Source: Gigantopelta aegis (taxonomy: Eukaryota > Mollusca > Gastropoda > Neomphalida > Peltospiridae). Taken from it: a DNA stretch of 64,000 nucleotides. Shown piece after piece: positions 1 to 64,000 of this stretch (positions are counted from its first letter, which is position 1; each line of letters opens with the position of its first letter). The stretch is from positions 11,516,973-11,580,972 of the forward strand of contig NC_054713.1 of NCBI RefSeq assembly GCF_016097555.1, given 5' to 3'. The notes under the pieces were generated by a model. The model was not told the DNA's origin. It did no database searches and saw nothing but the letters and a program-made list of their open reading frames with translations. The position numbers were made by a program, and so were the translations under genes.

Positions 1-877
1 TTACATATCAAGTTTGAATTTTATGCCGATTTACCAATTTTTCACCGAGTTATGGCCCTTGAACATAGGAGATACGAAATTTGTTGGGCCCGGTAAGGGA
101 CATGTGTTGCTGTAGCAATATTCTCAGAATGATTGTTTTAATTAGACGGAAGGAGGTTTCTAAATTGGTTCTTTTTTATTACCAACAATATTTATCAAAT
201 TATTCAAATTTTATGTAAAGTTTCTTTTGGACGTTGGTATATCTATACAAAATGTTTAAATAATGAGAATCTATAGTTGTATAGTTGTGACACTTTATGT
301 TCTTAAATGATTATAGAGTTCTGTACACATATTCTTATATTCTCCTTTTCTACGTGTATTTGTTTTATAACACCTTCCGTTATGCCTGTATATTGTGATA
401 TATGTATGACAACTGATGAGCTGCAAACGCTCACGATTAATGAAGAATTAAATTGAACTGAGAAGTACATTATGCAAATTCACAGCATTGATAAAAATAA
501 ATAAAACGTATTATTGTGATTAGATCTTGTAAATATTTTAATTTTATATGCACTTATTTCAATTTTTTTTTTTTTTTTTTAGTAATGTACTGATGCAATG
601 CATCAGCATAAGGTAAGAAATGATATAATGCCCTAAATTCTGTTACATTTTACAAATAGAGCAATATATTTTGAGTTTTTAATGATATTTTAGTAAATGT
701 TTACATGTACATGTATTTATAATAAATACTGGAATTAATTTAGTGTGTTCATTTTTTAATTTTTAAACATTTTAGATGTTACGGCTAATGACCGAAATCC
801 AGGGAGCAATACTAGTATTTACAAATGTTATGTAAGCAAAGTCGATTCATTCAATTGGTACCTACATGTAGGTTAAA
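1..877. other. AT-rich intergenic sequence
   Basis: No gene or clear repeat is seen apart from an oligo-T run near 565-580 and several TACATGTA-type short palindromes. Confidence 0.5.
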
Positions 878-1182
878 GTGTGTTTTGTTCAACAACACCA
901 CTAGAGCACATTGATTTATTAATCATCGGCTATTGGATGTCAAACATTTGGTAATTTTGACATAGTTTAGAGAGGAAACCTGCTACATTTTCCCATTAAT
1001 AGCAAGGGCTCTTTTTATATGCTCCATCCCACAGACAGGATAGCACATAACACAGCCTTTGATATACCAGTTGTGGAGCACTGGCTGGAACGAGAAATAG
1101 CCCAATGGGCCCACTGATGGGGATCGATCCCAGACCAACAGCGCATCGGGCGAGCGCTTTACCATTGGGCTACATCCCGCCC
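878..1182 (-). mobile_element. SINE, family A (tRNA head, 'gacaccactagagcac' tail)
   Basis: Read on the minus strand it starts GGGGCGGGATGTAGCCCAAT, a tRNA-like A box, then a B-box-like GGGATCGATCCCC. It passes through the constant core (AAAGAGCCCTTGC, GGCTGTG) to the tail ending in AACAAAACACAC. The family recurs more than 20 times here. Confidence 0.85.
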
Positions 1183-1254
1183 CAATATGTCGGCAAATGT
1201 TTATTCGTTTTATGTGAATTTGATTCACATAATCACGGAGTTACAATTTAACTA

Positions 1255-1445
1255 TTGGTGTGCTGCACATTAAAGGTTAAAGCAGGGAACATTTTATCAA
1301 AATTTTGACTAGTGATATTTCTAGTCCATTGAAAATTGATTAGCAACTATACTGTTTAATGTTTTAAAATTGTGTAGCGATCTCCAATATTTGCAGTGAA
1401 TGGAAACATGATACTGAACAAAATGTTCCCTGTAAAGGGTCCAAA
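1255..1445. repeat. Dispersed repeat, inverted relative to 32710-32830
   Basis: The segment with TTTAATGTTTTAAAATTGTG and TAGCGATCTC, ending ACAAAATGTTCCCTG, recurs in reverse complement around 32720-32830. Family unknown. Confidence 0.5.
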
Positions 1446-1785
1446 AATTAGTACAGAACAATATATATATGCATTTTTCTTCAATACATCAATTAAATTC
1501 TGATGATTGTAAGTTTGTGATTTTTGAATTTAGAAAAGAACGATTCCAAGGTAACCAATTGGTCATTTGCACCAATATGAAGTTGGGTAACACACTCAAA
1601 CCAAATGATGGTTCGCTTGGAATATTGTCCTGGAAATCGCAGGAATAAAACTCGTTAAGATAGGTTTTGAAACAACTTGTGGTAAGATAAATAGTATCTC
1701 TTGGCCACGCCTGTAGTATTTTAAATCTACAAAAATTTTAGGTTCAGTAAAAAAAAAAAAAAAAAAAAATCCTTTTGGAAAGCGA

Positions 1786-2076
1786 GTTTGTTGTTTAATA
1801 CCACCACTAAAGCATATTGATTTATTAATCCTTGGCTACTGGATGTCAGACATTTGGTAATTTTGACTTACAAGTGTTCGAGGCAACCCGCAAAATTTTC
1901 CATCAGTAGCAAGGGATCTTTTATATGCACCATCCCACAGACAGGATAGCACATATCATGACCTTTGATATTCCAGTCGTGGTGCACTGACTGGAGTGAG
2001 AAATAGCCCAATAGGCCACCAAAGGGGATCGATTCTAGACCAACTGCACATCGAGCGTGTGTCTTTACGTCCCTCC
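1786..2076 (-). mobile_element. SINE, family A
   Basis: Diverged full-length copy, from 'tttaataccaccactaaagc' to 'cgtccctccc', with the tRNA-derived head at the right end. Preceded by an oligo-A run. Confidence 0.75.
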
Positions 2077-2380
2077 CTAATTAATTTTGGCTGCCAGACT
2101 AAAACAATTGAGTGTTGAAAAACAAACAAACATAATCCAAACCCAAAAGAATGTTTATTTTCTACATCTTGAAAGTGAATGAAAGAGTATTTACAAGTAA
2201 AACACATCGACACATTAACACTAATTTGTACTCACAGCCTATTACAATGTTTATAGTTCATTTCGCAAGGCAGACAGCAAAATAATAACAATTTACATAC
2301 AATAACAACCCAAAAATTAAAATACAACTATACTTGATGGAAAGAAATACGAGAACTCATGGAATTGTAAACCAAATTTA

Positions 2381-2458
2381 ATTTACTGCTACATGTACCT
2401 TAGTAATGTCTGTATTTAATTTACTGCTACATGTACCTTAGTAATGTCTGTATTTAAT
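2381..2458. repeat. Tandem duplication of about 38 bp
   Basis: Two adjacent copies of a unit containing TTTACTGCTACATGTACCTT followed by AGTAATGTCTGTA. No coding content. Confidence 0.8.
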
Positions 2459-2693
2459 TTAAGGATTGTCTGTTATTTCTTTTACGTTCATCAAGGTATG
2501 AACAAAACAAAAAAATCATCTAAAAACTGTGTGAAATGACTGCATTAATTAATGTAACAGATTTAATTATTCAAAGCTGTAATGTGGAACGGATTGTCGG
2601 TAGTGTGTTAAACTAAATGCCTGTTAGACAGTCAATTTTTTTACACTATCATCGATTGAGGGTTTTTGTTGCAGTCAATATTTGCTGTTACTA

Positions 2694-2953
2694 CCGGCCT
2701 CGGTGGCGTTGTGGTTAAGCCATCAGACATAAGGCTGGTAGGTGCAGGGTTCACAGCCCGGTACTGGTTCCCACCCAGAGCGAGTTTTAACGACTCAATG
2801 GGTAGGTCTAAGACCACTATACCCTCTTCTCCCTTTCACTAACCACTAACTCACTGTCCTGGACAGACAGCCCAGATAATTGAGGTGTGTGCCCAGGACA
2901 GTGTGCTTGAACTGTAATTGGATATAAGCATGAAAAAAAGTTGAAATGAAATG
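2694..2953 (+). mobile_element. SINE, family D (tRNA head shared with family C)
   Basis: It begins CCGGCCTCGGTGGCGTTGTG with a tRNA-like A box (TGGCGTTGTGGTTAAG) and B box (GGTTCACAGCC), then a body unrelated to families A and B. It ends in a GAAATGAAATG-type tail. Confidence 0.75.
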
Positions 2954-2956
2954 CTG

Positions 2957-3137
2957 TTACCAGGGGCCTAGCTTGGGATTTTCAGGTGGTACGCAGACTT
3001 TTTCGGCGATGGAATAAAATGCTATTGACATAGAGCATACACATGTACATGCATTTACATGATATAAAAAAAGCATTTGTAATATCAGGTGGTACGCAAC
3101 TGCGTACCTGCGTATATGGAAGCTAGGTCCCTGGTTA
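2957..3137. mobile_element. MITE-like element with CAGGGGCCTAGCTTGG ends
   Basis: About 180 bases with inverted ends (CAGGGGCCTAGCTTGGGAT at left, GGAAGCTAGGTCCCTGG at right) and inner GGTGGTACGCA inverted pairs. A second copy lies at 34532-34702. Chance reading frames across it are not genes. Confidence 0.75.
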
Positions 3138-3639
3138 CTATTCATGTGATCCTGTATTTGTTTCCATCAATACCTAATAAGCTCTAAACTTCAAAGTAAT
3201 ACTAATATTATTGTCAGTGTGACATTTGTCAAAACACTGTAGTACAATGTATTTACATGGCCATGTATTTGGAAAACACATGCTACCAACTGAAAGAAGT
3301 TGCTCACATTCACTTAAAGGTTAACTTCATAATAAAACAGTGGTGTAGTAAGGTGCCAAAAAGTGTAGATGGCACACTTTTATATTTACACACTTTTACA
3401 CTATTATAAAGCAAAATATCTGAAAGATGCCCCCCTTGCCCCCCACCCCGCTTCCTACGTCAGTGTAAAATGAAGTTAAATCCAGACAAAACAAGTTTTT
3501 TGCCAAGGTATAGTAAAATATTAGGAGATTACATTACATAATTATGTTTTCATTTCCAATAAAGGCTATTTTTATTCTATAAACAAATATTGAAAATAAT
3601 GCAATAAAATTGCTTTGTGGCCAAAATGTAAAAGAACCA

Positions 3640-4570
3640 ATCGACAGTCATAATTTTATTATATATTAATTTTCATTTTTTACAATCCAACCGGCAAACC
3701 TCCTCCAAAGTTCCCTAGCAATTCTGCCTCATGTCATTGCCCCCCCCCCCCCCCCCCCAAATGGATTTTTTGCATCCGCCACTGCCAAGTTTTAACTCTT
3801 GAACAGGGTTTTTCCCACTTCCTTCTGAATAATGATATAATTCATAGACTGTTTCATCAACTGCTGTATACGTGAATTCATCATCCATTAAAGGCTTCTG
3901 TAGGAGATATCACTGGCACTATAATTTGCGATATCTCCGCGCAGGAGATATCGCTTCTTATAATCTTGATTGGTCAAATTTGAATCACAAGACAATGTTT
4001 TGTTACGACACTGTGTTTGTTTCAGCGCTAAACTTACCATTAGTGATGTCACACCACTGCCGTTCTAGTTAACGAGTCCAGTCCAGTCGGGAAGCCTCGT
4101 AATTTCATACTTTTATCAACTTGTGCTGATAAATTATGATATCACAAGACACTCGGGGAGTATTCTCTATATACGGACAGGACTATAGCTCTGGGTGAGC
4201 AGTACATTTTGCCAAATCATCTTATTAAACTTTGAAAATTGCAGGAACCCAGTTATTTTTTAACAAAATATTAATTACATGAAATTATTTCGCCAAATTA
4301 AAATAAAACTCGTCAGTTGTAAAACGTCACATAATGGGTCTTAGTTAGGGTTAAGATCGTGCAGCACTTAGGTTAAGGAAAAGTAAAAACTTTTTACTCA
4401 TTATTGGCAGTACAAAGTATGCAGTAAGATAAATTTAAACTAAATAGCTCATACTTCAGTGGCGGATCCAGAAAATTCATTTAGGGGGGCCCCAGTGACA
4501 AGAGGCGGAAATTAATATATAATAAAATTATAACTGTCACAAAAGTTAGGGGAGGGGGGGTGCCACTGCA
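3640..4570. repeat. Diverged inverted 'GGCGGATCCA' repeats and foldback sequence
   Basis: 3640-3787 (ending GCATCCGCCACTG, with a C run) and 4455-4567 (starting CAGTGGCGGATCCAG) are inverted relatives sharing a run of ATAATTTTATTATATATTAA. Between them, 3895-3960 is an imperfect palindrome around GGAGATATC, and 4140-4330 is an inverted relative of 15455-15590. Confidence 0.5.
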
Positions 4571-4838
4571 CTTCCTAACTCTATTATAAAGTTAACCTTT
4601 ACTGTTTACAGTAATCTGTTTTTTCTGTCTACTCACAAAGCTTGCTTGTGGAATGTGACATTTTAAATTTTATATTGCACATGTTCAACCAGAATATATA
4701 CATATATATATATAACATGCATGCATGCACACTTCATAGACTATTTCAGATTCATTTAACCTAGATTTGAACAACTCAACAAATTATTCAACTCCACTAT
4801 TATTCAAATGAAAGTAAAAATACTCAAATTGATGTTAA

Positions 4839-5134
4839 GACTTTTAAATGAAAGTCTAAAGGCGACTCCACACAATACTAGTGCCGTGTTGGAGAATAGC
4901 TGATTATGACAAGACTTTTAAATGAAAGTCTAAAGGCGACTCCACACAATACTAGTGCCGTGTTGGAGAATAGCTGATTATGACAAGACTTTTAAATGAA
5001 AGTCTAAAGGCGACTCCACACAATACTAGTGCCGTGTTGGAGAATAGCTGATTATGACAAGACTTTTAAATGAAAGTCTAAAGGCGACTCCACACAATAC
5101 TAGTGCCGTGTTGGAGAATAGCTGATTATGACAA
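4839..5134. repeat. 74-bp tandem array, four copies
   Basis: Units start at 4839, 4913, 4987 and 5061 and look identical by eye. The unit contains GGCGACTCCACACAATACTA and GTGCCGTGTTGGAGAATAGC. A diverged inverted partner occurs at 5767-5812, suggesting a tandemised element end. Confidence 0.92.
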
Positions 5135-5148
5135 GACATTACAATTTT

Positions 5149-5740
5149 GGGGTGGGACATAGTCCAGTGGTAAAGCACTCCAGAGCATCTAGATTATGGT
5201 AGCCCCACTCACATGGTTAGTGATATTCAATGTTGGGCTAGTAAATAACTACTATTGCCATGCCAGCAGGCTAGTGAAAAAAAAAGTTATTAAATGCTGC
5301 ATTTAAGTCTATTTGGTAAATATGAATATCCTGCCCCAACCCCCACCCTACCCCCAATCTTAGTGTTTTTAATCTCCATCTCCCTCTTTAGGTAAAATAT
5401 ATGATTATTACTATTAGTAAAATTGTATTAAGTAAAGTAGGGCTAGTGAATTTTTAATTGTGGCTAGTCAATTTTTAAATCACTGATCCCATGGCTAGTG
5501 GATTTTGTAAAACTTCTAGAAGCTCTTCACTTGCCCATCTGTTTAGGATTGATCCCCACTGGTTGGCCCATTTGGCCTTTTCTCGTTCCAGCTTGTGCAC
5601 CATTAATGGAAAAATGTAGCAGGGTTTCCTGTCTAAGATGATATATCAAAATTACCAAATGTTTGACATCCAATAGCTGATGATAAATAAATCAATGTGT
5701 TCAAGTGGTGTTTGTTAAGCAAAACAAACTTTAACATTAC
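5149..5740 (+). mobile_element. SINE family A interrupted by a dispersed 'tag' element
   Basis: The head (GGGGTGGGACATAGTCCAGT, to about 5186) and the rest (5523-5740, ending CTTTAACATT after the family A tail) are separated by a family E element. The middle of the SINE is also shortened. Confidence 0.7.
5187..5522 (+). mobile_element. Family E dispersed element, copy 1
   Basis: A 330-bp unit running from TCTAGATTATGGTAGCCCCA to ATGGCTAGTGGATTTTGTAA and AACTTCTAGAAGCTCTT. Ends resemble short inverted repeats (AGCTTCTAGA / TCTAGAAGCT). At least six copies lie in this window. Confidence 0.7.
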
Positions 5741-6063
5741 AATTTCATAGATTGCTATGCATTCAGGCTATTCTCGTACAAGATTTTCGTATCGTGTGGA
5801 GCTACCTTAAGAGAACTGAGAATAAAAGTAAAGGTTAATTTAAACCAGTCTCTCCCGAAGACATGACTTTCATTTCGTTCTTTTAATGTTTTAATTTTCA
5901 CTCTGAAAATTCATTGGACCCGTATCACAATACATTTCGTACCACTTTCTTTTTTTCTAGTACTAATTGAGTGAAACCAACGTCTCTGTCTCAACCACTG
6001 CACTTTCTCAATGTTTCATTAATATACTATAAATAATTATACTAATTCATTGATTTATAAACA

Positions 6064-6337
6064 CCAGGGCCTAGTTGTTCGAAACCTGGGTTAACTTAAT
6101 CACTGATAAACACTAACTGCGAGTTAAATTCCGTAACCCAGGGTTGGCTAACCACTGGTTAGACATTTGTCCGCAGGTCAGATCTATTTTAACCCAGGTT
6201 TAGGGTATATTTAACTCATAGTTAGCACTAAACAATGTTCGAACAACACATTTTTCAATCGGTGATTAAATATTAACTCGGGGTTAGGCACTTAACTCAG
6301 GGTTAGCGCTAACCTAGGTTTCGAACAACCGGGCCCA
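6064..6337. mobile_element. MITE-like inverted-repeat element
   Basis: Ends GGGCCTAGTTGTTCGAAACC and AGGTTTCGAACAACCGGGCC are inverted. The interior repeats GGGTTA/TAACCC-type words on both strands, giving a foldback structure of about 270 bases. Confidence 0.75.
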
Positions 6338-6588
6338 GATGTTTATTCCAAACTGTGTTCTGGTGCAGGGGACATATTCCTAAAATATTTGAAGAAGCAA
6401 GAATGCTTTTCGTAACACATAAACCTTCTTCTTTAAAAAAAAAAAAAAAAACTACTTCATTGACTTATTAACACTAGGTGTTTATTCAAAACTCTGTTCT
6501 GATGTAGGCAACATATTCCTGAAAGATTCAAAGATGCAAGAAAACATCTGAGAACACCTTCCCATTTTTAAATCCCACTCTATTGACC

Positions 6589-6704
6589 AGGGCCCCGTTC
6601 CACGAAGCGATCTTAACCCTAAGATTACCGTAAGCGCATAGCTACCCCATGAACTTAAGTTGATTTTAGGGCTAAGATCGCTTTGTGGAACGGGGCCCAG
6701 GTGG
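6589..6704. mobile_element. Small foldback element with GGGCCCCGTTCCAC ends
   Basis: Inverted ends GGGCCCCGTTCCACGAAGCG and GCTTTGTGGAACGGGGCCC enclose inverted GATCTTA/TAAGATC words. A diverged relative is at 33110-33217. Confidence 0.8.
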
Positions 6705-7230
6705 CTCAAGGAGACTGGATTCTCAACCATTCGAAAACACACTATAATATAGAGAGTTCAAGACTTGTTTAACGTATATGGTAACTATTTAAGCATTATA
6801 CAATTTTACTGTTTTATGACCTTGCTAAAAACAAAAACATATATGTTCACTAACATTGAAGATTAATACTAAATACAGAATATTGAGAACTCACAAAATT
6901 GGAATGTCAAATTTTAAAACAAAATCTGAACCATTATGAAATGAAATAATTCTTTATCAGAATGCAGCCAAAATTCAAGCTTAAATCTGTTTTGCTGCTA
7001 GCCATAACACAATTATATGCTTTGTTTTATTGTTATTATTTTTAGTAATTGGTTGAGGGTTTTTTTCATTTTAAATCAAATTTGGAATGGAATTTTCTGA
7101 ACAGTGGAACAGTGAGATCATGGCCACTTTAAAAAGAAAGAATAATACAGGTAGTCTAAAAAAAAAGGTAAAATGTAATAACATAATTATAGAAAATTAC
7201 TAAGTGGAGATTATTACAAATGGGAGTTTA

Positions 7231-7563
7231 TTACAACTGGGACCAATTTCACAAAACATCGTAAGTTTACGTCTGCGACTAGCAGTTATACCGGTCATAT
7301 ATTTACAAAACATCGTAAGTTTATGTCTGCGACTAGCAGTTATACCGGTCATATATTTACAAGTACATGTATTTGGCATCTATTTCACGAAGAAAATTAC
7401 ATCATTACAGACAATGGAGCATTTTAAGGACAAAATGAAATGAAATATGTGTACTTCTAACTATATTTGTTGTACTATAATAGTAATAAGAATTGTGGTT
7501 TAGTCGTAGATTTACGTTTACATGCAAAACTAGGCTTACGATGTTTAGTGAAATTGGGCCCTG
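7231..7563. mobile_element. Inverted-repeat element with an internal tandem duplication
   Basis: Ends GGGACCAATTTCACAAAACA and TGTTTAGTGAAATTGGGCCC are inverted. Inside, a 64-bp block (CATCGTAAGTTTACGTCTGC...) is present twice at about 7257-7370. Confidence 0.75.
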
Positions 7564-8743
7564 GAGTTTATTACAAACTAACATGTGTATACTTGATTTT
7601 ATACGGGATATACGTACATGTATAATACATTGCTATATAACAACGTTATCACATTGGTCATGAGAAGATAATACTAACACAGAACACTGTGGGATGTCAT
7701 CCAAGTTTAATTTTATAATGTGCTTCATGTCTATATGGATAATACACAATGGCCAGATAATTCAGTTGGAAGGTTGTCATAAAAATTAGTTTATGATGGA
7801 TGTTGGAAGGTGTGTGTGTGTAGATAGAGGGTGGAGTGGGGGTAAAAAAGCAAGGATAACAACAAACTCTGCAGACTCCAGGTTTAATCTAATGAGTTGT
7901 AATAGATTTAAACTCCTGTAACACAGACTAAAAGAGTTGAAATCTAGACTATAGTTTAACAATGACATCCGAATCAACGGATTAGGATTTGTTTATTAGG
8001 TGAGCTTCATAATTCATTAGTTCGCACATCGACACAACACATACTATACAGAATACAACACTTGTGTTAATTTAAAAAGAAAGGAAAAAGATCTCCAAGA
8101 ACTCTGCGGAATTGAATGTCTCACCTGCCATAAACATTTTCGACGCACTGTGAATAACTATACATACCACTTAAAAGTTTATGCAGTAATTTACTTGGGG
8201 TTTTTTTTTACCATGGACAGTACATATCATGGCCTTTGTAATGTACGTGGAAAATATGTTATTTACTGCGTGGAATATTATGACATCAGCTTCAGAAAGA
8301 CATATGATGTCAACCGGGAATGGCGTCACTAACTTGAGAGTGTTGACGGTTTGGAAAGTAAATAGAAAACAGCTGTTCTTACCGGCAGGGCCGTGAATCA
8401 CTTTATTGAAATGTAAGCATTGGTTTTATTAAGAAAACTATACCGTATCCAGGTGAGACCTGGGGAAATCAATTATTAGTATTTACAATTTAGGCCTACA
8501 GTGGTTTATTTTTATTTTTCGGTAGACTACATTTTTATACTAGTCTACGAGTTACTTTATAATTCTACTGTAGAAATATATTAATCATGATAAGCAATAA
8601 ATGTAATTTCATTATTAAACAGCGAGTGTGTTATTCTATTCACTCAGAATTATTGGTAAACTGTGCTGTTGGGTGGTTTGACGGGGAGAGAAACCCGAAA
8701 CGCTACTTGAAGATATTTAGAACCTCCTCATACCCCTAACCCC
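7564..8743. other. Intergenic sequence, no gene seen
   Basis: AT-rich unique-looking sequence with a short GT run near 7811. The open frames at 8150-8400 on both strands look like chance. Confidence 0.4.
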
Positions 8744-8878
8744 TAACACGTCACAGCCTTTGATGTACCAATCATGGGGCACTGGATGGAATGGGAGGGG
8801 GAATGGGGGGGGGGGAGGAAACAAAGTCCACAGATGGCGATCAACCAGCAGTTTCAGCCAAGCACTCTACCACAAACA
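8744..8878 (-). mobile_element. SINE fragment (head half)
   Basis: Diverged core and head (CACAGCCTTTGATGTACCA, then CCACAGATGGCGATCAACC and CACTCTACCACAA) interrupted by a G-rich run. The tail is missing. Confidence 0.5.
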
Positions 8879-9440
8879 CCTGTCATGAATGGTGAGACAA
8901 GGCCTGTAACGTGGAGGTGGTCAGCAAAACAAGTTTAAAGTTTGGAGGCTATGTAAAAACAGAAAAAAAGAGGTGGATTGTAAAAACAGAAAAAGAACAA
9001 ATGGGCAATGACAAGGGGTGAGAGAAGATAAAGCAAACTTGAGAAGGTTTTTTTTCTTACAGGTTTAAGTAGGAATATTTAACCTGACCAATAATGTTAA
9101 AAAAAAGAAAAAACCTTCATAATTATTATGAGATCATCCAACAGCCAATCAAAACTAAGGACACATCACCCAGAGGATGTATCAGGTTCTGTGATTGGGA
9201 CATTTGGACAATCCCATTATATGAAGGGGCAATCGCTCCATGTCTGGGGCTACAAACAGTATTACAAAAGAAATAATTATTTGTATCAAACTATCAAACG
9301 AGGATTGCCACAAACTGCCAACGCAGACGTCCTGAAGACAAATGTCTAACAATCCTCTTCAGATTTTTGAAGAGTAATTAAAAACTACAACGATTTAACA
9401 AAACTTTCAGCTATAAATATTTACACTAGGAATATCTTTC

Positions 9441-25998
<16,558 letters not shown>

Positions 25999-26143
25999 GT
26001 TGATAAACGTAACACTTAAACACGCTACGCCACAACCAAACTCACACCAGTCTATTTCAATGTCATCATATCGATCTACTTTCCGTACAACTTGCACGCA
26101 CTTGTCCGTAATTAATTCGTATACGTATTCGTATACATAGTAT

Positions 26144-26509
26144 ATAAGGCACAAATTTCATTTGTCCACAATCCGTGCATGTATACATATAATATGTAAC
26201 AATATACTATACTATTTTTAACATTCACTTTATGCATAGAGTGAATGTTATGTACTGAAGATTATGCATAATTACGGATTACGAATTCGTATATATACGC
26301 ATACGGTTACGTATTACGCACAAATGGAATTTGTGGAAAATGCCTATAGATTATATCACTATACACAGATGTATATGCACACGGAGACGCATAAATGTAA
26401 TCTTCTCACCATATTTGTATAGAAAGTGATTGTTATGAATGCATTAGTATACTATACGATATACGCATTTGTGCGCATTCTGATTACGGACAAATGGATT
26501 TTGCGCCTT
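26144..26509. mobile_element. MITE-like element upstream of the NECAP start
   Basis: Inverted ends AAGGCACAAATTTCATTTGT and ACAAATGGATTTTGCGCCTT about 365 bases apart, with further related ACGCACAAATGGAATTTGTG inside. It begins 146 bases upstream of the NECAP ATG. Confidence 0.6.
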
Positions 26510-26714
26510 AGATCGGTTCTAAATTTATACACAGTGCGTTGAGCTATATTAGGGAAGGGAAGGATTGTTTTAATAACTCCTTGGCACATATTTAAACTAT
26601 GGCTGTTTGGTGTATATTATTTTAATCCTTGAAAAAGGGAGACCGAGAGAGGGAGAGAAAAGATGCAACCACCACGTTACTCCTAGCAATAAAGCATGCT
26701 ACTGGGTTATATTA

Positions 26715-26775
26715 ATTTCTTACACACCCGTTGGTGAGAACACCATGCGTTAGTTTTTATAACACTTTATTATTA

Positions 26776-26807
<32 letters not shown>

Positions 26808-27692
26808 ACCGTTAGGCCTATTTAAATATTTTATTGTCCCCAGCTCATTTTGACGATGCCAGGGTTGGGGAGCCCTGATTCATCGCCCCAAGAAGATGAA
26901 TTACATTATACACGCTAAATACTAGGAGTACATACACATTGTGGTAGTATGCTGATTATTGTAATAGAATACTTATACAAATAATGTAGATGATGATATA
27001 TATATTTAATACTAATGCATAGGGGCCTATGCACATGTAGATAGTAATATTAATAACACATTATAAATGGCTAGATAATACAAATATATTTAAATAGGCT
27101 GGTTGATGTAATGGGGACATAAAATAAATATAGTTTAGACAGAAGGACTGTTAAAAAGAAAAGTTGTAGTAGTAATTATAGTGATTAGTAACAATGTCAA
27201 AATTCATGTCAAGCGTTCGCTTGATAATTGTTTCTATTTCCTTCCATCAGATTACCTTCTTGACCGATAAGTCATTTCCATGGTGTCCAGATTGTATTAT
27301 ACTGTTCATATCTAGTTTTTAAAAAGAATATATTTTTCTATTTCGTATTTATTTTGCAAAACGTTTTGAGCAGCTATTTTTTATAACACATGGTTGTTTA
27401 GGCTACACATGTACGTGTGTTAACAATTTCAAGACATACGACTGGCTGCTCAAAGGTCACCAATGCCATACAATGATACATCCAATGATACATCCAATGA
27501 AAAACTACACGATGGAAATCGATTACATTGTGACGTATAGTTAAACCTAACAAACATGGGTCTGTGACGCGTGTGTTAGCTACAAATGCAACGGCTGTAA
27601 ATAACTTTTAGTCGAAAAATATGTAAAAATTTGCTCAGATACATTTTAAAAACAACTCGTCGTGAGATAAATGGTATCTAACGCCAACTAAT
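26715..27692 (-). mobile_element. Family L element, copy 1, split by an insertion
   Basis: 26715-26762 and about 27380-27692 together match, inverted, the elements at 31222-31592 and 51892-52341 (TTAACACATGTACATGTGTT, GAAATCGATTA, GAGATAAATGGTATCTAA). Confidence 0.7.
26768..27384 (-). mobile_element. Insertion of about 615 bp with a 12-bp target-site duplication
   Basis: TTTTTATAACAC occurs at both borders (about 26756-26767 and about 27373-27384). The left border continues as TTATTATTATTATATATA, like a tail of a minus-strand retroposon. No domain recognised; a 5'-truncated LINE 3' end is possible. Confidence 0.55.
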
Positions 27693-28242
27693 AGCTGTAT
27701 GGTTGTACCGTAATGCTAGCTATTATGAATAAATGTTATCCAGATTCAAACTTTTTTCTTTCTTTTTAATTTGAGCAAAAGCCAGCCCACACGCCTATGA
27801 TTTCAGCATTTTAATATTAATACATTTTGAACAGCTAGTTAATTGTCATTCCCCAACTTTAATGCAAAATTTACACAAAGTTTTTATTCCTGTTTCCAAT
27901 TTACTGTCACAGCTCACACAATCATGGCAAAATGTTTTATTTATGATTAACAACACTTATAAGAATAAGCTTTCTTAAGACAGGCAACCCTTTCACATTA
28001 ATTTTGTTATGTTTTATTCTATTTGTATAATGCATGCCATGCAATGCAGTACTTTAGATATTTTGACGGGATATTCAATGTGCACCTGCTATTGGTATCC
28101 TGGTAATTGGTAAATACGGGAGGGGGGGGGGGGTGTTCTGTCAGGTCTTGTAAAGGACGTTGACATTGCCAACATGATACTACATTTAGGGAGCTCAGGG
28201 GTTGGCCTGGATTTTTTCTGCCATAAAAGGTGCATTTTAAAA
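27693..28242. other. Intergenic AT-rich sequence
   Basis: No gene. ATGAATAAATGTTATCCAGATTC and following words recur near 37607 and 46310, so part is a dispersed repeat. G run at 28121-28132. Confidence 0.4.
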
Positions 28243-28392
28243 GTAAAAGTTTATATTGTTTAACAACACCACTAGAGCAAATTGATTTTAATCACCAGCT
28301 GTTGGATTTCTGACAGTCTTTCTGAGAAAACCCATTACATGTTTTTTACTAATAGCAAGGGATCTTTTATATGTACTTTTACACAGACAGTG
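28243..28392 (-). mobile_element. SINE, family A, tail half
   Basis: Family A tail and core up to ACTTTTACACAGACAG, where an oppositely oriented SINE head begins. Confidence 0.75.
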
Positions 28393-28545
28393 CGGGACGT
28401 AGCCCAGTGGTAACGCCTTCGCTTGATGCACAGTCGGTCTGGGTTCGATCCCTATTGGTGGGCCCATTGGGCTATTTCTCGCTCCAGCCAGTGCACCACG
28501 ACTGGTATATCAAAGACTGTGGTATATGTTATCCTGCCTGCCATT
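28392..28545 (+). mobile_element. SINE head half (A/B type)
   Basis: GCGGGACGTAGCCCAGTGGT, B box GGGTTCGATCCC, to GTGGTATATGTTATCCTGCC. Head-to-head with the preceding fragment. Confidence 0.75.
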
Positions 28546-28577
28546 TCACTACTTTGACAACTCTTCTGAGCTTTGAA

Positions 28578-28915
28578 TAGCGTTTTTAGACGGATCCCAG
28601 TCGAGGCATGGGATTTTTAATCTAGATACCGACTCCAAACCTTGAGTGAGTGCTCCGCAAGGCTCAATGGGTAGGTGTAAACCTCTTGCACCGACCAGTG
28701 ATCCATAACTAGTTCAACAAAGGCCATGGTTTGTGCTATCCTGCCTGTGGGAAGCGCAAATAAAAGATCCCTTGCTGCTAATCGGAAGAGTAGCCCATGT
28801 AGTGGCGACAGCGGGTTTCCTCTCAAAATCTGTGTGGTCCTTAACCATATGTCTGACGCCGTATAACCGTAAAATAAAATGTGTTGAGTGCGTCGTTAAA
28901 TAAAACGTTTCTTTC
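28578..28915 (+). mobile_element. SINE, family C body with family B tail
   Basis: Starts at GGGATTTTTAATCTAGATAC (C-specific, head missing), passes GAGTGAGTGCTCCGCAAGGC and the core, and ends GAGTGCGTCGTTAAATAAAA CG (B tail). Confidence 0.8.
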
Positions 28916-29050
28916 TTTTATCACGGAATTATCTCAGATTATGTAAAAAAAACAAAAAAAACAATCAACCAACAGAAAATCCTCTGTAAAGTTTACTGCT
29001 CAAGCTTGAGATATCTGGAGTCATAGGCATTCGGGCTCACATTTTTATGG

Positions 29051-29322
29051 TGGGGCGGGATGTGGCCCAGTGGTAAAGCGTTCGCTTGATGCGTGGTCGG
29101 TCTAGGATCGATCCCCGTTGGTGGACCCATTGGGCTATTTCTCATGTCTGTGGGATGTTGCATATAAAAGATCCCTTGCTGTTAATTGAAGAGTAGCCAA
29201 TGTAGTGGTAACAGCGGGTTTCCTCTCTCAATATCTGTGTGATCCTTTACTTTATGTCAGACGCCATATAACCGTAAATAAAATGTTGAGTGCGTCATTA
29301 AATAAAACATTTCCTTCCTTTC
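29051..29322 (+). mobile_element. SINE, family B
   Basis: GGGGCGGGATGTGGCCCAGT to GAGTGCGTCATTAAATAAAA then CATTTCCTTCC, with a deletion in the core between GGGCTATTTCTC and ATGTCTGTGGG. Confidence 0.85.
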
Positions 29323-30060
29323 CCATTTTTATGGGGGTGGGGGTGGTAGGTTGATTTTGCCAGAATCTGGATGACATTTATTCATATTAGCATTACTGTG
29401 AAACTGCTATATATAGAGTTACAAACGAATCACAACACAGTGTCTCAGGGTAGCACATTTTGCACGAATATCTTTATAATTTTCGCTTAAATTTGAGGAT
29501 ATGCTCCAGCACTAGGGGGCAGGGAACCCCACCCCACCCCCACCCCACCCTACCCCTGTCTCGTATGCTTATGCCTTCAGTTGACCACTGAGTTCAGATG
29601 TAAGTATTAAGTATCATACTTTCATATCAAACAACTATACATAACATTTTGAGAAAACACACCTTTCGTAGGAATCAAAAATCAAAAGGTCTTAAGTCAC
29701 ATTTTAAAACTTTATTCATATTCATGTTACATACACTAGTATTAACATAAAAATATACAAATAAGAAAAAAAGAACAATGTTTAATAAGACAAAAAGAAC
29801 AATGGTTACTACGAGAAAAAGAACAATAGTTAAATAACTAAAAACAAATGCAACATGATGTAAGGTCTTGCCTATAAATATTTTATGATGACCTTGACCC
29901 ATTATGCAAATGTGTGCAACCGACTAGTAAAAGTTTGATTGGCCTAAAAGATTTTGTTTCTAATGGTATGACCTTTGACCTTATACTAACAACTTTTTAC
30001 TGACTATTAGTGTGTTCAAATAATACAGACAGATTTGTACAAAGACATACAAATTAAGTT
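29323..30060. other. Intergenic sequence, no gene seen
   Basis: GTGGGGGTGG and CCCCACCCC runs. 29760-29835 has three diverged AAAAAGAACAATGGTTA-type units. No protein-like frame. Confidence 0.4.

Positions 30061-30063
<3 letters not shown>

Positions 30064-30103
<40 letters not shown>
30064..30103. repeat. TA microsatellite
   Basis: About 20 TA units. Confidence 0.95.
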
Positions 30104-30106
<3 letters not shown>

Positions 30107-30127
30107 AGAAGTATAAAAATAAAGAAG

Positions 30128-30412
30128 TGTGTTTTCTCTAAAGCATATTCATTTATCATTGGCTTTTGGATGTTAAAGAGTTGGTAATTCTGACATAGTC
30201 TTCAGAGAAAACCCGCTACATTTTTCCATTACTAGCAAGAGATCTTTGATGTGCATTTTCTCACAGATAGAACAGCACATACCACAGCCTTTTATATACC
30301 AGTTGAAAGAGCACTGGTAAAGATGGCCAAAAAACCTAATGGGTCTGCCGATGAGGTTTGATCCTACAACCTAAAACCCAAGCACTTCAATCGAGTGCTC
30401 TACTAACCAAGG
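30128..30412 (-). mobile_element. SINE, family A2, diverged
   Basis: Tail TCTAAAGCATATTCATTTAT to head AGTGCTCTACTAACCAAGG. Confidence 0.65.
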
Positions 30413-30769
30413 TTAAAAATACAAAGCCAAGTAACAAACATACAACTTTTAACTAAAATACGATGTACTTGTTATATAAAATAAATACATGGACATGTAC
30501 TTGTTTTATAAAATGTTCTAATAAAATGACAAATGCACACAACAAAGAATAACTTTAGCTCTAAGAACACATGGTGAAACCTCTTATGTACCAAAACATA
30601 AAAAATAAAAAATCAACAGGAAACTGGGTCTATAAAGCAAAGCAATATTTCACAACATTTATTGGCACATTGTTGCTTGATGGCATGCTAAAATATGATT
30701 AAAACTGTTACGGCATACAGAGTCAAACATATGCTATGTAGCCACCAAAGAGAGGATCAAAACATAGAG

Positions 30770-31950
30770 TTTTAAAGACACTGTCCTGAGTGTGCTGCCA
30801 TTGCAGGCATCAAAATACATTTATGCAGTTTGTAGTAACCCATGAACAGGTTACGGTACCATAAATTATTGGCCTGGTAACAACACACTATTTAAGTTAA
30901 CAAGTTTCCATTATTATTACTGTAACATCTTTTTAAATACACAGTGATATAGTATTACCAGTATATATTATTCATTTAGTATATATTATTATTATGATAT
31001 TCATTTAATGTACTGACCTCACTGTATTGACAGCGTTAGACATTTGTATTTTTATATTTTAACAACACAGTTAACGAACATTATGTGGTGTTTTTGTTTA
31101 GTAAGATTTGAAGTACCATTCTCAACTTTTTTGACATGTGGTCACCTCTTGGTAACCAGAATGACATGTTTCTGACTAACTGAGACTCTGTAATAACTAA
31201 AGAAATAGAGAATAATACATGAGTGGCCGTTAGATACCATTTATCTCACAACAAGTTGTTTTAAAATGTATTCTATTTCTTACATATCCTCAAAAACCAG
31301 GTTTTAAGCAAATTTTAACATCTTTTTTTACTAAAAGTTATTTACAGCCGTTGCACTTGTAATTGACTTACGCGTCACAGACACATGAATGTCTGGTTAA
31401 CTATATGTCACAGTCTAATCGATTTCCATTGTGTAGTTTTTCATTGGATGTATGGCATTGGTGCCCTGGTCATCACCTAGGAGCAGCTAGTTGTATGTCT
31501 TGAAATTGTTAACACATGTACATGTGTTAACAACCATGTGTAACCAAAAATAACGTATAGTGTTCTCACTAACTGGTATGTAAGAAAGATATTTTCTACA
31601 TTTCATTGCTTAAAATATCAGGGTCTGTGTACACATTGTGTGTTTTGTTGTCCTAATGTTTATAGTAGGACAAACTGGATAATACGGTACATATGGCTAT
31701 TCAAATATGCAACATAATTTGTATTGATTTAATGCTAAACGGTTCTGTGCAGCTGAATATGCAAATAAACCGATATGCAATAAAGTGGATTTGACTGTAT
31801 CTCCAAATACTTATGAGAAAAAAAAAGTATGAGGAAGTAAAATGGAATTTCAGCTACTACAAACATTAGGATGTCCAGAAACACCTTGGATATACATACT
31901 GATATTCTAAAGAAACAAATTAATTAAAATATAAGTTTTCATTAGAAAGT
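30770..31950. repeat. Dispersed repeat related to 13175-13470, interrupted
   Basis: ACTGTCCTGAGTGTGCTGCC at about 30780 and ACTACAAACATTAGGATGTC at about 31855 match the two ends of the intron 4 repeat. About 1 kb including a family L copy lies between. Confidence 0.45.
31222..31592 (+). mobile_element. Family L element, copy 2
   Basis: GAGTGGCCGTTAGATACCAT to CTGGTATGTAAGAAAGAT, about 370 bases. It matches 51892-52341 in the same orientation and copy 1 inverted. Confidence 0.75.
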
Positions 31951-32022
31951 CTGTTAGTCAGATACATGTACATCTTAACAATGGCAGCCAACACTCAGGA
32001 CAGTCTCTTGACAGACAGACTG

Positions 32023-32292
32023 AAAGAAATGTTTTTATTTAACGACGCACTCAACACATTTTATTTACAGTTATATGGCATCAGACATATGGTTAAGGAC
32101 CACATAGATATTGAGAGGAAACCCGCTGTTGCCACTTCATGGGCTACTCTTTTTGATTAGCAGCAAGGGATCTTTTATATGTACCATTCCACAGACAGGG
32201 TAGTACATACCATGGCCTTTGATATACCAGTTGTGGTGCACTGGCTGGAACGAGAAATAGCCCAATGGGTCCACCGACAGGGATCGATCCAG
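32023..32292 (-). mobile_element. SINE, family B, head truncated
   Basis: TTTTTATTTAACGACGCACT through CCACCGACAGGGATCGATCC; the A-box end is missing. Confidence 0.8.
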
Positions 32293-32704
32293 GTCAGTTT
32301 GTACTATAGATACACTAGAAGGTTTGGGAGAAGAAAAAAGATAGCCATTTCAAATACATTTGTTTAATACAAGTGACAATAATCCAATACATCTGCCATC
32401 AACTCAATTTGGATGGCAGATGTATTGGACTAAAGTGAGAATTTTACACACTTAATAGTTCATTACTCTGTTTCATCCTCGATGAATAAAAATAAAATAC
32501 CACCACATTTATTCGTTGAGTATTGAGTAATACATGTACATGTATAATCACTGCCGGATTTATAAGGGGGTAAAGGGGGCAATTGCCAGAGGGGCCCCCC
32601 CAGACTAAGGACTTCCTTTATAAAAAAAATTTTAATAATTATAAAAAAAAAAATATTTGTCATGTAATGTAATTTAATTTCTATGTTGAGGGGCCCCTGA
32701 GCCT

Positions 32705-33217
32705 AAAGTGATTCTCTATGTAAGTTTCAGAGATCGCTACACAATATTAAAACATTAAACAAGTAGGTGTTAATGAATTTTCATTTGACTAAAAATGTAT
32801 TTCGAAATTTTTGAAACAAAATGTTCCATGCTTTACCTAGTGGGGTGCATGTATGGGAAGAATGGGGAACAGTGACATCCCTGACAAAATAAGAAAATGG
32901 GCCCATTTTAGTTCAAAAGTGCCATTTTTTGTCAAATTCACGAACTGAACTTAACACTAAAATCACCTGAAGTACAAAACAAAATGCTCCATGCTTTACC
33001 TAACGGTGTGCAAGTATGGGAGGGGGGATGGGGAAAAGTTACATCCCTGACAAAATAACAAAAAGTGCCCATTTTAGTTCAAAAGTGCCATTTTTTGTCT
33101 ACCTGGGCCACTTTTCACAAAGCGAACTTAGCATTAAAATCATCTTAAGTACATAACCACCGTATGCACTTGAGGTGATCTTAGTTATAAGATCGTGTTG
33201 TGGAATGTAGCCCTGGA
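32705..33217. repeat. Direct duplication of about 170 bp and a diverged foldback
   Basis: 32818-32945 and 32985-33105 share ATGTTCCATGCTTTACCTA, CATCCCTGACAAAATAA and TTCAAAAGTGCCATTTTTTG. 33110-33217 resembles the foldback at 6589-6704. Confidence 0.7.
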
Positions 33218-33487
33218 AAAGATACTATATCACAGTACCTTGATTTGTTTTTTTATTGCCACCCAACTATTTTAGGCTAGGCACAACCCTACACAGATGA
33301 TAATTTTAAAAAAGTAGATATTGACAGACATAAAAATCATATATTTGGTTATAATACAAAAACATATGATTAGTGTAGATATGTGTAGCATATAAAGCTA
33401 ATAAGATAATCGATGATAAGGAATTCGATAAGTAATCACTAGATCTATCTGGTAGAATTCTGGACGGATGGTATATGTTTATACTGG

Positions 33488-33570
33488 TTGGTTGTTTGTG
33501 TGTGTGTGTGTTTGTGTGTGTGTTGTGTGTTTGTGTGGGGTGTGTGTGTGTTTGTGGGTGTGTGTATGTG
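33488..33570. repeat. GT-rich microsatellite
   Basis: Interrupted GTGTGT/TTTGTGTG runs. Confidence 0.9.
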
Positions 33571-34531
33571 TACATCTATATTCTCAAAGAATAATCAAAA
33601 TTTGGAATTTGAAATTACTTTTAGTTTTGTTCAACACTTATTTTTAAGTACATCTTCTTATTCAATGTATTGGAACCAGATATGTACTCTAAATGTTATT
33701 TAATTTCTAGCTTTGTTCGATGTGCAATTTAAAATGCATATTCATTGTAAAGAAACAAAAACATATACAAATGATATATGAATAATAAAAAAATGTAGGA
33801 AAATTATTCATTTCTATTCAGCCCTTGATATATATTTCAACCATTAAATATTTATTGAAATTGTTTCTGGAAGACAATGTGAGATTCATGTTCCTCAGCA
33901 TATCGGTAAATAATAAATTAAAATTTTAATTTTAACACAATGCTGTCGAACATTAAATTAGTAATGTAATGTAACAAAATAGTACAAAACTAGCTACAAA
34001 CGTATGGTATAATACAAGTTTTCTTAGTTAATATTATTACTTCAGCATTTCACATTGCTACATGACAAAAAGTGTAACTATACAAAGAGATTTATTTTTA
34101 AATACTGTAGGTAAAACAAATATTTTAAGGCATTTGACGAAACCACAAGCGGCTATTGACTTGATTCCAACCATCACTCAAATGCTCTTTTGCTTCTATA
34201 ATAATCACGCCAAAGCTTATAATGATTCACAACACCAATGTAAGACAACTCTATGAAGCAGGGGTTGAAAAATCCACTTACTCCAAATAAGAAATATCCG
34301 ACTTGGACTGATGAACATTCTTTATTCTTTATTTTATTGCTGTAATACATCAATCACTAGCCTGAACCTTGTGAATGATCAGGACTAAAGACTTTATTAA
34401 ATATTTAGTTTTGACTTTAGCTAGTGGATTTACAGATATATTTTTAATTTATTTTTAAATCCAGGCTAGAGATTTTCGAAGCTATCTTAGCGCTACAAAA
34501 TCGTAAAACCGCTGTAAGCTAGGACGTCACT
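33571..34531. other. Intergenic AT-rich sequence, no gene seen
   Basis: No repeat or protein-like frame recognised; 34440-34520 has ACTAGTGGATT-like words. Confidence 0.4.
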
Positions 34532-34702
34532 ACAGGGGCCTAGTTTACATATACGCAGGTACGCAGCTGCGTACCACCTGAGATTACAAATATTATTTTT
34601 TTTAAATTAAAATATATTATGTAAATGCACAGCCAATAGCGTTTTATTCCATCGCTGAAAAAGTTTGCGTACCACCTGAAGATCCCAAGCTAGGCCCCTG
34701 CA
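34532..34702. mobile_element. MITE-like element, second copy of 2957-3137 (inverted)
   Basis: ACAGGGGCCTAGTTTACATA to ATCCCAAGCTAGGCCCCTG with GCGTACCACCTGA inverted pairs. Confidence 0.75.
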
Positions 34703-34865
34703 CTACAACACAAGCCATACTGACATCATAGCGTGCGATGTTTTACGACATCATAGCACTAAGATGGCTTTGAAGATCTGGGCTCAGGTTATTATAAATT
34801 CACGGTTTTATTACATGAACACACACACACACACACACACCACTAATCGATTAAATGGAAAAGTT

Positions 34866-35181
34866 AAAAGTCTGTTTTCTTTAACGACACCACTAGAGCA
34901 CATTGATATATTAATCATTGGCAATTGGATGTCAAACATTTGGTAATTTTTACATATATAGTCTTAGAGAGGGAAACTTGCTACATTTTTTCACTGGTAG
35001 CAAGAGATCCTTTATATGCACCACCACAGACAGGATAACACATACCACAGACTTTAGATATACCAGTCATGGTGCACTGGCTGGAATGAGAAATAACCCA
35101 ATGGGCCCACCAACGGGGATAGATCCTAGACCGACCACACATCAAGTGAGTGCTTTACCACTGGGCTACGTCCTGCCCCAT
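34866..35181 (-). mobile_element. SINE, family A
   Basis: Full-length, TTTTCTTTAACGACACCACT to GGGCTACGTCCTGCCCC. Confidence 0.85.
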
Positions 35182-35479
35182 GGTAATTGGAAGCCTTAAA
35201 TCTAGATTCTAATGCCATTGTAATAAGTTATAACATCATTAAACTGGTATAGTTTTAGGAGACTAAGAGTTTGATAATATAGACTAGAATTTGATAATAA
35301 TAAATATACATTCAGACTCAGAATAATTTCACATGGCTGCATGTGTACAAAAAACAAAAACAAAAACCCAAACCCAACAACCCATTTCAGGTAAAAAAAC
35401 CAAGTTTTACATAGAAATACCACACAATGAGTTGTCTCAGGACTAACTACATGTAAAATATAGTCTTGAGAGCAAGAGA

Positions 35480-35780
35480 AGATCACACTGGAGAAAACAT
35501 GGAGGGTTTTCTCTTTTATAGATCCGGGATGGGAATTGATGAACTGTAAAAAAAAAGACGAAATCTAGAGGGGTCCCGGAAATTCTTGAAATCCTAGGTT
35601 AAAATCTATGCCATCTGACACATTTTGAAGGAAAGGACGATTAAAATGCGAGAAAACGCAATGTTCCATGAGAGGAAAACATCTGATCCGAGGAGAATTC
35701 CCACCCCTGATAGATACATCACCTGTCCTCAAAACTAGTGTAGGGAATATGCACTAGTCTTGAGGACAGGTGATGTTGAA
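35480..35780. mobile_element. Fossil fragment related to the DIRS-like element's ends
   Basis: 35490-35525 (GGAGAAAACATGGAGGG, TTTTCTCTTTTATAGAT) resembles the left terminus of the DIRS-like element. 35707-35776 is a hairpin of ACATCACCTGTCCTCAA and its complement, like two ends meeting. Small, non-coding and decayed. Confidence 0.6.
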
Positions 35781-36059
35781 AAGAAATGTTGAATTAAGCC
35801 AAATGCACACAGCAATCAAAAATATGTCACCCCACCCCACCTCCCCAAAAAACCGTGTTCAGTTAAAATATGTTTAGTGAATGAAACCATGCTTGATTTC
35901 AAAAACACATTTACCAAATCAGTTGCAAAACATCCCCACTCCCATGCAAAGTAAGACAGCAAACAAAACCTTTAAAAACTCTTAAAATGTTTCTTACAGT
36001 AAAACATGTTTATGACTGACGTGTGTTTGGCTTTAATGTATATTTTGGCTTAACAGACG

Positions 36060-36280
36060 TTTATGCTTGACACACACCTACTAATTAACACTGACTAAAC
36101 AGTTGAGTCGGCATTAATTGGTAGATGTGTGCAGGGCAAAGACACAACAGTCGTGTCTAATCCTCCGGTTTTTTCCCCATTAGACGGTCATATCGGCTGG
36201 TGTACATTTACACATTTTCAGACTACTACTGACTTGACAGTCAAGTTGGTGTTAATCGGTAGGTGTGTGCCAAGCATTAG
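36060..36280. mobile_element. Inverted-repeat element near the GLT8D1 stop
   Basis: GCTTGACACACACCTACTAA at left and CGGTAGGTGTGTGCCAAGC at right are inverted, with another inverted relative (ATTGGTAGATGTGTGC) between. It probably lies in the 3' UTR or just beyond. Confidence 0.6.
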
Positions 36281-36333
36281 TGTTTTTGATCATGGACTCT
36301 GTAGTGCTGTTTGTCTTTTGTTTTGTTCACACG

Positions 36334-36503
36334 TTAGGACCGTCTAACTGGTTTGAATGTTCCTGTAGGATCCGTCAAATAGTATTTGTTCCACACCTCC
36401 ACATGCTGAGTCTGTCGCCCCCATGGCTTAAATCGACCGTTCCAGTGCAGAAGCTTGGCACCCCGGATAAACTGTTTCGTGTAGCTCGTGCCTGGAGTCC
36501 ATC
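36334..36503 (-). CDS. GLT8D1: GLT8D1 exon 9 (terminal exon)
   Basis: Acceptor TTTCTAG. It encodes WTPGTSYTKQFIRGAKLLH, the GT8 motif HWNGRFKPWG, VEVWNKYYLTDPTG and the end TFKPVRRS, with TAA at 36334-36336. Family C-termini end similarly (DPTGKFNLIRR). Confidence 0.95.
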
Positions 36504-39500
36504 CTAGAAAGAAGGAATATCTGATGGTATTATCTCATGCATATTCTACATGACTTCCAAATGGTTAATGTTACGTCACGCACGATTCCCATTTAAGATT
36601 CTATTGCATTGCTCTGTGATTTTGCGAACCCATAAATCATGATATTGCACTGGTTCCAGTGTAAAACGGGGAATCCCCTCAGCATTGACCAATGATCGAC
36701 AGAATTCAGAAGTTGTGGTGTCTTACAGATAGTGGTGTCGTGTTTCACATAGTACAATATATTTGTGCTTACTAGATTGCTTGTAAACAGGCCTAGTTTG
36801 AGTATTTCTTTTTAAAATTAAATAACTGAAGTAATATGATAAGACCATGTTAATTATATATGGAATGTGAAAATTAAATATCAACCTCAGCCTCTGGCCT
36901 CGGTCCATGTAATTATTTTCACTCCATAAAACATCATATTGGTCTCAACACAGTGCCATAATTACTTAATATTACCTAAAAATGTGATTAAAGTTAAAAG
37001 ATGGTTTTTAGCAACACCACCAGAGCACATTGCTTTATTAATCAATGGCTACTGGAAGGAAGGAAATGTTTTATTTAACGAAGCACTCAACACATTTTAT
37101 TTACGGTTATATGGCGTCAGACATATGATTAAGGACCACACAGATATTGAGAGATGAAAACCGCTGTCACCACTTCATGGGCTACTCATTTCTTTGATAT
37201 ACCAGTCATGGTGCACTGGCTGGAATGAGAAATAGCCCAAAGGGCCCACCGATGGGGATCGATTCCAGACCGACCGCGCATTGAGCGAGTGCTTTACCAC
37301 TGGGCTACGTCCTGCCCTCACTGGCCACTGGATGTTCAACATTTGGGAATTTCCACGTATAGTCTTAAAGCATAAGTGTATGAGACAAGGGGCAACTGCC
37401 CCCCCCCCCCCCCCCCCCCCCCCATATGCTCTAGCAAATTCTAAAATTCAGGCAAAAAGGACAGCGCTAGTCGGACAAAATGAGCTAGACTGAAACCTTT
37501 TCACTGTATATTTCCATCATTCTACACACAACATTACTTGTAATCCATGTAAAAATGTGTAGTGATTCGTTTGCAAGCTTATATAGCTGTTTGGCAGTAA
37601 TGTTAAAATGAATAAATGTTGTTATCCAGATTCAGGAATTTTTACATTTAATTTGGATAAAAATCAGCCTGCGCCCTCTTCTTCACCTACAACAATGGGA
37701 GTCTGTACAGTGGGTACACCTACATGTATGTCTTGGAAAAAACCCAATGTTTTTTATATTATTAGTATGGGATTTTTTATTTGCACTTTCTAACAGACAG
37801 CCAGTGCACCACGACTGGTATATCAAAGGCCGTGGTATGTGCTATCCTGTCTATGGGATGGTACATATAAAAGATCCCTTGCTACTAATCGAAAAGAGTA
37901 GCCCATGAAGTGGCGACAGTGGGTTTTCTCCCTCAATATCTGTGTGGTCCTTAACCATATGTCCGACGCCATATAACCGTCAATAAAATGTATTGAATGC
38001 GTCGTTAAATAAAACATTTCCATTTCTAACAGACAGAACATCTCATACTGTTACCAAGGTCTTTGATGTACCAGTCGTGGTGCACTGACTGAGATGGAAA
38101 ATATCCAGTCAGAGAACAGGACCACCAAGGGGATTTGATCCTTCAACCCCAGCACCTCAGCTGAGCACTCTTCCAGCTGAGCTACAACCCTACCACTAAA
38201 TAACAACATAAAATCAATGATAAATGACCCTCTAATAGCTTTATGAGAAATACTATACATATCAACACAGACAGGGTACGACAATGTCCAGGGTAAGTTT
38301 TATTATTTCAAAGTTTGCTTTTCTTTAATGACACCACTAGATTATATTGATTTATTGATTATTGGCTATTGGATGTAAATGGAGAAAACTTGAGTGTTTT
38401 CTCTTTTATAGATACATTACCTGTCCTCAAACAAGTGCACCTCCCCCCCACGCAAGTGGTCTGGTCCGAACATCCCAACAGCCAATGGGATGGCCTAAAT
38501 TCTTCTACTGCATACTGCTCTCTAGTTCCGGTCACATGACTGTAACTTCCTTCTTTTTCCCTGAGCGCATCGCACGGAGAACAGGAAGCGGGGAGGCCCG
38601 GGCGGGATGAATCTTGAGGACAGGTAATGTATCTATAAAAGAGAAAACACTCAAGTTTTCTCCATTTCTATAGACATTACCTGTCCTCAAACAAGTGCAG
38701 CATTCAACAGATGGTGGTGGGTGCCGAGATCCGTAGATGCTTGTGATAACTCCCCAACCGGAAAGAGGCTGACTAGTGGAAGAAATAAGGCCAACCTTGG
38801 TAAGCCCTCATCCTAGGGATGCCCGTCACAGACCAATGCAGGTGATGTTAGTAACAACAACCAGAATGGTGGCATCCGTCAGCAGTGGCAGGTACGGCTC
38901 CTAGAACACATGGACCAGGAGGCGGAAGCCACATCTCATGCTGGTTCTGACAGGGTGGGAAGACGTAGCCACCAGGGATGCAGGTGTTAGGTAACCCTCA
39001 CGTATTGAAGTGTTATAGTTTTTTCAATAACAAGCGACAACCTAATGAGGTGCATCCGTCAGAACATTGAACAAAACAAGACCCCCGAGTGTTTTCTGTC
39101 TAGTACACCAAAGATCTGTTAGTTCAATAACGACAACCAATAACCACATGCAGTGCAGGGTAAAGGTTATCGAGACAAAAGTTCCGGCACCAGTACGTGA
39201 ACTGTGCAAAAGAACAAAAGTCTAAGCAATCCTCATCTGTCTATTCGATGGACATCTCGGTATGCAGCCCAGAATCAGACAGACATCAACGGCGACGAGG
39301 ACGGCTTGTATTCAACAGAGTCTGTGCAGCAACAACCGGACCCAGATGATGGAACCCCTCAACGTCTTCTGTGGTGACATCCCTCAGATAATAGTTGGCG
39401 AAGATGGAGTCCGTAGCCCAGAACCAACCAGTGATAATGTGCTGAATGGGTGTGTTGCAGTGCAGGGACATCGTGGCAGCCAAGGCACGGAGTTCATGCG

Positions 39501-42500
39501 GATTAGAAGCAGCAGACGGAGCAGGTAAACCCTCCTTCTGATAGGCGGTCAGGATAGAAGACCGGATCCAGGTGGCCACCGTGTTCTTGGTAAGGTCCCT
39601 CAACCGACTCTGGTTACAGGAAAGGAAAAGTCTTTTGCGATGTTGTCGAAAAGATCTGGTCCTCTCGATGTACTGGTGCAGGGCTCTGACAGGGCACAAC
39701 GCCAAGTCCTCAACGTCCGCCGGACCAACGATAGAGGAGAGGGCCTGCACAACATACGAACGAGGCGCTTGGTCTGGTAACTGATTCTTTGCAACAAAGT
39801 TCATGAGTAACCCCAAGTTGACTGCACGCCGATCTTGGTGAAAACGTACCAAGTCTACATCAAGAGCATGGAGTTCTGAGACACGGGCAGCCGTGGCAAA
39901 AACCGAGTAAAAAAACACCGTCTTCCGCATCAAGTCTTGCAGGGAAGAGGATTCGATCGGCTCATAAGGTGCGGTCGATAACGCTCGTAACACCAGATTC
40001 AGGTCCCATCTTGGTGGCCGAAACCGGTGTACTTGATCATCAAGGCGAAACCCTTTGATCATCTTATGGATCTCAGGAATACCCGATAACTTCGTTCCAG
40101 TAGCGACATCACGAACAGTAGCGATGACCGAAACGTACCCAGCGATGGTAGACCCCTTTAATCGTAAAGTGGTCCGCAGATACAGCCAAAAAACCCAGCA
40201 AGACGAAGTATCTGGATCGTCTGAGGTTTGAGGTTTTGCCGGAAAACACCCTCGGTGAAAGCAAAGCCATCTGACGTTAGTAGTAGATGATCTGTGCGCT
40301 TTCAAAATGGCCGCCGTAGAATGTGAAGAAAAACCTTTCTTTCTCAAACTCTTGGCGATAAAGTCCACGCGTGCAGTTGGAACAACTGCGGACGTGGATG
40401 GTATAGTCTTGACGTGGGATGCAGCAAATACAGATGCATCCCAGTCTGGCAGCGGTAAAGGATGTGGATCGGCAAGACGTATTAGATCTGGATACCACAT
40501 CCTGGATGGCCACATTGGAGCAATGAGTAACAGGCGACAATGGTACAGCTGAAACCTCTGAAGCACCCTTGGAAGGAGGATTCGTGGAGGAAAAGCGTAC
40601 GCGTCCATCTGTTCCCAGCTGATGGCCAAGGCGTCGAGATCCAGAGCTTCGGGATCCAGCACACCGGAGACACGTAAACCCTCAGCTGATGGTTGAATCG
40701 TGTGGCGAAGAGATCGATGTTTGGTGTCCAAAGTCTGTCGCACACCCATCGAAACGCTTCGGGATGGAGCATCCATTCCGTCGGCTGTGGAGACGACGGC
40801 CGAGGACAGTGTGTCGACTAGTACATTGGAAACCCCTGGAATATGGCGAGCCCGAAGTTGCAACGGAATCTCGTCAACCAGCTTGTAGAGACGATAAGAA
40901 GTCAACTGCAGCAGACTGCTGGAGTGGGTTCCGCCCTGACGGTTGTATATATAAGCCACCGCGGTAGTACTGTCTGTGGCTACCATGAGAGAGGCGCCTG
41001 ACAGCATCTCTCGCCAATGAAAGATGACGTAAACTGACAACACATCTCCAACAGGTTGATGTGTAGATCGGCTTCATCTGGAAACCCACAGCCACCAACA
41101 GGGACTGGACTGCAAGGCGACTGGTAAACCGGATCAGCAAATCTGCGTTTATTGTACTGAATGCATGGATTCAGAAACAAACTGGATACCGCGACCTCTA
41201 AGCATAAAATGTTGCGGCCGACGTCAAAATTACTATTGCAATGATACTTCATGAAACAGTAATAGAGTGATTCAGGAATCAAGACTCGGAAACAGCGACC
41301 CCGTGATACAGGCAAGAGCCAAGACAGCGTAGCAACTCGCTACGCTACATGCCCGATATACCTGGAAGTGAAGCAACGCAAAAACAGCAACCGGCTAAAA
41401 TCCACGGCCGTCACACCACCGGTGCGAAACCAGCAGCAGAGACCATCTAGACAGCATCGGTCACGAACTTCTGGCGGTAACAACAGTAAACGTCAGTGAG
41501 TTGATAAGCCGCAATGAACCATAGGAAAAACGGGTGACGGTAAAACCCCCGTACCACGTGATGGCAACTGGATAACTTCCGGAACCAGCGGAAGTAGCGA
41601 CGTCTTGCATCGCCACCGGATATAGAGAACGATCTGCCGAATGTCGCTGAACCTTCCTCGAACAAGAGAATATCGGTGCACGGGATCTCAACACAAGTGA
41701 CCGGACCAGTAGACTTTCTTCGTCACCAACCCGGAACGCTTGTAAACGTCGACCCCTTCACGGCAAAGAGCCGTATGTAGACCACAGGTCTGCCAAGATT
41801 ACCGGCTTGTGCTGAAAGTCAAGAATGGATCGCTTCAGGCAAGTTCGGTGACGATAGTGTGCAATCGTAGTGCACATCGACGTCACGGAAGATATAAGGT
41901 AGACCAACATCAAGAGTCGACGGCTAGAACAAGGCATATCCTCTGGCATCCTGCACATGAGGAGTTATGGTCGCCATGTACAACATGTACGGCTGAACTG
42001 AAGCCATCGACAGGACACGTTTGCCAATCTGTAAGTTCTAGGAAGACGTCTGGTCCCCGCCGGAAACAGCGTCATCCAAGGCCGGCGTCACACCGTTTGA
42101 AGGATAGGTTGAAGACGGGATAAGTAGTTTTTACGTTCGTTGTGACGAATGGGGAACGGCAACAAACGAAGTCTAATCAAGTAAACCGACATCGGATCAG
42201 TCCTCAACGGAAACCTTCTAGAATGGTGCGAACGTGGACTGTGAAGTGTACGAAAGCATATACACCGCAGCGACGACAAACAGGCACAGCCATGTGGGTC
42301 ACTGCGGTCCGGATCTTCTATAACGGAAGGTGCCGACGCATCATCTGGGAAAATCGGTCAGTAACTGGCACAGGCACTTCGATCCAATGTACTGGCTGCA
42401 TCGGAAACCACGGACCGTGGACGGTCCCGTCAGGCGCCGTGTAACCTGAACGCCGAATCAGCTGCCGACTGGTGTGGACGGTACGATGTACACGGACCGG

Positions 42501-45500
42501 CAGGAGCCGGTGGAAAGCACTTTGGACACTGCACCACTTCGATCGATCACGGGACGACGGTAACCGGAACGGTGAGCCGATGACGCAATTTTCCAATTCG
42601 TTACAGGGCTCCGTCTGCTTGCTGGAACACGATACGCACGGGCCCAGTTACTGGTAGCCGTGTAAACCGACGGGGGCCTGTGGCAGCCCAACGATCGAAT
42701 GCCGATATCTGCCGGTGGATGGAACCTCCGTGGCGATAATCGAACCCTCTTGGCTGAAACCGGTGGATGGGCCAGCGGCGGTAGCATATCAATATGGACA
42801 GCCAGACAATCCCTCAGTGACAAGTGGTCCGCCGCATCCAGATCTTCCAGCACCGCATGAACCGATACATCATCAGAAAGTCACGTAGCACCGTGAACAG
42901 GCCAGTCGCTCTGGTCATGGCCCGATGGAGATACCGGAGAACCGGGACCGTGGGCGGTCCCTTGTGGATACCAGAGGAACGGATGACCACATCGTCGTTG
43001 GATGTGGCAAGGACGCAACATGGCGTAGACAGCCGCCAAGCAATCCCTCATAGTCATATGGTCCGTAGAGTCGGCTCTTCAATGACAGATGCCGCAGGCG
43101 CTTCATCACCAAAGTCTCGTAGAACTCGAGCACAGGCCAATCGATGTACCGTAATGGAAGCCGCTGGTTAAACCGGACCGTGGATGGTCCCGTCTAGCCC
43201 TCGGAGGCCTTGGAAGCCACATCAACTGAAGGTTTGGCGCTGACGATCCTATGGAACCCGTAGGGAGCCATACAGGTCATGTGGAACGGCTACGGTCCCG
43301 GCTCCGATGCGCCGAAGGGGACTTCCCCGCCGAAGATCGGTGAGCCTTGGGAATCCGTGGAGCGTCTATCTGAATGAGCCGGCTTCTTAGAGGGGGGCTG
43401 CGTAGAGAACGCAGGCCTGTCATCCGAAGTCCTAAGTAACGGTGGAGCTGAAGAAGCCGCACCCCCTGACGAGGGGACTGGAACCGGGACCTGACCCCGA
43501 ACTCGCCGATTTAGGTAAGGTCGCCATTGACGCCATTGTTTCTTCCAGCATGGTCGGTAGAATTGAACGTAAACTCTCTTACCGCCACGGAGTCAGCAAT
43601 CGAAGGCGAAGATTCCACCTTCTTGTTCCTCGAAGATTCCACCTTCTTGGTCCTCCTGACACCACCTTCAGGAAGCCGCGAACTCGACATCAGACAAGCC
43701 CGCACAAAGGTCGCATCTAGAAGTGAGGCACACGAACACGACAACCTGGGTCGCCGCCGGCTAACTTCTTCCAGCGTAACACGCTCGAACTAGTCGCCTG
43801 AACATTATCAGATATGATAATAGTAATTTTTCAATCTGTGAAAAGAAAGAAAATACCAACCATAAACACAAATACAAAGCCGGTAAATAAAGACGCCATT
43901 TTGCAAAATGGCGTCCGACACGACAACCGGCGATATAACAACATTCATGTAATTAACACTTTGCAAGTCAAGCGAAATACGCGAAAGACATATGAAAGCA
44001 ACCGAAGCAACGAAAGCTAACGAAAAATTAAGGGGAAAACCATTTCACCCCAAACACAAAGCCAGTCAACACAGACGCCATTTTGCAATGGCGTCCGACA
44101 CGACAACCGGCAATATAAACAACATTTCATGTAATTAAACGCTTGGAAGTCAAGTGAAATACGCGAAAAGAACATACGAAAGCTAATGAAAACGAAGGTG
44201 AAAAACATTTCACCCAAACACTAATACAAAACCAAAGGTCTTATAAAAGTTGACTCCAAACAGAGCCAAGCAAAAGGACGTCCAGACCCTTTAGCGAAGA
44301 GAAAAAGAAGGAAGTTACAGTCATGTGACCGGAACTAGAGAGCAGTATGCAGTAGAAGAATTTAGGCCATCCCATTGGCTGTTGGGATGTTCGGACCAGA
44401 CCACTTGCGTGGGGGGGAGGTGCACTTGTTTGAGGACAGGTAATGTCTATAGAAACTGTATTTTGGTAATTCTGACAAAGTTTTAGAGAGTAAACCCACT
44501 AGATATTTCATTTAGCAGCAAGGGATCTTTTATATATGCACTTTCCCATTGACAAGATAGCACATACCACAGTCTTTGATGTACCAGTCGTAGTGCACTT
44601 GCTGGAACAAGAAATAGCCCATAGGTCCCACTGACGGGGATCGATCCTAGACCGACCATGCATCAGGTGAGCGCTTTACCATTAGGCTACATCCAGCTCC
44701 ATTAGCATTTCAAATACATACATGCTGTTACAACACCCACCACCAAAAAAAAACTAAACAACCATGGCATAAAATTATATATATTTTTTTGTGTTCCTTA
44801 ATTTAGCCCATGCATGACTACCTTACCTAAATATCTGACATGCCAGGTTGGGGGTATTTCTGTATATTTTTTGTAGAACACCAACATCATTGGGGGCTGA
44901 GAGCCACCACCACCCCTCTCATTTCCATATACCTCTTCCCTGAAAACCGAAGAAGAGATATCTTTTGATTAATACATCAGTAATATAAATTGAATATATG
45001 ATTTATGTACCATTACCTACCCAACTACCTATAAATTATATCAAACAGTTTAAAGTTTTTTTTGTTAACATCACCACTAGAGCACATTGATTTGTTAATC
45101 ATCGGCTATTGGATGTCAAACATTTGGTCATTATGACAGGGCCCATCCTGTTCATTGCCAAATTAGCCAATTGCTAAATAAATGTGTATCCAAAATGACT
45201 ACAAACTTTGAGTTTTTAGCTCATAAATATTCCTTAAACTAATCACATTTCAATAACTTTCAAGGAAATATTCTATATATCTGAACGTTTAACATCACAG
45301 ACTCATTTTTCACTCTATTATAATAACTTTATCCAAAATGTGTTACAGGTTGGGAGATTAACCAAACTTAGTGTCCATTTTTACAGGTTTGTGACTTTAA
45401 ACTGAAAGTGAAAGTACTTTGTATTGAGCTGCATCCAGTACTCCAGCTGTTCAGTGATGCGTTGTTTCCCTCCTCATGCCGAGAGATCCGTGACGAACAG

Positions 45501-48500
45501 ACCCGAGTTGAACGAGCACGTTTCGTCGGCTTTATCTTCATCCTCTTCGCAACCTGCCTTGTTCTTGAAGTCAATGTAGTCAGCATAGGTTGTTCTGAAA
45601 CAATCAAAAACAAAAGAAATGTTTTATTTAACAAAACACTCAAAACATTTATATGTATGATGATATAGCGTCAGACATATGGTTATGGACCACACAGATA
45701 TTGAGAGAGGAAACCCGCTGTCGCCACTTCATGGGTCTACTCTTTCCGGGGGGGATTAGCAGCAAGGGATCTTTTTATATGCAACCCATCCCACAGACAG
45801 GATTTTACATATCACGGCCTTTTTGATATACCAGTTGTGGTGCCACTGGCTTGAACAAGAAATAGCCCAATAGGGCCCACCGACGGGGATCGATCCCACA
45901 CACGACCGCGCATCGAGCAGCGATGTAACCACAGGGCTACGTCCCGCCCTAGTTGTTCTGAAGAAGATTTTTTTTTTTTTTTTTTTTTTTTTTACATAAG
46001 ATGATGTGAAGGGAGGTGACAAGAGACAAGGTAAGTGGTAAGGGCATAGAAGGGCAAGGCAAAACAGGGCGGTTTAATGTTGCTCGCCAAATCTCCAAAG
46101 AAAAAAAGTNNNNNNNNNNNNNNNNNNNNNNNNNNNNNNNNNNNNNNNNNNNNNNNNNNNNNNNNNNNNNNNNNNNNNNNNNNNNNNNNNNNNNNNNNNN
46201 NNNNNNNNNNNNNNNNNNNNNNNNNNNNNNNNNNNNNNNNNNNNNNNNNNNNNNNNNNNNNNNNNNNNNNNNNNNNNNNNNNNNNNNNNNNNNNNNNNNN
46301 NNNNNNNNNGTTACAGATTCAGGAATTTAAATTTATTTGGATTATAAAAATCAGCCTGCGCCCTTCGTCTTCACCTCAACAATGGGAGTCGGTACAGGGG
46401 GTACACACATGTATGTTATTGGAAAAAACCAATGTTTTTTGATAGAGTAGTATGGGATTTTTATCTGCAGCTTTCTAACAGACCAGCCGGCACCACGATG
46501 GTATATCAAAGGGCCGTGGTATGTGCTTCCCTGTCATAATGGGATGGTACATATAAAAGATCCCATTGATGACTAACTCGAAAGAGTAGCCCCCGAAGTG
46601 GCGACAAGTGGGTTTTCTCCCTCAATATCGGTGTTGGCCTTAACCATATGTCCGACGCCACTTAACCTGTCAAAAAATGTGGGTTGAATGCAGTCGTTCG
46701 TTAAATAAAACATTTCCATTTCTAACAGACAGAACATCTCATACTGTTACCAAGGTCTTTGATGTACCAGTCGTGGTGCACTGACTGAGATGGAAAATAT
46801 CCAGTCAGAGAACAGGACCACCAAGGGGATTTGATCCTTCAACCCCAGCACCTCAGCTGAGCACTCTTCCAGCTGAGCTACAACCCTACCACTAAATAAC
46901 AACATAAAATCAATGATAAATGACCCTCTAATAGCTTTATGAGAAATACTATACATATCAACACAGACAGGGTACGACAATGTCCAGGGTAAGTTTTATT
47001 ATTTCAAAGTTTGCTTTTCTTTAATGACACCACTAGATTATATTGATTTATTGATTATTGGCTATTGGATGTAAACTGTATTTTGGTAATTCTGACAAAG
47101 TTTTAGAGAGTAAACCCACTAGATATTTCATTTAGCAGCAAGGGATCTTTTATATATGCACTTTCCCATTGACAAGATAGCACATACCACAGTCTTTGAT
47201 GTACCAGTCGTAGTGCACTTGCTGGAACAAGAAATAGCCCATAGGTCCCACTGACGGGGATCGATCCTAGACCGACCATGCATCAGGTGAGCGCTTTACC
47301 ATTAGGCTACATCCAGCTCCATTAGCATTTCAAATACATACATGCTGTACAACACCCACCACCAAAAAAACTAAACAAACATGGCATAAAATTAGATATA
47401 TTTTTGTGTTCCTTAATTTAGCCCATGCATGACTTACCTAAATATCTGACATGCCAGGTTGGGGGTATTTCTGTATATTTTTTGTAGAACACCAACATCA
47501 TTGGGGGCTGAGAGCCACCACCACCCCTCTCATTTCCATATACCTCTTCCCTGAAAACCGAAGAAGAGATATCTTTTGATTAATACATTCAGTAATATAA
47601 ATTGAATATATGAATTTATGTACCATTACCTACCCAACTACCTATATAATTATATCAAACAGTTAAAGTTTGTTTTTGTTTAACATCACCACTAGAGCAC
47701 ATTGATTTGTTAATCATCGGCTATTGGATGTCAAACATTTGGTCATTATGACAGGGCCCATCCTGTTCATTGCCAAATTAGCCAATTGCTAAATAAATGT
47801 GTATCCAAAATGACTACAAACATTTGAGTTTTTAGCTCATAAAATATTCCTTAAACTAATCACATTTCAATAACTTTCAAGGAAATATTCTATAATATCT
47901 GAACGTTTTAACATCACAGACTATTTTCACTCTATTATAACTTTATCCAAAATGTGTTACAGGTTGGGAGATTAACCAAACTTAGTGTCCATTTTTACAG
48001 GTTTGTGACTTTAAACTGAAAGTGAAAGTACTTTGTATTGAGCTGCATCCAGTACTCCAGCTGTTCAGTGATGCGTTGTTTCCTCCATGCCGAGAGATCC
48101 GTGACGAACAGACCCGAGTTGAACGAGCACGTCGTCGGCTTTATCTTCATCAGCTTCACCTGCTTGTTCTTGAAGTCAATGTAGTCAGCATAGTTGTTCT
48201 GAAACAATCAAAACAAAAGAAATGTTTTATTTAACAAAACACTCAAAACATTTTATTTATGATTATATAGCGTCAGACATATGGTTATGGACCACACAGA
48301 TATTGAGAGAGGAAACCCGCTGTCGCCACTTCATGGGCTACTCTTTCCGATTAGCAGCAAGGGATCTTTTATATGCACCATCCCACAGACAGGATTTTAC
48401 ATATCACGGCCTTTGATATACCAGTTGTGGTGCACTGGCTTGAACAAGAAATAGCCCAATGGGCCCACCGACGGGGATCGATCCCACACCGACCGCGCAT

Positions 48501-51500
48501 CGAGCCAGCGATGTACCACAGGGCTACGTCCCGCCCTAGTTGTTCTGAAGAAGAATTTTTTTTTTTTTTTTTTTTTTTTTACATAAGATGATGTGAAGGG
48601 AGGTGACAAGAGACAAGGTAAGTGGTAAGGGCATAGAAGGGCAAGGCAAAACAGGGCAGGGTTTAAGCTGTTGCTCGCCAAATCTCCAAATGCAAATTAA
48701 AGTTTAATTTGGCGAATATATTTCATTACTAACTCGCCAATAAGCTAATTCGAAAATCATTGGTCATTCATAGATGTGGATGTACCGCCATTTTGGCTGT
48801 TTCGCTAAATGAAACTTGAATTTGAAGATGGATTTTGTTAGCTAATATTTTCTGGCCTTCAACCTAAACTCTGAACAGATCAGGTAGAACAGAATAAGCT
48901 GGGGCAGAAAAGGGCAGTGCAAGGCAAGGTAAGGTATGGTAAGGTATGGCAAGGAAAGGCAGGGAAGGGTAAGGTAGAACAGGGGCTGGCAGGGAACACA
49001 AAAGAACAAAATGGAAAGGAAAGCAAAGCAAAGCAAAGCAAAGCAAAGCAAAGCACAGGTCAGTAAAGAACAAGAGGCTCATGAGGCATGCATTTCTCAC
49101 CTGGTATTAAACTAACCATACTTCTGAAAGTGAACCATAGTAATAATGATTTATCACAGATGAGAATTTGGTTATTAACATAACATATGGACAAATGAAG
49201 ATGTGCATACAAATGTATTTTAAGCTGAACAAATAAATGATCCACTTTTATCACTGACAGCATATGCCTTGACATTTTGTAAATTTTAATTTCACCTGAG
49301 ACACAATTATGAAATAACTGGTGTAAACTGGTGATGGTCAGAGTCATCAGAGGATCATTTGTATCAGCTTTGTGACTGAAATCTATGCAGTAGAACTTGA
49401 GAACAAGTCGAAAATCTCTCAGCCAATCAGAGGCTAGGGTAGCCATATTAGATTTTAAATTGTTGTGAAAAATAACAACACCTGGTTGAAATCTGCACGG
49501 TAAAACATGACAGGCCATATTGGATCTTGAATTGGCCCCAAAAATACCAACACTTGGTCAGGTCCTTGAGAGGATCATTTGTACTTGAGAAGTGAAAAAT
49601 GTCTTGGTCAGAGGCCAGGGTTGGACACCTAGGATTTTGAACAAGCCATAAAAATAACAACACTTGGTCAGGGCCGTGGAAGGATCATTAGGACCAAGTT
49701 TGGTTGAAATCTGCCTGGTGGAACTGGAGAAGATATAAAAGATGCAAAGAAAACTTGATGAATGCCAGACGGGTGTCATTGCATAAGCTCCATTCAGCTT
49801 TCGGGCCAGGTGAGCTAATAAGCCAAGACGAGAAAGAGATAGAGGATAATAAACAAGTTACCAGTTATTATCAAATTTAAGTCCCGAGTGAAATAATGTT
49901 CAGTTGTCACGAGCTTTAGCTTTATATATTCACGAGGGACATAAATTTGATAATAACTGGTACCGTGTTTGTTATTCTATTTATTACCTCAGCTACTTTT
50001 TCTCTAGAAGCCTTTATTTTCGACGCACATGCACGAAAGGCCAACCTGTATAGAAACGATGTAAACCACTTTGCGCACTTTTCTGAGAATTGCTATAACT
50101 TAGTAATTTAATCACGTTCATAAAAAATTCTAAAAAACCAAGTGTTCTTTATTCTGCTACAAAATCTATAAAGAATTGCATTAAAATGACATTTTGTTAT
50201 AAATTTAACACCAAAAATAGAGAGCCGTAAACGCAAATTCCTTAAACTACATGACGTCATTTTGTGTTTGCCAAATCGTGATGACGTCATATTTAGTACC
50301 GACACGGTCATTGGTTTGTAATCGTCAAATCGTCCAATAGTATTGTTCGTTAGACCATTGCAGAATATTTTTTTCTCACTGAGAAAATATGGAAAATATT
50401 TTCCCCATTATGAGTGACCGCTGGGGTAATAAATAGAGATTAATACATTTTTTTTATTATTATTATTTTTTTTTTCTTTCTTTCTTTCGTTTTATTATTA
50501 TTTATTATTTTTTTTCTCTCACTAAGACAGGATCGAAGTCGCAGTAACCCAATTGGCTAATTAACCAGCCAATAAACATCGTTAGATAATCAACCAAGAT
50601 AGGACACCACTAATTATCGCCTATTTTTTGCAGCACTCTCATTGGTCCAATCCAGCCAATCACGGATCAAGAACCCTACTACACCTAACTGTAAATAAAC
50701 TGCACGAATTTGTCTTTGCACCAGTACCATGTTTTTTTTGTTTTTTTTTATTACTGATGCATTCCATCTTAGCTAACTAAGGTAAGTCAACTAGGGTTCC
50801 AGAAGCAAAGACATGCAGGAAAACCAATACCCAACTATCCAGATAGCCTGAAGACAAACCAAGTAAGCCTACTAAAATCCTATATTTAGGGGGCGGGAAT
50901 CAAAATTCTTCTAAGTACCTAGATCGGTGCATATATGTATATATGCATATATGTATACAATTGCTACTTGCCACCATTAGTTTCGTTTTATTGCATTGGT
51001 AATAAAGTTAAGTATGCCAAGCACTAGGCTTTTAAACCAATACCTATACTATAAGGGTTTAACCCTTCAAATTAGATAGCTAGGCTAGTTTAACTCCCCC
51101 TCCGTCATTGTATTCAATGCTATACAAGGACAGAGGGGGATGGGTGGTCATGAATAACCGTTGAACTCACTAGAATAGGGACTTAAGACAATAGGTACAA
51201 CCGTAACACAAAACTAGGATTCACACACAGACTACATGCTCACTGCATCAGTACACAGGGTGCATTGACTAATGATAACAATGCACCCGCCCCCATTTAA
51301 TGGCCCAGCACGTACTCTAATAAGGAACAACACAAAAGAATACCGTTCCGAGTACACAACTGCAATGCACCCGGGGGAAGCTGAACAAAAGAATATCGGC
51401 CTCCCCCACCCAAACCCCCAATACTTGCTGCTGGTAATAACTTGGTACTTGGTGATGCCTCGACCAGAAGTGGTCAGGCCCTTTATAAGGGCCCTATGGG

Positions 51501-54500
51501 CAACCTAGGGAGACACCACAGCATCGTAAAGGTCTAAAATTAACGAGCTACTCTCGATTCACTAATATCAAAACCTATATTAGCTCGGCCATTTACCTTT
51601 CAACAGACCGTTCAAAATTGCGCCAAATTCCCTCAATCAAAATTGCGCACCCTTTTCTCTTTGGCATTTAACTGCTCCATTCAAATTCCATAGCACCACC
51701 CCCCCCCCCCCCACCCGCCTGCTACCGATTTGATCAGGCTGCTGGTGTTCCCTTGCACCTGCCAGTGCAGGCGGTCCCTCCTCTCCCCTCCCCCCACCTT
51801 TCCTGTCATGGACGGCCGGCTCTTGCGCCCACGACAGGCGTGCGCTGCAACAGCTTGTTCTGAATGTGCACGTAAAACCCTATGACATGACATGAGTGGC
51901 CATTGGATACCATTTATCTCACAGCGAGTTGTTTTAACATGTATCTAATGAGCCAAAGCGAGTTTTATACATTTTTAAACAATGAGTTGTGAGATAAATG
52001 GTATCTAATGGACACGAATGTATTATTCTATTTCTTACATATACTCAAAAGCCTGGTTTTAAGTAAATTTTAAAATTTTTTTTACTAAAAGTTATTGATA
52101 GCCGTTGCACTTGTAGCTGACTTATGCATCATAGACACATGAATGTTAGGTTAACTATATGTCAGTCTAATCGATTTCCATCGTGTAGTTTTTCATTGGT
52201 TGTATGGCATTAGTGACCTGGTCATCACCTAGGAATAGCCAGTCATATGTCTTGAAATTGTTAACACATGTACATGTGTTAACAACCATGTGTAACCAAA
52301 AATAACGCATGGTGTTCTCACCAATGGGTGTGTAAGAAAGACAGTTTAACACAATATACAGTGAAATCCTTCAAAAATGGACCCTCATTAAACCAGAATT
52401 CTCTCAAATCTGACTTTGGGTGCCCAGTTTAGTAAGGTTTCATTATATTTACCTTCATGTGGGTCAGTCTCTTGCTGGCACCCACACAATCCTCGGAGAA
52501 AGCCGCAATGTGACCTTTGTTAAACTTTAGCCGATACAGCTCTGATATGTCACCTACAAAAGAAACCCACACTTGTAAGTACAAGATTCATAATAATTCA
52601 TAACCTCAGTGGTGTAGTGGTCAGCGATTTATTACATACCTATTCAATCTTACTATAGTGAAAAAGACATTTTTAAACTGTGTGATAAATTTATTTTGTA
52701 TCACACATATGTGTGATCTGGACCGGAACTTTTAAATGGGGAATTCCCTTTTTAGTTTCACTGGTGCCTTTTTCTTTGACGTCATTTGATTTACAAATTA
52801 CGTCACGTCATATTTGAAACATTACACAAGGCTGCCACAGAGTATGATTTTTAACATTAAGTAAATCCATGAAAGGAGCTTTGATCATAGATTTAACAAA
52901 GTATTCCTATGATGTTAAATTAAAAAGTTTTTGTAAAACATAAAAGTACTAGCGGTCTAGTGGTATATATTCTTGAGCAAAATAAACTTGTGCAATAAAT
53001 AGGAAGCAAAAACAATGTATGTGAAGTTCTGTATATATACGGTATGGCAGGAATACTGATATTTTATGAAAATCATAAATAATATGTCCCGGTATCGTGA
53101 TATTCATGGATCAAAATATGAAGTAAAATATTGTCTACTGTTATGTTTTTGAACATATAGGTAAGAAAAAAATATGACTTGCAAGAAACAAGATAGCATG
53201 CAATGAGTGGAAGGAAGGAAGGAAATGTTTTATTTAACGATGCACTCAACACATTTTATTTATGGTTACATTTCGTCGGACATAAGGACCACACAGATAT
53301 TGAGAGAGGAAACCTGCTGTTACCACTTCATGGGCTACTCTTTTTGATTAGCAGCAAGGGATCTTTTATATGCATCATCCCACAGACAGGATGGTACATA
53401 CCATGGCCTTTGTTACACCAGTTGTGGAGCACTGGCTGAAACGAGAAATAGCCCAATGGGCCCACCGGCGGGAATTGATCCGAGATCGATCGCACACCAG
53501 GCGAGCGCTGTAACACTGATCTATGTTCCGCCCCTGGAGTGAGTGGAAAGTTTGGGACAGAGAAAAATTAGGATGTCCGAGATGTATTTTAGAGCATTAT
53601 AAAATTAAAATATAACTGAATCACGAGATCAGCCTCAGTTATATAGAAGATGAGATGATTGTACATACATCTGTCTGTGATTTTTAGGTAATTTTAGCTG
53701 ATGAATTTTTATTTCACCCGCTAGGTCTAAAAAATATGGATTGCTTTTAGCAGACTGCTATTTTGAACCCTGATGTTCCATGACTGTACTTATGAACTTG
53801 CAGGGATCACACTAGGAATAATTTTGTTTTAACCAATTTACCTGTAGATTATTTCTTTAAAAAATATCACAATATTGCTAATTAAAAAACAAAAAATTGC
53901 ATTTGCACTTTCTTCAGTTAATGGGGCATTTCATGGTATTTGGTCCACGACTATGCAAATAAAAAGCATTACATTTACATGGAAACTTTACATCATATGA
54001 AAGTAAACATCATAAGGGTCTTGAATTAATACATTTACAAATTCCATGACTTCCAGGATTTTCATTACCACTGACTAATGAACTTTGTATCATAGACACT
54101 GAAGCAGTTCAGAAATGGTGACTATTAACCTTAGAAGAAGTTAAAATAAAGTTTGTATTGTTTAACAACACCACCAGAACACATTAATTTATTAATCATT
54201 GGCTATTGGGTGTCAAACATTTGGTAATTTTTAACATAGTCTTACAGTGGAAACCGGCTATATTTTTCCATTAGTAGTAAAGGATCTTTCATATTAACCA
54301 TCACTCAGACAGGACAGCACATACCACAACCTCTGATATACCATTCGTGGTACACTGGATGGAACGACAAATAGCCCAATGGCTCAACTGACGGGAATCG
54401 ATCCTAGACCGACGGCACATCAGGCAAGCACTTTACCAATAGGCTACATCCCGCCCATTCCTTAGAAAAACTGTTACAATGTATAATTTTGCACAAGTTT

Positions 54501-57500
54501 GCTTCATATATTCATTACGAAATTAATAAACACAAATTTTGTGTGCTAGTAGTTAATATCCAAAGAAGTGCTTACAAACCTTGAACAATACAGTCATCGT
54601 CAATAAAAATTATTTTTTCACTGAGCTTGGGAAACAGTTTTGGAAGGTAATATCTTGCATAGTTCAACTGAAAAACAAAAAATCGAAAACTACATGACAT
54701 TGTGCACTTATAGAAAATATATTAAATATACATTGTTCTTTAGGGAAGTTACACATTTAAGGAATAAATTTTTGGGGGGTGAACTCTTTGGGACAAGGAA
54801 AATGATATATTTTCAGGTATGATGTCAAGATATCTATGTAAATGCCTTTATGTAACCCTGTAGCACAATATACTGAAAACTGACATCTAGCCCCGTTCTT
54901 ATAAACCTTATAGTCTAGACTTTAATAAAGTCCAGACTTTAATGTTATGGCAATGCCATTCAAATAGCATCATGTTAAAGTCTGGACTTTATTAAAGTCT
55001 AGAATTTAAGTTTTATAAGCACGGGCCCTAGTAGAGACCTTTTTTTTTTTTTTTAGCTGTATCAGGCTATAGCAAACCTAATTTGTAAAGCAGACACATT
55101 TTTTAAAAGCCAGGAAAGAAAATGTAGAGTGGGGAAATTGTGGAGGAGTAAAAAAATCACATGCGTCAAAATAATTGGTGATGGTTGTTCAAATGAGAAG
55201 CATAATATTTTGCACTCCTTGGATTGAATTTATGAGCGTGAAGAGTGTGTGTGGCCATGCCCCTCAAAAGCTAAAGTCTGGTAAAGGATGTTCTAACTGG
55301 ATTTATTGTAATAAAGTTAAAGTTTGTTTGTTTTGTTTAACGGCACTACTAGAGCACATTGATTTATTAATGATCGGCTATTGGATATCAAACATTTGGT
55401 CATTTTGACAAATAGTCTTAGAGAGAAAACCCACTACATTTTTCCATTAGTAGCAATGGCTCTTTTATATGCACCATCCGACAGACAAGACAAGACATAC
55501 CATAGTCTTTGATATATGTCAGTCGTGGTGCACTGGCTGGGACGAAAAAATAGCCCAATGGCGATCAATTCCAAACGGACCATCAATTGAGCGGTTTACC
55601 ACTGGGCTATTCCCATCACGGATTTATTATAAAGTTACATGTAAATGAAGAAAGAAAATTACTCACAGGACTTGCAAGCTCGAGTCGACCTCCTCTAACA
55701 TTGATTTTCCCTTCCACCCACTTGGTGTTAAATGCCTTCATCTCATAGTTAATGTCCTTTAATTTACTCTTCATGATCCAGATGCTGCAATACAAGGGAA
55801 AGAGTATCAGTTTACAGAAGGTTTACAAAATCAAAACTTGACTGCCTGGGTCTGTCCAAATTACAATATACAATGTAGCTGTAACAATACAAGTCAGTCA
55901 CTGTAAGATATGCAGGGTTCACCCTGTGTAAAGTTAAAAGCTTGTTTTGTTTAACGACACCAGCTGAGAACAACGATTTATTAATCATCAAGTATTGGAT
56001 GTCAAACATTTGGTAATTCTGACACATAGTCATCAGAGGAAACCAGCTACATTTTTCCTAATGCAGCAAGGGATCTTTTATATGTACCATTCCATGGATA
56101 GGATAACACATACCACAACCTTTGATATACCAGTCATGGAGTATCAAGCCAATGTGACCACCAATGGGGATTGATCCCAAAATGACCGTGCATTAAGCGA
56201 GCACTTTACCACTGGGCTACGTCCCGCCCCTCTTAGAGACCTCTTAGAGACACCTGCTATATTTTTCCATTAGTAGTAAGTCATTTTTTGTATATGCACC
56301 ATCCCACAGACAGGATAGCACAACCTTTGATATACCAGTCATAGTGCACAAGCAATAACCAAATGTCCCCACTGACAGGGATAAATCCTAGACCGACTGT
56401 ACATCAGGCGAGCGCTTTACCACTGGGCTACGTCCTTCCCCCTTGCACAGAAGGTCTATGGTCTCTCAGTGGGAGATGATTCATCTATTATAAAAGTTTA
56501 TTATCCAAATGGTTCAACATAACTGAGTTAATAACAATCATATGAAGCACACATGTAATAACAAGTGTAATGATGTAAGTTTGTGAAGCGACATCATAAC
56601 ATGATGTTGCTTATCCAGTCCTAGCTCAGACTGTGCATGTGAAATATGATGTCATTTCGTAGTCTACTTCTAGTTGTGGTTGAAACATTTTGAGATGGCC
56701 ATTGTTATTCATAAAACAAAATAACAATAATAATATGGATAATAAAGTAATTATTACTCACGTGTCGTACAGATTTTACAAAACTAGTGTCAGGATTTAT
56801 GTATTCCCCCGATTCTCCACTTTAGAGCAATACAAAACTCCTAACACTTGTTTAATAAAATCAGTATGACACACACACAAGCTTGTGAAATAATCTCTAT
56901 ACATGTCACCTACATCTATTGTACATCTTATGTTTGCTTTAATTTACAGGTCCCAGGACTCTTGTGCTTCTAGATTTAGAGAATAACTAACGAGCTACGA
57001 GGAATTATGATCTGTCCCGAGTGAATGAATGTTGTAAACCCGAGCCTTTGGCGAGGGTTTTACAACATTCATTCACGAGGGACAGATAATTCGTAACTCC
57101 TCATAGCGAGTTGGTTATTCTCTTTATTACCCATTGTCAATTTTAACTGATTTTTAATGTAAAAATATTCCTTTGCAGTCTACAACAAAGCCATCAGCCA
57201 TTACGTCATATAATCTTACGCGCATTACATGACGTAATATAAGTGACGTTATAGCATAACGGCGTTCTTGTTACAGCCAAATGTTTACAGTATAAAATAA
57301 TACAACTGTATTTGCATTTGAAAATAATTATTTTTATATATTACTAAAGCCGCTGCTTATTAAACTATACCATTTCATGTTTACGAAACAAATGAGTCTA
57401 TTTGTTTTTGTAAATCTTTGTAGATCATATAACGTATCTGTAATCTGACTCATGAATGGAAACATTATATGAATGAAAGTGGAGTTCCGGCCATGCCAAC

Positions 57501-60500
57501 CAACCAACCAAATGTCGTGATTTTTAAGCCAGCCAATCAGTGGCTGTAGAAGCAATCTGCACACTGTGCAGAGATTGAAAAAATATTACCCTGTATATTT
57601 GAGCCCATATGGGTAATAATATGGTAGCCCCACTCCCATGGCTAATGATATTAAGTTTTGGGCTAGTAAATAGCTACTATTGCCATGCCCGACGGCTAGT
57701 GAATTTTTTGGGTCAAATGTAGAAGTTTAGTCTACTTTGTAAATATGAATATCCTGCCCCCACCCTAACCCCCCAATGTTAAGTGTTTTTAAGCTCTATC
57801 TGCCTCTTTAGGTGACATATCTGATTATTACTATTATTTAGTAAAATTGTATTAACTTAAGAGTAAAGTTGGGCTAGTGAATTTTTAATCATGGTGAGTA
57901 CATTTTTAAAATCTCTGATCCCATGACTAAAGTAGTGTCGGAAATAGAATAAAAATTATTTTCGTCAATTATTTCCTTCATACACCGGTATTAAACTGAC
58001 AAGTAAATAGTTTGTAAATATCTGTTTAATGATACTCTACCTAATTTAACATTTACTTGTTTGGGCTCTCATTGATGTACAAGGTGGTGTTTACTCTTGA
58101 AATTAAAAGAAAGATGTCAATAAACAGGTGATTTGCGAACTTTATTGGAATAGATTATATAGCAAATTTTTATTGACATGTGCCAAACAAGTAAATGCTA
58201 TATTAGGTAGAGTATCATTAAATAGATATTTACAAAATATTTACTTTTCAGTTTAATATGCAATTTTAGTGAATTTTATAAAAATTCCAGAAGCCCTGGT
58301 ACAGAAGGGTTATGGTTTGAGTCCTCTCAGTGAGAACTAACTCAACGATTACAAAAATGTTTGTACATGTATACCTCAAATGGTCCATGCTCTCCTCGTC
58401 TGTGACGATGTGGAACATGACGTTTGACTTGGTGTTAGAGACAATGCTGTTTATCAGCGCCACTGCGCCTCCCAGCGTGTTTTTGTCCGAGGTGATACAC
58501 ACGTGAATAGTTTCCCCGGATGTCACATTTCCAGACACATGACTCATCCTGCTGGCATGCTTTGCTTTCGCTGAAATAAACAACAGTTTAAAATTGGTTT
58601 TGTTTAATGACACCACTACAGCACATTGATATATTGGATGTCAAACATTTGGTATTTGACACAAAGTCTTTGAGAAAGGAAGGAAGGAAATGTATTGTTT
58701 AACAACGCACTCAACACATTTTAATTACAGTTATATGGCGTCAGACATATGGTTAAGGACCACACAGATATTGAGAGAGAAAACCCGCTGTCGCCACTTC
58801 ATAGGCTACTCTTTTCGATTAGCAACAAGGGATCTTTTATATGCACCATCCCAAGACAGGATAGCACATACCACGGCCTTTGATATACAAGTCATGATGC
58901 ACTGGCTGGAGCAAAAATAAAACAACAGTTTAAAAGTTGGTTTTGTTTAACGACACCACTAGAGCATATTGATATACTGGATGTCAAACATTTGATATCT
59001 GACAGTGACACAAAGTCTTTGAGGAAACCTGCTACCCATTACCACTAGCAGCAAGAGATTTTTTTATATATGCACTTTCCCATTGACAGTACAGCACATA
59101 CCATAGCCTTTGATATACCAGTTGTGGGGTACTGGCTGGGACGGACAAAAGCCCATTCAGAGAAGTGGTCCACTGATGTGGTTCGATCCTATGATGCACG
59201 CACCTTAGGCAAGCACTCTACCGACCGAGCTAGATTTATACTTAAAATGTATGTCAAGATGGCCATGAGAATAAGCTGTCATCATCATCTTCATCATCAT
59301 CATCATCATCTTATCATACTTTACTGCAAGGTTCAAACTGCTGGTATAGTTTTATGGCCTAAATTTGAGCAAAATGTCTGTGTTTTAAATACTTATAGTA
59401 ATATATAAAAATAAAAATAAATAATAATAATTAAAAATGTTTAATGAGGATTGGGATAATATTAAAGATAATTTAGTTAGTTCTTCAGCTTATACCTGCA
59501 TAAAAATACATGTACTTTCCAAAAACGAGGAATTAAAAAAATATATTTAGAATTATGCAGTTGAATTCCGTTGGCTCGAAACCGTCAGTGCTCAAGAAAG
59601 TGTTTGACCTATTGGATAGATCAACCTATCCATTCAGTTAACATTGTGTAGGTGTAACTCGGGACTTCGTTTTTGGTTCGAGCGGTGCGGTGTATTGGAT
59701 CCTTCCGAGTTCGACCCAATGAGATTCTACTGTATTTAAATGAAGTGTTCCTGTAATTATTTATGCTGTGTTTTATTACCTGTTTTTGTACTTTTTGACC
59801 GGAGATTGAGAACATCTGGAACGAGATCTGGAAACCATAGATAGCAGAGAGTGGCAATCCACAAAAATACCAGGAGCACACCAACTGAAATCAGAAACTC
59901 AAGTTTGTTACAAAGATCACTTTTATAAACATGTCTACTACCATTTAAAACTTACAAAACTTTTACAGTCTAGACTCAATATCTAATGAGTTTGTTTTGT
60001 TTAATGACACCAGTAGAGCACATTGATTTATTAAGTAACGAATTTTTTTGATATGATATATTTGACAAAAGGTACTTTTTATTTCTTTCATCTTTTGAAA
60101 CTTAAAATTAATATTTTGTCCAGAATTATGAAAAATAACAAAATACCAACCTGTAAACAACGTTGTCCGCTTGTTATAGACATTTGACAGGGGACAAGGT
60201 TAGTAGACCAGTTTTTATTTTAATCAAATTAATGTGGCGAAGCATTGTAATAATATAGCTAATTTTGAATTTAAATGACGTCAGTATTCCAATGACGTCA
60301 CTTTGAATCGCCTTAAAATAAACATACACTGGGTACATGACGTTTCCGTTTAAAGAATGCTGGAAAAATTCCAATGCAAACTTGCTATTGAAATTTTTTT
60401 GTTTGAACATTACTAATGCATCTGAATGTGTTTGGAGAAAATCTTGTGATTAAAAAATTGTACCTTTTACGAAATATGGATTTCAAGTGAAATTACGTTA

Positions 60501-61903
60501 AGATATGCTATGTTTATTGTGTATGAACCCAAAACAAGGGTGCGAAAAGTGACTGTCGTCGACCTTAGTATTATTCAACGTTGGGCTAGTAAATAACTAC
60601 ACTTTTTTTTTTATCAAATGTTGCAGTTAAGTCTATTTTGTAAACATGAATATCTTACCACCCAGTGACACACATACCCCCCCCCCCCAATATGTTAGTG
60701 TTTTCAAGCTCTATGTCCCTACTAAGGTGACATAGAGCTACATGTATCTGATTATTACTATTATTTAAATTTTTTTTACTTGTTTCCTATTACATGCTGG
60801 AAAAATATAGGGTAGGTAGGTAGGAAAAAGATTTTATTTTGGAAAATAATTTTATTTATGGATATTAAATAAAGGTGTTGACTACCGATATCCAAAATAT
60901 CCTCTGCATGTATAGAAATACATTAAATGCAAACCAACAATACCATTCATCACAGTGTTTTCCCTAGAAATGAAGTAAGGCATGGTAAAGTGACGTTTTG
61001 GGGGCATATTTTATGTGCAGTTTTAAATAAAAGGGCTCTTTTTTTTCATTATACAATTTTCAAAAGGACAAAAACCGTATGGCCATTTTATTTTCTATAT
61101 CTATTTCATAACTTAATTTAAAAAAGGAAAGTTCCCAGTGACCACTTACAAAAAATAAAGAAACGTATTTAATTATTTGATTTGGCAGTAAACTCCATCA
61201 GTATTGGTAAACATTCCCTCCCCTAGTTTATCAGAAGGTCACTAAATTTGTCGCTGGAGTAAATCATTAAATATAGTTATTATTATTATTATTATTATTA
61301 ATCGGAACACCTCGCTACGCTAGATGTAGAGTAAATGGGAAAAGATCATATATATTCGTGAAAACAATTTTCCGACTCTTCACCCGATCTCTCACAAAAG
61401 TTACCGAACTTCAATTTGAAGGGAAGTAAGTCCATCAATCAATTGTTAGAAGAAAACTTTTCGTGGCTAACGGGTCGCCAATAAAACAAAATTTGCTACA
61501 GTAAAACCACCGATATATGTCCGCAAATCGTTGTTATATTAAAAAAACATTTTTGGATATACAAAAAAAGTTTTATGGTAGGCAGATTCAAATTAGGGTC
61601 AGTCGGGTAACTGGAAACAAACAATATTTTATGATATGCCTAAAGTAAAGTGGGGCTAGTGAACTTTTAACAGTGGCTAGTAAAAAAAATTAATCACAGA
61701 TCCCATCATGGCTAGTGAATTTTATAAAACAAATTCTAGAAGCCCTACTAAACCATGTTACAGTAGGCCTAAATGCCAAGATCATGAAGATGGCAAGATT
61801 TTATTTTGTTTTCAAATTAAAATTCCACAATTCACCTGGTTTTTATTCCTACAGATAAAACTACATTAAAGTACATACCACGTTTTGGTGAACAGATACC
61901 CAT
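36334..61903 (-). CDS. GLT8D1: GLT8D1-type glycosyltransferase 8 domain protein, whole gene (9 coding exons)
   Basis: This is a Golgi-type II membrane glycosyltransferase of the GT8 superfamily; the acceptor for GLT8D1 is not firmly known. Chosen exons are 61879-61903, 59780-59884, 58375-58570, 55667-55784, 54580-54667, 52453-52553, 48032-48198, 47438-47550 and 36334-36503. They join in consistent phases to 1083 bases, 360 residues (human GLT8D1 is about 371). Visible parts in order are a short basic N-tail and signal anchor (GVLLVFLWIATLCYLWF); the nucleotide-sugar fold start ITSDKNTLGGAVALINSI; the metal-binding DDD in FIDDDCIVQ; FNKGHIAAFSEDC; TTCSFNSGLFVTDLSAW; and the GT8 C-terminal HWNGRFKPWG. 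Exons 7 and 8 occur twice in this window because the locus is duplicated around an assembly gap, and the cleaner copies were used. A DIRS-like fossil lies in the last intron of the other copy. Confidence 0.95.
36504..36995. other. GLT8D1 last-intron sequence
   Basis: No repeat or exon recognised. Confidence 0.4.
36996..37370 (-). mobile_element. SINE family A fragment split by a family B insertion
   Basis: Tail part 36996-37051 and continuation 37319-37370 (CACTGGATGTTCAACATTTG) belong to one family A copy. Confidence 0.7.
37052..37318 (-). mobile_element. SINE, family B, inserted in a family A SINE
   Basis: AAGGAAGGAAATGTTTTATT to GGGCTACGTCCTGCCC. Flanks GGCTACTGG and GGCCACTGG look like a target-site duplication. 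Confidence 0.8.
37397..37422. repeat. Poly-C run
   Basis: About 25 consecutive C bases; length in the assembly may be unreliable. Confidence 0.9.
37796..38033 (+). mobile_element. SINE, family B, head-truncated, with 14-bp target duplication
   Basis: Starts at CCAGTGCACCACGACTGGT and ends CGTTAAATAAAACATTTCC. TTTCTAACAGACAG flanks both ends (about 37783-37796 and 38027-38040); the target is an A2-like SINE. Confidence 0.8.
38041..38195 (-). mobile_element. SINE fragment with another head variant
   Basis: Core and head (GGGTTGTAGCTCAGCTGGAA on the minus strand, B-box-like AGGATCAAATCCCC). The A box TAGCTCAGCTGG is a good tRNA-like match. Its core continues left of the family B insertion. Confidence 0.7.
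38405..38564. repeat. DIRS-like element inverted terminal repeat, left
   Basis: Reverse complement of 44306-44452 with few differences; includes CAGCCAATGGGATGGCCTAA. Confidence 0.88.
38614..38699. repeat. DIRS-like internal complementary region
   Basis: 38614-38664 is the complement of the element's left end and 38668-38699 that of its right end. They are joined through TTT at 38665-38667, i.e. the two outer ends brought together. Confidence 0.85.
39286..41043 (-). pseudogene. RNase H and tyrosine recombinase region of the DIRS-like fossil
   Basis: In order, an RNase H-like stretch (ATDSTTAVAYIYNRQGG, RHIPGVSNVLVDTLS) and a tyrosine-recombinase domain. The latter includes the region of the conserved Arg (ARVSELHAL), NPHELRALAATMS and a C-terminal FANYYLRDV holding the likely nucleophile Tyr. 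This domain pair is diagnostic for DIRS elements. Upstream frames on the plus strand are shadows. Confidence 0.85.
43857..44220. repeat. About 185-bp direct repeat pair inside the DIRS-like element
   Basis: 43857-44035 and 44043-44220 share AAAGACGCCATTTTGCAAAA-type and GACACGACAACCGGC words. The first copy holds a 20-base palindrome around CATTTTGCAAAATG. Confidence 0.8.
44306..44452. repeat. DIRS-like element inverted terminal repeat, right
   Basis: Inverted partner of 38405-38564; the outermost few bases differ between the two ends. Confidence 0.88.
44827..44939 (-). CDS. GLT8D1: Second copy of GLT8D1 exon 8 (haplotype duplicate)
   Basis: It has the same 113 bases as 47438-47550, open and with good splice borders (donor G|GTAAGG here). 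It sits about 400 bases right of the DIRS-like insertion. Only one of the two copies should exist in a correct haploid sequence. Confidence 0.85.
45053..45150 (-). mobile_element. SINE family A tail fragment
   Basis: AACATCACCACTAGAGCACA to CATTTGGTCATTATGACAGG; the same fragment recurs at 47670-47755 in the duplicate locus. Confidence 0.75.
45418..45594 (-). pseudogene. GLT8D1: Second copy of GLT8D1 exon 7, out of frame (haplotype duplicate)
   Basis: This is the same exon and flanks as 48032-48198 but with about ten extra bases scattered as small insertions, so its frame is broken. It lies close to the 200-N gap in a stretch full of small insertions relative to the other copy. It is most likely the alternative haplotype with poor consensus at a contig end, not a true pseudogene. 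Confidence 0.85.
45613..45950 (-). mobile_element. SINE, family B (error-rich copy of 48220-48537)
   Basis: Same insertion as 48220-48537 but with many one- or two-base insertions, consistent with poor consensus near a contig end. Confidence 0.8.
46110..46309. other. Assembly gap, exactly 200 N
   Basis: A round-number N run joins two contig ends that represent the same locus. Confidence 0.99.
47438..47550 (-). CDS. GLT8D1: GLT8D1 exon 8 (copy 2)
   Basis: Acceptor TTTTCAG. It encodes EEVYGNERGGGGSQPPMM then LVFYKKYTEIPPTWHVRYL, matching the family PPLLIVFYxxHxxIDPxWNVRHL segment. Donor G|GTAAGT. Confidence 0.93.
48032..48198 (-). CDS. GLT8D1: GLT8D1 exon 7 (clean copy)
   Basis: Acceptor TTTCAG. 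It encodes NNYADYIDFKNKQVKLMK, then IKPTTCSFNSGLFVTDLSA and WRKQRITEQLEYWMQLNT. The match to human STCSFNPGVFVANLTEWKR is strong. The 167-base length keeps phase, whereas the copy at 45418-45594 is ten bases longer and out of frame. Confidence 0.95.
48220..48537 (-). mobile_element. SINE, family B
   Basis: AATGTTTTATTTAACAAAAC to GGGCTACGTCCCGCCC, ending about 25 bases from GLT8D1 exon 7. Confidence 0.85.
48890..49060. repeat. Degenerate GGTAAGGTAT / AAAGCAAAGC simple repeats
   Basis: Irregular GGTAA/GGCAA pentamers, then seven AAAGC units. Confidence 0.85.
49060..49815. repeat. Dispersed tandem-like repeat, family unknown
   Basis: Three or four diverged units of about 110-120 bases sharing AAAAATAACAACACTTGGTC, AGAGGATCATTTGTA and GGTTGAAATCTGC. 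The block ends TTTCGGGCCAGGTGAGCTAA, and the opposite end has CTCACCTGG, possibly an element border. Confidence 0.65.
49845..50435. mobile_element. Foldback element, family T, copy 1
   Basis: CAGTTATTATCAAATTTA and TAAATTTGATAATAACTG form a stem across 49860-49970, followed by about 450 bases with two GATGACGTCA/CATGACGTCA sites. It ends GGGGTAATAAATAGAGA. Confidence 0.65.
50436..51890. other. GLT8D1 intron 6 sequence, no exon seen
   Basis: T-rich and TTTC runs at 50448-50520, a C run at 51699-51710, otherwise unique-looking. Short frames at 51272-51508 and 51681-51893 lack recognisable domains. Confidence 0.4.
51892..52341 (+). mobile_element. Family L element, copy 3
   Basis: GAGTGGCCATTGGATACCAT to GGGTGTGTAAGAAAG, close match to 31222-31592. 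Its start contains an extra inverted GAGATAAATGGTATCTAATG block. Confidence 0.75.
52453..52553 (-). CDS. GLT8D1: GLT8D1 exon 6
   Basis: Acceptor TTGTAG. It encodes GDISELYRLKFNKGHIAA and FSEDCVGASKRLTHMK, ending at AAG|GTAAAT in phase 0. The motif GHxAAFSEDC is typical of GLT8D1. Confidence 0.95.
52620..53040 (+). mobile_element. Family K element, copy 2
   Basis: TTTATTACATACCTATTCAA to ATGTATGTGAAGTTCTGTAT, inverted relative to 9695-10190. It begins about 65 bases from GLT8D1 exon 6 and contains TTACGTCACGTCA. Confidence 0.7.
53210..53537 (-). mobile_element. SINE, family B
   Basis: GGAAGGAAGGAAATGTTTTA to TGATCTATGTTCCGCCCC, full-length. Confidence 0.85.
54148..54460 (-). mobile_element. 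SINE, family A
   Basis: TTGTTTAACAACACCACCAG to TAGGCTACATCCCGCCC. Confidence 0.85.
54580..54667 (-). CDS. GLT8D1: GLT8D1 exon 5 (metal-binding DDD motif)
   Basis: Acceptor TTTTTCAG. It encodes LNYARYYLPKLFPKLSEK then IIFIDDDCIVQ. The DDD is the DxD-type metal and nucleotide-sugar site of GT8 enzymes (human equivalent YMDDDVIVQ). Phase 1 donor G|GTTTGT. Confidence 0.96.
54890..55030. mobile_element. Foldback MITE, near-perfect palindrome
   Basis: CTAGACTTTAATAAAGTCCA GACTTTA on the left pairs with TAAAGTCTGGACTTTATTAA AGTCTAG on the right; outer ends are CCCGTTCTTATAA and TTATAAGCACGGG. Confidence 0.85.
55316..55612 (-). mobile_element. SINE, family A
   Basis: TTTTGTTTAACGGCACTACT to GGTTTACCACTGGGCTATTC; head end shortened; about 55 bases from exon 4. 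Confidence 0.8.
55667..55784 (-). CDS. GLT8D1: GLT8D1 exon 4
   Basis: Acceptor TTGCAG. It encodes IWIMKSKLKDINYEMKAFN and KWVEGKINVRGGRLELASP, corresponding to the family segment that follows DHLR. Consensus donor CCT|GTGAGT, phase 0. Confidence 0.9.
55934..56445 (-). mobile_element. Two SINE family A copies in tandem
   Basis: 55934-56232 is near full-length. 56233-56445 is a second copy lacking the tail, starting TTAGAGACACCTGCTATATT and ending GGGCTACGTCCTTCCCC. Confidence 0.8.
56446..56974. other. GLT8D1 intron 3 sequence, no exon seen
   Basis: Unremarkable AT-rich sequence. Confidence 0.4.
56975..57615. mobile_element. Foldback element, family T, copy 2
   Basis: GAGAATAACTAACGAGCTAC and its right partner GCGAGTTGGTTATTCTC, with inner AATGAATGTTGTAAA/TTTACAACATTCATT, form a long stem at 56985-57120. 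About 490 bases follow with ATGACGTAA and GTGACGTTA, ending ATATGGGTAATAATATGG. Confidence 0.65.
57617..58300 (+). mobile_element. Family E element, copy 5, interrupted
   Basis: 57622-57934 and 58263-58300 (TGAATTTTATAAAAATTCCA GAAGCCCTGG) are one family E copy split by a palindromic insertion, directly beside GLT8D1 exon 3. Confidence 0.75.
57935..58262. mobile_element. Palindromic MITE inside family E copy 5
   Basis: About 80-bp inverted arms: ATTAAACTGACAAGTAAATA, ATGATACTCTACCTAAT and ACATTTACTTGTTTGG on the left, their complements on the right. Confidence 0.75.
58375..58570 (-). CDS. GLT8D1: GLT8D1 exon 3
   Basis: Acceptor TTTCAG. It encodes HVCITSDKNTLGGAVALIN, then SIVSNTKSNVMFHIVTDE and ESMDHL. 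This matches the GLT8D1 nucleotide-sugar-binding start (the D/E-RLGGAIAAINSI region). Donor AG|GTATAC, phase 2. Confidence 0.95.
58573..59235 (-). mobile_element. SINE cluster: A fragment, B copy, A2 copy
   Basis: 58597-58672 is a family A tail. 58673-58915 is family B (head-truncated). 58936-59235 is A2 with head CTAGCTCGGTCGGTAGAGTG on the minus strand. About 100 bases starting AATAAACAACAGTTTAAAA are present on both sides of the B copy. Confidence 0.8.
59279..59320. repeat. CAT microsatellite
   Basis: ATCATCATC run. Confidence 0.9.
59780..59884 (-). CDS. GLT8D1: GLT8D1 exon 2 (signal anchor)
   Basis: Acceptor TTTCAG. It encodes a hydrophobic helix, GVLLVFLWIATLCYLWF, followed by PDLVPDVLNLRSKSTKT, and ends in phase 1 at G|GTAATA. 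This is the membrane anchor and the start of the lumenal stem. Confidence 0.88.
59988..60037 (-). mobile_element. SINE family A tail fragment
   Basis: GTTTGTTTTGTTTAATGACA CCAGTAGAGCACATTG, then unrelated sequence. Confidence 0.75.
60565..61750 (+). mobile_element. Family E element, copy 6, in two pieces
   Basis: 60565-60775 and 61640-61750 (GGCTAGTGAATTTTATAAAA, AATTCTAGAAGCCCT) match opposite halves of family E. About 865 bases of unrelated AT-rich sequence lie between. Confidence 0.65.
61278..61302. repeat. TTA microsatellite
   Basis: About eight ATT units. Confidence 0.9.
61879..61903 (-). CDS. GLT8D1: GLT8D1 exon 1 (start exon)
   Basis: The peptide MGICSPKR plus one base precedes the donor G|GTATGT. 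Its phase 1 end completes a Val codon with exon 2 and places a basic residue pair just before the transmembrane anchor, as expected for a type II protein. An ATG-bearing segment near 60170 was considered and its phase did not fit. Confidence 0.75.
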
Positions 61904-63144
61904 AATTAATGTCAAGATGTTTAGTTATTTCTCTAAATGACGCGAAAGTCAAAAAGAAATAAATTTATGTCATAATATTGACACGTAGAACACTGGGCGC
62001 AGACATCTTGAATTTACCCGGATGATAATGTACGAAGTCCAAAGAAAACGGACTTGAACATAATCGGACATAAATATTATGTTAAACCGGACCTTCTGAA
62101 TTTCATAATGTTCACGTGATTTCAAATGTGGCAAATAACTTAAAAACTGTATTCAGGGGATTCTAACTGAATTCCTTTCCACATGACACGCCTGTTTCAT
62201 ACTATGGAATTTACTACAAGTTATTTATTTCTGAGCCGATTGTTTTCTAAAATGCACCCAATAATTATTATTGTTTTGTTGTTATTTTCAAAACATTTTT
62301 TTTTTTTTTTTTTGGGGGGGGGGGGGGGGGTGGGGGAGATGGGACGGACTACAGGTGTTACTTTAGGGATATTTAAGTAATATTTTAAACACGTTGAAAT
62401 GAATTTTCTATTCCCTACGTTTCTACCCCGGCTATTTTTAACACATTTTGGATAACAAATGGATCATGTTTAATTCAAAATAACCTTATCTAATGTTTTA
62501 AAGTTTTTATTGTTTAACGACACTACTAGAGTGCATCGAAGTATTAACCATCGGCTGCTGGATGTAAAACATTTGGTAATTTTGACATATAATATTAGAG
62601 AAGAAACGCTACATTTTGTTTTCATTAGTAGTGAGTGATCTTTTATATGCTCCATCCCACAGAATAGCACATACCACGGTCTTTGATATACCAGTCGTGG
62701 TTTACTGGTTGGAATGAGAAATAGCCATATGCCCACCGACACCTAGACCGACAGGTGCCCAATAACGAGACCTTATTAATTCATATTATGTCGACGCTCG
62801 ATACCCTCGCCCCCTGAAATCGCTCCTGTGAACCAACAAATGAAACCGCGTTTTTTAATAAAGTAATTTAATAAAATTTCAAAGACAGAATAATTTCAAT
62901 AAAGAAAAAAGTTATTTCTAACTCCAAATAACAATAACTGAGAGCATATGGGGATAATGCGTTAGTATATATATATATAAAAAAATTAATTTGTATAAAT
63001 TCGGGTCTTGCTAATTCCATTCCGAATCTTTTGCACATGTCCTGTTTCAGATTTTAGTTTTAATTTAGCTGGGCTTACTTCCCTTGCAATATGGACGCGC
63101 CCATGAACAACATGCTTTACAATAATTAACATCTGTTTTAAGTC
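61904..63144. promoter_or_regulatory. Shared 5' region of GLT8D1 and the NSUN5-like gene
   Basis: Start codons on opposite strands are about 1.24 kb apart. The interval holds a T/G run at 62298-62332 and one SINE. I see no clear TATA or CpG island; 'promoter' is inferred from gene layout only. Confidence 0.4.
62500..62765 (-). mobile_element. SINE, family A, head-truncated
   Basis: TTATTGTTTAACGACACTAC to CCACCGACACCTAGACCGAC. Confidence 0.8.
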
Positions 63145-63237
63145 ATGAATTTGTACATAGAATCAGCTCGAATCATCAAAATTATTGACGACAAGAAAGC
63201 GTCGATAAAGTCACTTGTATTTGCTTCAAAATATCCA
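63145..63237 (+). CDS. NSUN5: Probable first coding exon of NSUN5 (rRNA cytosine-5 methyltransferase)
   Basis: ATG at 63145 opens MNLYIESARIIKIIDDKK and continues ASIKSLVFASKYP to the donor CCA|GTATGT. As I recall it, human NSUN5 begins MGLYAAAAGVLAGVESRQG and SIKGLVYSSNFQ: the same 31-residue length with conserved LY, SIK and LV positions. NSUN5 methylates a cytosine in large-subunit rRNA in the nucleolus. The rest of the gene would lie beyond the window. It is head-to-head with GLT8D1, start codons about 1.24 kb apart. Based on one short exon, so moderately sure. Confidence 0.65.
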
Positions 63238-63665
63238 GTATGTTGATAGTACACAGAGTACCACACATTTTCCCCAAAGCCAGCCCCCCTCCCCCCACAC
63301 TTGACCAGTGTTGCTGAGTGTACCTCACATTTCAGTTTACCCCAGTCAGGTCAAACCCAGATATTTGTCAATTCACCCAACATCTTTTTCCATAGGCCTA
63401 TTACTTTTCTTTCTCTTTTTTTCCAGTTAATTTATTAGGCCAAAAGAATGAAAGTTATAGATTTTCGTCCAAACAATTTTAAAAACACATGAGCCATGAT
63501 GAGGCTTTTTTTAATTTTTCATTATTTTTATTGATCTATTATTTCCATAGTAGATTAAGTCCAAATGAGGTCTTTGACATGTTTGAAGATGGAATATAAA
63601 CTATTAAAAATTTTTAATTTCATTTTAATTCATTTTCCATTGGTCTATTCGATGCGCTGAAACAG

Positions 63666-63860
63666 AAGGACCAATCACATCGTTCGACATATCAAGAGTT
63701 CAGCAATTTTCGTCAATGTTTGGAATATACTGCTTCCTGCTTGAGGATTCAATGCTCTACTGGGCTACACTTAAGAATTTATGACGGAGATGACAGTTTT
63801 GGCGCAAAGGACCTTGTAGACATTACCACTATTGACGATTTGGAACTTGAATTTGTGTGA
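63666..63860 (+). CDS. Unidentified open segment, possible terminal exon
   Basis: After a possible acceptor (AAACAG at 63660-63665), 64 codons stay open to TGA. They contain YQEFSNFRQCLEYTASCL and LRIYDGDDSFGAKDLVDI, ending IDDLELEFV. The composition looks protein-like, but I do not recognise the family and it does not match NSUN5 exon 2. It could be an alternative last exon, a neighbouring gene's end, or chance. Confidence 0.3.
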   Translation, partial: KDQSHRSTYQEFSNFRQCLEYTASCLRIQCSTGLHLRIYDGDDSFGAKDLVDITTIDDLELEFV

Positions 63861-64000
63861 TGTTCATTAAGTGCCTTTTTTGTGCAAATAATGAATTTTT
63901 TTCACGGCATGCAGGCGGTGGATGCAAATTTATAACTTTCATTCTCATGGCCTTATTATTATTTTTAAATATATCTATAATATTATTCAGTGTTATTTTC

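Follow-up and report, generated by a model that had tools for sequence, protein, structure and literature searches.

Does the genome of the gastropod Gigantopelta aegis hold two versions of one transposon insertion side by side, and what would such a pair reveal about how the element integrates? The locus lies within the window analysed here, a stretch of 64,000 nucleotides from contig NC_054713.1 (positions 11,516,973 to 11,580,972, forward strand), to which all coordinates below refer. A sequence-only reading of this DNA had placed AAA on either side of a DIRS-like element, at 38377-38379 and 44453-44455, had found the same host sequence with one AAA and no element at 47073-47075, and had concluded that the insertion is probably polymorphic in this individual and recent.

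Filled and empty versions of the insertion site

The window sequence, read directly, agrees with this description to the base. AAA triplets stand at 38377-38379, 44453-44455 and 47073-47075; the empty copy reads ATGTAAACTGTATTTTGG and contains a single AAA, at 47073-47075, without the element. The insert comprises 6,073 nt (38380-44452) plus AAA and is bounded by host flanks, which recur without the element at 46698-47348. The left flank (38002-38379) is identical to 46698-47075 over 378 nt and the right flank (44453-44728) to 47073-47348 over 276 nt, amounting to 0 differences in the 654 positions that adjoin the site.

The sequence-only reading had itself raised the possibility that the two copies are different loci. 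This was checked with a 183-nt probe spanning the empty site, which has a single full-length place at 100% identity in the organism's own 1.149-Gb assembly; the filled copy matches the probe as two halves. The runner-up among the 40 scored candidates reaches only 85% identity, which excludes a chance match. Two unrelated loci are thereby ruled out, as only the two versions exceed 85% among those 40 candidates. The features of the two versions are as follows.

37622..38379, plus strand: filled contig, left flank shared with the empty contig (by homology)
44453..46109, plus strand: filled contig, right flank to the contig end at the gap, with an indel-rich tail
46110..46309, no strand: scaffold gap of 200 N; no other run of N occurs in the window
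46310..48700, plus strand: head of the empty-version contig, comprising left flank, uninterrupted site and right flank; the first ~390 nt are indel-rich
47073..47075, plus strand: single AAA of the empty site (window sequence; genome-wide probe)
47995..48207, minus strand: empty contig, open frame with a Glyco_transf_8 match (Pfam, E 2.7e-10)

Contig overlap and the origin of the pair

The run of 200 N separates the filled version from the empty one. This gap had gone unmentioned in the earlier reading and is central to the allelic interpretation. The homologous pairs are 37627-38379 with 46314-47075 and 44453-46099 with 47073-48690, and on either side of the gap homology stops no more than about 10 nt short of it: the last aligned filled base, 46099, pairs with 48690, and the first aligned empty base, 46314, with 37627. 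The sequences that border this overlap, 300 nt on its left (37322-37621) and 341 nt on its right (48700-49040), each match one place in the genome at 100%; of 40 scored, the second-best reaches 88% for the left and 84% for the right. Since each border has a single place, only the overlap appears doubled, as with two contigs of one locus. Locally, a real tandem duplication with its inner parts inside the gap would look alike.

Beyond the 654 identical positions, the outer stretches contain 26 substitutions and 68 gap runs. Comparison with four other SINE copies shows where these accumulate. The SINE stretches of the filled contig's tail have 9-10 gap runs versus 1-2 in the empty copy, and those of the empty contig's head have 16-18 versus 1-2 in the filled copy, such that, in the SINE stretches compared, each contig is the poorer of the two close to where it ends. 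The tail of the filled contig also contains, within 45380-45620, a counterpart of the Glyco_transf_8 frame, and this counterpart is broken across frames. These data suggest that the outer differences are mostly consensus errors of thinly covered contig ends. The 26 substitutions, lying amid 68 gap runs and indistinguishable from such errors, therefore provide no independent marker of two haplotypes. Dating the two versions by their divergence was dropped, as many of the indels sit in contig tails and the 654 identical positions give no rate.

Contig ends that overlap across a gap, a precise 6-kb difference, identical sequence adjoining the site and single-place borders together form the pattern expected from a heterozygous insertion, which is the simplest cause of such a contig break. 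We thus consider it highly likely that one chromosome carries the filled site and the other the empty site, and that overlapping contig ends were laid side by side to give a false tandem duplication. An assembler unable to merge the 6-kb difference would have ended one contig about 1.65 kb beyond the filled site and begun the other about 0.77 kb ahead of the empty site; scaffolding would then have placed both overlapping ends next to one another with a 200-N gap. As judged from the assembly, the insertion is most likely heterozygous, and it is probably recent and still polymorphic, as had been proposed; the words "in this individual" would not hold for DNA pooled from several animals. False allele copies lying next to one another are a known assembly artefact (PMC9516828). 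The heterotype false duplications in the part of that paper used here are similar in that alleles were assembled separately and lie adjacent in one example, the legend of which mentions gaps. Unlike the cases in that part, the present versions differ by one transposon insertion, with 0 substitutions in the 654 adjoining positions.

The explanation that survives best beside heterozygosity, although improbable, is a true tandem duplication that came first, with the element later entering one copy and the unseen parts of both copies lying in the gap. It is consistent with the tandem arrangement of both versions on one scaffold and with a gap whose real size is not given by 200 N. However, the sequences bordering the overlap have single 100% places in the whole assembly, so both missing parts would have to be absent from it; moreover, the overlap is as contig ends give, each version being error-rich near its own contig end in the stretches compared. 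Rather less probable still is a somatic (mosaic) or pooled-sample insertion, whereby the versions derive from different cells or animals instead of two homologues. The absence of differences over 654 positions near the site is what one haplotype would give, but two germline haplotypes sharing a recent common ancestor could also be identical over a stretch as short as 654 nt, and both versions were deep enough to assemble into contigs. Precise loss of the element, with the empty version as its product rather than the ancestral state, is very improbable: exchange between the AAA triplets on both sides would restore a single AAA, but 3 nt is very little homology, and termini that are inverted rather than direct repeats would not favour deletion.

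A DIRS1-like element without its reverse transcriptase region

The element in the filled version has the following features.

38380..44455, minus strand (coding sense): DIRS1-like element, 6073 nt plus terminal AAA
38380..38404, no strand: terminal extension outside the matched inverted repeat (rE in sense orientation)
38405..38562, no strand: inverted terminal repeat, window-left (sense 3') copy, 97% complementary to 44298-44455
44298..44455, no strand: inverted terminal repeat, window-right (sense 5') copy, 158 nt
38614..38667, no strand: internal complementary region, 54/54 complementary to 38377-38430
38665..38699, no strand: internal complementary region, 35/35 complementary to 44421-44455
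39286..41073, minus strand: 595-aa open frame with RNase H-like and tyrosine-recombinase stretches
41066..42999, minus strand: middle segment with no DNA match to six relatives bearing reverse transcriptase (RT), and no RT counterpart

Since the coding sense is on the minus strand, the window-left end is the 3' end and carries the extension. The two internal complementary regions (ICRs) overlap by exactly TTT (38665-38667), the circular junction. By its anatomy, comprising inverted terminal repeats (ITRs), an extension and two ICRs that overlap by 3 nt, the element is DIRS1-like. Its ICRs lie near the 3' end and share the 3-bp circular junction, and the empty sites of the window copy and of two relatives, L039 and L044, show no target-site duplication (TSD). 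The termini may be copied from the ICRs in each cycle, and would therefore be unsuited to dating. Membership of PAT or Ngaro was rejected, as the termini are inverted and not split direct repeats. Split direct repeats are likewise the defining feature of Ngaro elements. For PAT, the portion of PMC3266345 drawn on here gives split direct repeats instead of inverted termini. The same portion describes DIRS1-like elements as having ITRs, a right extension, no target duplication and ICRs that overlap on the 3 bp of the circular junction, and its Table 3 lists AcDIRS2, XtDIRS2 and XtDIRS3 with junction AAA, start TTT, an rE of 28-34 and an ICR of 39-65. As far as that portion goes, the present element resembles these three in its ITRs, 3-nt-overlapping ICRs, right extension, lack of a TSD and length of about 6 kb.

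We fetched 20 further copies from the genome, of which 18 have both exact ends (L052 and L053 lack an exact left end). Six of the 18 (L039, L041, L043, L045, L047 and L057) contain long frames and share the two outer parts of the window copy but not its middle; the other 12 resemble it also in the middle or in parts of the middle, and identity to the window copy reaches 97.6% in the nearest full-length relative of these 18. RVT_1 was detected in all six long-frame relatives, split by a stop in L039, and their termini match those of the window copy. It was not found in the 19 minus-strand pieces of the window copy that were scanned. Within the 740-aa pol frame of L057, which features the RT at residues 234-365, only residues 506-740 match the window copy, and residues 1-505, holding the RT, have no counterpart there. 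An RNase H-like stretch remains in the window copy. Of the reverse transcriptase and RNase H that define DIRS1-like elements, the RT region is thus absent. A methyltransferase was sought in the scanned frames of the same six relatives, with no Pfam match at E up to 1. Set against the DIRS1-like elements of the portion of PMC3266345 cited above, RT and RNase H are present, here in relatives with matching termini; the window copy without its RT region, and the lack of a methyltransferase in the frames scanned, are the differences.

The 595-aa frame alternates between two overlapping frames of L039, and is therefore probably not a working protein; part of it may be assembly error. Its Phage_integrase match (E 0.0056, 16.9 bits) falls under the Pfam cut-off of 27.1, and over 388 aa the recombinase region shares 90% identity with the recombinase frame of L039, which is itself below the Pfam cut-off. 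A search of PDB sequences with the recombinase gave no match at E up to 1. The DIRS-like identity proposed from the sequence alone therefore holds for the DIRS1-like anatomy but not for an intact element: the window copy is a non-autonomous derivative without the RT region. Lacking that region and having an eroded recombinase frame, it probably belongs to a derivative group moved in trans by proteins of RT-bearing relatives with matching termini.

Terminal triplets and an apparent polarity of integration

The two AAA triplets that flank the insertion differ in what they are.

38377..38379, no strand: AAA of the host target, on the left side of the element; varies among other insertions
44453..44455, no strand: element-carried AAA (sense 5' end TTT), as at most exact right ends

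Across the genome, AAA is the triplet at about 184 of 190 exact right ends. On the left it stands at 31 of 151 exact ends, still commoner than the 4.4% of AAA in the window. A right AAA that is near-constant beside a left triplet that varies indicates that the former is the element's and the latter the target's own. Both counts are of exact matches and miss diverged copies. For right ends, 375 hits without AAA required less 185 ICRs leave 190, among which any ICRs with an altered TGGAG would be counted, and 369 hits with AAA less 185 leave 184; for left ends, 302 hits less 151 ICRs leave 151, and 182 of the AAA type less 151 leave 31. One of the six non-AAA right ends was read, and has AAT on the left and ACG on the right, which does not fit simple opposite polarity either.

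Empty sites of two relatives bear on the same point. Neighbouring satellite units give that of L039 as AAC/TGG (22 junctions listed, 19 of them gap-free and 3 differing by one A within the A run), and neighbouring repeat units give that of L044 as GAC/ATG. Both copies have a host-derived triplet on the left and a newly added AAA on the right, and the insertion is precise and duplication-free. The claim of precise insertion without a longer target duplication thus stands for the window copy, L039 and L044, whereas the AAA pair represents no target duplication, and a match between the two triplets is not required: duplication of AAA is ruled out by the varying left triplet, the near-constant right triplet and the empty sites of L039 and L044 without an extra AAA. 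A 3-nt duplication of TGG, which L039 alone would allow, was rejected because the right flank varies across 36 sites.

Among these 36 sites, position -2 of the target is A in 28 and position +1 is T in 24, and G is found 16 times at +2 and 16 times at +3; one-sided binomial values against window composition are 7e-8 for A(-2), 4e-6 for T(+1) and 2e-4 for G(+2). The target resembles the element's own junction, AAA/TGG. The 36 flank pairs comprise the window copy, 18 of the 20 fetched copies and 17 of 20 further pairs (3 dropped). All came from 100 listed places and had to have an exact right end with AAA, a selection that does not apply to the genome-wide counts; pairs of unusual spacing (C3 82.75, 84.90 and 88.83 Mb), unpaired hits and later C4 pairs were left out. 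Taken over these ends and flanks, an identical target triplet appears to be favoured but not needed, and the inheritance of the triplet appears to be polar.

A mechanism in keeping with these data would begin with a circular intermediate closed at AAA, probably templated by the ICRs. A tyrosine recombinase would integrate this circle at a target resembling its own junction, NAN/TGG, leaving the host triplet in place next to the extension and bringing in AAA from the element at the opposite end. A two-strand tyrosine-recombinase exchange across a 3-bp overlap leaves mismatched triplets, or heteroduplexes, which sort either way at replication. Since such an exchange would segregate both ways, the polarity points to one-strand exchange or strand-biased repair; the former would be integron-cassette-like in its use of a single-stranded circle. 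In the model of PMC3266345, the 3-bp junction recombines with a genomic triplet identical to it, whereas for the present element just 31 of the 151 exact left ends have a triplet that matches the junction. Xenopus DIRS-like families, in the part of PMC9210276 compared, share the TTT/AAA terminal triplet but are reported to have TTT at both ends; here the triplet is constant only at the sense 5' end and is host-derived at the 3' end.

Only tentatively would we extend this to a general rule of DIRS1-like integration, whereby the triplet next to the extension (sense 3') remains that of the target and the opposite end receives that of the circle, AAA here, even if the two differ. Among the 28 rows of Table 3 of PMC3266345, 10 elements have unlike ends, and 2 of these, with a 2-bp junction, were set aside. 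For 7 of the 8 informative unlike pairs, start and junction are complementary; the eighth, AcasDIRS1, matches at the end and alone among the eight has a left but no right extension. These end triplets point the same way as the polarity described here, a reading that is ours and is not claimed in the parts of PMC3266345 cited. No statement of triplet polarity was met in the DIRS literature consulted, mostly from outside subscription journals, which speaks only weakly for novelty; the portion of PMC6387122 seen contains nothing on triplets.

The assembly probably holds a false duplication at this locus, adjoining a glycosyltransferase-like exon. Within it, the filled and empty sites together show that insertion added the element and nothing else, and the pair suggests recent movement of the family. 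The element adds to the known DIRS1-like kind. Moreover, with its roughly 150-190 exact ends, this genome makes it possible to test the proposed circle-integration model; the triplet appears polar and is usually mismatched. Overall, this polar triplet is the part most worth following.

Gene context of the insertion

A Glyco_transf_8 exon-like frame is found about 0.9 kb from the insertion, in two copies:

47995-48207, exon-like frame in the empty contig
45380-45620, its counterpart in the filled contig

Given this proximity, the element probably belongs to a glycosyltransferase gene's intron or lies next to one. In the filled contig the reading frame of this exon-like copy is broken, for which consensus errors are the likely cause. 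Separately, self-alignment of the window at successive 66-base shifts revealed a long tandem array of that period at 18161-23617.

Element ends

Within the extension at 38380-38404, a short inverted repeat, GAGAAAAC ... GTTTTCTC, can be read at 38382-38403, adjoining the element's left end on its inner side; as judged from sequence, it could possibly form a hairpin at the recombination end. Among the six exact right ends that lack AAA is one copy (L101, L102; G000:C2:8810880-8816990), with AAT as its left triplet and ACG as its right.

RT-bearing relatives

One relative, L039, is inserted inside a tandem satellite with a 71-base unit, which thus offers ready-made empty sites. The pol frames of L039, L043 and L047 (the last matched as two pieces) share about 99% protein identity with that of L057, suggesting that these four RT-bearing relatives amplified recently.
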